Origin: an alpha proteobacterium HIMB114
GTDB lineage: Bacteria > Pseudomonadota > Alphaproteobacteria > Pelagibacterales > Pelagibacteraceae
DNA: 64,000 nucleotides
Assembly: GCA_000163555.2 (NCBI GenBank)
Contig: ADAC02000001.1
Location: 1 to 64,000, forward strand
Direction of reading: 5' to 3'
Part shown: piece after piece, positions 1 through 64,000 of the stretch
Layout: each line of letters begins with the position of its first letter
Numbering within the stretch: the stretch's first letter is position 1
Position numbers and translations under genes: made by a program
The notes under the pieces: generated by a model
Seen by the model: the letters and a program-made list of their open reading frames with translations, nothing else
Told to the model about the DNA's origin: nothing
Database searches by the model: none

Positions 1-1
1 T

Positions 2-799
2 TTTACCATTAGCATTGGATCATTTAGAGTTCCTTTCGCACAAGAAATTGTTTTTCTAGGATCCATGGGAATTGTTTTATTCCTTATGATGAAACTGATT
101 AAAGAGCTTCCAAACGATCTTCGTTTTACCATTGTCGGAACAGCTATTATTGTATTTGTCTTTCGTGCGATGCCAGGACCAGGACCTGGACTTTCTTGGT
201 TTGAAATTGATGTTTTAAAATTTGATGAACAGTTCTTTTCAAAGTTATCTTTAATTGCATCTATTCTGACCCTTACTGGAATTTTAGTATTTAGATCTTT
301 TATGGCAAATAGTTCTATCGCTAGAATCGTTGTCATTTTATCCATTGCTGGATCTGTTTTGTTTTTACCAAGTGTTGGAATGTATTACGGGCTTCATGAG
401 TGGACAGCATCAGTTACAAGTAATATTGTTGATGCTAGATTTATTGCAATTGTTAATACCGCACTTGAAAGTCCTCTAGGACAAGTTGCAATGATTCCGA
501 TGTTAGCTTGGATTGCTAAAAATGCACCGGCTCATTTAAAAGCAACTTTCTTTGCAGTCTTTGCATCATTTACTAATCTTGCTTTATCTGCAAATGCGTT
601 AGGAACAAAATATTTAAATGAAATATTTATTATTACGAGAGAAGTTAAAGATAGAATTATTGATCAAATTCAAATTAAAACAGCTGCAGATTATTCTGAA
701 CTTGGAATGTTATTAATTGTTGTAACCCTATTAACTTTAATTATTCCAATTATTACTGTTTGGTTTGTTCAAAAGTCTAGATTTCGCACCAAAGAATAA
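2..799 (+). CDS. MFS/BT1-like membrane transporter, C-terminal part
   Basis: The reading frame is open to the left edge of the window, so this is the 3' part of a longer gene; the ATG at 65 is internal. The visible part is almost entirely hydrophobic, with about six membrane segments. A soluble loop runs at about residues 185-205 counted from the ATG at 65, and a basic tail (KSRFRTKE) ends the protein. The stretch FASFTNLALSANALG, a polar helix rich in small residues near the end, resembles the BT1/folate-biopterin branch of the major facilitator superfamily. The substrate cannot be told from the sequence. A generic MFS permease is the main alternative. Confidence 0.6.
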   Translation, partial: FTISIGSFRVPFAQEIVFLGSMGIVLFLMMKLIKELPNDLRFTIVGTAIIVFVFRAMPGPGPGLSWFEIDVLKFDEQFFSKLSLIASILTLTGILVFRSFMANSSIARIVVILSIAGSVLFLPSVGMYYGLHEWTASVTSNIVDARFIAIVNTALESPLGQVAMIPMLAWIAKNAPAHLKATFFAVFASFTNLALSANALGTKYLNEIFIITREVKDRIIDQIQIKTAADYSELGMLLIVVTLLTLIIPIITVWFVQKSRFRTKE

Positions 800-836
800 T
801 ATTTTTTTTCTTTCCATTAAAGTGTAAGCTAGAGGT

Positions 837-962
837 ATGACCTGGTACTTATTAGGTTTATTATTTTTTATGATAATTAGATGGGTGTTTGCTACACCTT
901 ATCAAAGTGAAATTGAAAGATACGAAGACAAACATAATTGGACATCATTAGGAGGATGCTAA
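837..962 (+). CDS. small single-span membrane protein (41 aa)
   Basis: ATG at 837 opens a 41-residue frame ending in TAA at 960-962. It has one hydrophobic helix (about residues 4-20) followed by a charged tail that ends GGC. The Shine-Dalgarno sequence GGAGG (951-955) of the following CBS gene lies inside its last codons, and only 4 bases separate the two genes. The pair is therefore probably co-transcribed and translationally linked. I recognise no family; reality rests on position and composition. Confidence 0.45.
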   Translation: MTWYLLGLLFFMIIRWVFATPYQSEIERYEDKHNWTSLGGC

Positions 963-966
963 ATAA

Positions 967-1566
967 ATGAAGCTTAAATTACTTCGAGGACTTAAAGATA
1001 TAAAAGAAAATTTTTCTTATCATACTGATACACCGGTTAGTGAAATTGCTCTTGAAATTAAAAATAAGAAGATTGGAGCTGTACCCATAGTTGATAATGA
1101 GAATAAGTTAATTGGAATTGTTTCAGAAAGAGACATTGTAACAAAAATGGTTGTCGAAGCTCGTGATCCTGACTTAACTTCAGCAAAAGATATTATGACA
1201 ACTGATATTGTCAGTGCTCATTTAGATGATGATTTAGAAAAAACTATTGGAGTAATGAAAAGTAAAAATATCAGACACATGCCAGTGACTGATGAAAACG
1301 GAACTTTAACAGATTTTTTTTCAATTCGAGATTTTTTAAATGCAGAAATGAACTATAATTTGCAGGTTTCTCAAAAACATAAAAATGTTGTGCGTTATCA
1401 AATCGTTGCATCTGGATTATTAATCCTTGTTACTTTTGCAGGTTTATTCCTAGATTTTTTTGACAAAAAGTACACCATCACGATATTAACTGCTGTGTTT
1501 CTTATAATTGGTATTGCATCAGTCATGACCATAAGAACAACACGAGATAAATCTGACGATTATTAA
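967..1566 (+). CDS. CBS-domain pair membrane protein
   Basis: Two CBS domains come first (about residues 12-62 and 72-125), with the typical pattern of hydrophobic strands followed by an acidic-basic signature (GIVSERDIV; FFSIRDFL). After them come two membrane helices (about 146-165 and 170-188) and a charged tail. CBS pairs usually bind adenine nucleotides and gate an attached domain; here the attached part is only a small membrane anchor. The start at 967 is supported by GGAGG 11 bases upstream. What it regulates is unknown. It may work with the 41-residue membrane protein just upstream. Confidence 0.75.
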   Translation: MKLKLLRGLKDIKENFSYHTDTPVSEIALEIKNKKIGAVPIVDNENKLIGIVSERDIVTKMVVEARDPDLTSAKDIMTTDIVSAHLDDDLEKTIGVMKSKNIRHMPVTDENGTLTDFFSIRDFLNAEMNYNLQVSQKHKNVVRYQIVASGLLILVTFAGLFLDFFDKKYTITILTAVFLIIGIASVMTIRTTRDKSDDY

Positions 1567-1590
1567 TAATAAATATAAAATTAGAAATTA

Positions 1591-1941
1591 TTAAGCGGTT
1601 ATTATCTGATCTTTAAAGTGCGAAAATTTGCCTAAGACAAAGTCAATTTCTTTTTGTTCTAATTTAAAATCATTTAAAACTTTAATCACTATTTTCACAA
1701 ATGTATTCCAGTCTTCTTCTTTAATATTGAGATGCTTATGTTTTTCTACAAGATCAATTTCTGTAACATTAGATTTATAACCCAATAAATGAGCAATGGT
1801 TTCTTTTTGAACTTCAATCAATTTTGAAATATCATATCTTTTGAAGAACTTATTATAAAATTCCTCATTTTTTCTTATTTCAAAATAAAGCTTTTCGGTA
1901 ATATCAAAAATCGTTTCTATAGAATATTTTTTGTTTAACAT
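1591..1941 (-). CDS. truncated hemoglobin-like protein
   Basis: This is a small all-helical protein of the group 1 truncated globin type. The likely proximal heme ligand is the first histidine of the KHKHLNI motif (about residue 68). It is preceded by a region (FYNKFF...IAHLLG) that fits the B-E helices and followed by a helical tail. The start is placed at the ATG at 1941, whose A overlaps the TGA of the upstream gene in a TGATG junction, giving 116 residues. A longer frame from 1962 would overlap that gene by 22 bases and is less likely. Truncated globins bind oxygen or nitric oxide and often detoxify NO. Confidence 0.7.
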   Translation of the reverse strand: MLNKKYSIETIFDITEKLYFEIRKNEEFYNKFFKRYDISKLIEVQKETIAHLLGYKSNVTEIDLVEKHKHLNIKEEDWNTFVKIVIKVLNDFKLEQKEIDFVLGKFSHFKDQIITA

Positions 1942-2669
1942 CACAATACAGTTTCCAACCAAAGAGAATCAAGTTTCTTAAGCTGGAGTGGATCACATTC
2001 TTTGATGAATTTCCAATACCTTCCACATGGTGCCATGTAAGATAAAGCTTTTTCTTTTTCTAAAGCTTGATCCATCACTTTAGAATTAAGTTGAGGTTCT
2101 TTGTTTTTTAAAGTTTTTGATAATTGATCTGGATTTAGGAAATCTGATATTTTAATTTTTGGAAATAGTAATCTTGATTGATTTTGTTCTGTTAAGTTAA
2201 TCATCGTGCAACTTTGAGATTTTGCAAAGGCTAGAAGCCTTGCAGATTTTGCTTCTAATGATTGAAGGGTAATGTCATCTCTTAAAGGATCGGCTTGCCC
2301 TGTTCCATAAAAATGACTTAGTGAATTTTTTGGATAAACCATATCACAACCAATATAAGCAATCACATCAGGCTTTAATGTACCAAGCGCCCAATAGCCT
2401 GCGGTAAATGCCATCGTTCCACCTGCGTAAATAAATCCACCAAATGAATTTTGTTCTGGCACATATTGCTTAGCACTGATTAATTTATCTTTATCAAATG
2501 AGATGGGTTGTTTTTCTTTTGGAAAATCTTCTGGGTAAATGACATAGTCCCAATCTTTTCTTAACCTCCATGCATTATTAATTGCAACTTTATAAGTTAT
2601 GGTCGAACAATCAATTGATTGAACACGAGCAGCATCAGGTGCACTTCCTACAATTAAGACTGTCTTCAT
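1941..2669 (-). CDS. Rossmann-like protein, loosely DUF115/MptE-like
   Basis: The 242-residue protein begins with a beta strand and a small-residue loop (VLIVGSAPDA) and then AINNAW. The middle has a GCDMVYP motif followed by SHFYGTG and ADPLRDD. This layout recalls the DUF115/MptE-like proteins found in glycan or pterin metabolism, but the match is weak and I do not assign a function. It has no signal peptide or membrane span. The gene is the first of a two-gene unit with the globin (one-base stop/start overlap). It is probably transcribed from the divergent promoter at 2691-2700. Confidence 0.6.
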   Translation of the reverse strand: MKTVLIVGSAPDAARVQSIDCSTITYKVAINNAWRLRKDWDYVIYPEDFPKEKQPISFDKDKLISAKQYVPEQNSFGGFIYAGGTMAFTAGYWALGTLKPDVIAYIGCDMVYPKNSLSHFYGTGQADPLRDDITLQSLEAKSARLLAFAKSQSCTMINLTEQNQSRLLFPKIKISDFLNPDQLSKTLKNKEPQLNSKVMDQALEKEKALSYMAPCGRYWKFIKECDPLQLKKLDSLWLETVL

Positions 2670-2690
2670 AAATTCGTTTTATTTTTGTTA

Positions 2691-2700
2691 TATTATAATA
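2691..2700. promoter_or_regulatory. palindromic -10 element for divergent genes
   Basis: TATTATAATA is a perfect palindrome lying between two divergent start codons (2669 minus, 2720 plus). It supplies TATAAT on the plus strand (2694-2699) and on the minus strand (2697-2692). On the minus strand ATGACA (2721-2716) lies 18 bases upstream as a plausible -35 element. No clear plus-strand -35 is visible. Confidence 0.45.
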
Positions 2701-2719
2701 CAGTTAAATCTTAAGTGTC

Positions 2720-2959
2720 ATGGAAAAATTAAAACCAAAACCTTTTCAACTTTGGGCCTGGGCGTCAACGATTACAATTATGGCTGGTGCGATCACAGCA
2801 GCTTTTGGTTATTATCCGCTTTATAATTATATATTTTTAATTGGTAACACATCACTTGCTATCGTGAGTTGGTTATGGAATGAAAAATCATTAGTTTTTC
2901 TAAATGCTGGGTTAGCAAGTATTTACCTTGTTGGATTAATCAATCATCATTTGGGATAA
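2720..2959 (+). CDS. small integral membrane protein (79 aa)
   Basis: The protein has a short basic N terminus (MEKLKPKP) followed by three hydrophobic helices at about residues 10-28, 33-51 and 57-73. Aromatic residues and a WLWNE motif sit between helices two and three. I do not recognise the family. The gene is monocistronic and lies convergent to another small membrane protein gene 4 bases away. Confidence 0.6.
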   Translation: MEKLKPKPFQLWAWASTITIMAGAITAAFGYYPLYNYIFLIGNTSLAIVSWLWNEKSLVFLNAGLASIYLVGLINHHLG

Positions 2960-2963
2960 TTGG

Positions 2964-3134
2964 TTACCACCAACCCATTACTCTGCCGTTACCAATAATA
3001 ATCATTAAACAAGTAATGATATGTAATAACACCCAAAAAGATCTCACCATCAGTACTTGTTTGTCATATGGCTTAGTTTTTTTATCTGAAAAACTACCAA
3101 GCGCATACATGAATACTTTAAATAAACCGTTCAT
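2964..3134 (-). CDS. small membrane protein (56 aa)
   Basis: On the minus strand ATG at 3134-3132 opens a 56-residue frame ending in TAA at 2966-2964. A good Shine-Dalgarno sequence (GGAGG) lies 8 bases before the ATG, which supports a real gene. The product has a basic soluble first half (SDKKTKPYDKQ) and a hydrophobic helix at about residues 33-48, and ends RVMGWW. The family is unknown to me. Confidence 0.55.
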   Translation of the reverse strand: MNGLFKVFMYALGSFSDKKTKPYDKQVLMVRSFWVLLHIITCLMIIIGNGRVMGWW

Positions 3135-3211
3135 TTTTAGCCTCCATATTAGATTTGCAGTAAACTAATATAATTTTACCGACTAAAAAATATATAATTT
3201 ATTTTGTTTTT

Positions 3212-3346
3212 TTATGATTTTGTTTGTGTAACAGTCTTATCTTTATTTTTTTTATTACAACATTTTTGAATAGCATAAGCAGTGGCTATTCCACCAATGA
3301 ACGCCATTTTTAAAATTTTAAGACCAATAAGAGTTCTGATAATCAT
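3212..3346 (-). CDS. putative small protein with one membrane helix (44 aa)
   Basis: The frame from ATG at 3346 to TAA at 3212 encodes 44 residues. They form a hydrophobic helix (about 4-26, containing AFIGGIATAYAI), then CC and a lysine/threonine-rich tail. It starts 3 bases after the stop of the preceding minus-strand gene, so it would be the third gene of a small-protein operon. There is no clear Shine-Dalgarno sequence, so translation would depend on coupling. Evidence is positional only. Confidence 0.4.
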   Translation of the reverse strand: MIIRTLIGLKILKMAFIGGIATAYAIQKCCNKKNKDKTVTQTKS

Positions 3347-3349
3347 AAT

Positions 3350-3562
3350 TTAGTTAATATCGTTTTTTTTTAATAAATAATAAATAATGAGATTATAAAA
3401 AAATATAAAATTAAAGATATAAAATAAAAAGATTACTTCTTTCGAATTAAACAAATATCCAGTTGAAGTTATAATGACAGCAAATGCACTAATCGCTAGT
3501 GTCAGCTTAGATTGAGCTTTTTTCTTTAAATGTGAAGTAATGATATCCTCTTTTTGAAACAT
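3350..3562 (-). CDS. two-helix small membrane protein (70 aa)
   Basis: The product has a charged N-terminal 17 residues and then two hydrophobic helices (about 20-38 and 42-62), ending in a basic/polar tail (LLKKNDIN). Its ATG overlaps the TAA of the upstream gene in a TAATG junction at 3560-3564, which argues for translational coupling and supports this start. No family is recognised. Confidence 0.55.
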   Translation of the reverse strand: MFQKEDIITSHLKKKAQSKLTLAISAFAVIITSTGYLFNSKEVIFLFYIFNFIFFYNLIIYYLLKKNDIN

Positions 3563-4029
3563 TATATCTTTTTATCATATGGAATAACGTTTACCGTATA
3601 CCAAAAAGGTTTTTTGTTCTCGTCGATATAAGTAATAAGCGTCCATACAAATGTTCGTGTTTGATTGTTTTTATTTACTTGAATTAAATAAACTTCATGG
3701 AATTTATCTTGATGAATAATTCCAACTTTTGTTTTGTTGTGATTTAGTAAAATAGAATACACATCTGATTTCATCATTTTTGTAAAATTTTGAATAGGAC
3801 CAGTTACTTTTTTATTTTCTGGATGTGCAAATTCATAAGTTTGAACGATACCTAAGTTATTCTTTAATTTCTTATTATTTTTAAGTGATTGCAGTTGAAT
3901 AGTTAGAACTTGATAAGCAGTTAAATTGCTGCTGGGTTTAATAAGATTGTCATTATGATTTAATAACCCAATCAATCCAACGGTAAGAGAAAAAATAGAT
4001 ACAAAAACTAATGCTTTAAAATTTTTCAT
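3562..4029 (-). CDS. membrane-anchored protein, DUF4864-like
   Basis: The 155-residue protein has an N-terminal hydrophobic segment (about 7-24) that acts as signal or anchor. A compact mixed domain follows, with FTKMMKSDVYSILLNH in the middle and paired beta strands (YLIQVN; RTFVWTLITY; PFWYTVNVIPY) at the end. This arrangement resembles DUF4864, a small NTF2-like exported domain of unknown function. The match is by pattern only. It heads the small-protein operon running down to 3212 and should face the periplasm. Confidence 0.55.
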   Translation of the reverse strand: MKNFKALVFVSIFSLTVGLIGLLNHNDNLIKPSSNLTAYQVLTIQLQSLKNNKKLKNNLGIVQTYEFAHPENKKVTGPIQNFTKMMKSDVYSILLNHNKTKVGIIHQDKFHEVYLIQVNKNNQTRTFVWTLITYIDENKKPFWYTVNVIPYDKKI

Positions 4030-4088
4030 AATGTAAGTTTAACAACTGCATATTAAATTAATATGATAAAAGCTAACTTTTAAGTTGT

Positions 4089-4316
4089 ATGAATAAAGAA
4101 AATGCATCAAAGCTATGGAAGCGTATTCAAAAAGCAGGTGATGAATTACAAGGAAAACTTCCAGATCATCCCAATCATCCAAAAGGCAGAAACCCATATG
4201 CGCATGTTGCCATATGTGTGAAAAATAAATTTAAACTAAGTTATAAAGATATTCCTGATACTCTTTATGATGATGTGCTAAAGTATATTGATGAGCTTGT
4301 TACAAACCCAGAGTAA
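4089..4316 (+). CDS. conserved-looking small soluble protein (75 aa)
   Basis: This is a basic, soluble protein with no membrane helix. It begins with a helical segment (NASKLWKRIQKAGDELQGKL), followed by a proline/histidine-rich turn (PDHPNHPKGRNPYAHV) and a second helical region (YKDIPDTLYDDVLKYIDEL). The dense pattern of histidine, proline and aromatic residues looks conserved rather than random, but I do not know the family. It lies 9 bases before the yczE-like gene and probably shares its transcript. Confidence 0.55.
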   Translation: MNKENASKLWKRIQKAGDELQGKLPDHPNHPKGRNPYAHVAICVKNKFKLSYKDIPDTLYDDVLKYIDELVTNPE

Positions 4317-4325
4317 AGTTTTTTA

Positions 4326-4973
4326 ATGTTTGAAATTTTTAAAATCAAAAACATCCCACAAAAAAGCTGGAGTTCAGAAAAACCACTTAATTTTAAACCA
4401 AAGGTTTCTACTTTTCTTTTACTTTGTATTGGCTTAGCGATCTTTGGATTAGGCGAAGGATTGTTATTAGTCTCAACCACTGGAAATTCACCTTGGTCGG
4501 TATTAGCAGAAGGCATTACCAAAATTACTGGTATAACGATTGGGACCTCAACGTTTCTTGTTAGTGTCGGTGTATTATCACTTTGGATTTTTTTAAAACA
4601 AAAGCCTGGCATTGGAACGATAATGAATATTATCATTATTGCAGGGGTTATTGATTTAACGTTAATTTATTTTGATTCACCAACATCGATTGTTTCAAAA
4701 TATATATTAGCAATTGTTTCTGTTTTATTAGTTGGCCTTGGAAGTGGAATTTATTTAATAGCTAATTTAGGCCCTGGTCCTCGAGATGGTTTAATGACAG
4801 GGCTTACTAGAGTTACGAATTTACCCATAGCATTTGTCAGAGCTTCAATTGAAATTAGCGTGGTTTTAATCGGTTGGTATCTTGGAGGAACCGTTGGAAT
4901 CGGAACACTCATATTTGCATTTGGAATAGGACCAGCTGTTGCTGCAAGTTTATATTTAGTAAACAAGATCTAG
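4326..4973 (+). CDS. YczE/YitT-type integral membrane protein
   Basis: The 215-residue protein has about five membrane helices after an N-terminal cytoplasmic stretch of 30 residues. Two internally related glycine-rich motifs, GLGEGLLLVSTTGNSPW and GLGSGIYLIANLGPGPRDGL, are typical of the YczE/COG2364 family of membrane proteins. Members are often encoded near regulators or transporters, and their substrate is unknown. Length and helix number fit the family. Confidence 0.75.
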   Translation: MFEIFKIKNIPQKSWSSEKPLNFKPKVSTFLLLCIGLAIFGLGEGLLLVSTTGNSPWSVLAEGITKITGITIGTSTFLVSVGVLSLWIFLKQKPGIGTIMNIIIIAGVIDLTLIYFDSPTSIVSKYILAIVSVLLVGLGSGIYLIANLGPGPRDGLMTGLTRVTNLPIAFVRASIEISVVLIGWYLGGTVGIGTLIFAFGIGPAVAASLYLVNKI

Positions 4974-5013
4974 AGTTTATTTTTTAAATAATTTCTAATT
5001 TTATAATGAATGA

Positions 5014-5616
5014 CTAATTTATCTTAATAAATAACATCCATAAACCTACAAGAAATAATGAAGTAGCGAATACATAATTTAGTTTTTTTGCATATGCTTC
5101 ATTTCTAAATTTTGTTCCTAAAAGGTCACCGAATATTGTCCAGAGAGTAAATGAAAGACAGTTATTAAGAGTAAATATTATGCTTATTAAAATTATTTTT
5201 AATAAACTCTGATTATTGTTTAAAAAAATTGTAAACATCAAAGAAATAATTACATAGGCTTTGGGATTAAATATTAAAAGAATTACGCCATCAGTAAAAG
5301 TTGTGCCTATATCTCTTGTTGTTGATTTATATGCTCCTGCTTTGAGAAATTTATATGAAAGAAAAATCACATATATTGAACCAATAATTTTTATGTACTC
5401 ATAGTAATCCTCAATAAATGAAAAAAAAAATCCAAAGCCAAGACCTATTAATAAAGTGACTATAATAGTAGCTAAATGATATCCAAAATTTGCTGATAAG
5501 GTTTTTTTGAAACCAAACTTAGCACCACTTGCAGCAAAGAACATATTTCCTGGTCCTGGACTAAAAGCCAGAGGAAAAAGAAAAACTAATAAAGCAACAA
5601 TTTCTACAAATTTCAT
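5014..5616 (-). CDS. LysE/RhtB-family exporter
   Basis: The 200-residue inner-membrane protein has about six helices and the family signature SPGPGNMFFAA near the N terminus, followed by GFKKTLSANFGYHL. LysE/RhtB proteins export amino acids such as lysine, homoserine or threonine; the substrate here is not predictable. The gene is transcribed divergently from the Atm1-type ABC transporter, and the two share a 43-base intergenic region. Confidence 0.85.
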   Translation of the reverse strand: MKFVEIVALLVFLFPLAFSPGPGNMFFAASGAKFGFKKTLSANFGYHLATIIVTLLIGLGFGFFFSFIEDYYEYIKIIGSIYVIFLSYKFLKAGAYKSTTRDIGTTFTDGVILLIFNPKAYVIISLMFTIFLNNNQSLLKIILISIIFTLNNCLSFTLWTIFGDLLGTKFRNEAYAKKLNYVFATSLFLVGLWMLFIKIN

Positions 5617-5631
5617 AATTTCAATGTTTCT

Positions 5632-5639
5632 ATTATAAT
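5632..5639. promoter_or_regulatory. palindromic -10 element (ATTATAAT) for divergent genes
   Basis: ATTATAAT lies midway between the LysE-family start (5616, minus) and the ABC transporter start (5660, plus). It gives TATAAT on both strands, each followed by about 15-20 bases to its start codon. No convincing -35 was seen on either strand. Confidence 0.4.
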
Positions 5640-5659
5640 TAATCAGTTATATGTAAAGC

Positions 5660-7438
5660 GTGCAAAATACAAAATACTTTAAAACGTTTAAACTTCTCAT
5701 TCCTTATCTATGGCCGGATAAAAGAAAAGATTTAAAACTAAGAGTAAGCTTTGCAATTATTGCCCTAATTTTAGCAAAGGTTGCAAGTGTCAGTACGCCT
5801 TTAGTATTAGGTGCATCCGTAAATTCACTCACTGAATTAAGCTCAGGCATTAATTTATTTATGTTAGTGCCGGTTGCTCTGATTATTGGATATGGTGCTA
5901 CACAAATTATCTCTTTTGCGTTTGTGCAAGTTCGTGATGGATTGTTTTCTAAGGTTTCACAGCATTCTATACGACAAGTTTCTTTGACGATGTTTAAACA
6001 TCTTCATAATTTATCATTACAATTTCATTTAAACCGTCAAACAGGAGCACTTGCAAAATTTATTGATCGAGGAACAAAAGGTATCGACTTTCTCTTAAGA
6101 TATGTTTTGTTTAATGTAGTACCAACTTTTTTTGAAATTTTCTTAGTTTCAGGAATTTTATTTTTTCTCTACGGGCCCTGGTATGCCGTGATTACGCTAA
6201 CCACCATTAGCCTTTATTCTTATTTAACCTTTACGATTACAGAATGGAGAAATGTATTTAGAAAAAGAATGAACCAAGCTGATAATGATATTAGCACCAA
6301 AATAATAGATAGTTTATTAAACTATGAAACAGTTAAATATTTTAACAATGAGTCATTTGAATTTAAAAGATTAGATGAATCGTTAGAAAATTATGAAAGT
6401 GCTGCCAACAAAACCCGACATGCTCTTTCATTATTAAATATCTCACAAACAATCATTATCATGACCGGAATTACTGTTATGTTGGTCATGTCTGCATATG
6501 GGATTAAAAATGGAGATATTGATGTTGGAGGTTTTGTGGTGATTAATGCCTATATGTTACAATTATATCAACCACTCAATTTTTTAGGTTCAGTCTATAG
6601 AGAAATCAGACAGTCCTTAACAGACATGGAAAACATGTTTAGTTTGCTTGAAGTTAAACCCTCAATTCAAGAAGTGAACGAAAAAATTCCTGAAGGGAAT
6701 ACTGCTGAGATTAAATTTGACCAAGTGAGCTTTGATTATGATGTAAGAAGAACCATTATAAAAAACATATCATTTACAGTTCCTGATGGAAAAAAAGTTG
6801 CAATTGTTGGACCTACAGGTGCTGGAAAATCAACGATTAGTCGATTGTTATTTAAATTTTATGAACCCAAGTCTGGTAGTATTTTTATAAATGGAATGAA
6901 TATCAATACGATTTCACAACAATCTTTAAGAGAAATTATAGGTGTAGTGCCACAAGATACGGTTTTGTTTAATGATACCATTCATTATAACATTTCATAT
7001 GGTAACCCTTCGGCAAGCGAAGAAGAAGTCATAAGTGCTGCAAAAAATGCAGACATCCATGATTTTATTTCGAGTCTACCAGATGGTTATCAAACCATTG
7101 TTGGTGAGAGGGGATTAAAATTATCTGGAGGTGAAAAACAACGAGTTGCAATAGCTAGAACCATATTAAAAAATCCGAAGATATTTTTCTTTGATGAAGC
7201 AACTTCTGCACTTGATACAAGTACGGAAAAAGAAATACAAAAAAACTTAGAAAATATCTCAAGAAATAAAACAACGCTTATAATTGCACATCGTTTATCA
7301 ACTGCAGCAAACGCAGATCAAATTATTGTATTAAATCAGGGTGAAATTATAGAACAAGGAACACATGAAAGTTTGTTATCACAAAAAGGTAAATACTTTG
7401 AAATGTGGGAAAAACAAAAGCCAACAATCTCGCATTAA
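5660..7438 (+). CDS. Atm1-type ABC exporter, fused permease and ATPase
   Basis: The permease domain with six helices spans about residues 20-320, and the ATPase domain spans about 350-590. Walker A (GPTGAGKST, about 384-392), the signature LSGGEKQR, Walker B with FFDEATSALD and the H-loop IIAHRLS are all intact. The N-terminal sequence PYLWPDKRKDLKLR is typical of the Atm1/ABCB7/HMT branch, which exports glutathione- or persulfide-linked sulfur or metal species. The start is GTG at 5660: the only nearby in-frame ATG (5651) is followed at once by TAA. Confidence 0.88.
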   Translation: MQNTKYFKTFKLLIPYLWPDKRKDLKLRVSFAIIALILAKVASVSTPLVLGASVNSLTELSSGINLFMLVPVALIIGYGATQIISFAFVQVRDGLFSKVSQHSIRQVSLTMFKHLHNLSLQFHLNRQTGALAKFIDRGTKGIDFLLRYVLFNVVPTFFEIFLVSGILFFLYGPWYAVITLTTISLYSYLTFTITEWRNVFRKRMNQADNDISTKIIDSLLNYETVKYFNNESFEFKRLDESLENYESAANKTRHALSLLNISQTIIIMTGITVMLVMSAYGIKNGDIDVGGFVVINAYMLQLYQPLNFLGSVYREIRQSLTDMENMFSLLEVKPSIQEVNEKIPEGNTAEIKFDQVSFDYDVRRTIIKNISFTVPDGKKVAIVGPTGAGKSTISRLLFKFYEPKSGSIFINGMNINTISQQSLREIIGVVPQDTVLFNDTIHYNISYGNPSASEEEVISAAKNADIHDFISSLPDGYQTIVGERGLKLSGGEKQRVAIARTILKNPKIFFFDEATSALDTSTEKEIQKNLENISRNKTTLIIAHRLSTAANADQIIVLNQGEIIEQGTHESLLSQKGKYFEMWEKQKPTISH

Positions 7439-7480
7439 AGAAATCTAGAGTTTAACTTGTTATTTGGTAATCTCACTTAA

Positions 7481-8341
7481 ATGCTTCGTCTTTCCATTGC
7501 AGCGGTTTTAACTTTAATTGCTTTTGCATCAAATTCTGTTCTTAACCGAATGGCCGTTGCGGGTGGTCATATTAGTGTGGGTGATTTTGCCATTTGGAGA
7601 GTGAGTGCTGGGGCTGTTGTTTTAATTTTGATTAGTTTGATTTTAAGAAAAGGAGAGGTGGTTAACATCCTGTTTTCTTCTCCAAAACTTAGAGTGTGTG
7701 GTGGAATTTGTCTTGCAACCTATATGCTCGGATTTTCATTTGCTTACCTTGAGCTTGATGCAGGACTTGGAACGTTATTGTTATTTGGTTCTGTTCAACT
7801 CACCATGTTTGGAGCATCCATATTACTTCGTGAAGTTTTAACGATGAGAAGAATTCTAGGATCTGTGATTGCACTTAGTGGATTAATTTGGTTGTTGTTA
7901 CCAGAGGGTAAAATTACATTACCTTTTAATGCGGTTCTTTCGATGATTATTGCTGGAATTGGTTGGGGTGGTTATTCCTTACTTGGACGACAAGCAAAAG
8001 ATCCTATTCCAGAAACGGCTATGAATTTTTGTGTAGCGCTTATTATTTGTGCCACTGCATTATTCTTGTTTCCTCAGCCCAGCCCAACACTAACAGATTC
8101 AACAGGTTTAACTTTAGCAATCATATCAGGTGCGATTACGAGCGGATGTGGTTATTCTTTATGGTACACCATCCTTCCCCATCTAGGTGCTTCACGAGCT
8201 GGCCTTGCTCAACTAAGTGTTCCACCCCTTGCAATATTTGGTGGCATAATCCTTCTAAACGAAACACTAACTCTTCATCTCGTCCTAGCAAGTTTAGTTG
8301 TCATTGGTGGAGTTGCTTATGGATTACTTGAAAAAAAATAA
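7481..8341 (+). CDS. EamA-family (DMT) transporter
   Basis: The 286-residue protein consists of about ten hydrophobic helices with an internal repeat of two EamA domains (about 5-135 and 150-282). Family hallmarks include the NRMAVAGG segment early on and LSVPPLAIFGGIILLNETLT near the end. These carriers export or import metabolites such as amino acids and drugs; the substrate is not evident. It lies 42 bases after the ABC transporter and is probably co-transcribed with it. Confidence 0.85.
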   Translation: MLRLSIAAVLTLIAFASNSVLNRMAVAGGHISVGDFAIWRVSAGAVVLILISLILRKGEVVNILFSSPKLRVCGGICLATYMLGFSFAYLELDAGLGTLLLFGSVQLTMFGASILLREVLTMRRILGSVIALSGLIWLLLPEGKITLPFNAVLSMIIAGIGWGGYSLLGRQAKDPIPETAMNFCVALIICATALFLFPQPSPTLTDSTGLTLAIISGAITSGCGYSLWYTILPHLGASRAGLAQLSVPPLAIFGGIILLNETLTLHLVLASLVVIGGVAYGLLEKK

Positions 8342-8457
8342 ATTAAAAGTTACTACTTTCAAGAATCATAGTAAGTTTAGGTCATTAGTTAACATTGTAT
8401 TGGGAAGCTAATTGTTAGAGTTCTTTATTATATTTCCTTACATGTGCTGATTAAATT

Positions 8458-9363
8458 ATGATGGAAATAATTGTTTATATTACCTGTGGTTTGGTTGTGG
8501 GCTTTATCTTGTTTTCTTTTTTAAAGAAAAAGGATGGGGGAGATAGTTCTGTTCTAAGTACCCAGCTTAGTGATTTATCACGAAGGTTTACCGTTTTAGA
8601 AGAAGCTGCAAAACAAATGGGTAGCATGCAATCATCTATTGATACGACATTTAAAAACTTTCAGAATATGCTTGATGACAAACAAGAAAGAGGTGCATTT
8701 TCTGAAGTAGAATTAGAGAAATTGTTACGTGATCGTTTACCTACAAATTATTTAAAGTTTCAAGAAACATTGAGTAATGGAAAACGAGTAGATTGTTTAA
8801 TTGATTTTGGTGACGCAAATTCTAGAATTGGAATTGATAGTAAATTTGTACTAGATAATTTTAAAGTTTTTAAATCATCTGAATCTGAAGAAGAGATTAA
8901 GAAATATAAAAAACTCTTTGAAGAAGATGTGATGAAAAATGTTAAGAAAATATCAGGTGATTATATTATTCCAGGTGAAACTGCACCACATGCCATTATG
9001 TTTGTAAGGTCTGAAAGCGTTTATAGGTCCATACAAGATAGTGAAAATGATTTGATGGGAAAAGCACGTGAAAAAAATGTTTTAATTGTATCTCCTTCTT
9101 ATTTGTGGGGTTTATTGAATACTCTTCGTGTTTTTTTAAAAGATAGTGAAATGAATAAAAAAGCTCAAATGATTATTAAAGAAATAGGATTAATTGGAAA
9201 AGATATTGGAAGATTGTCTGAAAGAACAGCTGATATTGAAAAGCGTTTTAATTTAGTCGCTGAGCAATTTAGAAATGTAAAAGTTTCAACTGATAAAATC
9301 CAAAGCAGAGCTGAAAAGATTCAAGATTTAGAAGGTATTAAAGTTGAGGAGATAGAAAAATAA
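8458..9363 (+). CDS. rmuC: RmuC-family DNA recombination protein
   Basis: An N-terminal membrane anchor (about residues 3-22) is followed by a coiled-coil-prone region (about 30-75). The RmuC core (about 95-245) contains KRVDCLIDFGD and GIDSKFVLDNFK, which match the restriction-nuclease-like acidic-lysine core of the family. A second coiled coil ends the protein. At 301 residues it is shorter than many RmuC proteins, which run to about 400-500. RmuC limits rearrangement at inverted repeats. Its stop overlaps the start of the exonuclease I gene by one base (TAATG), so the two are translationally coupled. Confidence 0.85.
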   Translation: MMEIIVYITCGLVVGFILFSFLKKKDGGDSSVLSTQLSDLSRRFTVLEEAAKQMGSMQSSIDTTFKNFQNMLDDKQERGAFSEVELEKLLRDRLPTNYLKFQETLSNGKRVDCLIDFGDANSRIGIDSKFVLDNFKVFKSSESEEEIKKYKKLFEEDVMKNVKKISGDYIIPGETAPHAIMFVRSESVYRSIQDSENDLMGKAREKNVLIVSPSYLWGLLNTLRVFLKDSEMNKKAQMIIKEIGLIGKDIGRLSERTADIEKRFNLVAEQFRNVKVSTDKIQSRAEKIQDLEGIKVEEIEK

Positions 9364-10784
9364 TGAATTACGTATTTTATGATTTTGAAACTACGGGAAG
9401 GTCTTCAACTTGGGATCAGATTATTCAAGTTGGAGCTATTCTTGTTAATGATACCTTTGATATCTTAGATCGTTTTGAAGCAAGGTGTTCACTCAAACCT
9501 GGGACTGTTCCTGAACCTGGTGCACTGTTAGTGAACAAGACAACACCTGACATGCTTAAAAAAACAAACCTGTCTCATTTTGGAATGGTGCAGATGATGA
9601 AAGAGACTTTTGAGAAATGGTCTCCAGCAATGTTTATTGGATATAACAGTCTAAGTTTTGATGAAGAGTTTTTAAGAAAAACTTTTTTTAAATCTTTAAC
9701 CGATGTGTATTTAACTAATACAAATGGAAATAAGAGGGGAGATATTTTAGGATTAGTCAGATCTGCTCATCTTTATTATCCAGAATGTTTAAAGACACCA
9801 ATTTCAGAAAAAGGAAATGCCGTATTTAAACTTGATCAGATCGCATCGATGAATGGAATTTCACATGATAATGCACACGATGCCATGGGGGATGTTTTAG
9901 CAACCATGGGGATGGCAAAAATTATTGCAGATAAAGCTCCTAGTGTTTGGAAAGCAAGTTTAATGACAATGAGCAAACAAGATGTTGGAAACATTGTTCA
10001 AAAAGAAAAATTGTTTTGTGTAAACGAATATTTTTACGGAAAAGCAAGACCCTTTGTTGTTTCATTTGTTTGTAATCATCCTGTTTATAATTGGCCCCAG
10101 TGCTTTGATTTAAAAAATGATCCTGAAGATTATTTTAAAATGGATATGTCTACCCTTAAAGATGCAATGAAGAAAAGCCCTAAACTTTTGAGAAGTGTAA
10201 AAGATAATAAACATCCAATTATTATGAACCCGAATTACGCAACTAACTTTGATACCTATAAGCAAATTGGAATAAGTAAGTTAAATGAAAGAGCTGAAAA
10301 GATTAAACAAAATGAAGAATTTGGAAAAAAAGTTTCAGCCATTCTTCAAGAAGAAGCTCAGGAAAAACAAGATTTAGATAGTCAACTTGATGTTCAAGCT
10401 GAAGAGTCAATTTATTCTGGTGGTTTTCCAGATGATAAAACAAAGATGGCTTTAAAAGAATTTCAAAAGGCAGAATGGAAAGATAGGTTAGTGATTGCGG
10501 ATAAGATGAAGGATGAAAGGTATAATTATTTTGCAAAAAGACTGATGTATGAAGAAGCACCAGATATCATGCCAAAAGATTTATACAATGAAATTCATCG
10601 TGGGATTGCAAAAAGGATTTTAAGCACCAACGATGAAAAATGGAATACCATTCCAAAAGCTTATAACGAACTTGATTCTCTTCGTGCTAAATATGAAGAA
10701 GATGGGGATGAAGAGAGACTTTCGATTACAAATGATATCAACAACTTCCTTGAAGAAATAGAGAAAAAATATCAGGAAGCTTAG
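9363..10784 (+). CDS. sbcB: exodeoxyribonuclease I-like DEDDh exonuclease
   Basis: The exonuclease domain comes first. DFETTG near the start supplies the catalytic Asp and Glu, YNSLSFDEEFLRK the middle Asp, and NAHDAMGDVLATMGMAKI the ExoIII motif with the catalytic His and Asp. The remaining residues follow E. coli exonuclease I closely, including LLRSVKDNKHPIIMN and the GGFPDDKTKM region. The length (473) matches that family. ExoI degrades single-stranded DNA 3' to 5' in recombination and mismatch repair. The gene is fused translationally to rmuC, implying a shared DNA-repair role. Confidence 0.88.
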   Translation: MNYVFYDFETTGRSSTWDQIIQVGAILVNDTFDILDRFEARCSLKPGTVPEPGALLVNKTTPDMLKKTNLSHFGMVQMMKETFEKWSPAMFIGYNSLSFDEEFLRKTFFKSLTDVYLTNTNGNKRGDILGLVRSAHLYYPECLKTPISEKGNAVFKLDQIASMNGISHDNAHDAMGDVLATMGMAKIIADKAPSVWKASLMTMSKQDVGNIVQKEKLFCVNEYFYGKARPFVVSFVCNHPVYNWPQCFDLKNDPEDYFKMDMSTLKDAMKKSPKLLRSVKDNKHPIIMNPNYATNFDTYKQIGISKLNERAEKIKQNEEFGKKVSAILQEEAQEKQDLDSQLDVQAEESIYSGGFPDDKTKMALKEFQKAEWKDRLVIADKMKDERYNYFAKRLMYEEAPDIMPKDLYNEIHRGIAKRILSTNDEKWNTIPKAYNELDSLRAKYEEDGDEERLSITNDINNFLEEIEKKYQEA

Positions 10785-10839
10785 TTGACACTTTGGGGTT
10801 AATGCTTACATTTTCATTATAACATAAAGGAGATTCTTG

Positions 10840-11163
10840 ATGCCTGCATTAAAAGTAACAGATGAAAATTTCGAAGAAACGATTGGCAATAAAGATAAGC
10901 CAGTGCTTGTGAAATTCGGAGCAGAATGGTGTGGACCTTGCAAAATGATTGCTGGACCATTAAACGAATTAGCAGATGAAATGTCTGATCAAATTGTAAT
11001 CGGTGATCATGATATTGATAACTCTCCAAATGCACCAACCAAATTTGGTGTAAGAGGAGTTCCTACAATGCTACTTTTTAAAGGTGGAGAAGTTGTAGAC
11101 TCTAAAGTTGGAGCCGCTTCAAAAGAAGATATTAAAACTTGGATTAATTCTAAAGTTGGATAA
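10840..11163 (+). CDS. trxA: thioredoxin
   Basis: The 107-residue single-domain thioredoxin has the active site WCGPCK (about residues 30-35), the conserved cis-proline segment RGVPTMLLF and the usual length. I place the start at ATG 10840, seven bases after AAAGGAG (10826-10832). An alternative TTG one codon earlier is less likely. It reduces protein disulfides in the cytoplasm. The gene stands alone with its own spacer of 55 bases and ends at a strong hairpin terminator. Confidence 0.95.
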   Translation: MPALKVTDENFEETIGNKDKPVLVKFGAEWCGPCKMIAGPLNELADEMSDQIVIGDHDIDNSPNAPTKFGVRGVPTMLLFKGGEVVDSKVGAASKEDIKTWINSKVG

Positions 11164-11168
11164 TTTTT

Positions 11169-11200
11169 AAACTAGGAATTTTTTTTAAAGTTCCTAGTTT
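11169..11200. terminator. bidirectional hairpin terminator
   Basis: A perfect 10-base stem AAACTAGGAA/TTCCTAGTTT (11169-11178 and 11191-11200) with a 12-base loop is followed by T on the plus strand and by A/T-rich sequence on the other. It sits between the convergent trxA and histidine phosphatase genes and overlaps the end of the latter. It can serve both. Confidence 0.8.
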
Positions 11201-11745
11201 TTAATTTTCAGTCTGTATTTCGCTAAAATTTTTAAATTCTTATCGGTCAAAACCATTTCACCTTCACCAGCTCCATAATCTAAATGCTCTCCAACGATTA
11301 CATAATGAGCGCAAAGTAATAAGTTTCCATCACCATTCCAATTCTTAATGTATTTTCTTAACTGCCTTCTTTGTTTTGCTGTGTTATGAGAAAATTGTGA
11401 GCTAAATGTTGAGTTTAACGCTGAGAAAGTTTTAAACTCTCCGAAGAATTGACAGGTTTCCATTGCTCTAAACCACTGTGAACTTAATGCATGTTTAATG
11501 TTAACTTTATTTTTTTTAAAAAGCTTTGAGTAAGCTTTTCCCTGTTTAATTCCAAATTTACCTAAATTTCTTTGAGTGCCACGAACTCTAACATCAAAGT
11601 TATCAGGATCTCCACCACCCGGAGCTGAAAAATGTCTTAACCATAAGATTTTGTCATTTCCTTTTAACAAGTCAAAAAACTTTTGTTCTTCATTAGCGTT
11701 TGAACTTGTACAAAGTATTAAAAATAAAACTAAAAACTTTTTCAT
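11194..11745 (-). CDS. exported histidine-phosphatase-family protein
   Basis: A signal peptide (about residues 1-18, ending SNA) precedes a phosphoglycerate-mutase-like fold. The N-terminal LRH motif (instead of RHG) supplies the phospho-acceptor histidine, SSQWFRAMETC matches the conserved arginine segment, and LLCAHYVIVGE holds the second histidine. The substrate in the periplasm is unknown. The start overlaps the end of folC by 4 bases (ATGA), so it is the last gene of the minus-strand unit before the terminator. Confidence 0.78.
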   Translation of the reverse strand: MKKFLVLFLILCTSSNANEEQKFFDLLKGNDKILWLRHFSAPGGGDPDNFDVRVRGTQRNLGKFGIKQGKAYSKLFKKNKVNIKHALSSQWFRAMETCQFFGEFKTFSALNSTFSSQFSHNTAKQRRQLRKYIKNWNGDGNLLLCAHYVIVGEHLDYGAGEGEMVLTDKNLKILAKYRLKIKN

Positions 11746-13031
11746 ATATTTTGCTCTAATACCTTACCTGCAGAGTAAAGTGAACCACAAACAACAATGA
11801 TGGCATTAGGATCTTGTATAGCAAGTTGAGCAATTGCTTCAGTGGCTGAATTATTTGGATTTGCATGAATACCCAGCTCTTTTGCTTGAGCGATAATATC
11901 TTTAGTTTCATAAAAATTTTCTCTAAGTTTAAAACATTTAATCTCTGTTACTAGTGAACTAAAGCTTGAGAGATAAGCTTTTAAATCTTTGGAAGTGAGC
12001 ATTGAAAAGACAAGGTAGATTGAGCGTTTGCCTTTAATTTTTTCTAAGTATTCTGCTAATGATTTTCCAGCTTGTTCATTATGACCACCATCAACGATTA
12101 AAGTATTTGTTTCTTCATGAATATATGAAAGTAGTTTGCCCTTAGTGATATGTTGAATTCTTCCTTCAACTTTGGTGTTTTTTATACCTTCTGAAATTTT
12201 TTTATTATCAAGTTTTAAACCAATGGATTTTAAAGCTTTTAGTGCAACAGCTGCATTTTGGATTTGAAAAGAACCTTTCATATTTGGCATATCAAGGTCA
12301 ATTAAACCATCATCATCTTGATAGATCATTCTGTTATTTTCTACACTGACATTGAAATCTTCAGAAAAAATATATTTTTTTATTTTTTTTCTTTTTAATT
12401 CTTCATCAACGTAACCTAGAACTTCGCTACTTTGTTTTGCAATAATAACATTAGAATTATCTTTAATTATTCCGCATTTATTATGCGTGATTTCTTTAAG
12501 CGTATCTCCTAAAAAATCTTTATGATCCATACTAATAGGAGTTAGCACTTGTGCTTTCAGATCTTGGTAATCAACATTAGTACTATCATATTTTCCACCA
12601 AGACCTGTCTCCATAATATTAAAATCGCAGTTTGCTTCTTCAAATGCTTTAAATGCAATACAAGTTATATATTCAAAAAAAGTAATATCTTGATTGTTAT
12701 TTGCTTTATCAACTTCTATGACGTAGTTAATAAATTTTTCTTCATCTAGTGGTTCACCATTAATCAAAAATCTTGTTAAAAAATTATAAAGAAAAGGTGA
12801 TTGGAATAACGCAACACTATAACCATGAGCTTGTAAAATTTCTTTTAAATAAAAAGCCGTTCCACCTTTGCCATTGGTTCCAGTTACAGTAATTACATTC
12901 TTTAGTTTTTTGTGAGGGTTACCAACATCATTTGCAAGCCTTAAAACACGATCAAGCTTAAGTTCAATCTTATCAGGATTAAGCTCATAAAGTTTGTTTA
13001 AAATAAATTGTAATTTTTTGGAGTGAGACAC
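11742..13031 (-). CDS. folC: folylpolyglutamate/dihydrofolate synthase
   Basis: A Mur-ligase-type ATP site is present as VTGTNGKGGT (the usual GKGS/T has a glycine at the serine position). Downstream are ETGLGGKYDSTN, the acidic/histidine segment PISMDHKDFLG and the C-terminal ligase domain starting near VDGGHNEQAG. The length (429) is normal. FolC adds glutamate to dihydropteroate and to reduced folates. It follows accD by 4 bases, as in most alphaproteobacteria. Confidence 0.92.
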   Translation of the reverse strand: MSHSKKLQFILNKLYELNPDKIELKLDRVLRLANDVGNPHKKLKNVITVTGTNGKGGTAFYLKEILQAHGYSVALFQSPFLYNFLTRFLINGEPLDEEKFINYVIEVDKANNNQDITFFEYITCIAFKAFEEANCDFNIMETGLGGKYDSTNVDYQDLKAQVLTPISMDHKDFLGDTLKEITHNKCGIIKDNSNVIIAKQSSEVLGYVDEELKRKKIKKYIFSEDFNVSVENNRMIYQDDDGLIDLDMPNMKGSFQIQNAAVALKALKSIGLKLDNKKISEGIKNTKVEGRIQHITKGKLLSYIHEETNTLIVDGGHNEQAGKSLAEYLEKIKGKRSIYLVFSMLTSKDLKAYLSSFSSLVTEIKCFKLRENFYETKDIIAQAKELGIHANPNNSATEAIAQLAIQDPNAIIVVCGSLYSAGKVLEQNI

Positions 13032-13035
13032 TGCA

Positions 13036-13974
13036 CTACTGATTTACAGCTTGTGCTTCTTCCGAACCAGAGAGAGTAGATTGCTGTACATGTTCTTTTT
13101 TAAGAAGAATAGAAACTAAATTTGAAATAACATTTTTTTGATCTTTTCTATGCGTAATCATATCAATTGCCCCAGTTGTAATCACATGTGATGCAGATTG
13201 AAAGTCTTCTGGTAAAGGTTCAGAAATTGTTCCTTGAACAACACGTTTTCCAGCAAATCCCCAGATTGTCTTTTTACCTGGCTCCATAATATGAAAATCA
13301 CCTAGGGAACCAAAACTTGCACTTACACCACCGATATTCACATTAGCTACAACAAAATAAGGAATTTTATTTTCTTTTAACATTTGAACCCCAAGAATTG
13401 TTTTTGGCATTTGATAAAGTGCAAATAAGTTTTCTTGAAGAGCCGCTCCTCCTGTTGTGATAAATACTGTGAGTGCTGATACTTTGTTTTTCACTGCATA
13501 TTCACAAGCTTGGTAAAAGTTTTGACCAGACTGCATGCTTAATGTTCCACCATTAAAATTGAAATCAAATGATGAACAAATCATATCTAATCCATTTACT
13601 TTTCCGTGAGCTGACACAAGAGATGCAATTTGTTTAGTTTTCTTTTTAGCAGATTTAAGTTGGTCTTTATAGGCTTTAAGTTCAGTTTTAAATTTATTAG
13701 GATCTTCTGCTAGTCTTTTTGTATCTATCATTTCATAAGAAGCATTATCAAAAAATATTTTAAATCTCTCATCTGCGCTTATTCTAAAATGATAATCGCA
13801 CTGGGTACAAACGTGCATATTTTTTTTAAGCTCTTTTCCTAAAAACATTTTTTTACATTCAGGACAAGAACTCCATAGATCGGCGTTTTCGATTGTTTTT
13901 TTCTTAAATGAATCTGATAATTTTGCACCAGCAGCTTTTGCTTTTGATAAAATTTTATCTAACCAGTTAGTCAT
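13036..13974 (-). CDS. accD: acetyl-CoA carboxylase carboxyltransferase beta subunit
   Basis: A four-cysteine zinc finger lies at about residues 37-59 (CPECKKM... CTQCDYH) in front of a crotonase-like carboxyltransferase domain with the oxyanion-hole region TTGGAALQENLFALYQM and GGVSASFGSLGDF. With AccA it transfers the carboxyl group from biotin to acetyl-CoA in fatty acid synthesis. The length (312) fits, with a short polar C-terminal tail. It follows trpA by 71 bases, which could hold its own promoter. Confidence 0.95.
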   Translation of the reverse strand: MTNWLDKILSKAKAAGAKLSDSFKKKTIENADLWSSCPECKKMFLGKELKKNMHVCTQCDYHFRISADERFKIFFDNASYEMIDTKRLAEDPNKFKTELKAYKDQLKSAKKKTKQIASLVSAHGKVNGLDMICSSFDFNFNGGTLSMQSGQNFYQACEYAVKNKVSALTVFITTGGAALQENLFALYQMPKTILGVQMLKENKIPYFVVANVNIGGVSASFGSLGDFHIMEPGKKTIWGFAGKRVVQGTISEPLPEDFQSASHVITTGAIDMITHRKDQKNVISNLVSILLKKEHVQQSTLSGSEEAQAVNQ

Positions 13975-14045
13975 AATTTAAGTTGTTTTAGCATAAACTT
14001 TAAAACTTTGGCTACAATGTGATTGTTGTAAAAATGTTGATTTTC

Positions 14046-14843
14046 TTATGCTATTTTAGACTTTAATTTCATTACCATTTTTTTGGCAGCAATTGCTGGT
14101 TTTTTTCTACGATTAACCGAATCTGTAATTGATTTACAAAGTGCACTTCCAACAACAAGTCCATCTGCTTTTTTAAGAGATGCGATGGTTTTTTCTGTGA
14201 TACCAAAACCTATGACAACATTTTTGTTTTTATTAAGCTTTTTGATTTTTTGATAATTTTGAATAATTTTCTTAGGAGCAACTTTCAACTTTCCCCCTGT
14301 AGTAGACAACATACTGATGTAGTAGACCATGTCATGAGAGTCTCTAACGATTTTTTTTAATCTCTCATTTGAAGTTGTTGGTGCAACTAGCTGAATAAAA
14401 TTAATTGATTTTTTTTTGCACTTTGCAGCAAAATTTTTATTTTCTGGCCAAGGAAGATCCACAACGATCAAGCCATCAACTTTATTTTTTTTACACTGAT
14501 TAATAAAGTTTTGTTCGCCAAATTGTTTGATTGTATTAAAGTAACCCATCAAAATGATCGGTTTTGCAAATTTGAATTTTTTATACTGATTTGTAATTTT
14601 AAAAATATCTTTAATTTTAATTCCATTTTTTAAAGCACGGTGCGAGCAGTTTTGTATCTGACCACCATCTGCAACTGGAGTATTATGAGGCATACCCATT
14701 TCACAAATATCTACATATGGCGAGATAGATTTTAAAATTTCCAATGAATTTTTATGAGTATTATCACCCGCAACAGTAAAAGTTAAAAGAGCAGGGCGCT
14801 TTTCTTTTTTGCAAATTTGAAATGCTTTTTTAATAAGACTCAT
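14046..14843 (-). CDS. trpA: tryptophan synthase alpha subunit, divergent
   Basis: This is a TIM-barrel protein of normal length (265). The catalytic Glu48 (DICEMG) and Asp59 (PVADG) that cleave indole-3-glycerol phosphate are kept, as are GFGI and VVGSAL of the phosphate site. However, loop 2 reads MPHNTP instead of the near-universal P-F-S/T-D-P, so the Asp known to contact TrpB is a threonine. Loop 6 reads STTGGKL rather than the usual GVTG form. It follows trpB by one base. Its position between trpB and accD is the standard alphaproteobacterial one, so it is the native gene, but unusually diverged. Confidence 0.85.
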   Translation of the reverse strand: MSLIKKAFQICKKEKRPALLTFTVAGDNTHKNSLEILKSISPYVDICEMGMPHNTPVADGGQIQNCSHRALKNGIKIKDIFKITNQYKKFKFAKPIILMGYFNTIKQFGEQNFINQCKKNKVDGLIVVDLPWPENKNFAAKCKKKSINFIQLVAPTTSNERLKKIVRDSHDMVYYISMLSTTGGKLKVAPKKIIQNYQKIKKLNKNKNVVIGFGITEKTIASLKKADGLVVGSALCKSITDSVNRRKKPAIAAKKMVMKLKSKIA

Positions 14844-14844
14844 A

Positions 14845-16077
14845 TTAGATTTTTTTTCCTAATCTTTTCTTTAAAATATCTCTATCCTTTTTGGCATCAC
14901 CACAACTATTAACAATGATCACAGTATCTTTACTTAACTTCGGTGCAATTTTAATTGCTTCTGCGAATGCATGCGAAGGCTCGAGAGAAGGAGAAATATT
15001 TTCAAATTTAGTCACGAGTTGATGAGCGTGCAATGCTTCTTCATCAGTAGCACTTGTGTATCTTGCTCTTTTTGTATCTTTTAAAAAACAATGAACTGGC
15101 GAAATACCGGGGTAATCTAAGCCAGCGCTTATACTTGCAGTATTACTAATTTGACCCTCTTTATCTTGAATCACATATTGAGCTGCACCATGAAGTATTC
15201 CAACTTTTGCATTCGTACTCAGGGGTGCTGCATGAAGTTTACTATTCTTGGGACCACCTGCTTCAACTCCAATCATTTCAACTTGATTTTTGTTATAATC
15301 CATAAATGAATTCCAAAAACCTAAAGCAGAACTTCCTCCACCAACACAATTGATAAGCTTCATTTTTTTAGGAATTTTTCCAAACTCTTGTTTTACTTGA
15401 ACAATAAGCTCTCTTGAAATTTGCGCAGTGCTCCATGCACAAATTTTAATAAAAATATTTGGACCAACAGTCGATCCAACGCACATATGAGTAGTATCAC
15501 AATTGGACACCCAATATCTCATACATTCACTTACAGCGTCTACTAATGTTTTACTTCCTGTGTGAACTGGAACAATTTCTGCACCATTTTTTTTCATCGC
15601 ATCACAGTTTGGTTTTTGACGCTCAATATCTTTAGCACCCATAAATATTTTACATCTAAGGCCAAATTTTTTAGCCGCCATAGATAACATTTTTCCAGCA
15701 TAACCAGCGCCTGTATCGCCAACGATATATTTTTTACCTGCTTTTTTGCAAATTAATGCATGTACTGTAGCATTGTAAATTTTATGAGCCCCACCATTTG
15801 CTTCTGCTACAACTTTTGCCCAAATTTGAGCACCTCCTAAATGATTAGTTAGATTATTAAGTTTTATAAAAGGAGTAGGAGCTCCAACATAATTTTTAAA
15901 ATAATAGTCTCTTTGCTTTAAAAATTCTTTATTTTTTCTAAGTTTTTCAAATAGTATTGTTAAATCTTCTACAGGCTTTTTGAGCGTCTCTGGAATAAAG
16001 TTTCCACCAAATTTTCCACCATACATATAATTTTTGTCATGTTGGTCTATGACTGGAATACCTTTTCTAATTTTCAT
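14845..16077 (-). CDS. trpB: tryptophan synthase beta subunit, strongly divergent
   Basis: This is a fold-type II PLP enzyme of normal length (410). It keeps the Schiff-base Lys99 (GGAHK), the phosphate loop CVGGGSSALG, Asp321 (SAGLDYPG) and Glu366. The usual K-R-E-D-L-N-H-T-G stretch before the lysine is replaced by KVVAEANGG. The catalytic Glu109 equivalent is Asp121, Gln114 and His115 equivalents are Tyr126 and Ala127, and the Ser377 equivalent is Cys392. The lysine that pairs with TrpA (Lys167) is Val179. It overlaps trpF by 11 bases. It may be a real but altered tryptophan synthase, or a repurposed one. Confidence 0.82.
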   Translation of the reverse strand: MKIRKGIPVIDQHDKNYMYGGKFGGNFIPETLKKPVEDLTILFEKLRKNKEFLKQRDYYFKNYVGAPTPFIKLNNLTNHLGGAQIWAKVVAEANGGAHKIYNATVHALICKKAGKKYIVGDTGAGYAGKMLSMAAKKFGLRCKIFMGAKDIERQKPNCDAMKKNGAEIVPVHTGSKTLVDAVSECMRYWVSNCDTTHMCVGSTVGPNIFIKICAWSTAQISRELIVQVKQEFGKIPKKMKLINCVGGGSSALGFWNSFMDYNKNQVEMIGVEAGGPKNSKLHAAPLSTNAKVGILHGAAQYVIQDKEGQISNTASISAGLDYPGISPVHCFLKDTKRARYTSATDEEALHAHQLVTKFENISPSLEPSHAFAEAIKIAPKLSKDTVIIVNSCGDAKKDRDILKKRLGKKI

Positions 16078-16681
16078 TTTTTTTTAATTTATTGAAAAAT
16101 TGTTTAATTTTTTCTGGGTCTTTTATACCCTTTTTTGTTTCTAGACCAGAATTTACATCAATCTTATCAGTATAGAGCAGAGCTGTTTCAATATTATTTA
16201 TATCTATTTTTCCTGCTATAAAAAAATTTCTATTTTCTAAATCTTTGAGCATTTCAAAATCAAACGCTTCGCCACTTTGACCCATGCTTGGCGTATCATA
16301 GAGAAAAAAATCAGCAGATATAAATTGTTTATGTGTTTGAAGGTCTTCTTTATTGTTTACTTTGATTACTTTGATTACCTCAAGATCTGTTTCTTTTTTT
16401 ATTTGTTGAATAAATTCTTCAGTTTCATCTCCATGTAACTGAATAACATTACAGTAGTTTGAAATTTCTTTTACTTGTTTTATAAATGGATTTACCATTA
16501 CAGCTACTTTTTTAATATTGTCCGGAATATTTTTTGTTAATGATTTTAGTTGTTCAATTGAAATTGACCTTGGGCTTTTAGGATAGTTGATAATAAATCC
16601 CAATAAGCCTGCTCCTTGTTCAATACATAGTTTTATGATTTCTCGATCTATTTGACCACAGACCTTTACAGTTAGTTTCAT
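16067..16681 (-). CDS. trpF: phosphoribosylanthranilate isomerase, divergent
   Basis: This is a TIM-barrel protein of 204 residues with the catalytic Cys8 (KVCG), the SPR motif at 36-38, QLHGDE and the catalytic Asp129 (LYDT). Two glycine motifs that hold the substrate phosphates are changed: GGTG reads GQSG and the usual AGGL reads AGKI. TrpF isomerises phosphoribosylanthranilate in tryptophan synthesis. It overlaps pyrF by 4 bases and trpB by 11. All three trp genes here are unusually diverged, while the neighbouring pyrF and accD look normal. Confidence 0.82.
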   Translation of the reverse strand: MKLTVKVCGQIDREIIKLCIEQGAGLLGFIINYPKSPRSISIEQLKSLTKNIPDNIKKVAVMVNPFIKQVKEISNYCNVIQLHGDETEEFIQQIKKETDLEVIKVIKVNNKEDLQTHKQFISADFFLYDTPSMGQSGEAFDFEMLKDLENRNFFIAGKIDINNIETALLYTDKIDVNSGLETKKGIKDPEKIKQFFNKLKKNEN

Positions 16682-17364
16682 GATTCTAAATGTTGAAAAA
16701 GTCTTTTAAAATTATTTTTAATATTACCTGCAATTAAAGACCGACCCATTACAATACCGATAGCACCATTATCAAAAGCAAATTTTGGGGTAGCAATTCG
16801 TTTTTGATCACCAGATTGATCGCCAGGAAGTCTTATTCCAGGAGTTATCGATGGCAAATTAGAAAGTTTTTTTATTTGTTTTGCTTCATGCGGACTACAA
16901 ATCATAGCATAGGCACCTGCTTTTTTTGCAAGTTTACTAAGTTGAATAACAAGTTTATCTAATTTTTTAGTATGACCAATTTCAGATAGGTTTTTTTTAT
17001 TCATACTAGTAAGCACTGACACTGCTAGAAGTTTTGTTTTGCCAGAATATTTTTTTGCTAATTTTATAGCATCATAACCTGCACTTGTATGAATAGTGAT
17101 GTAATCAGCTTTTAAATCTCTTAAAGATATTACTCCATTTTTAACGGTATTGGGAACATCATTAAGTTTTAAATCTATGAATTTTTTGTATCCTTTTAAT
17201 GATTTAATAAAATTTCTTCCCTTATCAGAATAAAGAATTTGATAACCTGCTTTAATACCAATCTCATATTTTTTCGATCTAATTTTTGGAACTGATTTAA
17301 GAATTGCTTTAGCTTTTGATACTGAGCAATCAAGGGCAATAAAAATTATTTTTTTATTCTTCAA
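16678..17364 (-). CDS. pyrF: orotidine 5'-phosphate decarboxylase
   Basis: The TIM-barrel enzyme of de novo pyrimidine synthesis converts OMP to UMP. The catalytic D-x-K-x-x-D array is present as DLKLNDVPNTV, and the phosphate site as TPGIR and VMGRSL. The length of 228 is typical. The gene lies in an overlapping chain with ihfB (11 bases) and trpF (4 bases), so translation is probably coupled along the chain. Confidence 0.93.
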   Translation of the reverse strand: MKNKKIIFIALDCSVSKAKAILKSVPKIRSKKYEIGIKAGYQILYSDKGRNFIKSLKGYKKFIDLKLNDVPNTVKNGVISLRDLKADYITIHTSAGYDAIKLAKKYSGKTKLLAVSVLTSMNKKNLSEIGHTKKLDKLVIQLSKLAKKAGAYAMICSPHEAKQIKKLSNLPSITPGIRLPGDQSGDQKRIATPKFAFDNGAIGIVMGRSLIAGNIKNNFKRLFQHLES

Positions 17365-17665
17365 TTTTTTTGTCCTTATTAATTCTATAATTTAATAATT
17401 TAGAACTTTTCCATTTTACTTTATTTTTTTCTTCAATTTGTATCGTTTCACCAGTCTTTGGATTTCTTGCATTTCGCGCTGGCATTTTTTTGACTTTGAA
17501 TGTACCAAGTCCTCTTATTTCTATATTTCTTCCCTCTGAAAGAGCATTACTTAAATATTTAAAAATAGATTCAATAATGTGTTCAACGTTATTATTTGGG
17601 ATTTTTTGAAAATGTCCTTGAAGATCTTTTACAATATCTGATTTTACAAACGTTTTTTTAGACAT
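17354..17665 (-). CDS. ihfB: integration host factor beta subunit
   Basis: This is a small DNA-bending protein of the HU/IHF family (103 residues) with the conserved arm GRNIEIRGLGTF followed by KKMPARNARNPKTGE, the proline-containing hairpin that intercalates DNA. IHF acts in recombination, replication and transcription. It lies between rpsA and pyrF, the usual alphaproteobacterial position. The C terminus overlaps pyrF by 11 bases. Confidence 0.93.
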   Translation of the reverse strand: MSKKTFVKSDIVKDLQGHFQKIPNNNVEHIIESIFKYLSNALSEGRNIEIRGLGTFKVKKMPARNARNPKTGETIQIEEKNKVKWKSSKLLNYRINKDKKIEE

Positions 17666-17717
17666 TCCAATAAAGTATTGAAATTATTATAGATTTAGAT
17701 TGTAAAAAAAGGAAGAG

Positions 17718-19430
17718 TTAATCTTTTTTCTGATCTTTTTTCTCTAAAGCTTCGCCTAAAATTCCAGCTAATGATTGACCAGAACTTGTAGAACCGTACT
17801 TTTCAATTGCCTCATCGGCTTGTTGTTGCTCTAGTTTTTTTACAGATAATTTTACTCTTCTTTTTTCAGCATCTAACTCTAGGATTGCTGCATCAATTGA
17901 GTCACCTGATGAAAAACGATTTGGTCTTTGATCTGATTTTTCTAATGCAAGCTCAGATTTTCTAATAATTGTCTGATATCTTTCAGGTCCAACATCAACT
18001 TTTAAACCATTATCTTGAACTTCTACAACTCTTGTTGAAACAATATCACCAATTTTTTTGTCGTCAAAAAATGAGAAAGGATCTTTTTTAAGAGCTCGAA
18101 TTGAGCCATTCACTTTATCATCTTTAATATCAATTATTTTTAATTCTACTTCATCACCTTTATTAAAGTTATCTAAAGCCTTGGAACTCTCGGCATAATC
18201 TAATTGTTTATAATGAACAAAGATATCAATATCATTGTCACCTGTATTACAGAAAATACCAAAATCTTTTTTTGTTACTACTTTTGTTTTAACAGTAGTT
18301 CCAATAGGATATTTTTTAATAAATTCATCTACTGGATTAGGTAAACAATCTTTGTAACTTAAAGCAATTTTTCTCTTTTCAGTATCAACTTCTTTTAATT
18401 TCACTTTAACAGTATCACCAATTTTGAATGCAGATTTAGGATTAACATTTTTTTGCATATGTTTAATTTCACTAGTATGAATTAAACCAACAATACCCTC
18501 TTGCATTTCTGCAAATGCACCAAAATCAGTTAATTTTACAATTTTAACTTCATATTCATTACCAATAGAAAATTTATCTTTAATCGTTTCAAACGGATCT
18601 GGAAGCATAGCTTTTACAGATAAACTCATTCTCATATTTTCATTATCAATTTCCAAAACTTTAACTTTAATTTTCTCTCCAACTGTAAACATATCGTTCA
18701 GGTTAGAAATTTTAAGATGAGAAACTTCTGAAGAGTGGAGCAAACAATCTAAGCTTTCAATACTCACAAAACATCCATAAGACTGAACTGCCTTAATAGT
18801 GCCTTCTACAACGTCCCCAACTTTGTAATTCTTAATGACCTTTTCTTTATTCTTATTTTTCTCTTGTTCGATGACTTGTCTTCTGCTTGCAATTACATTC
18901 ATTCTTACATTATCAATTTTGATAATTTGAAATTCCATAGGCTTATTCATGTACTCATTCATATTTTTAATTGGTCTATCAGCAACCTGAGAATTTGGAC
19001 AAAATGCAAATACTCCAAAGATTTCTACAACTACTCCACCTTTAACTGTATTTTTTATAATACCGCTTACTTTCTCTTGTTTCTCAAAAGCTTCTTCAAT
19101 TTTTTTCCAAGACTTTGCTCTTCTTGCTTTTTCGATACTTAAAACAATATTACCGTTTCTATCTTCTGTTCTCTCAAGAAAAACTTCTATCTCTTTACCC
19201 TCTTCTAAGCCATCTAGTTCAGCGTGTGGAATTTCATTAATGTCAACTAAACCACTAGATTTAGCCCCTTTAATAAAAACGTGAACATATTTATCATCAA
19301 CTTTTTCCACTGATCCTGTCACAATAGAATTGTCTTTTAAAATGATGTTTTCTAAATTTTCTGTAATTAATTTTGCGAATTCTGATTTATTATCTTGATT
19401 ATATACTTTTAAGTTACTGTCTGTTCCCAC
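17718..19430 (-). CDS. rpsA: 30S ribosomal protein S1
   Basis: The protein has 570 residues with six S1/OB RNA-binding repeats, recognisable by recurring GDVVEGTIKAVQSYGCFVSI-like and GAFAEMQEGIVGLIHTSE-like strands. A polar C-terminal tail follows. S1 binds mRNA on the small ribosomal subunit and assists initiation on weakly matched leaders. Its start overlaps the stop of aroA-cmk by one base (19430), so it is translationally coupled to the fused kinase gene. Confidence 0.96.
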   Translation of the reverse strand: MGTDSNLKVYNQDNKSEFAKLITENLENIILKDNSIVTGSVEKVDDKYVHVFIKGAKSSGLVDINEIPHAELDGLEEGKEIEVFLERTEDRNGNIVLSIEKARRAKSWKKIEEAFEKQEKVSGIIKNTVKGGVVVEIFGVFAFCPNSQVADRPIKNMNEYMNKPMEFQIIKIDNVRMNVIASRRQVIEQEKNKNKEKVIKNYKVGDVVEGTIKAVQSYGCFVSIESLDCLLHSSEVSHLKISNLNDMFTVGEKIKVKVLEIDNENMRMSLSVKAMLPDPFETIKDKFSIGNEYEVKIVKLTDFGAFAEMQEGIVGLIHTSEIKHMQKNVNPKSAFKIGDTVKVKLKEVDTEKRKIALSYKDCLPNPVDEFIKKYPIGTTVKTKVVTKKDFGIFCNTGDNDIDIFVHYKQLDYAESSKALDNFNKGDEVELKIIDIKDDKVNGSIRALKKDPFSFFDDKKIGDIVSTRVVEVQDNGLKVDVGPERYQTIIRKSELALEKSDQRPNRFSSGDSIDAAILELDAEKRRVKLSVKKLEQQQADEAIEKYGSTSSGQSLAGILGEALEKKDQKKD

Positions 19431-21427
19431 TAATATTTTTTTATCTCTCTTTCTATTAATAAAGATATTTTATTAATTGGGCGGCTGATATCATTAAAAG
19501 AATTGTCAATCAAGATACTATCTTTTGTTTTTTTAAGTGGGCTAATAGCCCTTGTAGAATCTGCTAAATCTCTAGTTTTTAGAGCTTTTAAGATCTCTTG
19601 ATAATTGAAATTTTTCTCTTGTTTGTTATTTTTTAACTCTAAATATCTTCGTTTTGCTCTAACTTTAACATCACAATCGATATAAAGTTTAATATCAGAA
19701 AAATTATTTGGTATCACAGTTGATGTTATGTCTCTACCACCAACAAACACAATTTGTTGAGGGCAATTAAAAATAAGATCTCTTTGAACTGGTAACAGTT
19801 GTTGGCGGATAATTTTAATTTTAGCTATTTCAGATACTTTGTTTGATACAGCAATAGAGTGAAGTTTAGGATTTTGTAATTTTGAAATACTAATTTTTTT
19901 TAAATGTTTGACTAAATAACTAGCATCAATTTTTTTTTTCTTACTTTGTAAATGAACTAAAGTTAAGTAGCGATATAACAAACCACTATCTAAAGATGTT
20001 GCTCTTTTTGATCCAAATTTTTTAACTAATTTTTTTAATATTGATGTTTTTCCACAAGCTACTGGTCCATCTGCGGCGACAAGAATTTTCTTACTTTTAT
20101 TATATTTTAAATCATTAATAGTTTTTAAAAAATTTGGAAAACTTACACTTACCGAGTCAAAGTCATTAATCTGTATTTTTTTTCTTGAGACTGCAGCTAA
20201 ACAGAAGAAAGCCATGCATATTCGGTGGTCTTTAGAATAATTTTTGATAATTGGAACTTCACTAGAGTAGAATCTGTTATTGATACCATTAATTATTAAG
20301 TTGTCTTTTACTCTAATAACATTAGCACCACATAATATTAAGTTTTCATACATAACACGGAGTCGATCCGACTCTTTAAACTTTAGTTCTGTAAGATTAT
20401 TAAAAATACTCTTTGGCTTACAAAATAATGTAACTATCAATAAAATTGGAATTTCATCAATAATACTTGCAACTTCATTTGGTTTAATTGTGATGCCTTT
20501 AAGTTTTGGAGAATATGAGGCTGTTATGTCGCCAACTGGTTCACCAAAATAGCTTTTTTTATTTGAAAATATTATTTTTGCGCCCATTTTTTTTAAGATC
20601 TTTATAAATCCTATTCGATATGGATTGAGACAAACATTTTTAATTTTAATTTCAGAGCCTTTAGTTAAAATTGCGATAGCAATTAAAAAAGCACTTGATG
20701 ATGGGTCAGACGGAATATTATAGTTTTGAAGAGGTTTTAAAAAACGTCTTCCTTGAACTTTAATGATCTGTTTACTTTTTTTATTTTGAACTTTAATTGG
20801 GTAGTCAAGGTACTTTAAAACTCTTGTAGTATGATCTCTCACATTATTAGGAGCCTCTATTATGGTTTCGCCGTAACTTATCATTCCAGCAATAGTAGCA
20901 GCACTAACCATTTGAGCTGAGGATTTTTCAATTTTTACGTTTGATTGAATACAGTTTTCATGACCTTTAATTTTTATTGGCAAATATTGACTATTTGTAG
21001 GTTTTAGGTTCATTAAAAACTGTTTTAAAAATTCTAATCGGTAGGGTCTTTTACTTAAACTTTTATCACCTGTAATTTTTGCGTTAACCTTTGAGCCTGC
21101 TATTAAAGGCGTTAATAATCTTAATGTAGTTCCACTATTATTAAATGAAATTTTAAGTGTTCTTTTGCTATAATAACCAATCCCCAAACCATAAACTGTA
21201 TATAAATCTTTATTTCTTATTACTTTAATTCCAAGAGCTTTAATTGCTTTAATTGCAGTCTCAGCATCTTCACCAGGACTCTTAATTTTAATTTTACTGA
21301 TCCCATAGGCAATACTTGCAAAAATTACACCTCTAATGCTTAGTGATTTATCGCTTGAAAGCTCAACTAATCCTTTAATACTAATATTATTTTCAGGTAT
21401 TAATTGATTTGATTTTTTAATTGCCAT
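19430..21427 (-). CDS. aroA-cmk: fused EPSP synthase and cytidylate kinase
   Basis: The frame is continuous for 665 residues. Residues about 1-440 form EPSP synthase of the shikimate pathway (SSDKSLSIRG near the start, NNSGTTLRLL, SDPSSSAFL, KFKESDRLR). After a linker of about 10 lysine-rich residues, cytidylate kinase begins near residue 446 with the P-loop AADGPVACGKTS. It continues with SLDSGLLYRYL, VGGRDITSTVIPN and the lid region rich in arginine. In most bacteria these are separate, often adjacent, genes. Here the AroA stop is lost. The fusion sits directly before rpsA as cmk usually does. Two independent activities are expected. Confidence 0.92.
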   Translation of the reverse strand: MAIKKSNQLIPENNISIKGLVELSSDKSLSIRGVIFASIAYGISKIKIKSPGEDAETAIKAIKALGIKVIRNKDLYTVYGLGIGYYSKRTLKISFNNSGTTLRLLTPLIAGSKVNAKITGDKSLSKRPYRLEFLKQFLMNLKPTNSQYLPIKIKGHENCIQSNVKIEKSSAQMVSAATIAGMISYGETIIEAPNNVRDHTTRVLKYLDYPIKVQNKKSKQIIKVQGRRFLKPLQNYNIPSDPSSSAFLIAIAILTKGSEIKIKNVCLNPYRIGFIKILKKMGAKIIFSNKKSYFGEPVGDITASYSPKLKGITIKPNEVASIIDEIPILLIVTLFCKPKSIFNNLTELKFKESDRLRVMYENLILCGANVIRVKDNLIINGINNRFYSSEVPIIKNYSKDHRICMAFFCLAAVSRKKIQINDFDSVSVSFPNFLKTINDLKYNKSKKILVAADGPVACGKTSILKKLVKKFGSKRATSLDSGLLYRYLTLVHLQSKKKKIDASYLVKHLKKISISKLQNPKLHSIAVSNKVSEIAKIKIIRQQLLPVQRDLIFNCPQQIVFVGGRDITSTVIPNNFSDIKLYIDCDVKVRAKRRYLELKNNKQEKNFNYQEILKALKTRDLADSTRAISPLKKTKDSILIDNSFNDISRPINKISLLIEREIKKY

Positions 21428-21480
21428 TAGATTATTAGATCAATATATACCCACTAAAATAACAATTAAAAAGATATTTT

Positions 21481-21771
21481 ATGGTTGATAAAAAATTTGG
21501 ACAAAAAAGAGTTTGCCCTCATTGTGAAAAAAAATTTTATGATTTAAATAAGAAATCTCCATTGACTTGTCCCTGTGGGGAAAAAGAAATAGTTATTGAT
21601 GATGAGTTGCTTTATGGACAAAGTCCACAGTTTAATCAGCAACAAAATAAATCAAATGTTAAAGACGAATTTGCTGATATAGAAAATACTGATAGTTCTT
21701 CAGAAGATGAGGATGGAGATGTAATTTCATTAGATGATGCGGCTATTGAAGAAGAAGAGGCAAAAAATTAA
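21481..21771 (+). CDS. TIGR02300-type FYDLN acidic protein
   Basis: The small protein of 96 residues has an N-terminal zinc-ribbon-like segment (CPHCEKKFYDLN and CPCGEKE) and a long acidic tail of Asp, Glu and Ser. The FYDLN motif next to CxxC is diagnostic of a protein family found across alphaproteobacteria, function unknown. It is divergent from aroA-cmk. Its stop codon shares the palindrome TTAA (21768-21771) with the stop of lptB on the other strand. Confidence 0.88.
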   Translation: MVDKKFGQKRVCPHCEKKFYDLNKKSPLTCPCGEKEIVIDDELLYGQSPQFNQQQNKSNVKDEFADIENTDSSSEDEDGDVISLDDAAIEEEEAKN

Positions 21772-22775
21772 ATTTTGAAACCAGTTCCAAGATAGTATTT
21801 AATAACTTTTTCATCTTTCATAATTTTTTTTGGCGGACCCTCAATCATAACATGTCCATCACGAATAATTAGACAATTATCTAATATATCTTGGATAGCA
21901 AAAAAATTATGATCTGTAATAATTACAGATAATCCTATTTTTCTTAACTCTAAAATAAATTTTTTTATTGAAGAAATACTTAATGGGTCGAGCGCAGCCA
22001 TTGGTTCGTCTAATAATAAGATTTTTATATCTTTATTACATACCCTCTGAAGAGTACTAATTTTTTTGTATTCACCTCCTGACATATTATTGGCTTTGAC
22101 ATTAGTTAAATATTGAAGATCAAAATAAGATAAAAGCTGAAAAATTTTATTTTCTATTTTGTTTTTATCTTCTATGTGAAGCTCTAAAATAGCATACAAA
22201 TTTTCATAAGCAGTCATATTACCAAATAAACCTTTGTGCTGTTCTAATAAGCTAATACCTTTTTGAGCTCGTTTATGAATTGGTATTTGATGTATTTTTT
22301 CACCATTAAGATTAATCTTTCCAGTATCAGGATAAATTTTTCCAACTATCAAGTTAAATAATGTAGATTTTCCAGCTCCGTTTGGTCCAAGTAAGCCCAA
22401 AATTTGACCTTGCTCAAGCGAAAAGGATATATTTTTAAGTATTGGTTTGCCACCTAAAGATTTTGAAATGTTTGAAAGAGTTAAAATTTTATTTTTAGAG
22501 CTTTGATTATTCGAATCCAGCTTAATTATATTAGATGATGCAATTTTGATTTTTTGATCCAACTTATTGTTTAAATTAGTTTTATTCTGATGTATTTTTT
22601 TGTTAACTTTGATTTCTTCAGTTAAGATTAATGTTTCTTTTTGTTTTAATTTAAGGCTAGCTTCTGTGTTATAATTTTTTTTTATTATGAAATCTTTTTT
22701 TAGTAAAAGCTTAGGCGGTACATTGGTATTAGCTTTTATAACTATTTTTTTTTTATTTTTTTTTTGATCGTCCAT
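21768..22775 (-). CDS. lptB: LPS export ATPase LptB with long N-terminal extension
   Basis: The ABC ATPase domain (about residues 96-335) has Walker A GPNGAGKST, signature MSGGEYKK, Walker B ILLLDEP and DHN, and ends in YLGTGF, which is typical of LptB. It powers lipopolysaccharide extraction with LptF/LptG. The first ~95 residues are a lysine/asparagine-rich, low-complexity extension not normal for LptB. The extension contains no internal ATG or GTG, so a later start is unlikely. The signature helix after SGG is unusual (YKKISTLQRV in place of an R-rich motif). The start overlaps lptC by 23 bases. Confidence 0.88.
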   Translation of the reverse strand: MDDQKKNKKKIVIKANTNVPPKLLLKKDFIIKKNYNTEASLKLKQKETLILTEEIKVNKKIHQNKTNLNNKLDQKIKIASSNIIKLDSNNQSSKNKILTLSNISKSLGGKPILKNISFSLEQGQILGLLGPNGAGKSTLFNLIVGKIYPDTGKINLNGEKIHQIPIHKRAQKGISLLEQHKGLFGNMTAYENLYAILELHIEDKNKIENKIFQLLSYFDLQYLTNVKANNMSGGEYKKISTLQRVCNKDIKILLLDEPMAALDPLSISSIKKFILELRKIGLSVIITDHNFFAIQDILDNCLIIRDGHVMIEGPPKKIMKDEKVIKYYLGTGFKI

Positions 22776-23346
22776 AAACTTTGCTATTTTCTTGAAGCAT
22801 GAATATTTTTAAATTATTAGTATTCGTATTTAATTCAGCTACATCACCATAAATAGTATTTTGCTGATCATTCATTTTTATATTTCCTTCTATACGTATG
22901 AGATTTTTTTTAGGAAAAAAACTTGCCATATTAGCCGTGATAGTTTTATCTTTATTTATAATAGTAACGTTATTAAAATACCTTATATTTTTGTCAGTCT
23001 CAAAATAATCCGCCTTATCAGAATAAATATTTAATAAAGTATAATCTTTTAATTTAGTAAAACTATGTACTTTATTAAGTTGTATTAAATCTGATTTATC
23101 TTTAATTATAATCGCCTCTAAAGCTTTTGTGATGTAATCTTTACCATTTATATTTACTTTATATTCAACATTTTTGAATTTAGAAATACCACTTTCAATG
23201 CTTGATAAACTTAAATCTCTATTTTTTTCTTCATTATTTAATTTAATTGATCCTTTGTTTTGATTAATAAAATAACCATAAAAAAAAATAGATAAAAAAA
23301 TAAAAAAAATTAAAAAAATATTTGATTTTTTTTTAATTGATATCAT
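22753..23346 (-). CDS. lptC: LPS export periplasmic protein LptC
   Basis: An N-terminal membrane anchor (about residues 9-26) leads into a periplasmic beta-jellyroll with repeated short strands (FKNVEYKVN; ITANMASFF; NLIRIEGNIKM). The pattern and length (197) fit LptC/YrbK, the membrane-bound bridge protein of lipopolysaccharide transport. It follows kdsD with a 4-base overlap and precedes lptB. An lptA gene would normally stand between lptC and lptB but none is present. Confidence 0.75.
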   Translation of the reverse strand: MISIKKKSNIFLIFFIFLSIFFYGYFINQNKGSIKLNNEEKNRDLSLSSIESGISKFKNVEYKVNINGKDYITKALEAIIIKDKSDLIQLNKVHSFTKLKDYTLLNIYSDKADYFETDKNIRYFNNVTIINKDKTITANMASFFPKKNLIRIEGNIKMNDQQNTIYGDVAELNTNTNNLKIFMLQENSKVYGRSKKK

Positions 23347-24329
23347 TTATTTAAAAACTCTAAGATAGAATGGATACTCACCAGACCTTTGAATTTTCCT
23401 TTTGATTTAATTAAAAGAACTGTAATTCTTTTTTTATTCATAATCGTTAATGCATCTGGTACTAAAGTTTTTTCGTCAGTATAACTTGGATTTTTTGTCA
23501 TTATATCTTTAGCTTTTATTAAGCTTAAATTTTTATATTTGGCTGCAGCTCTAGAACAGTCTCCATCTGTTACAATAGATATTTTTTTTCTTTTTTTGTC
23601 TTTTACCAAAGCGCATCCTAATCTTTTAGATGCAATTACAGACAATATTTTTGAAAATGAGGCCTCATTATTAACAAAGGGAATGTTCTTATGAGTAATC
23701 AAAAGATCTTTAATTGATGTTAATGCTTTACCGATTTGTCCCCCTGGATGCGCTTGTGAGAAATCTCTAATTGTAAAACCTCTTAACTTTGCAACAGAAA
23801 TTGCTAAGGCATCTCCAATTGCACTAAGAGTAGTAGTTGAAGAAGTTGGGACAAGTTTAAAATTACTATCACCAATTTCTTTTACTTTGGGATATACAAT
23901 GTTAATATCTGAGTTTTTAAATAATTGAGATTTAGAATTTGAGGAAATTCCTATAATCTTAATCCTATATTTTTTTGCAAATTTAAAAATCGCAATTAGT
24001 TCATTAGTATTTCCACTATTAGATGCGATGATTAAGGTATCATTATTTTTTAAATTACCAAGAGACCCATGTGTCGCTTGACTTGCGTCGAGTACATAGC
24101 TAGGGACTCCCAAACTACTAAATGTACCACAAGTTTTTTCTAGTATTAGTTTTGATTTTCCAACACCTGAAAACACAATATTCCCCTTGGTATTATTAAT
24201 TAAATTTACTGCTTTTGAAAAATTAATATTTAGATTTTTATGAAGCTTAATAAGAGCATTAATTTCTTCTTTGATTAATTTTTTGCCAAAACTTAAAATT
24301 TGTTTTTCCGTTTTCATATTAATGCTCAA
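23343..24329 (-). CDS. kdsD: arabinose 5-phosphate isomerase, KdsD/KpsF type
   Basis: A SIS sugar isomerase domain (about residues 40-190) contains FSGVGKSKLI, ASNSGNTNEL and HPGGQIGKAL. It is followed by two CBS domains (about 205-265 and 270-325, with IKAKDIMTKNPS). The enzyme converts ribulose 5-phosphate to arabinose 5-phosphate for Kdo, the inner core sugar of lipopolysaccharide. It overlaps rnd by 11 bases and lptC by 4, the usual alphaproteobacterial arrangement. Confidence 0.92.
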   Translation of the reverse strand: MSINMKTEKQILSFGKKLIKEEINALIKLHKNLNINFSKAVNLINNTKGNIVFSGVGKSKLILEKTCGTFSSLGVPSYVLDASQATHGSLGNLKNNDTLIIASNSGNTNELIAIFKFAKKYRIKIIGISSNSKSQLFKNSDINIVYPKVKEIGDSNFKLVPTSSTTTLSAIGDALAISVAKLRGFTIRDFSQAHPGGQIGKALTSIKDLLITHKNIPFVNNEASFSKILSVIASKRLGCALVKDKKRKKISIVTDGDCSRAAAKYKNLSLIKAKDIMTKNPSYTDEKTLVPDALTIMNKKRITVLLIKSKGKFKGLVSIHSILEFLNK

Positions 24330-24939
24330 ATATATCTCCTGTTAAACCAACAAGATCTAAAGCTGTTCTTGTCTCTAAAAATTTAAAGCATTGCTCTGCT
24401 AATTCTAATTTATTCTCTCTTTTTAAGATTTTTTCTAATTCATTTTTTATTTTATGAAGATACAAAACATCTTTACATGCATATAAAATTTGATCTTCAC
24501 TATATTCTTCTATTTTCTTACCCCAATCAGAAGTTTGGTACTCTTTTGATAAATTAATATTAATTAGGTCACGACATAAATCCTTTAAACCATGATGCGG
24601 AGAAAACTTACGAGAAATTTTAGATCCAATCTTTGTATCAAATATATTAGTAACGTGAATATCGAGATGCTGCTTTAGAAAAGCCAAATCTGCTCGACCA
24701 AAATGAAATATTTTTTTTATTTTATTATTCTCTAAAATTTCTTTTAAGTTTGGGGCATTATATTTACCTTCAAACTTAACAAGATGCACAAAATCAGATC
24801 CATCACAAAGTTGAAGCAGATGTAGTTTGTCAGTTAGTGGATTTAGTCCAGAAAATTCCCCATCTATGGCAATGCTTGAGGCATTTTTTAAGCTTGTATC
24901 ACCGTCTATATCAGATAAATAAAATTTATAATTTTTCAT
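24319..24939 (-). CDS. rnd: ribonuclease D-like 3'-5' exonuclease
   Basis: The 206-residue protein holds only the DEDDy exonuclease domain: IAIDGEFSGL with the first Asp/Glu pair, FHFGRADLAFLKQHL and CKDVLYLHKI near the end. The HRDC domain of full-length RNase D is missing, as in the short alphaproteobacterial form. It matures tRNA and other RNA 3' ends. It heads the lipopolysaccharide cassette and is divergent from the NDUFA9-like gene. Confidence 0.88.
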   Translation of the reverse strand: MKNYKFYLSDIDGDTSLKNASSIAIDGEFSGLNPLTDKLHLLQLCDGSDFVHLVKFEGKYNAPNLKEILENNKIKKIFHFGRADLAFLKQHLDIHVTNIFDTKIGSKISRKFSPHHGLKDLCRDLININLSKEYQTSDWGKKIEEYSEDQILYACKDVLYLHKIKNELEKILKRENKLELAEQCFKFLETRTALDLVGLTGDIFEH

Positions 24940-24943
24940 AATT

Positions 24944-24956
24944 CAATTATTAATTG
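24944..24956. promoter_or_regulatory. 13-bp AT palindrome in divergent spacer
   Basis: CAATTA-T-TAATTG is a perfect inverted repeat inside the 22-base spacer between the divergent rnd and NDUFA9-like starts. It may be an operator or part of a shared promoter. In DNA this AT-rich such short palindromes are also expected by chance. Confidence 0.25.
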
Positions 24957-24961
24957 TATAC

Positions 24962-25915
24962 ATGAAACCTATAAAAAAAATTAGTTTTTTTGGTGGCGCC
25001 GGCTTCATTGGTAGTTCTATTGTTAAAATTTTGGCAAATAAAGGCTATGAAATTAAAATTGCAACTCGTAATCCCTATGATGAGGATGTTATTCAATTAA
25101 AATCTTCATGTGGAGATCCGGGTCAAATATCACTGCACAAAATTAATATAAATTCTAAAGACCAGGTCGAAGCATTCATTAAAGAATCTAATATTTGTAT
25201 TAACTTAGTTGGTATTTTGTATGAAAAGGGTCAAAATACTTTCAAAAAAATACACACTGATTTTGTATCTAATCTAGTTGAGTCAATAAAAAAACAAAAC
25301 TCCATAAAACATTTTATTCATTTTTCGAGTCTTGGAGTAAAGGGTGGTACAGAGTCAAAATATCTAGAAAGTAAATTTAAAGCAGAGGAGTTAATTAAAG
25401 AAAATTTAGAAAACTATACCATAATCAAACCCTCAGTAGTTTACGGAGGTGGAGAGAATGATTTTACAAATATGTTTGCCAAATTGGCAAAACTGTTTCC
25501 AATCATCCCTTTAGCAAATTCAAATGTAAAATTTCAACCAGTTTATGTTGGGGATATTGCAAAAGGTATTGAAAAAATTATTGATGAAGAAATTAAAAAA
25601 GAGACTTTTGAATTTGTTGGAGATGAAATATTTACTTTGGAAGAGCTTGTTAAAATAATATCAAATGAAATTAGAGCAAAAAATATAATTGTTCCAATTC
25701 CTTCCTGGGCAGGAAGAATGCAAGGTAGAATTTTTCAGTTAGCGCCAAAACCCATGTTAACACTGGATCAAATAAAAACTTTAGAATCTGGAGATAATAT
25801 AGCAACTAATAATAATAAAATTTTAAAAGATCTTATAGTCGAACTTGAAGGTATAAGGAAAATTATTCCAAATTATTTATATCGATTTAGACCAGAGGGA
25901 CAATTTTCTTCTTAA
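24962..25915 (+). CDS. NDUFA9-like NAD(P)-binding protein
   Basis: This is a short-chain dehydrogenase-like protein of 317 residues. The dinucleotide motif GGAGFIG (about residues 9-15) is followed by a Rossmann domain with HFSSLGV and a degenerate Y-x-x-x-K (SKYLESKFKAE). It most resembles the complex I NDUFA9 subunit family of alphaproteobacteria, thought to assist or accompany respiratory complex I. A general nucleotide-sugar epimerase is a less likely alternative. It is convergent with uppP and shares the TTAA stop palindrome (25912-25915). Confidence 0.82.
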   Translation: MKPIKKISFFGGAGFIGSSIVKILANKGYEIKIATRNPYDEDVIQLKSSCGDPGQISLHKININSKDQVEAFIKESNICINLVGILYEKGQNTFKKIHTDFVSNLVESIKKQNSIKHFIHFSSLGVKGGTESKYLESKFKAEELIKENLENYTIIKPSVVYGGGENDFTNMFAKLAKLFPIIPLANSNVKFQPVYVGDIAKGIEKIIDEEIKKETFEFVGDEIFTLEELVKIISNEIRAKNIIVPIPSWAGRMQGRIFQLAPKPMLTLDQIKTLESGDNIATNNNKILKDLIVELEGIRKIIPNYLYRFRPEGQFSS

Positions 25916-26703
25916 GAGAAAGAATATAATAAAAGTCCAGCTCCTAAAATAAGTCTTAGAACCACAAATAGAGTTAAGTTATTGTTTTCAACAAAAGATA
26001 AGAAGATTTTAATACTTAAAAGCGATGCAATTAGTGAAAAACAAAACCCAATCAATAAAACACTTATAACTTGTGAGTCAAAATTTATTATTACTTCTGC
26101 TGCTCCTAAAGTTGTAGCCGCCAATAATACAGGTATAGATATTATAAATGAAAACTTTGCTGCATGAGTCCTAGAGTACCCCAAGTATCTTGCACATGTT
26201 ATTGTTATGCCTGATCTACTTGTGCCAGGTATTAATGCAAGCACTTGCGCTAAACCAATATATAGCGCATTTTTATTTGGTATATTTTGTTCATAGTATT
26301 GCGAAACTTTAGTTTTATCTGCAAGGTATAAAATCATTGAAAAAAAAACTGTAGCAAATGCTACGACTTTAATATCTTGAAGGAAAATATTTAAATTTAA
26401 AACTTTAACTATTAAACCAAATATAACAACCGGAATAGTTGCAATTATTATATTTTGTAAAAGCTTTAAATTCTTTAAAATATTGAAAATTTCTTTTTTA
26501 AAATAAAATATTATTGCTATCAAAGAGCCTGCATGAACCGATATATTAAATAAAAGATTAATATTTTTATCTTCTAGATTTATAAGTTGTTCTAAAAAAA
26601 CTAAAATTCCACTAGAGGAAATAGGTAACCATTCGGTTATTCCCTGAATTATTGCCAAAGCTATTAAAGGAAAATAAATTGAAAAACTCACTGTTATTTC
26701 CAA
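25912..26703 (-). CDS. uppP: undecaprenyl-diphosphatase
   Basis: The 263-residue inner-membrane protein has about seven helices with both family motifs: GITEWLPISSSGIL (first helix region) and PGTSRSGITITCARYLG. UppP recycles undecaprenyl diphosphate to the lipid carrier used for peptidoglycan and O-antigen. Its length fits. The upstream 213 bases are shared with gltD. Its stop codon shares the TTAA palindrome with the gene on the other strand. Confidence 0.94.
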   Translation of the reverse strand: MEITVSFSIYFPLIALAIIQGITEWLPISSSGILVFLEQLINLEDKNINLLFNISVHAGSLIAIIFYFKKEIFNILKNLKLLQNIIIATIPVVIFGLIVKVLNLNIFLQDIKVVAFATVFFSMILYLADKTKVSQYYEQNIPNKNALYIGLAQVLALIPGTSRSGITITCARYLGYSRTHAAKFSFIISIPVLLAATTLGAAEVIINFDSQVISVLLIGFCFSLIASLLSIKIFLSFVENNNLTLFVVLRLILGAGLLLYSFS

Positions 26704-26794
26704 TTATTATCATTTAGCATTTAAAGCTATATATTTAGAACTAACAAAGTCATCTTAATTTTCTATGATTCTATAATAATATTAAATTTTTGTT

Positions 26795-26809
26795 AAAATG
26801 GACCATTTT
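26795..26809. promoter_or_regulatory. 15-bp palindrome upstream of gltD and uppP
   Basis: AAAATGG-A-CCATTTT is a perfect inverted repeat in the 213-base divergent region. It sits nearly midway between the uppP start (26703) and the gltD start (26917), so it could be an operator for either gene. Evidence is symmetry and position only. Confidence 0.3.
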
Positions 26810-26849
26810 TCTTAAAATTTTCATCATTATTGTTATATTTCATGGATTA

Positions 26850-26873
26850 TTTAGTAAATAAATATTTACTAAA
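26850..26873. promoter_or_regulatory. 24-bp perfect inverted repeat upstream of gltD
   Basis: Arms TTTAGTAAATA and TATTTACTAAA (11 bases each) are separated by AA. The repeat ends 43 bases before the gltD ATG. A weak -35-like ATGACA (26879-26884) and -10-like TATATT (26900-26905) follow directly, so a bound regulator would sit immediately upstream of the promoter. It could instead be a DNA cruciform or hairpin site. Candidate operator for nitrogen control. Confidence 0.45.
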
Positions 26874-26916
26874 ACACAATGACATAGTTATTTTAATGAT
26901 ATATTAACCACGCCTC

Positions 26917-28350
26917 ATGTCAAAAATGTTAAAATTTGTAGATCTAAAAAAAGAAACACCTGAAAAAATAGTGTCAGGCAAAAGAAAAGAAAATTTTTTA
27001 GAGATATACAAAGAGTTTATAGATAATAAAGCAAAGGAACAGGCTAGCAGATGTTCTCAATGCGGCACACCTTTTTGCCAAGTTCACTGTCCTTTGCAAA
27101 ACAATATTCCAGATTGGTTAAAATTGACCGCAGAGGGAAGATTAAAAGATGCTTACGAAATTTCTTCAGCTACTAATTCAATGCCAGAAGTTTGCGGCAG
27201 TATATGCCCACAAGACCGTCTATGCGAAGGTAACTGTGTTATTGAACAGTCAGGACATGGCACGGTAACAATTGGTGCTGTAGAAAAATTTATAACTAAT
27301 ACAGCTTGGGAAAATGGTTGGGTTCAACCAATAAAGCCATTAAATGAAATAAGGCAATCTGTCGGAATAATTGGAGCAGGACCAGCGGGTATTGCTGCTG
27401 CCATGGAGTTAAGAAAAGAAGGTTATCAAGTTACGATTTATGATCGATATGACCGAGCTGGTGGGTTGCTTATTTATGGTATTCCAAATTTTAAATTAGA
27501 TAAATCAGTAGTTTTAAGAAGAACAAAACTTTTAAAAGATAGCAATATAAAAATTATTAATAATTTTGAAGTTGGTAAAGACTCTACGTTAAAAGAATTA
27601 AAACAAAAACATGATGCCATCTTGATTGCAACTGGAGTTTATAAAGCAAGACAAATCGAAACTCCTGGATCAAATCTAAAAAATATTTTCCCTGCAATGG
27701 AGTTTTTAACAGCATCAAATAAAAAAGGTCTGGGCGATGAAGTAAAAGATTTTGATAATGGCACACTTAATGCTGAAGGAAAAAATGTTATTGTTGTAGG
27801 CGGAGGTGATACAGCAATGGATTGTGTTAGAACCGCAGTTAGACAAAAAGCAAAATCCGTTTCGTGTTTGTATAGAAGAGATAAAGCTAATATGCCAGGG
27901 TCAGCCAGAGAGGTTGCTAATGCTGAAGAAGAGGGAGTTAACTTTATTTGGTTATCGAGTCCAAAATTATTTGAAGGAAAAAATTATGTAGAAAAAGTTA
28001 CAATAAACAAGATGAGACTTGGTGAACCAGACTCATCTGGTAGACAATCGCCAAAAATTATAGATGGAGCGGAAGAGTCACTTGATGCAGATTTAGTTAT
28101 CGAAGCTCTTGGTTTTGAACCTGAGGAAATACCAAAATTGTTTGGTGAACCCGATTTAGAAGTTACTAAATGGGGTACAATTAAAACAGATTTAAAAACT
28201 TTAAAAACAAATATTAGAGGAGTTTTTGCTGCAGGTGATATTGTACGTGGTGCGTCTTTAGTAGTTTGGGCAATTAGAGACGGAAGAGATGCAGCAGCAG
28301 GAATAAGTAAATATTTAAAAAAAGTTTTAGAGAAAAGTAAAGCAGCATAA
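26917..28350 (+). CDS. gltD: glutamate synthase small subunit
   Basis: The N-terminal part has two clusters of cysteines (CSQCGTPFC; CPLQNN; CGSICPQDRLCEGNC) that bind 4Fe-4S centres. The flavoprotein part has two dinucleotide sites, IIGAGPAGIAAAMEL (FAD) and VVGGGDTAMDC (NADPH), and the FAD closing motif GVFAAGDIVRGASLV. The length (477) is normal. It feeds electrons from NADPH to GltB for ammonia assimilation. No Shine-Dalgarno sequence is visible before the ATG. The gene order gltD-gltB is the reverse of E. coli. Confidence 0.96.
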   Translation: MSKMLKFVDLKKETPEKIVSGKRKENFLEIYKEFIDNKAKEQASRCSQCGTPFCQVHCPLQNNIPDWLKLTAEGRLKDAYEISSATNSMPEVCGSICPQDRLCEGNCVIEQSGHGTVTIGAVEKFITNTAWENGWVQPIKPLNEIRQSVGIIGAGPAGIAAAMELRKEGYQVTIYDRYDRAGGLLIYGIPNFKLDKSVVLRRTKLLKDSNIKIINNFEVGKDSTLKELKQKHDAILIATGVYKARQIETPGSNLKNIFPAMEFLTASNKKGLGDEVKDFDNGTLNAEGKNVIVVGGGDTAMDCVRTAVRQKAKSVSCLYRRDKANMPGSAREVANAEEEGVNFIWLSSPKLFEGKNYVEKVTINKMRLGEPDSSGRQSPKIIDGAEESLDADLVIEALGFEPEEIPKLFGEPDLEVTKWGTIKTDLKTLKTNIRGVFAAGDIVRGASLVVWAIRDGRDAAAGISKYLKKVLEKSKAA

Positions 28351-31300
28351 TGACTATTGAAAATTACCTTTCAAACAAAAAAAGATTAGAAACGTCAAAT
28401 ATAAAAATAGAAGATCATGACGCTTGCGGTGTTGGCTTTGTTGCTTCCATGACAGGAAAGCCTAAGCGTGAAGTTGTTGACAATGGTATTGAGGCATTAA
28501 AAGCAGTTTGGCATAGAGGTGCGGTTGACGCTGACGGCAAAACTGGAGATGGTGCTGGAATTCATATTGAATTTAGTAGAGATTTTTTTATAGAAAAAAT
28601 CAATGTTACAGGTCATGATGTTAGCGATGATCAAGAAATTTGCCTTGGTATGGTTTTTTTACCTAGAACCAACTATTCAGCTCAAGAAAGATGTAGAACG
28701 CTTATTGAGCAAGAGCTTTTAAACAATGATTTTTATATTTTTGGATGGAGACAGGTTCCCGTAAATCCAAAAGTTTTAGGTCAAAAGGCTAATGATACAA
28801 GACCTGAAATTGAACAGATTATTTTTGCATGTGAAAAAAAATTTGATTTTCAAGATTTAGAAAGAAAGCTTTTTGTAATTAGAAAAAAAATTGAAAACAT
28901 TGCTGCAAAAGAACAGTTGAATGATTTTTATATTTGTTCATTAAGCTCAAAATCAGTCATTTACAAAGGAATGTTTTTGGCTGAAAATATTGCAGATTTT
29001 TATCCAGATTTATTAGACCAAAGATTTGTTTCTCGTTTTGCAATTTTTCATCAAAGATTTTCAACAAATACCTTCCCTTCATGGGAACTTGCTCAACCAT
29101 TTAGAGTTATTGCTCATAATGGAGAGATTAATACTTTGAAGGGAAACGTTAATTGGATGAAAACACATGAAGCTGGAATGGACAGTAATCTTTTTGAAAA
29201 TATTGATGACATTAAACCAATTATTAAAGCTAATAATTCTGACACCGCCTCGCTAGATGCAGCGTTTGAATTGTTAGTAAGAGGAGGTAGAGACCTTCCA
29301 ATTGCTAAAATGATGTTGATCCCTGAGGCCTGGTCTAAAAAAAGTAAAATAATATCTAAATTACACCGAGATATGTATAATTATTTGAATTCGGTTATTG
29401 AACCATGGGATGGCCCTGCAGCAGTTGCAGCTTTTGATGGCCGTTGGATTGTTGCCGCTTCTGATAGAAATGGTTTAAGACCTCTTCGTTATACAATCAC
29501 TAAAGATAAAATGTTGTTTGCTGGTTCAGAAACTGGAATGGTTCATGTTGCTGAAGACAATATTCAATACAGAGGAAGAGTTGGTCCAGGCCAAATGATT
29601 TCTTTGGATTTAGATAAAGGAAAATATTTTAATGATAAAAAAACTAAAGATCATTTAGCATCAAATCCTGTTTATAAAGAGTTTGCCTCTAATCATATTG
29701 AATTAACAAAAAGTTTTAAAAATTTAAAAGAAAAAAATATTTACGAAGGTCAAGAGCTCAGACAAAGACAATTTCTTTCAGGATTAAGTATAGAGGATTT
29801 AGAAATTATTCTTCATCCAATGATCGAAGACTCAAAAGAAGCAGTTGGGTCCATGGGGGACGATACACCTATTGCAGTTTTATCAAGCAAGTATAGACCA
29901 TTATCTCATTTTTTTAGACAAAACTTTAGTCAAGTTACTAATCCTCCAATAGACTCTCTAAGAGAAAATAGAGTCATGTCACTTAATACAAGACTTGGTA
30001 ATTTAGAGAATATTCTAGATGACAAATTAACAAAACAAAAAAGCTATTTACTCGAGAGTCCAGTTTTGACAAATACTCAGTTTAAAAAATTAAACGATAC
30101 ATTTGAAAAGGAAATAAAAACTATTGATTTAACATATGAAATCAATGAAAAAAATAATTTAAAAAATCAATTAGATAGAATTAGATCTGAAGCAGAGGAG
30201 TTTGTAAGAGGCGGGGCAAAACATCTAGTTATAAGTGATGAAAATGTATCTAAAAATAGACTTTCTATACCAGTAATTTTAGCTCAAGGAGCAGTACAAT
30301 CTCATTTAACAAATTCAGGAATCAGAAAGTTTGTTTCTATTCATGTAAAATCATCTGAATGTTTGGATACACATTATTTTGCAGTTTTAATTGGTGCGGG
30401 CGCTACTACTGTTAATCCTTATTTAACGATAGACTCAATTTATCAAAGATTTGAAAAAGGCTTATTTGGAAAATTAAGCTTTGATGAATGCGTTCAAAGA
30501 TATGTAAAGGCTATTAATGACGGTTTATTAAAGATTATGTCTAAGATGGGAATTTCAGTTATTAGTTCATATCGTGGAGGACTTAATTTTCAATCATTAG
30601 GATTAAGCCGTTCATTAGTTTCTGAATATTTTCCAGGTCTTGAGTCTAGAATTTCAGGTATTGGAATTTTAGGTATTGAAAACATGATCAAAAAACATCA
30701 CAAAAAAGCATTTAGGGAAAATATAATTTCTTTGCCAATTGGCGGTATTTATAAGTATCGTCATGGTGGTGAAACACATGGCTACCAAGCCAAGACAATG
30801 CATTTGCTTCAAAGTGCGGTTACAAATGACTCTTTTGATACTTACAAGAAATACTCAAAATTAATTCATGATATGCCACCAATACATTTGAGAGACTTGT
30901 TAGGCTTTAAATCAAAGAAGAAACCAATATCCTTGGAAGAAGTTGAGTCTGTTACAGAAATTAGAAAAAGATTTGGAACAGGAAGTATGTCAATGGGTGC
31001 CTTATCAAAAGAAGCTCATGAGACTTTAGCTATTGCAATGAATAGAATAGGTGGTGCTTCTTGTAGTGGAGAAGGTGGTGAGGATGAAGAACGATTTGTG
31101 CCTAGAGCTAATGGAGATAATGCCAACTCAAGAGTAAAGCAAGTTGCATCAGGAAGATTTGGTGTTACAGCAAAATATTTAAATCATTGTAATGAAATTG
31201 AAATTAAAGTGGCACAAGGTGCAAAGCCTGGTGAAGGTGGGCAATTGCCAGGTTTTAAAGTTTCAAAATATATTTCAAAATTAAGACATTCAACTCCCGG

Positions 31301-32858
31301 GGTGACTTTGGTTTCTCCACCTCCTCATCATGATATTTATTCTATCGAAGATCTAGCTCAATTAATTTATGACCTTAAACAAATTAATCCAAAAGCTAGA
31401 GTTGGAGTAAAGTTAGTTGCTTCAACTGGTGTAGGAACAGTAGCAGCTGGAGTAGCAAAAGCTAAAGCAGATATAATTTTAATTAGCGGCCACAACGGTG
31501 GATCAGGTGCAACACCACAAACCAGTGTAAAGTACGTAGGCTTGCCATGGGAAATGGGTTTAACAGAAACAAATCAAATTTTAACAATGAATAACCTGAG
31601 ACATAAAGTTGTATTAAGAACAGATGGAAGTATTAAAACTGGAAGAGATGTTGTTATGGCGGCAATGATGGGCGCTGATGAGTTTGGTATAGCAACAACT
31701 AGTTTGATAGCTATGGGATGTATTATGGTTAGACAATGCCATTCAGATACATGCCCAGTTGGAATATGTACTCAAAGGGAGGATTTAAGAGAAAAGTTTG
31801 TAGGTACACCGGAAAAAGTAGTCAATTTATTTACATTTGTTGCTGAAGAGGTAAGAGAAATTTTAGCTGAGCTAGGATTTAAATCTTTAAATGAAGTTAT
31901 AGGTAGAACAGACTTATTAACTCAAATTTCTAAAGGGTCATCTAATTTAGATGATTTAGATTTTAATCCTCTTTTAGTTCAAGCTGACCCAGGTGACAAC
32001 CCAAGGTACTGTAAAGACAAAATTAGAAATGAAGTTCCAAATACACTTGATGAAAAAATTATTAGTGATGTATTGCCATTGATTCAAAGTGGTCAGAATG
32101 TTGAGTTAAGTTATAATATAAAAAATACAGATCGAACTGTAGGAGCAAGACTATCTTCAACCTTAGTTACAGACTTTAAAGACAAATCGTTTAACGAGAA
32201 TCAAATTAATATTAAACTTAGGGGTTCAGCTGGACAATCACTAGGAGCCTTTATAGTCAAAGGTATAAATCTTGAAGTTATTGGTGACTGTAATGACTAT
32301 GTTGGAAAAGGTCTTTCTGGTGGAACAATTATCGTTAGACCAGCTAGGGTTACAGAAATTGAAACAGAGAAAAATACAATTATAGGCAATACTGTTTTAT
32401 ATGGCGCAACAAGTGGTAAGTTATTTGCATCAGGACAAGCTGGTGAAAGGTTTGCTGTAAGAAATTCAGGTGCAACTGCAGTAGTTGAAGGTTGTGGCAC
32501 CAACGGTTGTGAGTATATGACGGGTGGCACAACAGTATTTTTAGGAGATGTTGGAGATAATTTTGCAGCAGGTATGACAGGAGGAATGGCTTTTGTTTTT
32601 GATCCAGATTCTAAATTAGAAAATTTAATAAATCCAAACAGTGTAACATACAATAAAGTAGAGACTGATTATTGGAAAAGTTATTTAAAAAATTTAGTTG
32701 AACAACATGCAAAATTTACTAAGTCAAAATATTCACAAAAAATTCTTTATGAATGGGACGTAAATGTTAATCATTTTGTTCAAGTTTGTCCTTTAGAAAT
32801 GTTAGATAAATTAGACAATCCAATTAGTAATAAATCTTTAAAACAAAAAGCTAGCTAA
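28350..32858 (+). CDS. gltB: glutamate synthase large subunit
   Basis: This protein of 1502 residues is the full four-domain enzyme. A short propeptide precedes the glutaminase cysteine (ACGVGF). A class II amidotransferase domain follows, then the central domain, the FMN-binding synthase domain (GEGGEDEERF; AKPGEGGQLPG; SGHNGGSGATPQTS; CHSDTCPVGICTQ with the 3Fe-4S cysteines), and the beta-helix domain of GXXGXXXG repeats at the C terminus. It makes two glutamates from glutamine and 2-oxoglutarate. It is coupled to gltD by TAATG overlap. Confidence 0.97.
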   Translation: MTIENYLSNKKRLETSNIKIEDHDACGVGFVASMTGKPKREVVDNGIEALKAVWHRGAVDADGKTGDGAGIHIEFSRDFFIEKINVTGHDVSDDQEICLGMVFLPRTNYSAQERCRTLIEQELLNNDFYIFGWRQVPVNPKVLGQKANDTRPEIEQIIFACEKKFDFQDLERKLFVIRKKIENIAAKEQLNDFYICSLSSKSVIYKGMFLAENIADFYPDLLDQRFVSRFAIFHQRFSTNTFPSWELAQPFRVIAHNGEINTLKGNVNWMKTHEAGMDSNLFENIDDIKPIIKANNSDTASLDAAFELLVRGGRDLPIAKMMLIPEAWSKKSKIISKLHRDMYNYLNSVIEPWDGPAAVAAFDGRWIVAASDRNGLRPLRYTITKDKMLFAGSETGMVHVAEDNIQYRGRVGPGQMISLDLDKGKYFNDKKTKDHLASNPVYKEFASNHIELTKSFKNLKEKNIYEGQELRQRQFLSGLSIEDLEIILHPMIEDSKEAVGSMGDDTPIAVLSSKYRPLSHFFRQNFSQVTNPPIDSLRENRVMSLNTRLGNLENILDDKLTKQKSYLLESPVLTNTQFKKLNDTFEKEIKTIDLTYEINEKNNLKNQLDRIRSEAEEFVRGGAKHLVISDENVSKNRLSIPVILAQGAVQSHLTNSGIRKFVSIHVKSSECLDTHYFAVLIGAGATTVNPYLTIDSIYQRFEKGLFGKLSFDECVQRYVKAINDGLLKIMSKMGISVISSYRGGLNFQSLGLSRSLVSEYFPGLESRISGIGILGIENMIKKHHKKAFRENIISLPIGGIYKYRHGGETHGYQAKTMHLLQSAVTNDSFDTYKKYSKLIHDMPPIHLRDLLGFKSKKKPISLEEVESVTEIRKRFGTGSMSMGALSKEAHETLAIAMNRIGGASCSGEGGEDEERFVPRANGDNANSRVKQVASGRFGVTAKYLNHCNEIEIKVAQGAKPGEGGQLPGFKVSKYISKLRHSTPGVTLVSPPPHHDIYSIEDLAQLIYDLKQINPKARVGVKLVASTGVGTVAAGVAKAKADIILISGHNGGSGATPQTSVKYVGLPWEMGLTETNQILTMNNLRHKVVLRTDGSIKTGRDVVMAAMMGADEFGIATTSLIAMGCIMVRQCHSDTCPVGICTQREDLREKFVGTPEKVVNLFTFVAEEVREILAELGFKSLNEVIGRTDLLTQISKGSSNLDDLDFNPLLVQADPGDNPRYCKDKIRNEVPNTLDEKIISDVLPLIQSGQNVELSYNIKNTDRTVGARLSSTLVTDFKDKSFNENQINIKLRGSAGQSLGAFIVKGINLEVIGDCNDYVGKGLSGGTIIVRPARVTEIETEKNTIIGNTVLYGATSGKLFASGQAGERFAVRNSGATAVVEGCGTNGCEYMTGGTTVFLGDVGDNFAAGMTGGMAFVFDPDSKLENLINPNSVTYNKVETDYWKSYLKNLVEQHAKFTKSKYSQKILYEWDVNVNHFVQVCPLEMLDKLDNPISNKSLKQKAS

Positions 32859-33612
32859 CTTTAGCTTTAGCAATTTCAACCAACTCTTTTCCTATTCTTT
32901 TAAGATCATGTGATGACGAAAGGCTGTGGCCACCTTTTTCTTGCAAAAGGATTAAACTATTTTTTGAATATAAAGTTTTTGATAATTTGTAAGAATATTC
33001 TATTGGAACTACACTATCCTCTAATCCATGAAAAAACCTTAACGGAAAATTACAATTTTTTTTTAAATGCAAAATTAAATTTTTTCTACCACCTTCGATT
33101 AAAGACTTTCCTATTGGATAATAACTATCATAATCACTTTTCAACTTATAAATTTTTCCAGAACTGATGATCTGCTTTGCTTTTTTTGAAAAAGTATTCC
33201 ACATTAAGTATTTTGTAAAATCAGGAGCAGCTGAAATTCCTATAAAACCAATTATATTTTTGAGTTTCCATATAAGTTTAGCACCAACCCATCCTCCACA
33301 TGATGAACCAATAATGATTATTTTTTTATTTTTAAGTTTTGAGTTTGTAATTTCCTTGGCCTCCAAGATCCAATCATGAATTCCTTGCTTTTCAAAAATA
33401 CCAGAAGATTTACCATGACCAGAAAAATCAAATGCTAAAAAGTTTAATTCATTTTTTTTGCATAATGATTTTATGAATTTTACTTTCTTTCCAGAAATAT
33501 CCGACATCAGACCATGAAGAAATAATACCCCAATTTTACTTTTGGCTTTTAAAAAGGTGAAATGAATAGATTGTTTATTTGAGGTTAAAAAATAATTTTT
33601 TTTGTTTTTCAT
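32851..33612 (-). CDS. alpha/beta hydrolase
   Basis: A serine hydrolase of about 253 residues: FLHGLMSDISG supplies the oxyanion region, GSSCGGW the nucleophile elbow (unusual in having Cys after Ser), SVVP the acid region, and GGHSLS the catalytic histidine. I place the start at the ATG at 33612. A frame from 33654 would overlap the divergent GT4 gene by 10 bases. Short-chain esterase or peptidase activity is likely but unspecified. It overlaps the end of gltB by 8 bases. Confidence 0.8.
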   Translation of the reverse strand: MKNKKNYFLTSNKQSIHFTFLKAKSKIGVLFLHGLMSDISGKKVKFIKSLCKKNELNFLAFDFSGHGKSSGIFEKQGIHDWILEAKEITNSKLKNKKIIIIGSSCGGWVGAKLIWKLKNIIGFIGISAAPDFTKYLMWNTFSKKAKQIISSGKIYKLKSDYDSYYPIGKSLIEGGRKNLILHLKKNCNFPLRFFHGLEDSVVPIEYSYKLSKTLYSKNSLILLQEKGGHSLSSSHDLKRIGKELVEIAKAKVS

Positions 33613-33644
33613 TTTAATCAAGATATAGTTATAAAATCTTTTAA

Positions 33645-34784
33645 ATGAGTGCAAATATAAGGTTACTTCAAATCATACCAAATATGGATATTGGTGGTGC
33701 TGAAACGGGTTGCTTACATGTAGCAGATCATATTTCAAAACAAGGGGGTTTTTCAGCAATTTTAACAAGTGGTGGTAAATTATTAGATCTTATTGATCGT
33801 GACAAAATTAAAATATTTAAATGGCCAGTAAATAAAAACATTTTTTTTATTTTTTTTAATATTTTTTATATTTTTTTCAAAATCAAAATTCACAAAATAA
33901 ATATTGTTCATGCAAGAAGTCGAGCACCAGCATGGTCTGCATTTTTGGCCACAAAATTAGCTAATGTTAAATTTGTTACTACTTTTCATGGAACATATAA
34001 CTTTAAATCAAAACTAAAAAAATTTTATAATTCAATTATGGTAAAATCAGATCATGTCATCGCAGGATCAGAATTTATTTTAAACCACATTCATACAAAT
34101 TATCAAGTTAAGGCAAAATCTTCTGTAGTCAAAAGAGGGATAGATGAAAAATATTTTTCAAAAAAAAATGTTACTGAAGAAGAAATTAAAAAATTAAAAG
34201 ATCTAATGAAAATTAGTGGAGAAAAATTTATAATTTTACTGCCTGGTAGATTAACATATTGGAAAGGTCAAAAATTATTTATTGAAGCATTAAATATTTT
34301 AAATAATCAAAATTTGTTAGAAGACGTATATTCATTAATCATTGGAGGGCATCAAGGAAGAATTCAATATAAAGAAGAATTAATGCAGTTAGTAAAAAAA
34401 TATAATTTAGAAAATAAATTAAAAATTGCACATGGTTTAAATAAAATGCCAGTTGCATACTCTATTTCTAATTTAGTTTTATCAAGCTCAATAGAACCTG
34501 AGGCCTTTGGAAGAGTGAGTGTTGAGGGTCAGTCTATGGAAAAACCTGTATTAGCTAGTGACATTGGTGGATCGCTCGAAACGGTTATTAATAATAAAAC
34601 TGGCTGGTTATTTAAGAACAATGATTCTGAAGATTTGGCAGAAAAAATTAAAATGATTATGAAAACTGAGCAGAATGTTCTCGATTTAATTGGGAGACAG
34701 GGTAGAAAAAATGTTAAAGAAAACTATACAAGAGGCCTTATGGTATCAAGAACACTAGAAATATATAAATCATTAGTTTATTAG
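33645..34784 (+). CDS. GT4-family glycosyltransferase
   Basis: The protein has a two-Rossmann GT-B fold (379 residues). DIGGAETG lies in the N-terminal domain, VHARSRAPAW and FHGTY in the acceptor side, LPGRLTYWKGQ begins the donor domain, and the signature EPEAFGRVSVEGQ holds the E-x7-E motif. It probably adds a sugar to a lipopolysaccharide or O-antigen intermediate in the cytoplasm. It precedes thrS by 11 bases and could share its transcript. Confidence 0.88.
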   Translation: MSANIRLLQIIPNMDIGGAETGCLHVADHISKQGGFSAILTSGGKLLDLIDRDKIKIFKWPVNKNIFFIFFNIFYIFFKIKIHKINIVHARSRAPAWSAFLATKLANVKFVTTFHGTYNFKSKLKKFYNSIMVKSDHVIAGSEFILNHIHTNYQVKAKSSVVKRGIDEKYFSKKNVTEEEIKKLKDLMKISGEKFIILLPGRLTYWKGQKLFIEALNILNNQNLLEDVYSLIIGGHQGRIQYKEELMQLVKKYNLENKLKIAHGLNKMPVAYSISNLVLSSSIEPEAFGRVSVEGQSMEKPVLASDIGGSLETVINNKTGWLFKNNDSEDLAEKIKMIMKTEQNVLDLIGRQGRKNVKENYTRGLMVSRTLEIYKSLVY

Positions 34785-34795
34785 TCATAAGCAAT

Positions 34796-36709
34796 ATGGT
34801 TTCAATTACTCTTCCAGATGGAAATATCAAAGAATATACTGCAGCAGTAACGGGTGCTCAGATCGCAAAAGATATTGCTCCATCATTATTAAAAAAGGCA
34901 TTAGTCGTTGAAGTTGATGGTGAATTTAAAGATTTAGGAGTTGAAATAAGCAAAGATTCAAAAGTCAAAATTATTACAATGGATGATGATTATGCTTTAG
35001 AGTTAATACGTCATGACTCTGCACATTGTATGGCAATGGCTGTTCAGGAACTTTTTCCAGGTACACAAGTTACAATTGGTCCAGTAATTGAAAACGGTTT
35101 TTATTATGATTTTGCAAGAGATGAACCTTTTAGCGACAGTGACTTGGAAAAAATTGAAAAAAAAATGAATGAGATCATAGATAAAGACCCTAAAACGACA
35201 AGGGAAGTTTGGGACAGAGATAAAGCAATTCAACATTTTAAAAAAATTGGAGAAAACTATAAAGCTGAAATCATTGAGAGCATTCCTAAAGGGGAGGAAT
35301 TATCAATTTATTTCCATGGTGATTGGCATGATTTATGTAGAGGTCCACACTTACCAAGTCTTGGAAGGATAGGGAAAGCTTTTAAGTTAATGAAAGTTGC
35401 AGGAGCATATTGGCGGGGAGACTCCAATAATAAGATGCTTCAAAGAATCTATGGAACATGTTGGAAGACGAAAAAAGACCTTGATGAATACTTGCATCGT
35501 ATTGAAGAGGCTGAAAAAAGAGATCATAGAAAATTAGGGAAAGCATTAGATTTGTTTCATTTTCAAGAAGAAAGTCCGGGTGCAGTTTTTTGGCACCAAA
35601 AAGGGTGGAGCCTATTTCAGTCACTCGTAAAATTCATGAGAGATAAGCAAACTGATGCAGGTTATTTAGAAGTTAATACCCCAGAAATGTTGGATAAAAC
35701 ATTATGGGAAAAATCAGGCCACTGGGAAAAGTTTCAAGAACATATGTATACTACAGATGCAGATGAGAAAACCTTTGCAATAAAACCAATGAATTGCCCA
35801 GGTCATATTCAAGTTTTTAACCAAGGATTAAAAAGCTATAAAGATTTACCTCTTAAAATATCTGAGTTTGGAAAAGTTCATCGTTATGAACCTTCAGGTG
35901 CATTACACGGATTAATGAGGGTTAGAGCATTCACCCAAGATGATGCTCATATATTTTGTACTGAGGAACAAATTACTGAGGAGTCTTTAAAAGTAACAAA
36001 TTTAATTTTAGATATTTACAAATCATTCGGTTTTAAAAATGTGAAACTTAAATTTTCAGATCGACCTGAGAAAAGAGTTGGCGATGATAAAATTTGGAAT
36101 AAAAGTGAAAAAGCATTACTAGATGCAATTAAGACCAGTGGATTAAAATACGAAATCAACAAAGGGGAAGGTGCTTTTTATGGTCCGAAAATCGAGTTTG
36201 TATTAATTGATGCAATTGGACGTGACTGGCAGTGTGGAACTTTACAAGTTGATTTTAATCTTCCAGGAAGATTAGGTGCTTCGTATGTTGCAAATGATGG
36301 ATCAAAAAAAATACCAGTTATGCTACATAGGGCAATGTTTGGATCTCTTGAGAGATTTATTGGAATATTGATAGAGCATCATACAGGAAAATTTCCTTTT
36401 TGGTTGTCACCAGAACAAGTTGCGGTATTACCAATAAGTAACAAGCAAAACGATTATGCAAGTAAAGTTAAGTTGTTACTTGAAAAAAAAGGATTAAGGT
36501 CTATTATTGATGATAGAAATGAAAAAATTAATTATAAAATTCGAGAACATTCAGTATCGAAAATTCCAGTTTTAATGATCTGCGGCGCTAAAGAAGTTCA
36601 AAATAATACAATCACTATAAGAAGACTAGGACAAACAAACCAACAAACAGTTAGCCTAGAAGAAGCTGTAACTAATTTGTCACTAGAGTCTAATACTCCA
36701 TCTATTTAA
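34796..36709 (+). CDS. thrS: threonyl-tRNA synthetase
   Basis: The order is standard. An N-terminal TGS domain (about 1-60) is followed by the editing domain with its zinc/hydrolytic pair (RHDSAHCMAMA and HDLCRGPH). The class II catalytic core follows (about 240-530; FAIKPMNCPGH, HRYEPSGALHGL, RAMFGSLERF), then the anticodon-binding domain at the C terminus. The length (637) is typical. It begins the thrS-infC-rpmI-rplT-pheS-pheT translation operon. Confidence 0.97.
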   Translation: MVSITLPDGNIKEYTAAVTGAQIAKDIAPSLLKKALVVEVDGEFKDLGVEISKDSKVKIITMDDDYALELIRHDSAHCMAMAVQELFPGTQVTIGPVIENGFYYDFARDEPFSDSDLEKIEKKMNEIIDKDPKTTREVWDRDKAIQHFKKIGENYKAEIIESIPKGEELSIYFHGDWHDLCRGPHLPSLGRIGKAFKLMKVAGAYWRGDSNNKMLQRIYGTCWKTKKDLDEYLHRIEEAEKRDHRKLGKALDLFHFQEESPGAVFWHQKGWSLFQSLVKFMRDKQTDAGYLEVNTPEMLDKTLWEKSGHWEKFQEHMYTTDADEKTFAIKPMNCPGHIQVFNQGLKSYKDLPLKISEFGKVHRYEPSGALHGLMRVRAFTQDDAHIFCTEEQITEESLKVTNLILDIYKSFGFKNVKLKFSDRPEKRVGDDKIWNKSEKALLDAIKTSGLKYEINKGEGAFYGPKIEFVLIDAIGRDWQCGTLQVDFNLPGRLGASYVANDGSKKIPVMLHRAMFGSLERFIGILIEHHTGKFPFWLSPEQVAVLPISNKQNDYASKVKLLLEKKGLRSIIDDRNEKINYKIREHSVSKIPVLMICGAKEVQNNTITIRRLGQTNQQTVSLEEAVTNLSLESNTPSI

Positions 36710-36737
36710 TGCATCAAATTACTTATTTTAATTAATA

Positions 36738-37241
36738 ATGAAGGGTCCTAGAGTTAATAACAAGATCCGAGCATCTGAAGTGCAACTCATCACAGACGAT
36801 GGTGATAACATAGGTGTCGTTCCGATTGGAGAGGCTTTAGACCGCGCCAAGGAAGTTGGCTTAGATTTAATTGAAGTTGCTCCAAATGCAAAGCCTCCAG
36901 TATGTAAGATTATTGATTATGGAAAATACAAATATGAAATTCAAAAAAAAGCCAGTCAAGCAAAGAAAAAGCAAAAAGTTATCACATTAAAGGAGTTAAA
37001 ATTAAGACCAAGCACAGACAAACACGATTATGATTTCAAAATGAAAAACGCGAAGAAATTTATTTCCAAAGGAGATAAAGTTAAGTTTACAATTCGCTTT
37101 AAGGGTCGTGAAATGGATTACATGAAGGCTGCATATGATTTAGTTGATAAAATTATTGAGGATACAAAGGATATCTCAAAAGTTGAGCAAAAGGCTAAGA
37201 TGGAAGGAAGGCAAATGACCATGATTATCCAGCCAAATTAA
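36738..37241 (+). CDS. infC: translation initiation factor IF-3
   Basis: The 167-residue two-domain protein: the N-terminal domain (VNNKIRASEVQLI... LDLIEVAPNAKPPVCKIIDYGKYKYE) and the C-terminal domain (KELKLRPSTDKHDYDFK; FRGKE-like FKGREMDYM) are complete. The start codon is a plain ATG at 36738. The autoregulatory AUU start used in enterobacteria is not seen here. It lies 28 bases after thrS. Confidence 0.96.
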   Translation: MKGPRVNNKIRASEVQLITDDGDNIGVVPIGEALDRAKEVGLDLIEVAPNAKPPVCKIIDYGKYKYEIQKKASQAKKKQKVITLKELKLRPSTDKHDYDFKMKNAKKFISKGDKVKFTIRFKGREMDYMKAAYDLVDKIIEDTKDISKVEQKAKMEGRQMTMIIQPN

Positions 37242-37292
37242 GCTATTATTGTTATTGTCATTACACCTTTTTTTAGTATAACCACGTTCGAC

Positions 37293-37499
37293 ATGGCCAA
37301 ATTAAAGACTAAGAGTTCAGCAAAAAAAAGATTTAAAATTACAGCCAAGGGCAAAGTTAAATCTGCCCAAGCTGGAAAAAGACATGGAATGATCAAAAGG
37401 ACAAATTCACAAATCAGAAAATTAAGAGGTACTACAGTTTTATCAAAACAGGACGCAAAGATTATTAAATCTTATATGCCTAACAGTTTAAGAGGATAA
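37293..37499 (+). CDS. rpmI: 50S ribosomal protein L35
   Basis: A very basic protein of 68 residues beginning [15 protein letters not shown] and containing [18 protein letters not shown], the L35 hallmark. It follows infC by 51 bases and precedes rplT by one base, the standard order. Confidence 0.96.
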
Positions 37500-37500
37500 T

Positions 37501-37857
37501 ATGGCAAGAGTTAAAAGAGGGAAAACAAGTAAAGCAAAACATAAAAAAGTTTTAAAAGCTGCAAAAGGTTATTGGGGTAGAAGAAAAAATACAATTAGAG
37601 TAGCTAAGCAGGCAGTTGAAAAGGCTATGCAATATGCCTATAGAGACAGAAGAAGAAATAAAAGAAATTTTAGGTCACTATGGATACAAAGAATTAATGC
37701 CGGTGTAAGAGCTGAAGGTCTAACTTATTCTAAATTCATAAATGGTTTAACAAAATCAAAAATTAATATTGATAGAAAAGTATTAGCAGATATCGCTTAC
37801 AATAATCCAGAGACTTTTAAATCTATTGTAAAAAAGGTACAATCGCATTTAAATTAA
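37501..37857 (+). CDS. rplT: 50S ribosomal protein L20
   Basis: The 118-residue protein begins [16 protein letters not shown] and contains [15 protein letters not shown] and [15 protein letters not shown], typical of L20. It starts one base after the rpmI stop. L20 helps early assembly of the large subunit and in some bacteria represses its own operon; I saw no L20 leader structure here. Confidence 0.97.
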
Positions 37858-37865
37858 ATATTTAA

Positions 37866-38933
37866 ATGTTAGATCTTAAAAACTTATCTTCAGAGATAAA
37901 TTTAAAAATTCAACAAGTTAAGGACCGAGATACTTTAGAGTCCTTAAAAACTCTTTATCTGGGAAAAAAAGGTATTATTACAGAAGCATTCAAAAGCATG
38001 GGCAAGATTGATGCCGATGAAAGAAAAAATTTTGCATCAGAATTAAATATAATAAAATCAAATTTACTAGATCAAATTAATTCACATCAATCTAAAATTG
38101 AGCTTAAAGAAATAGAAGAAAAACTAAACTCAGAAGAAATAGATATCACGCTTCCGACAAAAGAAATTAAAAAAGGAAAAATACATCCTGTGTCACAAGT
38201 AATTGATGAGTTGACATGTATATTTGCTGAAATAGGATTTTCTGTGGCAGAAGGTCCTGATATTGAAAATGAATTTAATAATTTTACTGCACTTAATACT
38301 CCTGAACATCATCCTGCTAGAGATATGCATGATACTTTTTATTTAGATGAGAATAAAAAAACTTTATTACGAACTCATACTTCGCCAGTTCAGATTCGAA
38401 CAATGTTAAATAATAAACCACCAATAAAAATTATTGCGCCAGGAAGAACATATAGATGCGATAGTGATATGACACACACACCTATGTTTCATCAGTTAGA
38501 AGGCTTACATATCGATAAAGATATTAATATGGGACATCTAAAAGGTTGTTTAGATTTTTTTTTAAAAAAGTTTTTTGAAGATGAAAACCTTGAGATGAGA
38601 TTCAGGCCCAGCCATTTCCCATTCACTGAACCAAGCGTAGAGGTAGACATCAGTTATAAAATTGAAAATAATAAAATTGTTGTAGGAAAAGGAGAAAGGT
38701 GGCTAGAAGTTTTAGGCTGCGGGATGGTTCATCCAAATGTTTTAAAAAATGTTAAAATCGACCCAAAAAAATTTCAAGGTTATGCTTTTGGAGTAGGCAT
38801 TGACCGTCTCGCAATGTTGAAATATGGAATTACGGATTTGAGATCATTTTTTGAAGGTGATTTAAGATGGTCTAACCATTATGGTTTTGATGCAAACGAT
38901 GTTCCTACAAATTATAGAGGGTTAAGTAAATGA
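37866..38933 (+). CDS. pheS: phenylalanyl-tRNA synthetase alpha subunit
   Basis: An N-terminal coiled coil (about residues 1-85) binds tRNA-Phe. The class II core follows with [24 protein letters not shown] (motif 1-2 region), [11 protein letters not shown] and GFGIDRL-like [14 protein letters not shown] (motif 3). The length (355) is normal. The stop overlaps pheT by 4 bases (ATGA). Confidence 0.97.
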
Positions 38934-41299
38934 AATTAACTCTTTCTTGGTTAAAGAAACATTTAAACACTAAAGCTTCAACAGATCAGATTGTAGGTGC
39001 ATTAACTAATATCGGCCTAGAAGTAGAAGAGGTTATAGAGGAAAATAAAAATTTAGAACTTTTTAAAATCGCAAAAATTTTAAAAGCTGACAAACATCCC
39101 AATGCTGACAAGCTAAAAATTTGCGATGTAGATACGGGAAAAAAAATTGAAAAAGTAGTTTGTGGAGCAGCTAATGCTAGAGAGGGATTATTAACAGTCT
39201 ACGCACCTCCCGGTGCAGTCATTCCAAAAAATGGAATGAAACTAGTCATTGCAAAAATTAGAGGAATTGAGTCAAAAGGTATGCTTTGTTCTGAAAGCGA
39301 ATTAGGAATATCAAATGAGAGTGATGGAATTACAGAGATTCAAAATAAAAAAGTTGGTGAAAAATTTTTCAAAAATACTGAAGAAATTATAGATATTTCA
39401 ATTACACCTAACCGTTCAGATTGCTTAGGTGTTAGAGGAATTGCCAGAGATTTAAGCGCTTATGGCCTTGGAAAAATAATTGAAGAAAAAAAAATTAAAT
39501 TAAAAGAAAAATCAAAAGAAAGAGTTAAAGTTGAAATTAAAAAAAACTCTGGATGCAATGGATTTGGCTCTCTATTTATCGAAGATGTTAACAATTGTGA
39601 GAGTCCTGAATGGTTAAAAAAAGATTTAGAGTCATTTGGTTTAAAACCAATTTCAGCAATTGTTGATGTAACAAATTATGTAATGTTTGATCTTAATCGT
39701 CCAATGCATGCATATGATGCAGATAAACTTGATGGAAATATAATTGTTAGAGAAGCAAAAAATGGTGAAAGTTTTGATGCTTTAGATGAAAAAAAATACA
39801 AAATTCCAAGTGGCGCATGTTTAATAACTGATAAAAACAAAATTTTAGGTTTGGGGGGTATTATTGGAGGTCAGTCAAGTGCTATTAATTTAAATACAAA
39901 AAATATAGTATTAGAAGCTGCAGCATTTGACCCAATAAAAATTGCAAGAGTATCTAAACAATTAGGAATTATAACTGACGCAAAATTTAGATTCGAGAGA
40001 GGAGTTGATCCAAATTCAATTGAAGCTGGCTTAAAATTAGCAGCAAAATTAATTCAGAATATTTGTGGAGGAAAAATTTCAAAAATAAATATTTCTGGCG
40101 ACACAAAAAATAAAAATAAAAAAATTAAATTTGATATTAATAATTTTGAAAAATTAATTGGTTTTTCTGTTAAAGTGAAAGACTGTCAAAAAATTTTAGA
40201 AACACTGGGTTTTAAAATTAAGGCAAAAAAAAATATTTTAGTTATTGAGATTCCTAGTTGGAGACCTGATGTGAGCCAAGAGGCAGATATAATTGAGGAA
40301 ATTTTAAGAATAAAAGGATTAGATAAAATTCAATCTATACCTCCAAAATTAAATGAGAAAAAGTCAGTATTAAATTATCACCAAAAATTATTTCATCTAG
40401 TTCAAAGATCATTTGCAAGTAGAGGATTTTTTGAAACCATAAGCTGGTCTTTTACTAGCAGTAAATTTAATCAATATTATTCTGATCAAACAATAAAAAT
40501 CACAAATCCAATTTCATCAGATTTAGATGTATTAAGGAGTTCAAATTTTGTAAATTTAATATTACAGGCAAAATTAAACTTAGATAGATCGAATTCAAAT
40601 TTACAAATGTTTGAAGTTGGTCCAGTTTTTAAAGAAGATTTAACTCAAGAAACAATTGCATCTGGAATTTTAGTTGGAAAAAAAACTAGTTCGACTTGGG
40701 TTAACAATGATGAGGAATTTAACGCAATTGATGCAAAAGAACATTTATATTATATTTTAAGTGATTTAGGTTTGTCACTAGATAATCTAGTTGTAGAAAA
40801 AAGTGAAAAAAATTATTATCACCCAGGCCAGTCTGCCGATGTTTTTATAGGTAATAAAAAAGGTCCAAAAGTTGCAAGTTTTGGAACGATTCATCCTTTA
40901 ATTTTACAAAAAATGGATATTCAAAAAACAAATATTATAGGTCTTGAGGTTTATCTTGATAATTTCATTGAGCCAAAGAGACCATCAAGGGTTTCAAAAA
41001 AGCAACTTAAAAAATACGACTTTCAAATTGTTGAAAGAGATTTTGCATTTATTTTAGATAAAAAAGTTAGAGCTGGAGATTTACTATCCTTAATTAAAAA
41101 GACAGATCAGTTAATTAAATCTGTTAACGTATTTGATCTCTATGAAGGAGAAAAAATTGATTTAGATAAAAAATCTATAGCTATTAAAGTTCTATTTGAG
41201 CCAACTGATAAAACGCTAAATGATAAACAAATTGATGAGTTATCAGATAAAATTATTTCAGCTGCTAAAAGCTTAGGTGGTTCATTAAGATCTCAATGA
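38930..41299 (+). CDS. pheT: phenylalanyl-tRNA synthetase beta subunit
   Basis: The order is normal: EMAP-type tRNA-binding domain (about 40-150, [18 protein letters not shown]), B3/B4 editing domain with [19 protein letters not shown]5 domain, the inactive catalytic-like core, and the ferredoxin-like anticodon-binding domain at the end ([11 protein letters not shown]). The length of 789 fits. It overlaps pheS and lepA by 4 bases each. Confidence 0.96.
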
Positions 41300-43104
41300 C
41301 AGATATCAGTCTAATTAGAAATTTTTCAATCGTAGCTCATATTGATCATGGGAAATCTACACTTGCAGATCGATTAATACAAACTTGTGGTGGCTTAACC
41401 GACAGAGAAATGAAAGATCAGGTTCTAGACTCAATGGAGATTGAAAGAGAGCGTGGTATTACAATTAAAGCTCAGACTGTAAGATTAAAATATAAACACA
41501 AAGATGGAAAAGAGTATATTTTAAATATCATAGATACTCCTGGACATGTTGACTTTAGTTACGAGGTGAATAGATCTTTAGCAGCCTGCGAAGGCTCACT
41601 ACTAGTTGTTGATAGCACCCAGGGTGTTGAGGCTCAAACTTTAGCAAATGTTTACCAAGCATTAGATAATAATCATGAAATTATTACAGTTTTAAATAAA
41701 TCAGATTTACCCGCTTCAGAACCAGAAAGAGTGAAATCTCAAATAGAGGACGTGATTGGGGTAGATACTTCAAATGCAATTTTAGCATCTGGAAAAACTG
41801 GTGAAGGGATACATGATATATTAAATTCTATTGTTGAAAATCTTCCATCACCCAAAGGAAATGAAAATGATAGTCTAAAAGCTTTATTAGTTGATAGTTG
41901 GTATGACAGTTATTTGGGGGTAGTGATTTTAGTAAGAGTAATAGATGGAAAAATTAGAAAGAAAGATCAAATTATTATGATGTCAAATAATTCAAGACAT
42001 GATGTAGAAAGAGTCGGAATCTTTACTCCAAAGGCAATTGATATTGAGGAAATTGGTCCAGGTGAGATAGGTTTTATTGTTACTGGTATAAAAGATTTAT
42101 CAGATACAAAAGTTGGAGACACCATAACAACATTAAAAAATCCTACTAGTCATGCTCTGTCAGGATTTAAGCCAAGTAAGCCAGTAGTATTTTGTGGTTT
42201 GTTTCCAATTGATAGTAGTGATTACGGATTATTAAAGGATAGTTTAGCAAAATTAAAACTAAATGACTCTAGTATTGAATATGAACCTGAAAACTCTTCA
42301 GCTCTTGGTCTAGGTTTTAGATGTGGATTTTTAGGCTTACTGCACCTAGAAATAGTAGTTCAAAGGTTAGAAAGGGAGTACAATATAAGCTTAATCACAA
42401 CAACTCCAGGCGTTGTCTATAAACTTGAAACTACTGATAATAAAATTACTGATTTGCAAAATCCTACTAATATGCCTGAGGCTTCATTAGTAAAAAATAT
42501 AAAAGAGCCCTGGATAATTGCAACTATTATAACACCTGATGAATATCTGGGGTCAATAATAAAAATCTGCGAGGAAAAAAGAGGTCTTCAAAAAGATATG
42601 AGTTATTCTGGTAATAGAGTAGTTTTAAAGTATGACATGCCTTTAAATGAGGTTGTATTCGATTTTTACGATCGTCTGAAGTCGATTACAAGTGGTTACG
42701 CAAGTTTTGATTATGAAATAAGTGAGTATAAAGAGGGTGATTTAATAAAGTTATCAATTTTAGTAAATGATGAGCCTGTGGATGCACTTTCAGTTATTAT
42801 TCATAAAGATTTTGCTCAAAAACAAGGAAGATTAATTTGTGAAAAGCTGAAGGACTTAATACCAAGACATCAATTTCAAATTCCAGTGCAAGCTGCAATT
42901 GGGGGAAAAATAATTGCAAGAGAAACAATAAAGGGTTTTAAGAAAGATGTTTTGACAAAAATTCATGGAGGTGGAGCCTTAGATAGAAAGAGAAAATTAC
43001 TCGATAAACAAAAAAAAGGTAAATCGAGAATGAAGCAATTTGGAAAAGTAGAAATTCCCCAAGAAGCATTCATTGGTGTATTGAAAATCGGTAAAGATAG
43101 TTAG
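41296..43104 (+). CDS. lepA: elongation factor 4
   Basis: A translational GTPase of 602 residues. G1 is [10 protein letters not shown]3 is DTPGHVDF, G4 is NKSDLP (A-E-P-E-R-V follows), and the LepA-specific C-terminal domain ends with [19 protein letters not shown]. It acts on stalled or misaligned ribosomes. The stop codon is convergent with the GT9 gene and the two share the 4-base TTAG (43101-43104). Confidence 0.97.
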
Positions 43105-44012
43105 TTTAAATATTTCAAAATTTTTGAATAAACATATTCAGGAGTAAAATCTTTCATGGCATTTGAGTTATGAGAAATAAACTGGTATCCCTCTGGAATA
43201 ATAGGGGTAATATTATCTGAGTATTCTACATAATTAGTTGGTGTATCGCCAAATAAACCAAATGTCTTCACATTGAGTGCAGAACTTAAATGCATAAAAC
43301 CTGAATCTGTACCCACATAAATTTTCGAATTTTTAATATAACTGAATGTTTCATAAACACTTGAATTACATAAGGAAGTAATTTTTATTGAAGAAAAATT
43401 ATTTATGATATCTTCAGCTTGAGATTTTTCATTCGGCCCACCTAATATAATTATTTTATATCTTTTATGAATATTTATTTTTTTAATTAAATTTATAAAA
43501 TTATCAGTTGACCATTTTCTACTTAGTCCAGAGGAACCAATTCCAATTAAAATTTTATCTCCTTCAATTATTTTGCCGTTATAATTCAGAACACTAGTTG
43601 TGTTATAATTTTCAATGTTCAACCAGTCGCACGTACTTTTAATCATTCTCATGGATATACTTTCATTTTTTTTTAAAAAACCGTAGAAGTATACTTCTTT
43701 TATAGATAGTATTTTTGAAATTAAAAAATATTTAAAACCATAATGAAAAATATATGCTTTATCATATTTTTCTTTTTTCAAAAAAAAAATTAATGAAATA
43801 AAGGAAGGCAGTTTTTTTTTAATTTCTTCAATATAAAGAATTTTATTAATATATTTTTCATCAGATAAAAAATTTTTTGCTTTTGTATTTTTTTTTGTAA
43901 TTAGAGTTATTTTTGAATTAGGGTTCTTTTTTGATATTTCGTAAATAGATGATAAAAATACGCACATATCGCCTATACCAGGGCGCAGTTGATAAATTAT
44001 AATATTATTCAT
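43101..44012 (-). CDS. GT9-family heptosyltransferase-like protein
   Basis: This protein of 303 residues has a GT-B fold: N-terminal [19 protein letters not shown], a middle acceptor part, then a donor-binding domain with [25 protein letters not shown] and [24 protein letters not shown]. The latter patterns are typical of heptosyltransferases and related GT9 enzymes that build the lipopolysaccharide inner core. It marks the left edge of the AT-rich surface-polysaccharide island. Confidence 0.85.
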
Positions 44013-44030
44013 TATTTTTTAATTTAAAAC

Positions 44031-44045
44031 TGTATAATTTATACA
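44031..44045. promoter_or_regulatory. palindromic bidirectional -10 candidate
   Basis: TGTATAA-T-TTATACA is a 15-base perfect inverted repeat in the spacer between divergent GT9 (start 44012) and Gfo/Idh (start 44099) genes. It gives TATAAT on the plus strand and TATAAA on the minus strand. It may be a shared -10 or an operator. In DNA this AT-rich it could also be chance. Confidence 0.3.
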
Positions 44046-44098
44046 TAAAGTTTTTTGAATAGTATTACATATATTATATTTTTTTATTTTTTATTATT

Positions 44099-45097
44099 AT
44101 GAAAATTCTAAAATGGGGATTGATTGGTTATGGAGAAGCAGCAAAGAAATTATTTATAGATCTATCGGTAAGAAAAAATTCAATTATTGAATGTATTGCA
44201 TCAAAATCACAATATGATTTTTTATCAAAAAAATACCCAGACATTAATATTTTCAATTCATATGAAAATCTAATTAAAAAAAATAATTTAGATATTATAT
44301 ATTTATCGTTAATAAATTCTTTGCATTATAAATTTATTAAAAAAATTATTCAGTCAAATCAAAATATTTTAATAGAAAAACCCGCGTGTATAGAATTTTC
44401 ACAATTAGTTGATATTAGAGATCAATTGAATAAAAAAAAAAATTTATACTTTAGAGAGTCAATATTATACTTAAGTCATCCGATAATAATGAATATTTTT
44501 GAAATAATAAAAAATGAAAATATTGGAAATATTGTCGAAATAGAGTCAAATTTTGGTTTTAATTTTAAAAAAAAAAAATTTTTATTTTTTTTAAAAAAAA
44601 ATAATAAAAAGTTATTTTCAAAAATGTTAGGTGGTGGATCTATTTTGAATTTTGGACATTATCCTCTATCAGCTTATAAAATTTTTTGTGAAAAATTTAA
44701 TAAAATTAAAAATATTAAGAAAAATATAAAAATCGGATATCGTGGAGTTGATGAAGACTCAAGATTAGAAATTGATTTTGAAAAGCGAGCTAAATTAAAA
44801 ACAGAGGTATCATTAACTAGAAATTTAAAAAGTTTTTTGAGAATTACAGGAGAATATGGAAATATTTTTATAGAAAATCCTTGGATACCTTTAACAAATT
44901 ATGAAATTCTTTTAGAAATTAATGGAGTAAAAAAAATATTTAAATATCATGAAAAAAAAAGTTTATGGCAACTTAAAATAGATTGTATTGAAAAAGATTT
45001 TAATGAAGGTCTTAAAAAACCTTCAACTATTGGCACAGATATTGAGTCTAGTTTTGAATATATGAAATTAATAAATATATGGAAAAATTCAAATTAG
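44099..45097 (+). CDS. Gfo/Idh/MocA-family oxidoreductase
   Basis: A Rossmann N-terminal domain begins WGLIGYGEAAKKLF; EKP (IEKPACIEF) is the conserved lysine-proline at the end of the nucleotide-binding domain. An alpha/beta domain follows, with the substrate-side motif GGGSILNFGHYPLSAYK. The length is 332 residues. Such enzymes oxidise or reduce sugars and nucleotide sugars, consistent with the island. Codons are extremely A/T-rich, with a 12-A run at 44567-44578. Confidence 0.82.
   Translation: MKILKWGLIGYGEAAKKLFIDLSVRKNSIIECIASKSQYDFLSKKYPDINIFNSYENLIKKNNLDIIYLSLINSLHYKFIKKIIQSNQNILIEKPACIEFSQLVDIRDQLNKKKNLYFRESILYLSHPIIMNIFEIIKNENIGNIVEIESNFGFNFKKKKFLFFLKKNNKKLFSKMLGGGSILNFGHYPLSAYKIFCEKFNKIKNIKKNIKIGYRGVDEDSRLEIDFEKRAKLKTEVSLTRNLKSFLRITGEYGNIFIENPWIPLTNYEILLEINGVKKIFKYHEKKSLWQLKIDCIEKDFNEGLKKPSTIGTDIESSFEYMKLINIWKNSN
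44567..44578 (+). repeat. A12 homopolymer in Gfo/Idh gene
   Basis: Twelve consecutive A residues encode lysines after FNF in the Gfo/Idh-family gene. A run of this length can cause polymerase slippage and variable protein length. Confidence 0.6.
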
Positions 45098-45104
45098 TAT
45101 AAAA

Positions 45105-45902
45105 ATGAAAAAATTCGATTGTATTACATTTTTTCAAGAAAATTTTATTACTAATATTAGATTTGAAATATTAAAGGATGTTGTAGATTTTTTCGTAGTT
45201 TGTGAAAGTAAATATGATCATAGAGGAAATAAAAAAGAAATAAATTTTCAATTATTAAACTCAGACTTAAAAAAAAAAGTAAGGCATGTTATTTTAGATC
45301 ATCCTTTTCCTGAAGGTTTAAATTTATGGCAGAGGCAAGCATATCAAAGAGAATTTATATTTAATGGAATTAAAGATTGCGAGGAAGATGATTATATAAT
45401 GTTTTCAGATCCTGACGAAATACCAAACCCAGATGTATTGAAGAATTTTATTTTAAAAAAAAAATATGCAATTTTTCATCAAAAATGCTTTAATTATAAA
45501 TTAAACTTATTAAACCCACATGAAACGCCCTGGTCAGGTACAAGGTTAACAAAAAAAAAATATTTGTTGTCATTTGATTTTTTTAGACAAAAAATTTTGG
45601 AAAAAAATATAAATAAATGGTGGAAATTTTCTGTAGAGCGAAGCATTGAGATAGTGAAAGATGGAGGATGGCATTTTAACAACCTTTTTTCACCTAAAAT
45701 GATATCAAAAAAACTCAAAACATTTGCTCATGATGAATTTAGCGGAGAGGAATATAGTGATGAAAAAGTTATTGAGGAAAAGATTCATAAGGGCATCGAT
45801 TTATTTAATAGGGGACAGAAATTAAAAAAAGTAGATATAGACAATACTTATCCAAGATATATTTTAAATAAAATAAAAGAATTTAAAGAATTTATTGTTT
45901 AA
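45105..45902 (+). CDS. GT17-like glycosyltransferase
   Basis: The protein of 265 residues matches the GT17 (beta-1,4-N-acetylglucosaminyltransferase-like) pattern. It opens FDCITFFQENFIT..., then FVVCESKYDHRGNKKEINF, a QRQ motif (NLWQRQAYQRE) and the acidic metal-binding stretch MFSDPDEIPNPD. GGWHFNNLFSPKMI follows in the C-terminal half. In bacteria this family decorates cell-surface glycans. It follows the Gfo/Idh gene by 7 bases. Confidence 0.82.
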   Translation: MKKFDCITFFQENFITNIRFEILKDVVDFFVVCESKYDHRGNKKEINFQLLNSDLKKKVRHVILDHPFPEGLNLWQRQAYQREFIFNGIKDCEEDDYIMFSDPDEIPNPDVLKNFILKKKYAIFHQKCFNYKLNLLNPHETPWSGTRLTKKKYLLSFDFFRQKILEKNINKWWKFSVERSIEIVKDGGWHFNNLFSPKMISKKLKTFAHDEFSGEEYSDEKVIEEKIHKGIDLFNRGQKLKKVDIDNTYPRYILNKIKEFKEFIV

Positions 45903-45905
45903 AAT

Positions 45906-46835
45906 TCATTTATTACTTTTGAGTATATTAAGTATATCTTTTTCAATATTAAATTTAACTTTTATAATTTTTAAGTTTTCATATTTATTAAATATTTGAT
46001 TACTGTAAATTTCATTATTAATCTCGTATTTAATTTTGCAAGTTAATTTTCGGTTTAGATTTTTTAAAAGTTTTAAAATATTGGTATTTTTATAGTTTTT
46101 TAAAACAATATTTTTATTTGCATTACTCTTATTTTTAAGAATTTTTAGTAAAAACTCGCTTACATTATCGGCGTGCACTACGTTTAATTCCAAATTCTTA
46201 TTCTTAAGATAAAATTTATTTTTTTTAAAAAAACAATTTAATAGTGTTGGAAAAATTTTTTTTCTTTTGTCAGATTTAGAAAAGGTTTCATATAGTTTTA
46301 TATTATAAAATTGAACTTCTTTATGTTTAACCTTATAAAACTCTAAAAATTGTTCGTATGCTTTTTTTGAAGCCGCGTAAAGATTTTTAGGTTTATATGA
46401 ATTACTATTAAAAAACTCCTGCATACTTCCTAGGTTTATAATTTTTTTAATTTTAAAGTTCAGATTATTTAAAATAATAGTAGGAAATATAATATTAGAA
46501 TTCATAAATTTAATTAAGTTTTTATCACTATTTTCCTCGCTATAAAAAGTTGCAAAATTAATAAAAAAATTGAATTTTTTATTTTTAATTTTTTTTAGTT
46601 CTTTAAATTCTTTATAAAAAAAAGACTTATAATTTTTGTACTTTTTTTTAATTTTCAATATTTTTTTATTTTTTTTATGATCGTATCTTAAAATGTCTAC
46701 AACTTCGTAGCCATTTTCGAGTGCAGTAATTAAAAAGTTATTTCCTAAAAATCCAGAAGATCCTAAAATTAATATGCTTGATTTTTTTTTATTATTAAAT
46801 TTTTTATTTGAATAATTCTTCGAAGCTTCTTCCAT
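45906..46835 (-). CDS. RfbJ-like nucleotide-sugar SDR
   Basis: An extended short-chain dehydrogenase (309 residues): GSSGFLGNNFLI holds the dinucleotide site, LGSMQEFFNSN the catalytic Ser, and YAASKKAYEQF the Tyr/Lys pair. The pattern SMQEF followed by YAASK resembles CDP-abequose synthase (RfbJ) and related 4-ketosugar reductases more than RmlD. It probably reduces a dTDP-4-keto-6-deoxy sugar made by RmlB/RmlC. Its start lies 32 bases inside rmlC in another frame, with AAGGA just before the ATG. Confidence 0.8.
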   Translation of the reverse strand: MEEASKNYSNKKFNNKKKSSILILGSSGFLGNNFLITALENGYEVVDILRYDHKKNKKILKIKKKYKNYKSFFYKEFKELKKIKNKKFNFFINFATFYSEENSDKNLIKFMNSNIIFPTIILNNLNFKIKKIINLGSMQEFFNSNSYKPKNLYAASKKAYEQFLEFYKVKHKEVQFYNIKLYETFSKSDKRKKIFPTLLNCFFKKNKFYLKNKNLELNVVHADNVSEFLLKILKNKSNANKNIVLKNYKNTNILKLLKNLNRKLTCKIKYEINNEIYSNQIFNKYENLKIIKVKFNIEKDILNILKSNK

Positions 46836-47322
46836 TTTTATCCTTAGGTGATAAAATTTTTTTTTTTTTTGGCCATTTTATACCAATACTTGGGTCATTC
46901 CATGCTAATGTAGTCTCTGTTTTTTTATTTCTATAATTTGTACATTTGTAATGAACTATACAATTCTTAGATAAACAGAAAAATCCATGTGCAAAATTTT
47001 CAGGTATGAAAATAGAAAAATTTGATTTTTCAGATATTTTAATTGCAAAATATTTTTTATAAGTTTTAGAGTTTTTTCTTAGATCTACAGCTACATCAAA
47101 TATTTCACCTTTCAAAACTGAAATGAGCTTTCCTTGTGATTTTTTTTTTTGAAAATGAAGGCCTCTGATTACATTTCTTTTTGAAAAAGACATGCAGTCG
47201 AAAACAAATTTTTTTTTTAATACCCTGTTATCATGTATCTCTCTAAAATGCCCTCTGTAATCATGGTGTTGATTTGATTTAATTAACACCAAACCTTTAA
47301 ATTTAGTTTTTTGAATTTTCAT
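46804..47322 (-). CDS. rmlC: dTDP-4-dehydrorhamnose 3,5-epimerase-family protein
   Basis: This is a cupin-like protein of 172 residues with catalytic His in IRGLHFQKK, FDVAVDLRKNSKTY, FIPENFAHGFFCLS and the C-terminal AWNDPSIGIKWP. It epimerises the 4-keto sugar made by RmlB. A run of 14 A (46870-46857) lies near the C terminus, right before the overlap with the SDR gene. It overlaps rmlA by 20 bases. Confidence 0.87.
   Translation of the reverse strand: MKIQKTKFKGLVLIKSNQHHDYRGHFREIHDNRVLKKKFVFDCMSFSKRNVIRGLHFQKKKSQGKLISVLKGEIFDVAVDLRKNSKTYKKYFAIKISEKSNFSIFIPENFAHGFFCLSKNCIVHYKCTNYRNKKTETTLAWNDPSIGIKWPKKKKILSPKDKNGRSFEELFK
46857..46870 (-). repeat. A14 homopolymer in rmlC
   Basis: Fourteen consecutive A residues on the coding strand encode the lysine run before ILSPKDK. 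Between this tract and the SDR start there are 21 bases, which in the SDR frame are open (no stop). Loss of one A from the tract would join RmlC to the SDR in a single frame. Confidence 0.7.
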
Positions 47323-48187
47323 TGTTAATAATTTTTCTTAAATAATTTGAGTAAGGACACTCACCATAAAATTTAATATTTTTTAGAATTTGTTTTTTTG
47401 TAATCCATTTTTTTTGATAGGCAATTTCATCAAGACATGCGATTTTTATACCTTGAACTTTTTCTACTGAAGTAACAAAATTACTAATATTTGTAAAATC
47501 ATCAATTTTTCCTGCGTCTGACCAAATTGCCCCACGCCCAAGTTCTATAAAGTTAAGGCAGTTTCTTTTCTTATAATTTTTTATTACATCAACAATTTCA
47601 GTTTCTTTTCTTTTTGATGGCTTAAGTTTATGGGCAATTTGGACTACATGATTATCAAAAAAATATAAGCCAGTGATGGCTTTATCTGAAATAAATTTTT
47701 TAGGTTTTTCTATAATTTCAACAATTTTTTTATCTTTAATCTTTGCAACACCATAATTTTCAGGTTTTGATACTCCTTTTAAAAATACTGTGCAGCCTTT
47801 TTTGAAAACTTTTGTGGTTTGAAGCAACTCAGTTAAGCTTTGACCATAAAAAAAATTATCTCCAAGTATTAATGAAACATTGCTATTACCAATAAATTTT
47901 TTACCAATTTTAAAGGCCTCAGGTATTCCAGATGGTTTTAATTGTTCCTCATAACTTATTTTTAACCCTAAATGTCGACCATCGCCTACAACATTTATAA
48001 AGTTTTTTTTTTGACCTTTATTTATTATTAAAAGAATATTTCGTATATCGGCCAACATCAAAATCGATAGAGGATAGAAAAATAGAGGCTTATCATAAAT
48101 AGGTAAAAGTTGTTTATTAGTACTTTTGGTTATTGGACTTAAGCGAGTCCCTTTTCCACCTGCAAGAATAATTCCTTTATTTATCAA
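47303..48187 (-). CDS. rmlA: glucose-1-phosphate thymidylyltransferase
   Basis: The protein of 294 residues has the nucleotidyltransferase signature LAGGKGTRLSPITKS at the start, LPIYDKPLFFYPLS, LGDNFFYG (metal-binding Asp) and the EIVEIIEKPKKF region. RmlA makes dTDP-glucose for deoxysugar synthesis. It overlaps rmlB by 4 bases (ATGA) and rmlC by 20. Confidence 0.93.
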   Translation of the reverse strand: MINKGIILAGGKGTRLSPITKSTNKQLLPIYDKPLFFYPLSILMLADIRNILLIINKGQKKNFINVVGDGRHLGLKISYEEQLKPSGIPEAFKIGKKFIGNSNVSLILGDNFFYGQSLTELLQTTKVFKKGCTVFLKGVSKPENYGVAKIKDKKIVEIIEKPKKFISDKAITGLYFFDNHVVQIAHKLKPSKRKETEIVDVIKNYKKRNCLNFIELGRGAIWSDAGKIDDFTNISNFVTSVEKVQGIKIACLDEIAYQKKWITKKQILKNIKFYGECPYSNYLRKIINNENSKN

Positions 48188-49209
48188 TTTTTGACCCCAA
48201 GTCTTTTTGTATAATTTTTTTTATCTAATTTTTTAACCCATTTAAAGTTATTTAAATACCACTCAATCGTAGAATTAAGACCATCTATTAGAGTATATTT
48301 TTTTTTCCATCCTAATTTTTTTAATTTATTACTATTCAAAGCATATCTTACATCATGTCCTGGCCTGTCTTTTACGTAAATAATTTTGGAATTATTTTTT
48401 TTACCAAATTTTTTCTTACATAAGTACAAGATTTTTTTCGCTAAAATTTTATTTGATAAAATTTCATCCGACCCAATATTATAACTTTCACCTATCTTAC
48501 CTTTTTTAAAAATAAATATTAGGGCATTACAATGATCATTGACATGTATCCATTCTCTTTCATTGTTTCCTTTGCCGTATATAGGTAAGTTTTTATTATT
48601 AATAATATTTATTATTAATTTTGGAATTAGTTTTTCTGGAAATTGCCTCGGTCCATAGTTGTTACTACAATTCGTGATTATAATTGGCAGTTTATAGGTT
48701 CTAATATAAGATTTTATCAAGTGGTCAGATGCCGCTTTACTTGCGGCATAAGGTGAACTGGGTTTGTACGAGTCTGTTTCAACAGAATATTTTTTTTTTG
48801 GAATATCACCGTAAACTTCATCAGTAGATATATGCAGAAACTTTGACTTTTTACTTTTTTTATTAAATTTTTTAAATTGCTCGAGCAATTGAAATACACC
48901 GTTAATATTTGATTGTATAAAACTACTAGGGTCATCGATGGACCTATCAACATGGGTCTCAGCAGCCAGATTAAATATTGCCACTGGTTTAAATTGATTT
49001 AATATTTTTGAAATTTTTTTTCCATTATTTATATCTGAGATAATGAGTTTATAATTTTTTTTATTAAGATGATTTATATTCATCATATTTGACGAATAAG
49101 TCTTTTTATCTACTATTATTACAAAATAGTTCTGTTTAATTAATTCAATAACAAGGTTACTGCCAATAAATCCAAGCCCACCAGTAACTAAAATATTTTT
49201 CTTTTTCAT
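48184..49209 (-). CDS. rmlB: dTDP-glucose 4,6-dehydratase
   Basis: An extended SDR (341 residues): NAD site VTGGLGFIGSNLVIEL, NLAAETHVDRSIDDP, the catalytic HISTDEVYGDI (Thr-Asp-Glu) and YAASKAASDHLI (Tyr/Lys). The dTDP-glucose 4,6-dehydratase markers NCSNNYGPRQFPEKLIP are present. It is the first gene of the minus-strand rmlBAC-SDR run. Confidence 0.94.
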   Translation of the reverse strand: MKKKNILVTGGLGFIGSNLVIELIKQNYFVIIVDKKTYSSNMMNINHLNKKNYKLIISDINNGKKISKILNQFKPVAIFNLAAETHVDRSIDDPSSFIQSNINGVFQLLEQFKKFNKKSKKSKFLHISTDEVYGDIPKKKYSVETDSYKPSSPYAASKAASDHLIKSYIRTYKLPIIITNCSNNYGPRQFPEKLIPKLIINIINNKNLPIYGKGNNEREWIHVNDHCNALIFIFKKGKIGESYNIGSDEILSNKILAKKILYLCKKKFGKKNNSKIIYVKDRPGHDVRYALNSNKLKKLGWKKKYTLIDGLNSTIEWYLNNFKWVKKLDKKNYTKRLGVKN

Positions 49210-49259
49210 TATTTTTTTAAATCATCTTTAAATCATTTGGTGTATATGTGCTATACTTA

Positions 49260-50090
49260 ATGATTAAAATTGATGATATCACGGTAGTAATAGTTACTTT
49301 CAAAAGCGGCAAAGTCATATCAAAGTGCCTATCTAATTTAAGCCAGTTTAAAAAAATATTAATACTTGATAATTCAAATGATGAAAAATTAAAGAGAAAA
49401 CTTGAAAAAAAAAAAAATATTTTTTTTTATATTTCAAAAAAAAATTTAGGCTATGCAGCTGGCAACAATTTTCTACTAAAGAAAGTTAAAACAAAATATG
49501 CGTTAATTATTAATCCCGATACTTTCCTTGAAAAGAAAAATATTCAAAAATTAATTTTTCAGATTAATATTTTAAGAGGAAAATTTGGTATTATTGGTTG
49601 TAATAATAGTGCAAAAATAATTTCTGAAGAAAAAATACAAGATAATATTTTTTACAATTGTGAGTTCGTCAAAGGTTATTTTATGTTAACAAATATGAAA
49701 GCAATAAAAAAAGTAAAATATTTCGACGACTCATTTTTTATGTATTTAGAAGAAATTGATCTATGTAAAAGAATTAGAGAAGATAATTTTAAAGTATATG
49801 TTTTGCAAAATTTTAAGATTAAACATATCGGTGCCTCATCTTCCTCGATAGGAGAAGAATTTGAGAAAAATAGAAATTGGCATTGGTTATGGTCTCAATA
49901 TTATTTTGATAAAAAGCATAAAGGTTATTTTTTTTGTTTTTTCAAATATACTTTTATTTTTGCTAAGATTTTATTAAATCTACTCATAATACCATTGCGC
50001 AAAAAAAATAAATTTTATTTTTATAGATTTTGGGGCTTGGTATCATCTATATTGGAAAAAAAATCATTTTACAGACCACACTTATTTTAG
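49260..50090 (+). CDS. GT2-family glycosyltransferase, rhamnosyltransferase-like
   Basis: A GT-A enzyme: [13 protein letters not shown] at the start, [16 protein letters not shown], the metal motif NPDTF, and [16 protein letters not shown] followed by IKHIGASSS, a pattern shared with WbbL-type rhamnosyltransferases. I start at the ATG at 49260; a GTG four codons earlier is possible. A tract of 13 A (49405-49417) falls in the N-terminal part. It probably uses the dTDP-deoxysugar made by the neighbouring rml genes. Confidence 0.87.
49405..49417 (+). repeat. A13 homopolymer in GT2 gene
   Basis: Thirteen consecutive A residues fall about 145 bases after the likely start of the GT2 glycosyltransferase. 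A single-base change in length would truncate the enzyme early, so this is the tract most likely to switch a gene off. Confidence 0.65.
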
Positions 50091-50096
50091 CTTAAA

Positions 50097-50186
50097 GGAG
50101 AGATGGCCGAGTGGTTTAAGGCGCACGCTTGGAAAGCGTGTAAAGGGGCAACTCTTTCGCGGGTTCGAATCCCGCTCTCTCCGCCA
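50097..50186 (+). tRNA. tRNA-Ser (GGA anticodon)
   Basis: The acceptor stem GGAGAGA pairs with TCTCTCC. The D arm is GGCCGAGTGGTTTAAGGC-like, the anticodon stem CACGC/GCGTG encloses TTGGAAA with anticodon GGA (50131-50133), and there is a long class II variable arm. The T arm is GGGTTCGAATCCC, the discriminator is G, and CCA is encoded at 50184-50186. It reads UCC and UCU. It lies 6 bases after the GT2 gene, inside the polysaccharide island. Confidence 0.96.
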
Positions 50187-50229
50187 TTTTTGTTGATACA
50201 GTATAAAAAGCAGAATAAAAATTATTTTA

Positions 50230-50928
50230 ATGAAATATAAAAATTTATTAGAACAAAAGCGAAATTTTGAATTTCTGTTATATAAAATATACCATTTTAT
50301 TTTTAGTGAAAAATTTTTTAAGAAAATAGAATATAACTTCGATAATTCTAAAACTCGATTAGATTTAATTAATTTTTTAATAAAAAAAAAAAACTATAAA
50401 TCTTATTTAGAGATAGGCTGTCATCAAGACGAGGTATTTTCGTTGATAAATATTGAGAAGATCGGCGTCGATCCAATGAGTGGAGGTAACTTTAGAGGAA
50501 CGAGTGATGAATTTTTTTTTCAAAATAACAAGAAGTTTGATTGTATATTCATTGACGGGCTGCATACCTATGAGCAAGTTATTAAAGATATCAAAAATTC
50601 AATTGATTCTTTAAGCGAAAATGGCGTAATAATTCTTCACGATTGCCTACCATCAAAGATAACGCATCAATATGTTCCAAGATCAAGATATACTTGGAAC
50701 GGAGATGTTTGGAAAGCAATAGTCGAGGTCAGGACGTGGGAACATGTTGAGACTTATACTATTTTGGCGGATCAGGGCTTGGGAGTTATTACTAAGAAAA
50801 AAAATTCTGATCTACTCTTTATGAAAAAAAATAATTTCAAGAAACTAAAATTTAAATATTTATATTATAATTATAAAACTATTATGCGAACTATATCATA
50901 TGATAATTTTATTAGCCAAATGGACTAA
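50230..50928 (+). CDS. class I SAM-dependent methyltransferase (Methyltransf_24-like)
   Basis: The 232-residue protein has a short helical N-terminal region and then a Rossmann core: YLEIGCHQDE (SAM-binding), KIGVDPMSGGNFRG, CIFIDGLHTYEQVIKDI and GVIILHDCLP. The IDGLHTYEQ/HDC pattern is typical of methyltransferases that modify sugars or small molecules in glycan clusters. A 12-A run occurs at 50382-50393. It belongs by composition to the island and is convergent with the serine hydrolase. Confidence 0.83.
   Translation: MKYKNLLEQKRNFEFLLYKIYHFIFSEKFFKKIEYNFDNSKTRLDLINFLIKKKNYKSYLEIGCHQDEVFSLINIEKIGVDPMSGGNFRGTSDEFFFQNNKKFDCIFIDGLHTYEQVIKDIKNSIDSLSENGVIILHDCLPSKITHQYVPRSRYTWNGDVWKAIVEVRTWEHVETYTILADQGLGVITKKKNSDLLFMKKNNFKKLKFKYLYYNYKTIMRTISYDNFISQMD
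50382..50393 (+). repeat. A12 homopolymer in methyltransferase gene
   Basis: Twelve A residues encode lysines just before the SAM-binding motif of the island methyltransferase, about 150 bases into the gene. Confidence 0.55.
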
Positions 50929-50935
50929 AATTTGA

Positions 50936-52051
50936 TTAGTTGTTATCTAAAATTTCATAAAACTTCTTTATTAAATTAACTACCCTTTTATCAGCAGACA
51001 TTGATGAATTAATTTTTTTTGTTACATAGGATATCCCTATGCCTTCAACTGGATCTGCAAAACCCACAGACCCTCCCCAGCCATTATGACCAAATGACTC
51101 ATTATTTTTTCCAAATAACCAGCCACCTCTCATAATATAACCAGAATAAGTCCATTTGATTGGAAGGCCTAAACTACCATCATTTTTAATGTTTGAAATT
51201 TTTAGAATATTTAAAAAATTGTTTTTCGAAATAATTTTGTTGTTATCGTATTTTATATCATTTGCTAGGATATCATAAAATTTTGCTATTGATAAAGCCG
51301 ATCCATGACCGCCCATCGATGGAACACCTGTCTCTCTCCAAATTCTAGAATTATAAAAATCGATCTGATGAACAGGATTATTAAAGGCATTATATTCTTG
51401 ATCTACTCTTTTTAAATCTGTTACATTTATTTCCTCTAAGTTAGCAACATTTTTAAAATCTATATTTTCAAGTCCAAACTTAAAATTAAGATTAAATTTC
51501 TTTGAAAAATTTTTACTAAAGTAATCTTTTAAATTTAATTGCATTGTTTTTCTAATTAAATTTTCAACTAAGAAACCATGGGTTTTAGCATGGTAGAAAG
51601 TTTTAACACCTGGTGGGTGATCCGGGTCTTGATTTTCTAATATTTTTATAATTTTATCAAAATTTAGAAGGTCCTCGTTATTAATCTTCACTTTAAATCG
51701 ATATAATCCAGCCTGGTGAGATAAAATATGTTTGACTTTTATATTTTCTTTATTTTTCTTAAATTCAGGCCAATAAAATGATACTTTTTTTTCTATATCT
51801 ATAATTTTTTCCTGAATAAGTTTTGCTATGCAGCCGGCATATATACCTTTACTGAGAGAAAAAGTATTTACTATTGTATCTTCATCCCAATTTTGTAAAT
51901 GATTTTTTTTCCCACCATAAATATTTACTAAAACTTTTCCATTTTTTACAATTGAGAAGTTTGCTCCACTTTCTTTATTTTCCTCAAAATATTTTTTAAA
52001 TATTTCTTTTAATTCAATAAATTGTGGAGCGCATTCTCCTTGAATAATCAT
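50936..52051 (-). CDS. beta-lactamase-family serine hydrolase
   Basis: The 371-residue protein has the class C beta-lactamase/esterase fold: the S-x-x-K nucleophile motif in FSLSKGIYAG, a tyrosine region FYHAKTHGF in place of Y-x-N, and GHNGWGGSVGFADP near the end as the third motif. No signal peptide is visible, so it is likely a cytoplasmic esterase or amidase rather than a true beta-lactamase. Its start overlaps the aceF stop by one base (TAATG), so it is translated with the pyruvate dehydrogenase genes. Confidence 0.82.
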   Translation of the reverse strand: MIIQGECAPQFIELKEIFKKYFEENKESGANFSIVKNGKVLVNIYGGKKNHLQNWDEDTIVNTFSLSKGIYAGCIAKLIQEKIIDIEKKVSFYWPEFKKNKENIKVKHILSHQAGLYRFKVKINNEDLLNFDKIIKILENQDPDHPPGVKTFYHAKTHGFLVENLIRKTMQLNLKDYFSKNFSKKFNLNFKFGLENIDFKNVANLEEINVTDLKRVDQEYNAFNNPVHQIDFYNSRIWRETGVPSMGGHGSALSIAKFYDILANDIKYDNNKIISKNNFLNILKISNIKNDGSLGLPIKWTYSGYIMRGGWLFGKNNESFGHNGWGGSVGFADPVEGIGISYVTKKINSSMSADKRVVNLIKKFYEILDNN

Positions 52052-53298
52052 TAACTAGCTAATTTAAATGCAAAATTTCTTCCAAGACTAATTTTTAAAT
52101 CCTGACAAAATCTAGCAGCTTCTGCACCATCTATCATTCTATGGTCGTAAGAAAGAGAGATTGGCATCATTTTTCTAGCTTGAAATTTTCCATTTAAATG
52201 AACTTGCTTTGTCTCAGTTTTTCCAATTCCTAAGATACACACTTCTGGCAAATTAACGATTGGTGTGAAAAAACTTCCACCAATTCCGCCCAAGCTTGAT
52301 ATTGTCATTGAACCACCAAAAAATTCTTTTTTATCAATTTTTAATTCCTTACATTGCTTACTAATTTTTCTCAGTTCTTTTCCAAGAGTTAGAATATCTT
52401 TTTGATCGACGTTTCTAATTTTTGGCACCATTAATCCATGTGGAGTATCTACCGCAATTCCAATATGAAAGTATTTTTTATAAACCACTTCTTCATTTTC
52501 TGGATCTAGAGATGAATTAAAGTTTGGATATTTTTTCATTGCATTTACCAATGCTTTCATGATGAACGCTAATGGCGTTACAGGAATTTTTTCTCTAGTA
52601 TTAAGATCAACTAATCCTTTTCTAAAGTTTTCCATTTCAGTTACATCTATTTCATCATGTTGCGTTACATGAGGAATACTATTCCATGCTTTAACTAAAT
52701 GAGGACCTGATAATCTTTTAATTCTTGGGATTTTTTGAATATCAACTGGTCCAAATTCAGAGTGTTCATAGGGCAAATCTATTTTATCACTAATTTTAGT
52801 ATCATTAGACTGTGGAGCAATATTTCTATTTTTTACAAAATTTTTTAGATCATCTTTTTTAACTCTACCGCCTCTACCAGAACCTTGCAGTTCACTGATA
52901 TTAATTCCAAGCTCTCTAGCAAATTTAAGAGTATTTGGGCTTGCACCTGTTGAGTCAGATAATTTAAGTTGGTTAGTGGTATTTGTTTGTTTTAATTCTT
53001 CTTTTTTAACTACTTCTTCATTTTTCTTTGGTTCCTTTTGTTTTTGCTGAGAAGGTGATTTTTCATCCGTAATAATTTCTAAAATTTGATCACCTTCTGA
53101 TACTTTATCTCCAATTTTTATATTTATATTTGATATTTTACCTGAAAATGATGATGGCACCTCAACACTAGATTTGTCACTTTCAAGAGTAATGATCGGA
53201 TCACCTTTGTTAATTTTATCACCTTCTTTAACTAATACTTCAATTATCTCGACATTTTTAAAATCACCAATGTTTGGAACTTTAACTATTTCACTCAT
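52051..53298 (-). CDS. aceF: dihydrolipoyl acetyltransferase (PDH E2), one lipoyl domain
   Basis: One lipoyl domain with Lys42 in ESDKSSVEVPSS (residues 1-78) is followed by a flexible, lysine/glutamine-rich linker. The E1/E3-binding domain comes next (about 117-152, SPNTLKFARELGINI and GRGGRVKKDDL), then the acetyltransferase core (about 185-415, ending in SYDHRMIDGAEA with the catalytic His). The length (415) is short for an AceF because only one lipoyl domain is present. The other two lipoyl domains are on E1. No dihydrolipoyl dehydrogenase gene follows. Confidence 0.93.
   Translation of the reverse strand: MSEIVKVPNIGDFKNVEIIEVLVKEGDKINKGDPIITLESDKSSVEVPSSFSGKISNINIKIGDKVSEGDQILEIITDEKSPSQQKQKEPKKNEEVVKKEELKQTNTTNQLKLSDSTGASPNTLKFARELGINISELQGSGRGGRVKKDDLKNFVKNRNIAPQSNDTKISDKIDLPYEHSEFGPVDIQKIPRIKRLSGPHLVKAWNSIPHVTQHDEIDVTEMENFRKGLVDLNTREKIPVTPLAFIMKALVNAMKKYPNFNSSLDPENEEVVYKKYFHIGIAVDTPHGLMVPKIRNVDQKDILTLGKELRKISKQCKELKIDKKEFFGGSMTISSLGGIGGSFFTPIVNLPEVCILGIGKTETKQVHLNGKFQARKMMPISLSYDHRMIDGAEAARFCQDLKISLGRNFAFKLAS
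53167..53281. repeat. lipoyl-domain DNA repeat, copy in aceF
   Basis: These 115 bases encode the lipoyl domain of E2 and differ at only 6 positions, by eye, from 56206-56320 in aceE. Most of the difference lies in one 26-base stretch. The similarity includes third codon positions, suggesting recent duplication or gene conversion between the two genes. Confidence 0.75.
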
Positions 53299-56200
53299 TT
53301 ATAATTTTACTGGATAAGGTTTATCAGGATCAATATTATATTTTTTAATAGCATCCTTAACAACTTTAGATGCAATCTTTTGTTCTTTAGATAAAGTACT
53401 TAGAGTATTCACCACAATTGACTCTTTATTAACTTCAAAAAACTTTCTTAATTCTTTTCTAGTATCACTACGTCCATAACCATCAGTTCCAAGTGTTAAA
53501 AAATTAGTTTTTATATATGGTCTAATTTGATCAATATGTGATCTAATGTAGTCACTTGCTGCAATTATTGGACCTGACCTACCTTCTAAACATTTTTCGA
53601 TATAGGTTTTTCTTGGTTCTTTATCTGGATGAAGTTGGTTCCACCTTAAAGTTTCAGCACCCTCTCTTTGTATTTCTGAGTATGAAGTTATACTCCAAAC
53701 ATCACTATCAATTCCAAATTCATCATTTAATATTTGAGCTGCTTTAACTGTTTCATTTAATATTGAACCAGAACCAAAAAGCTGAACAGTAGCTTTGCCT
53801 TTATTTCTAAATTCTTTAAACAAATACATTCCTTTAAGAATATCTTCTTTTTTTACATGACTTGGTATTTCTGGATGTTTATAATTTTCATTAAGGGCAG
53901 TAACATAATAAAAAATATTTTCTTTATGTTCGTGCATTCTTTTAATTCCATCTTCAACAATGGTCGCCATTTCATATGCATAGGTTGGGTCGTATGAAAT
54001 ACAATTTGGTATCATTGAAGCCATAATTAATCCTTGACCATCTTGGTGTTGCAAGCCTTCTCCAGCTAGAGTTGTTCTTCCAGAAGTAGCTCCAATTAAA
54101 AAGCCTCTAGCTTGTGAATCACCAGCTGCCCAAGCAAGATCCATAACTCGTTGAAAACCAAACATGGAATAAAAAATATAGAATGGAATCATCTCAACAT
54201 CGTGGTTTGTGTATGACGTTCCTGCAGCAATAAAGGATGACATTGCACCGGCTTCAGTTATACCTTCTTCTAGAACTTGACCGCTTTGATCTTCTCTATA
54301 TGAACTTAATTGTTCAGAATCTACAGGCTCATATTTTTGTCCTTCATGAGCATATATCCCAACTTTTTGAAAAAAACCTTCCATACCAAAAGTTCTAGCT
54401 TCATCAGGAATTATAGGGACAAGTTTTGGCGCGACTTCTTTATCTCTAAATATTTTACCTAAAATAGCTACTAATGCCATCGTTGTTGAAAGTTCCCTTT
54501 CTCCAGAACTTTTCATTGAAGATTCAAAAATACTAGGATCTGTAATTTTAATCTGTTTAGAATTTGAAGATCTTGAAGGTATGAAGCCTCCAAGAGCCGC
54601 TCTTCTCTCTTTTAAATATTGTATTTCATCAGATTTTTCGTCAGGTCTGTAAAATTCAAGATTTTCTACTTGCTTATCTGTTAACGGAATATCAAAACGG
54701 TCTCTAAAATAATACATATCATCAAGACCGAGTTTTTTTTGCTGGTGAGTTGTATTAATACTTTCGCCAGATTTACCCATTCCATAACCTTTAATTGTTT
54801 TTGTTAAAATTACTGTCGGTTGTCCTTTGTGCTTTATGGCAGCATCATAGGCCGCATAAACTTTATGAGGATCATGACCGCCTCGATTTAATCTCCAAAT
54901 ATCTTCGTCAGTAAGATTCGAAACTAGTTGCTTTAGCTCTGGGTACTTGCCAAAGAATTTTTCTCTAACATATTTTCCACCTTTGGCTTTAAAAGCTTGG
55001 TATTCACCATCAACACATTCATCCATTCTTTTCATTAACAAACCTGTTTTATCAGCTTGCAAGAGAGGGTCCCAATATGAACCCCAAATAACTTTAAGAA
55101 CATTCCATCCAGCACCTCTAAAAGTACCTTCCAGTTCTTGGATTATTTTTCCATTTCCTCTAACTGGTCCGTCCAATCTTTGTAAATTGCAATTAATGAC
55201 AAATATTAAATTATCTAGATTTTCTCTAGCAGCCAAACCTATTGCACCAAGGGACTCTGGTTCGTCACACTCTCCATCTCCCATGAAGGTCCAAATTTTT
55301 CTGCCTTGTTTGGGAATTAAATTTCTATTCTCCATATACTTCATAAACCTTGCATTATAAATTGAAGTGATAGGACCAAGCCCCATTGATACAGTTGGAA
55401 ACTGCCAGTAATCTGGCATTAGCCATGGGTGAGGGTATGAAGATAAACCTTCCCCTCGTTTAATATTTGCTTCTTGTCTAAAGTTTATTAATTGCTGTTC
55501 TGATATTCGTCCTTCAAGATATGATCTTGCATACATTCCAGGTGCTGCGTGACCTTGAAAGTAAATCATGTCTCCTAAAAAATCATTAGTCTTACCTCTC
55601 CAGAAGTGATTACAACCTACATCGTAAAGGGTTGCAGCAGATGCAAATGTTGCAATATGCCCGCCAAGCTCAGGTGATATTTTATTTGCTCTCACAACCA
55701 TTGTTGCAGCATTCCACCTGATTAATGATCTAATACTCTTTTCTATATTTTGATCTCCAGCTGATTTTTTTTCTAGTTGAGGAGGAATAGTATTTATGTA
55801 AGGAGTATTTTGAGTAAACGGAAGATTAGATCCTGATACATAAGCTTGATTAATTAATTTTGTTAAAAGAAAGTGTGCTCTTCTTGAGCCATCTCTTTTA
55901 ACAACTGAGTTTAAAGACTCAATCCATTCATCTGTTTCTTCTGGATCAATATCTCCAATATCTGGGTTAGATCCAAATACACCCTCATGTTTTATTTCAA
56001 TTCTTTTAGTTTCTGATTGAGTTTGTATGCTAGACTGTACTTGACCATTGCCTTGCGTTTTTTGAGGTATTTCTTTTTTTATTTCTACTTGTCCCGTTTG
56101 ACTAGAGCCTGACAACTCTGCCAAGATATCTCCTTGAGAAACTTTATCCCCAATTTTAACTTTAAAATTAATAATTTTTCCTGAAACATTACTAGGGACC

Positions 56201-56631
56201 TCCATACTAGATTTGTCACTTTCAAGAGTAATGATTGGATCACCCTTATTGATTTCATCACCTTCTTTAACTAATACTTCAATTATCTCGACATTTTTAA
56301 AATCACCAATGTCTGGAACTGTGATAAAATTTTGTGAATTATCATCTAATACATTTGTTTTTTTTTCTGAATTATCATTTTCGTCAACTTCATTTGATCC
56401 ATTATCAATTAAACCAATGACACTTCCCTGTGAAACTTTATCTCCAATTTTTACATTCAATTTTTGAATTGTTCCATCTAATGATGATGGAACCTCAACA
56501 CTTGATTTATCGCTTTCAAGAGTAATAAGAGGATCGTTTTTAGAAACTTTTTGTCCTTCTTTAACAAGAATTTCAATGATCTCTACATCTTTGAAATCAC
56601 CAATATCTGGTACTTTTAATTCTGAAGACAA
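53299..56631 (-). CDS. aceE: pyruvate dehydrogenase E1 (homodimeric) with two N-terminal lipoyl domains
   Basis: The protein has 1110 residues, about 215 longer than a typical AceE. Two lipoyl domains come first: residues about 1-78 with Lys42 in DKSSVEVPSS, and about 100-176 with Lys140 in DKSSMEVPSN. A glutamine/serine-rich linker (about 177-222) joins them to the complete E1 core (from DIGDIDPEETDEWIESL). The core has the thiamine diphosphate motif GDGECDEPES with NLQRLDGPVRGN, and GEGLQHQDGQG later on. E1 decarboxylates pyruvate and reductively acetylates lipoate. Here it carries lipoate on its own arms as well as meeting the one on E2. It stops one base before the aceF start. Confidence 0.94.
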   Translation of the reverse strand: MSSELKVPDIGDFKDVEIIEILVKEGQKVSKNDPLITLESDKSSVEVPSSLDGTIQKLNVKIGDKVSQGSVIGLIDNGSNEVDENDNSEKKTNVLDDNSQNFITVPDIGDFKNVEIIEVLVKEGDEINKGDPIITLESDKSSMEVPSNVSGKIINFKVKIGDKVSQGDILAELSGSSQTGQVEIKKEIPQKTQGNGQVQSSIQTQSETKRIEIKHEGVFGSNPDIGDIDPEETDEWIESLNSVVKRDGSRRAHFLLTKLINQAYVSGSNLPFTQNTPYINTIPPQLEKKSAGDQNIEKSIRSLIRWNAATMVVRANKISPELGGHIATFASAATLYDVGCNHFWRGKTNDFLGDMIYFQGHAAPGMYARSYLEGRISEQQLINFRQEANIKRGEGLSSYPHPWLMPDYWQFPTVSMGLGPITSIYNARFMKYMENRNLIPKQGRKIWTFMGDGECDEPESLGAIGLAARENLDNLIFVINCNLQRLDGPVRGNGKIIQELEGTFRGAGWNVLKVIWGSYWDPLLQADKTGLLMKRMDECVDGEYQAFKAKGGKYVREKFFGKYPELKQLVSNLTDEDIWRLNRGGHDPHKVYAAYDAAIKHKGQPTVILTKTIKGYGMGKSGESINTTHQQKKLGLDDMYYFRDRFDIPLTDKQVENLEFYRPDEKSDEIQYLKERRAALGGFIPSRSSNSKQIKITDPSIFESSMKSSGERELSTTMALVAILGKIFRDKEVAPKLVPIIPDEARTFGMEGFFQKVGIYAHEGQKYEPVDSEQLSSYREDQSGQVLEEGITEAGAMSSFIAAGTSYTNHDVEMIPFYIFYSMFGFQRVMDLAWAAGDSQARGFLIGATSGRTTLAGEGLQHQDGQGLIMASMIPNCISYDPTYAYEMATIVEDGIKRMHEHKENIFYYVTALNENYKHPEIPSHVKKEDILKGMYLFKEFRNKGKATVQLFGSGSILNETVKAAQILNDEFGIDSDVWSITSYSEIQREGAETLRWNQLHPDKEPRKTYIEKCLEGRSGPIIAASDYIRSHIDQIRPYIKTNFLTLGTDGYGRSDTRKELRKFFEVNKESIVVNTLSTLSKEQKIASKVVKDAIKKYNIDPDKPYPVKL
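56206..56320. repeat. lipoyl-domain DNA repeat, copy in aceE
   Basis: This is the second lipoyl domain of E1. It is the partner of the aceF copy at 53167-53281, with 6 differences in 115 bases by eye. The first E1 lipoyl domain (about 56450-56600) is clearly more diverged in DNA. Confidence 0.75.
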
Positions 56632-56715
56632 TTGTTATTCCTATTAATTAATATTAATTTAAATTTTTATTTTCTTAATATATATGAACCGCTACATATA
56701 TAAATAATTAAAAAA

Positions 56716-58152
56716 ATGTACGAAAATTTTGGTCAATTCATAGATAATAAATGGCATAAATCAAAAGATTCTTATCAAGTTATCAATCCATCAACCGAAG
56801 AGATACTTGGTTCAGCATCAAAAGCTTCAGCGGAACAAGTACAACAGGCGATTCAATCTGCAGCTAAAGGTTTTATTAATTGGAAAAATACGCAAGCATG
56901 GGAAAGGTCAAACAAAATAAGAAAAATTGCAGATTTAATTAGAAAAAGAAAAGATGAGATAGCTAAGTGGATTTCACTTGAAGTTGGAAAACCATTTTTG
57001 CAGGCCCAAGCAGAAGCGATAGCTTCAGCAGATATTTTTGAGTGGAATGCAGAAGAGACTAAAAGGATTTATGGTCAAACTGTAGAAAGTAGATTTAAAG
57101 ATACAAGGGTTATAATTAATTATGAACCCGTGGGGGTCGTTGCAGGTTTAGTCCCATGGAATTTTCCATGTATTCTGGCTTCTAGAAAAATATCAACTGC
57201 TTTAGGTGCTGGCTGTTCAATTGTTTGTAAACCTGATGTTATAACTCCGGGGTCCGTAATGGTATTAATTGATATTATTAAAGAAGTTGGACTACCTGAT
57301 GGCACTGTTAATATGCTTTCCGGAGATCCAGCCGGTATAGCTCAACAACTTATAAACTCAGATATAATCAAAAAAATATCAATTACTGGATCAACTAGAG
57401 TAGGTAAATTAATTTTAAAGCAAGCTGCAGACAAAGTTCAAAGAGTAACAATGGAGTTGAGTGGACATTCACCTTTTATAGTTCACGCTGATGCAGATAT
57501 AGAAAAAGCTGTAAACATGGCAATTTTAGCAAAGTATAGAAACACAGGACAAGTCTGTATTTCACCATCAAGATTTTATATTCACGAAAGTAAGAAAGAT
57601 GACTTTACAAAAGGTTATGTAGAGAAAACACAAAAATTGAAAATTGGTCCTGGTATAAATAAAGATACTGATCTTGGTCCAATCACAACAGAAAAAAGAA
57701 TAAACGAAATAGAAGAGCTTGTTAGATTAACAGAAAAAGAGGGAGCAAAAATTTTATGTGGTGGAAAGAGATCTGCAAAGTTTAATAAGGGATATTTTTA
57801 TGAACCAACCGTTTTTGACAATGTTGGAGATAATTTTACAATAACTCAAACAGAACCTTTTGGACCTTTATCTCCAATAATGTCTTTTAAATTATTTGAC
57901 GATGTAATTAAAAGAGCCAATAATCACCCAAATGGATTGGCAGCTTATGTTTGCACTTCCTCTATGAACGTTGCCCATGAAACATCTGAGGCTTTAGAAA
58001 CAGGAATGGTTGCGATTAATACACCTGTGATACCAACCGCAGAAACTCCATTTGGAGGAATTAAACAAAGTGGATACGGAAGAGAAGGTGGTTCGATGGC
58101 AATTAAGGATTATCTAAATATAAAGTACACCCATCTCGGCTTAAAAGGTTAG
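56716..58152 (+). CDS. NAD-dependent aldehyde dehydrogenase, succinate-semialdehyde-type
   Basis: The protein of 478 residues carries the ALDH hallmarks: VPWNFPCILASRKISTALGAG (cofactor entry), ITGSTRVGKL (NAD loop), TMELSGHSPFIV with the catalytic glutamate (the usual GGNAP reads SGHSP), and the catalytic cysteine in GQVCISPSRF. The family includes succinate-semialdehyde dehydrogenases, but the substrate is not fixed by sequence. It is divergent from aceE and followed after 3 bases by the beta-hydroxyacid dehydrogenase gene. Confidence 0.86.
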   Translation: MYENFGQFIDNKWHKSKDSYQVINPSTEEILGSASKASAEQVQQAIQSAAKGFINWKNTQAWERSNKIRKIADLIRKRKDEIAKWISLEVGKPFLQAQAEAIASADIFEWNAEETKRIYGQTVESRFKDTRVIINYEPVGVVAGLVPWNFPCILASRKISTALGAGCSIVCKPDVITPGSVMVLIDIIKEVGLPDGTVNMLSGDPAGIAQQLINSDIIKKISITGSTRVGKLILKQAADKVQRVTMELSGHSPFIVHADADIEKAVNMAILAKYRNTGQVCISPSRFYIHESKKDDFTKGYVEKTQKLKIGPGINKDTDLGPITTEKRINEIEELVRLTEKEGAKILCGGKRSAKFNKGYFYEPTVFDNVGDNFTITQTEPFGPLSPIMSFKLFDDVIKRANNHPNGLAAYVCTSSMNVAHETSEALETGMVAINTPVIPTAETPFGGIKQSGYGREGGSMAIKDYLNIKYTHLGLKG

Positions 58153-58155
58153 TTT

Positions 58156-59007
58156 ATGAAAGTTGGAATTATAGGTACAGGTCTGATGGGCTTTCCAATG
58201 GCTATAAATATAGCCAAAAAGTTTGAGCTAAAATCTTTCAATAGAACTTTTGAAAAAATGAAGGGTCTTGAAAAATATAAAATTACACTTTGCAATACTT
58301 TAGAAAGTTTATCAAAGGAAACCGATGTTATTATATCTATGTTGCCTGGAGATAAAGAAGTAATGAAAACTATTAATCAAATAAAAAAATTTATTGAATC
58401 TGGAACTGTATTTATAGATATGAGTTCTACAAAAGTTTCTACAGCAAACGAATGTTATAAGATACTGAAAGAAAAAGACTCAAGCTTTATAGATGCCCCG
58501 GTTTCTGGAGGTCCAGAAGGAGCAAAATCTGGCTCTCTAGCTATTATGGCTGGAGGTGATGAGGATGCATTCTTAAAAGTGAAAAATGTATTAGAAGCCA
58601 TGGGCAACCCAACATTAGTAGGTCCAAATGGCAGTGGTCAAGTTTCTAAATTATGTAACCAAATTATTGTAGGAGTTACAATTGGAGCGGTAGCAGAAGC
58701 TATAATTTTATGTGAAAAAAATGGAGCAGATCCAAACAAATTTATAAAAGCAGTGTCCGGAGGATTTGCTGATGGAAAAATTTTACAAAATCATGGTCAA
58801 AGAATGATCGATAAAGATTTTGTTGCTAGAGGAAAAAATATTACACATTTAAAAGATATGAATAATATTCTTGAATGCGCTTCACAAAAAGGCATAAAAC
58901 TTCCAATTTCACATCTTATTAAAAATATGTTCCAAAATTTATGTGACTCAGGCTTTGAGAACGAAGATCATTGTTCTTTGTATAAGGAAATATCAAATAA
59001 AAAATAA
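58156..59007 (+). CDS. beta-hydroxyacid dehydrogenase (3-hydroxyisobutyrate/GlxR type)
   Basis: A 283-residue NAD(P)-dependent reductase: N-terminal GIIGTGLMGFPMAINI, FIDMSSTKVS, FIDAPVSGGPEGAKSGSLAIMAGG (substrate site) and the catalytic lysine in GQVSKLCNQI. Family members act on 3-hydroxyisobutyrate, tartronate semialdehyde or related 2- and 3-hydroxy acids. Together with the preceding aldehyde dehydrogenase it forms a semialdehyde-handling pair. The gene ends one base before the convergent tRNA-Thr. Confidence 0.86.
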   Translation: MKVGIIGTGLMGFPMAINIAKKFELKSFNRTFEKMKGLEKYKITLCNTLESLSKETDVIISMLPGDKEVMKTINQIKKFIESGTVFIDMSSTKVSTANECYKILKEKDSSFIDAPVSGGPEGAKSGSLAIMAGGDEDAFLKVKNVLEAMGNPTLVGPNGSGQVSKLCNQIIVGVTIGAVAEAIILCEKNGADPNKFIKAVSGGFADGKILQNHGQRMIDKDFVARGKNITHLKDMNNILECASQKGIKLPISHLIKNMFQNLCDSGFENEDHCSLYKEISNKK

Positions 59008-59008
59008 G

Positions 59009-59084
59009 TGGTGCCCACAACCAGAATTGAACTGATGACCCCGTCCTTACCATGGACGTGCTCTACCAACTGAGCTATGTGGGC
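59009..59084 (-). tRNA. tRNA-Thr (GGT anticodon)
   Basis: Read on the minus strand, acceptor GCCCACA pairs with TGTGGGC. The D arm is GCTCAGTTGGTAGAGC, the anticodon stem CGTCC/GGACG encloses ATGGTAA with anticodon GGT, the T arm is ATCAGTTCAATTCTGGT, the discriminator is A, and CCA is encoded. The length is 76 bases. It reads ACC and ACU. It is convergent with the dehydrogenase gene, one base away. Confidence 0.95.
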
Positions 59085-59171
59085 ATTTTAATTATTAATA
59101 TATTTTCCATTGTCTAATAAAAGTCTTTTTTTAATCAAAAATTTAACTTTTTTAATTTGTATTTATTTCTC

Positions 59172-59387
59172 ATGATAAAAAAAATGTCTAACATATTGGT
59201 ACTTCTGGCTTTCGTTTTTGTAGCTAATTGTGCCCAACACTCGGTTAAATTTGGTAAAAAATGTACTCAAGTTGCAAAGGATGGAACTTACGAAAAATCT
59301 TATATTTGGATTGTTAACAAAAATACTAATCCAGATTTTGGAAAAAAAATTACAAAACAAAACTGTATTTCTGCAGAAACCTCATAA
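59172..59387 (+). CDS. small putative lipoprotein
   Basis: From the ATG at 59172 the product is 71 residues: a basic start (MIKKM), a hydrophobic segment ending VFVANCAQ with a cysteine in lipobox-like position, then a charged soluble part with two more cysteines. The -1 residue is Asn, so lipoprotein processing is not certain. An upstream TTG (59157) or the next ATG (59184) are alternative starts. Family unknown; it may be an outer-membrane or periplasmic small protein. Confidence 0.5.
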   Translation: MIKKMSNILVLLAFVFVANCAQHSVKFGKKCTQVAKDGTYEKSYIWIVNKNTNPDFGKKITKQNCISAETS

Positions 59388-59415
59388 AAGTCACTTAATC
59401 TAGCTATCCAATTTC

Positions 59416-59444
59416 TTGACAAAATCTTCGGATATCTATTTAAA
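59416..59444 (+). promoter_or_regulatory. candidate promoter of cold-shock gene
   Basis: TTGACA (59416-59421) is a perfect -35 hexamer, followed after 17 bases by TTTAAA (59439-59444), a weak -10. Transcription would begin near 59451, at the base of the hairpin. Confidence 0.4.
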
Positions 59445-59450
59445 GTGCCC

Positions 59451-59468
59451 AGCATCAAAGTTGATGCT
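59451..59468 (+). promoter_or_regulatory. 5' UTR hairpin of cold-shock gene
   Basis: AGCATCAAAGTTGATGCT is a perfect inverted repeat (8-base arms around 2 bases; in practice a 7-base stem with a 4-base loop). It would be at the very 5' end of the cold-shock mRNA. No T run follows, so it is not a terminator. It may stabilise the transcript or respond to temperature. Confidence 0.4.
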
Positions 59469-59490
59469 GTAATTTAATAAGAAAGTAAGT

Positions 59491-59697
59491 ATGAGTATAA
59501 AAGGTAAAGTAAAATGGTTTAATGGAACCAAAGGTTATGGTTTTATTGAACGAGAAGACAAAGAAAAAGACGTCTTTGTTCATATGTCTGCAGTAAAAGA
59601 TTCAGGAGTAGGTTATCTAGACGAAGGTGATTCTTTGACTTTTGAAATCGAAGAAGGAAAAAAAGGCCCTTCAGCAGTTAACCTAAAAAAAGAATAG
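59491..59697 (+). CDS. cold-shock domain protein
   Basis: A 68-residue single-domain protein with both nucleic-acid-binding motifs: RNP1 as KGYGFIERE and RNP2 as DVFVHMSAV. It acts as an RNA chaperone. The start is ATG at 59491, 24 bases after a 5' UTR hairpin (59451-59468). Downstream a small palindrome GTTAAA-AA-TTTAAC (59698-59711) precedes the Shine-Dalgarno of the next gene. It may be a weak stop or processing site. Confidence 0.93.
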
Positions 59698-59726
59698 GTT
59701 AAAAATTTAACGTAGGAGGCTCGGTC

Positions 59727-59924
59727 ATGGGTATACATTATGATTATAAATCCAAAAGAGGAGAAAGAGCTATGCTTAAGGAAGCTAAAAGAAAAGAACG
59801 TTTAGCTCTAAAGAAAGCTAAAAGGGCCTCCACGTCAGATATTGAAGAGAAAAGTGAAGAGGTTAAAATGCACGATATTAATAAACCTATCACTTTAGAT
59901 GATTTAACCAACCCAGATAAATAG
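59727..59924 (+). CDS. small basic/acidic conserved-looking protein (65 aa)
   Basis: A strong Shine-Dalgarno sequence (AGGAGG) lies within 12 bases upstream. The protein has a basic first half (YDYKSKRGERAMLKEAKRKE, then more Lys/Arg) and an acidic, Asp-rich end (ITLDDLTNPDK). No membrane helix. The family is unknown to me. It is followed 2 bases later by a lysine-rich microprotein and dcd, suggesting one transcript. Confidence 0.6.
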   Translation: MGIHYDYKSKRGERAMLKEAKRKERLALKKAKRASTSDIEEKSEEVKMHDINKPITLDDLTNPDK

Positions 59925-59926
59925 CT

Positions 59927-60034
59927 ATGCAATTATTATCCAAAAAGGATGATAAAAAACAAAAGCTTGCCGACGCTTTGAAGCAAAATTTAAAAAGACG
60001 AAAAGAATTTAAAAAAAAATTAGAAAATAAATAA
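59927..60034 (+). CDS. lysine-rich microprotein (35 aa)
   Basis: ATG at 59927 opens a 35-residue frame ([20 protein letters not shown] then a lysine/arginine run ending KKLENK) that ends TAA at 60032-60034. The final base overlaps the dcd start in TAATG. It probably forms one basic amphipathic helix. [15 protein letters not shown]-like element is, from memory, seen in small proteins next to murA in alphaproteobacteria, so it is likely real. Confidence 0.55.
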
Positions 60035-60588
60035 TGAGCGTTCTCTCAGATAAATGGATTAAAAAAATGTCTTTGGAACATGGAATGATAAGTCCATTTA
60101 TTGAAAAACAAGAAAGATCTAATAATATATCGTATGGCCTTTCTTCATTTGGATATGATGCAAGAGTCTCAAGCGAATTTAAAATATTTACTAACGTTAA
60201 TTCATCAATTGTAGATCCAAAAAATTTTTCAGATAATAATTTAATTACAAAAACAGAGGATGTATGTATTATTCCTCCAAATTCCTTTGCTCTTGCCTCT
60301 ACAGTTGAGTATTTTAAAATACCAAGAGACACTTTGGTTATATGTTTGGGAAAAAGTACTTATGCTAGGTGTGGAATTATAGTAAATGTCACACCATTAG
60401 AGCCTGAGTGGGAAGGTCATGTGACTTTAGAATTTTCAAATACAACTCCATTACCAGCAAAAATTTATGCTAATGAGGGGGCATGTCAGTTTATCTTCTT
60501 AAAAGGAAATGAGTCTCCAGAAACATCGTATGCAGATAGAAAAGGAAAGTATATGAAACAAACCGGTGTAACACTTCCAAAAATCTAA
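60034..60588 (+). CDS. dcd: dCTP deaminase
   Basis: The 184-residue enzyme belongs to the dUTPase-like fold. [13 protein letters not shown] holds the substrate-binding start, [32 protein letters not shown] the active-site region with the catalytic glutamate, and ACQFIF the end. It converts dCTP to dUTP for thymidine synthesis. It overlaps the microprotein gene and stands 6 bases before murA. Confidence 0.95.
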
Positions 60589-60594
60589 TTATCA

Positions 60595-61851
60595 ATGAAA
60601 AAAATTGTTATTAACGGTGGAGCAAAGCTTCATGGGTCAATTAATATTTCAGGATCTAAAAATGCAAGCCTACCAATACTAGCAGCAACATTATTAATAG
60701 ATGAAAAAATAATTTTAAGCAATGTTCCAATGGTTAAAGATATATTGACTATGATTAATCTTTTGGAAACATTGGGCAAAAAAGTTAAAGTTAAAAGAAA
60801 TATATTAGAAATAACTTCAAAAAATAAAAAAAATTATGTAGCCAAATATGAGCTAGTTAAAACAATGCGAGCAGGCATTTTGGTTATTGGACCATTATTA
60901 GCTAAATATGACAAAGCAAAAGTTTCGTTACCAGGTGGTTGCGCAATTGGAGCAAGACCGGTTGATATACATTTAGATTTTTTATCTAAATGTGGATATC
61001 AAAATAAAATTTCAAAAGGGTATGTTATGTCTAATAAGCAATCTATTAAAAAAAAAATTTTATATAAATTTAAGAAAATATCTGTAGGAGCGACTGAGAC
61101 TGCTATTTTAAATTGTTGTTTATCAAATAAAGAAGTTAAATTAAAAAATATTGCAATCGAACCAGAGATAATTGATCTGATTAATTTTTTAAATAAATCA
61201 GGTGCCAATATCAAATTTACAACAAAAAGATCTTTATTAATTAAAGGGGTTAAGACTTTAAATAGTACAAAATACAGTATTATGCCTGACAGAATAGAGG
61301 CCGGAACTTATATGATAGCCTCTGGTATTACACAAAGTTCTTTAACTTTAAATAACATTTTAATCGATCATTTAAAAAATATTATAATTGTTTTAAAAAA
61401 AATTGGCTTTAAATTTAAATTTATTTCAAATACGAGTTTAAAAGTTTTACCTTCAAAATTAAAACCTATTAAAATAAAAACAGTTCCATACCCTGGTTTT
61501 CCAACGGATATGCAAGCACAACTAATGAGCCTACTCATTTTAACGAAAGGCATTTCAGAAATTAAAGAGGATATTTTTGAAAATAGATTTTTGCATGTTT
61601 TGGAGTTGCAAAGGATGGGAGCTAATATTCAGATAAACAATAATATAGCAAGGATTACAGGTATAGATAAGCTTTCTGGAGCTGAAGTTATGGCAACAGA
61701 TTTAAGAGCTTCTGTATGTTTAGTGTTAGCCGGTTTGGTAGCAAGAGGAAAAACTGTAATAAACAGAGTTTATCATCTTGAAAGAGGCTATGAAGATTTA
61801 GTAAAAAAATTAAAAAAATGTGGAGCTAAAATTAAATTTTTAAATGTTTGA
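60595..61851 (+). CDS. murA: UDP-N-acetylglucosamine enolpyruvyl transferase
   Basis: The 418-residue protein opens with INGGAKLHGSINISGSKNASLP (substrate lysine), has the active-site cysteine in PGGCAIGARPVD, MPDRIEAGTYM and LRASVCLVLAGL. It catalyses the first committed step of peptidoglycan synthesis. Length and motifs are normal. It overlaps the DUF2948 gene by 8 bases. Confidence 0.96.
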   Translation: MKKIVINGGAKLHGSINISGSKNASLPILAATLLIDEKIILSNVPMVKDILTMINLLETLGKKVKVKRNILEITSKNKKNYVAKYELVKTMRAGILVIGPLLAKYDKAKVSLPGGCAIGARPVDIHLDFLSKCGYQNKISKGYVMSNKQSIKKKILYKFKKISVGATETAILNCCLSNKEVKLKNIAIEPEIIDLINFLNKSGANIKFTTKRSLLIKGVKTLNSTKYSIMPDRIEAGTYMIASGITQSSLTLNNILIDHLKNIIIVLKKIGFKFKFISNTSLKVLPSKLKPIKIKTVPYPGFPTDMQAQLMSLLILTKGISEIKEDIFENRFLHVLELQRMGANIQINNNIARITGIDKLSGAEVMATDLRASVCLVLAGLVARGKTVINRVYHLERGYEDLVKKLKKCGAKIKFLNV

Positions 61852-62287
61852 TAATCAAGGTTTTCTAAAGCTAAAAGCTGATGACAAAAACGATCTAAAG
61901 GTATTTGCTGCCTATTTACAAGATAGTATTACAACTCCTAAAGAAATAAAATTTTTAGAAAAAAATAAAGCGTTTATTTGTATATTTAATAGATTTATGT
62001 GGGAAGATGCTGAAAAAGGTATTTTTAGAGATAACAAAAGAATTCGATCAGCATTAAAAATAGATGATGTAAGATCAGTGAAATCAAAAAATCTTAATCC
62101 CCAAGAAGAAAAAGCACTAGAATTTCTAACAATTAATGTTGAGCAGGGTGATCAAGAAAATATTAATATTAATCTTTTATTTTCAGGCAATATGACTATA
62201 TCAGTAAATGTAGAGGCAATTAATGCAACGTTAGAAGATTTTTCTGATAGTTGGAAAACAAAAATTAAGCCTGTTCATAAAATTTAA
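61844..62287 (+). CDS. DUF2948 family protein
   Basis: A 147-residue soluble protein beginning MFDNQGFLKLKADDKNDL and containing CIFNRFMWED and the C-terminal FSGNMTISVNVEAINATL. These are typical of DUF2948, an alphaproteobacterial family found between murA and hisD. Function unknown. It is coupled to hisD by a TAATG-type junction at 62287. Confidence 0.88.
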   Translation: MFDNQGFLKLKADDKNDLKVFAAYLQDSITTPKEIKFLEKNKAFICIFNRFMWEDAEKGIFRDNKRIRSALKIDDVRSVKSKNLNPQEEKALEFLTINVEQGDQENININLLFSGNMTISVNVEAINATLEDFSDSWKTKIKPVHKI

Positions 62288-63576
62288 TGAAAATATTAAA
62301 TACAAAAAACAAACTATTTAAAAAAAATTTTGATTTAGTTCTTAGTTCTAAAAGAATTCAGTCAAATAATAGTCAAAAAATAGTAAAAAAAATTATCAGC
62401 GATATCAAAAAAAATGGCGATTTAGCTTTAATTAAATATACTAAAAGGTTTGACAAGGTAAATTTTGGTCCATCAAAAATTAAACTAGATGACAAGTTAA
62501 TTAGCAAAAAGATCAAAAAATTAGATATAAATATTAAGAAGTCTATTGATTTGGCTTTTAACAGAATTACAAAATTTCATAAAAAACAAGTGCACAAAGG
62601 TTTTAAATTCAAAGATAAGTTAGGCAATCAATTAGGTTACAAAATCTTACCTTTAGACAAAGTTGGAGTTTATGTACCTGGCGGGACAGCAAGCTATCCG
62701 AGCACTTTATTAATGAATTCAATTCCAGCAATGGTTGCCGGTGTTAAAAATATATATTGTGTAATGCCAACTCCTAAAGACGAAATAAATGCTGGCGTAT
62801 TATACGCAGCAAAAAAATGTAAAATAAAATCAATTTTTAGGATAGGTGGTGCACAGGCAGTTGCCGCTTTAACATACGGTACAAAAAATGTTCCTAAGGT
62901 TGATAAGATTGTTGGTCCTGGAAATATATTTGTAGCTACAGCAAAAAAAGAAGTTTTTGGAACTGTTGGTATTGATATGGTCGCTGGACCATCAGAAATA
63001 ACTGTAATCGCGGATGATCGAAATAGAGCAGACTGGACGGCTGTTGATTTATTATCGCAAGCAGAACATGATGTTTTATCTCAATCAATTTTATTAACCA
63101 CAAGTGAAAAATTTGCAAAACAGGTTTCTTTAGAAGTTAAAAAAATATTAAAAACTTTACCTAGAAAAAAAATTGCATCCAAAAGTATAAAAAATTATGG
63201 CTGTATAGTTGTATGTAAAAATAAAAAAGAATTAGTCGATTATGCAAATATTATTGCACCTGAGCACCTTGAAATAAAAATTAAAGGTTCTGAAAAATTA
63301 GAAAAACAAATTAAAAATGCAGGTTCTATATTCTTAGGTGAATTTAGTCCTGAAGCTATTGGAGATTATTTAGCTGGACCAAATCATGTATTGCCAACAT
63401 CTGGTTCTGCAAGATTTGCCTCGGGCTTATCAGTTAATGATTTTTTAAAAAGAACATCTTTAATTAAGTGCACTAAAAGAGGTATTGAAAAGATTGGACA
63501 AATGGCTATAAATCTCGCAAACTATGAAGGATTACATGCACACGCGCTGTCAGTAAGCAAAAGGATAAAAAATTAA
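62287..63576 (+). CDS. hisD: histidinol dehydrogenase
   Basis: The 429-residue enzyme has [46 protein letters not shown], the catalytic-region [13 protein letters not shown] with LLSQAEHD (His and Glu), PEHLEI and [14 protein letters not shown]. It oxidises histidinol to histidine, the last two steps of the pathway. It overlaps the preceding and following genes by one base. Confidence 0.97.
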
Positions 63577-63794
63577 TGGCAAAAGAAGAAATGATCGAAT
63601 TTAAAGGCAAGGTAACAGAATTGTTACCGAACGCTACATTTCGGGTAAAACTGGAAAATGATCATGAGATTTTAGCCCATACTTCAGGAAAACTCAGAAA
63701 GAATAGAATAAGAGTATTAGCAGGCGATACAGTTTTGGTTGAAGTAACTCCTTACGATTTAACCAAAGGCAGAATAACTTTTAGACTTAAATAA
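63576..63794 (+). CDS. infA: translation initiation factor IF-1
   Basis: A 72-residue S1/OB-fold protein beginning [18 protein letters not shown] and containing [25 protein letters not shown]-like strands and the end RITFRLK. IF-1 blocks the A site during initiation. Its start overlaps the hisD stop by one base. Confidence 0.97.
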
Positions 63795-63802
63795 CAGTCT
63801 AA

Positions 63803-64000
63803 ATGTCTAAATTAATATTAGCAAGCGCGTCTCCAAGGCGATTAGAATTGCTCAAAAGTACTGATATTTTTCCTGATATTGTTGAGCCTGCAAATATTGA
63901 CGAGACTATAAAAAAAAAAGAAAAATCTAAGTTTTACTTGAAAAGAATTTGCTTTGAAAAAGCTTTGAGTGTTCAGAAAAAATATAAACAAGACATAATA
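63803..64000 (+). CDS. maf: Maf-family nucleotide pyrophosphatase, partial
   Basis: ATG at 63803 opens a frame still running at the right edge (66 codons seen). It begins KLILASASPRRLELL, the signature of Maf/YhdE house-cleaning pyrophosphatases that hydrolyse dTTP/UTP or modified nucleotides. The order infA-maf is standard in alphaproteobacteria. The rest of the gene lies beyond the window. Confidence 0.9.
   Translation, partial: MSKLILASASPRRLELLKSTDIFPDIVEPANIDETIKKKEKSKFYLKRICFEKALSVQKKYKQDII

Follow-up and report, generated by a model that had tools for sequence, protein, structure and literature searches.

The trpB gene of the alphaproteobacterium HIMB114, located in a window of 64,000 nucleotides (the whole stretch of DNA analysed), very probably encodes a working, remodelled tryptophan synthase β subunit, as judged from its sequence and from culture work on a relative. 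HIMB114 belongs to SAR11 subclade IIIa (PMC3815206), and its genome comprises 1,237,371 bp in a single contig that is 99.96% complete. The tryptophan pathway is complete (trpE, G, D, C, F, B and A), with trpE-G-D-C clustered about 500 kb from trpFBA. A search of the complete genome for a second canonical trpAB, as the earlier note had proposed, returned one TrpB and one TrpA and no second TrpB. The features considered here are listed below; residue equivalences come from an alignment to E. coli TrpB and follow E. coli numbering.

11742..17665, minus strand: folC-accD-trpA-trpB-trpF-pyrF-himD locus, order kept across SAR11, proteins unusually variable
14046..14843, minus strand: trpA, tryptophan synthase α, remodelled partner with Glu49 and Asp60 retained (TIGR00262, 198.1 against a cut-off of 102.35 bits)
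14679..14681, minus strand: TrpA T55 at Asp56, the partner position of βLys167 (alignment)
14845..16077, minus strand: trpB, tryptophan synthase β, SAR11 type I, 410 aa (TIGR00263 profile and AlphaFold model)
14902..14904, minus strand: C392 at Ser377, ordinary among alphaproteobacteria (alphaproteobacterial comparison)
15115..15117, minus strand: D321 at Asp305, retained (alignment)
15541..15543, minus strand: V179 at Lys167, α-β interface (alignment)
15598..15600, minus strand: A160 at Arg148, the hydrogen-bond partner of Gln114 (alignment; role from PMC9512447)
15697..15702, minus strand: Y126 and A127 at Gln114 and His115 (alignment)
15715..15717, minus strand: D121 at the catalytic Glu109 position (alignment)
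15781..15783, minus strand: K99, the PLP lysine (E. coli Lys87), retained (alignment)
15790..15816, minus strand: KVVAEANGG, residues 88-96, replacing KRDELNHTG (alignment)
16067..16681, minus strand: trpF, phosphoribosylanthranilate isomerase (PF00697, 120.2 against 22.7 bits)

Active site of HIMB114 TrpB

The trpB reading frame starts with ATG and encodes 410 aa on the minus strand, the strand being an addition to the earlier note. The protein scores 392.7 bits against TIGR00263, the TrpB1 equivalog, barely above the cut-off of 392.45 bits, and 95.5 bits against TIGR01415 (TrpB2, trpB_rel), for which the cut-off is 518.85 bits. The other models of PLP fold type II, including cysteine synthase and threonine synthase, all score below their cut-offs; the best of these is the threonine synthase model (34.9 against 266 bits). 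AlphaFold gives a confident TrpB fold (pLDDT 82, pTM 0.86), and the closest structure to the model is P. furiosus TrpB (Z 55.3, rmsd 1.8 Å over 384 residues). This predicted match speaks for the fold, not the function.

The alignment confirms that Asp121, Tyr126, and Ala127 stand at the positions of Glu109, Gln114, and His115, and that the full-length protein retains the PLP lysine, the phosphate loop, and the equivalents of Asp305 and Arg141. Additionally, Thr110 (T122), Arg141 (R153), and Glu350 (E366) are retained, and K99 and the GGGS phosphate loop occur in every SAR11 TrpB type. Both residues of the Arg141-Asp305 closed-state pair are thus present (R153, D321), as read from the residues themselves. 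At position 109, Asp121 preserves the carboxylate; because TrpB1 enzymes carry Glu here, we file HIMB114 TrpB as a TrpB1 variant, not as a canonical member. Changes beyond those in the earlier note are Lys167 to Val, Asn236 to Ser, Arg148 to Ala, and Arg379 to Asp. In TrpA, Asp56 is replaced by Thr and Arg179 by Met, while Glu49, Thr183, and the phosphate loop are retained; trpB adjoins a trpA with catalytic Glu49 and Asp60, as in TrpB1.

Two observations of the earlier note stand in part. KVVAEANGG does occupy residues 88-96, but K-R-E-D-L-N-H-T-G is not the appropriate reference: most alphaproteobacteria have KRDELNHTG and E. coli has KREDLLHGG, so part of the segment before the PLP lysine varies normally. 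Similarly, Cys392 is present at Ser377 as described, but it is not unusual. Since Cys is the rule in alphaproteobacteria outside the order (25 of 28), we rejected this change as a SAR11 peculiarity and dropped it. In contrast, Glu, Gln, and His at 109, 114, and 115 are invariant in all 28 of these TrpBs, and Asp, Tyr, and Ala or Asn are fixed at the same positions in type I SAR11.

Remodelling across SAR11

Each of the 13 type I SAR11 genomes that were scored carries the remodelled active site, HTCC1062-like and HTCC7211-like genomes among them. Among cultured isolates, type I appears in HTCC1062, HTCC7211, IMCC9063, and HIMB114, and type II in HIMB5. A TrpB match was obtained in 39 of the 41 nearest genomes and in 195 of the 198 genomes of the order, a few of them merely at the level of threonine synthase. 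Ten genomes without a clear match were checked: trpD is present in all ten, and the accD match is also missing in six. In the remaining cases, trpA runs off the contig end (G257), or the locus sits at the end of its contig, close to it, or on a contig of just 3.2 kb. On these observations we read the missing matches as assembly gaps, and tryptophan auxotrophy is not supported. One order member (G027) carries near-canonical TrpB and TrpA at the same locus, with 0 of 124 and 0 of 40 invariant columns changed. The most divergent type I relative (L039) has KHEAQCHGDSHK around the PLP lysine and Glu at the Asp60 position of TrpA. Another type I trpB (G202:C1:154948-156174) contains one in-frame TAA, either a sequencing error or a pseudogene.

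Several other origins were considered. Contamination or assembly error was rejected since most genomes of the order, as well as single cells, carry the same gene. Among named species genomes, the 80 best loci all belong to SAR11 records or to SAR11-like single cells whose only label is alpha proteobacterium. No TrpB above 46% identity was found outside the order in 114 genomes of the class, and the motif GAGY[AN]GKM was found in 0 of 396 other Pseudomonadota genomes, a sample with just two SAR11 genomes; an origin outside SAR11 was therefore rejected within Pseudomonadota. For a phage origin, the patterns used gave no match in viral contigs, and the matches in phage records stay under 60% identity and probably represent DNA of bacteria.

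To quantify the extent of change, we used columns invariant in 16 alphaproteobacteria and E. coli and scored seven type I genomes. In TrpB, 46-48 of 124 columns are changed per genome (about 38%), 40 of them in all seven, against a leave-one-out baseline in the panel of at most 5% for alphaproteobacteria and 19% for E. coli. TrpA has 11-15 of 40 columns changed (28-38%) and TrpF 2-13 of 27, while TrpD and TrpC have 1-7 of 42 and 1-4 of 41 (2-17%). A second panel without E. coli gives 62-66 of 153 TrpB columns changed in 13 type I genomes. In the TrpB tree, a check the earlier note had called for, the remodelling falls on the stem that leads to type I SAR11. The ratio of stem to crown length is 7.7 for TrpB and 3.9 for TrpA against 0.2-0.3 for TrpC and TrpD; only this contrast is used, because absolute stem lengths vary with sampling (1.15 in a 52-row tree, 3.31 in a smaller E. 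coli-rooted set). Comparisons within the genus give a dN/dS of 0.013-0.035 in trpB and 0.037-0.063 in trpA. Collectively, these sequence comparisons indicate that among the Trp enzymes compared the remodelling is specific to TrpAB and selected, and that it took place mainly on the SAR11 type I stem, with strong purifying selection since.

The αAsp56-βLys167 pair forms a direct salt bridge. In simulations, each of the two residues contacts βTyr279 at the indole channel (PMC8187860). In the closed state of the Salmonella enzyme, βGln114 hydrogen-bonds βAsn145 and βArg148, indole N1 is hydrogen-bonded by βGlu109, the indole sub-site is bounded by His115 and Phe306, and a change of Gln114 impairs the β reaction (PMC9512447). 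In type I, both partners are lost in αAsp56-βLys167 and in βGln114-βArg148. In the 153 TrpA/TrpB pairs that could be read, Lys167 is always accompanied by Asp or Glu at α56 (36 pairs) and an uncharged β167 always by an uncharged α56 (117 pairs). Similarly, Gln114 is found exclusively with Arg or Lys148 (37 pairs) and Tyr114 exclusively with Ala or Ser148 (110 pairs), while Met114 accompanies Phe, Ile, or Arg at 148; these pairs represent many sequences but few evolutionary events. Types I and III are without both contacts, whereas type II and the canonical forms retain both. The residue patterns suggest that the two contacts were probably lost independently in types I and III.

TrpAB types at one locus and their explanation

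Within genus g4, TrpB is 27-36% and TrpA 25-30% identical between types I, II, and III, against about 75% for TrpC and TrpD. Type II TrpB (L081, from an HIMB5-like genome, L085, and L087) retains Glu109, Gln114, and His115 but has Thr110 replaced by Ser and Asp305 by Gln or Thr; αAsp60 is replaced by Glu, and the α56-β167 charges are retained. Type III TrpB (L088 and L089) has Met114, an ETGASM loop, an N-terminal insertion, Arg141 replaced by Lys, and Lys167 by Leu, with Thr at α56, and scores 323.6 bits against TIGR00263, under the cut-off of 392.45. In the TrpB tree, types II and III lie near each other on long branches, and no placement is claimed for them. The trpBA pair of every type lies between pyrF-trpF and accD, and the TrpA type equals the TrpB type in every genome examined.

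The pair and its neighbours give discordant identities in both directions. Between HIMB114-like and HTCC1062-like genomes, TrpB is 81% and TrpA 71% identical, whereas HimD, PyrF, TrpF, AccD, and FolC are 33, 48, 31, 38, and 31% identical. Between HTCC1062-like and HIMB5-like genomes, HimD, AccD, and FolC are 66-75%, PyrF 50%, and TrpF 56% identical, whereas TrpB is 38% and TrpA 27%. Because of this discordance, trpBA must have crossed SAR11 subclades without its neighbours, and the identities indicate that it passed between SAR11 lineages as a unit. Promiscuous recombination in SAR11 has been published (PMC12374537, PMC7542561). The neighbours, too, show unusual variability and losses of invariant residues, so the locus itself may be part of the cause. 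From folC to himD, minimum identities within genus g4 are 0.25-0.42, and the unlinked trpEGDC is tight (0.70-0.89). In AccD (window positions 13036-13974), 23 of the 70 columns that do not vary among 14 alphaproteobacteria are lost, which indicates that this carboxyltransferase subunit is remodelled too. Elsewhere in the window, a 665-aa reading frame at 19430-21427 reads as a fusion of EPSP synthase (AroA) and cytidylate kinase, an assignment made by eye, and GC falls to 0.21 at 44001-46000, against about 0.30 in the rest.

As the sole TrpB of the cell, the HIMB114 enzyme would make tryptophan from serine and indole by the standard PLP β-replacement cycle. Lys99 would form the Schiff base, the Thr122-Gly-Ala loop would hold serine, and indole would attack the aminoacrylate, with Asp121 taking over the role of Glu109. 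TrpA and TrpB have been remodelled together, the indole sub-site, the Gln114-Arg148 closed-state network, and the αAsp56-βLys167 pair being replaced on both sides; because of these replacements, channelling and allosteric closure probably differ. We infer that Asp121 is the working carboxylate and that allostery is altered. Points against a working enzyme are the invariance of Glu109, Gln114, and His115 in the sampled canonical enzymes, the impaired β reaction when Gln114 is changed in Salmonella, and the marginal TIGR00263 score. Tryptophan synthesis in vivo is supported indirectly, by published culture work on a relative, HTCC1062, which is the strongest evidence on function. The HTCC1062-like genome shares the type I active site, and a single trpB is reported for HTCC1062 (PMC2395257). 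Its medium consists of artificial seawater with glycine, glycine betaine, pyruvate, DMSP, and vitamins, tryptophan being unlisted (PMC5069961), and a similar defined recipe is cited in PMC6589437; HIMB114 itself shows no growth in such defined media (PMC6589437). P. ubique is said to synthesise all 20 amino acids (PMC5764234). Since HTCC1062 with its single trpB grows without listed tryptophan, a working but rewired synthase is favoured, and a new acceptor as the main job is unlikely.

The latter possibility was raised in the earlier note as a shift to a new acceptor or amino acid. In this reading, the enzyme would chiefly use another nucleophile or form another amino-acid product, and tryptophan would come from uptake. 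All three indole sub-site residues, Glu109, Gln114, and His115, are indeed replaced, and the removal of His115 could open the acceptor pocket. However, the trp pathway is complete with no other TrpB, the indole-making TrpA keeps its catalytic residues and is co-inherited, and HTCC1062, with the same site, is grown without listed tryptophan. No positive evidence for such a shift emerged, and we regard it as very improbable, although a relaxed choice of acceptor is conceivable. Relaxed constraint, in which low tryptophan demand allowed the enzyme to decay and the altered site is a by-product of a fast-evolving AT-rich genome, would fit the loss of invariant residues in other proteins of the locus. 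It is hard to reconcile with TrpC and TrpD of the same genomes, which do not lose such residues, with the trpB dN/dS of 0.013-0.035, or with active-site residues fixed across the type I clade, and there is little chance that it is correct. The earlier note's wording of a drifted but working tryptophan synthase survives in its second half: the sole TrpB, the full trpEGDC and trpFBA, strong purifying selection, and the HTCC1062 culture argue for a working enzyme. Drift does not describe changes that fell on the type I stem, have since been held fixed, affect both subunits together, and moved between lineages as a pair.

What maintains the different types is a separate matter. SAR11 TrpAB may exist as several radically different types at one chromosomal position that circulate by recombination under antagonistic or balancing selection, each having taken apart and rebuilt the allosteric coupling differently: type I by Glu109 to Asp with both contacts lost, type II, in an HIMB5-like genome, by βAsp305 to Gln with αAsp60 to Glu, and type III by Arg141 to Lys with both contacts lost. 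We advance this speculatively and consider it unlikely. A more specific proposal, that TrpAB is the target of some antagonist (antimetabolite, toxin, or phage factor) so that rare types are favoured and unlike types stay in circulation, seems to us decidedly unlikely. Such pressure would be consistent with unlike types at one locus in one genus and with the swapping of trpBA across subclades as a unit. However, no antagonist is known, and none was found. Moreover, viral contigs gave no trpB of this type with the patterns used, phage records give no match of at least 60% identity, the variable neighbours point to the locus as a possible cause, and recombination is promiscuous in SAR11 in general.

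Comparison with known tryptophan synthases

Tryptophan synthase is the textbook model of channelling and allostery, an enzyme whose catalytic and coupling residues are regarded as invariable. SAR11 cells rank among the most numerous in the ocean, yet they appear to depend on versions of the enzyme that have exchanged these residues jointly with their partners, and on more than one occasion. These enzymes are natural, presumably working test cases for which allosteric parts are dispensable, and are useful for TrpB engineering and for studying the swapping of core enzymes as interacting pairs. A search of the available literature for E109D with tryptophan synthase found no report. In 2008, a divergent SAR11-like trpB_1 cluster was noted in the Sargasso Sea metagenome (PMC2395257), very likely the same group as type I SAR11 TrpB; active-site residues, TrpA partner changes, other locus types, and lineage exchange were not found in the consulted part of that account.

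With TrpB2 (TIGR01415, trpB_rel), HIMB114 TrpB shares the kinship of PLP fold type II, but it lies far under the cut-off of that family. Like TrpB1 (TIGR00263; Salmonella, E. coli, and P. furiosus), it has the TrpB fold, the PLP lysine, the phosphate loop, Arg141, Asp305, Glu350, and an adjacent trpA. Unlike TrpB1, it carries Asp for Glu109, Tyr for Gln114, and Ala for His115, has replacements on either side of two contacts of the closed state or the interface, and differs in about 38% of the columns that are otherwise invariant.
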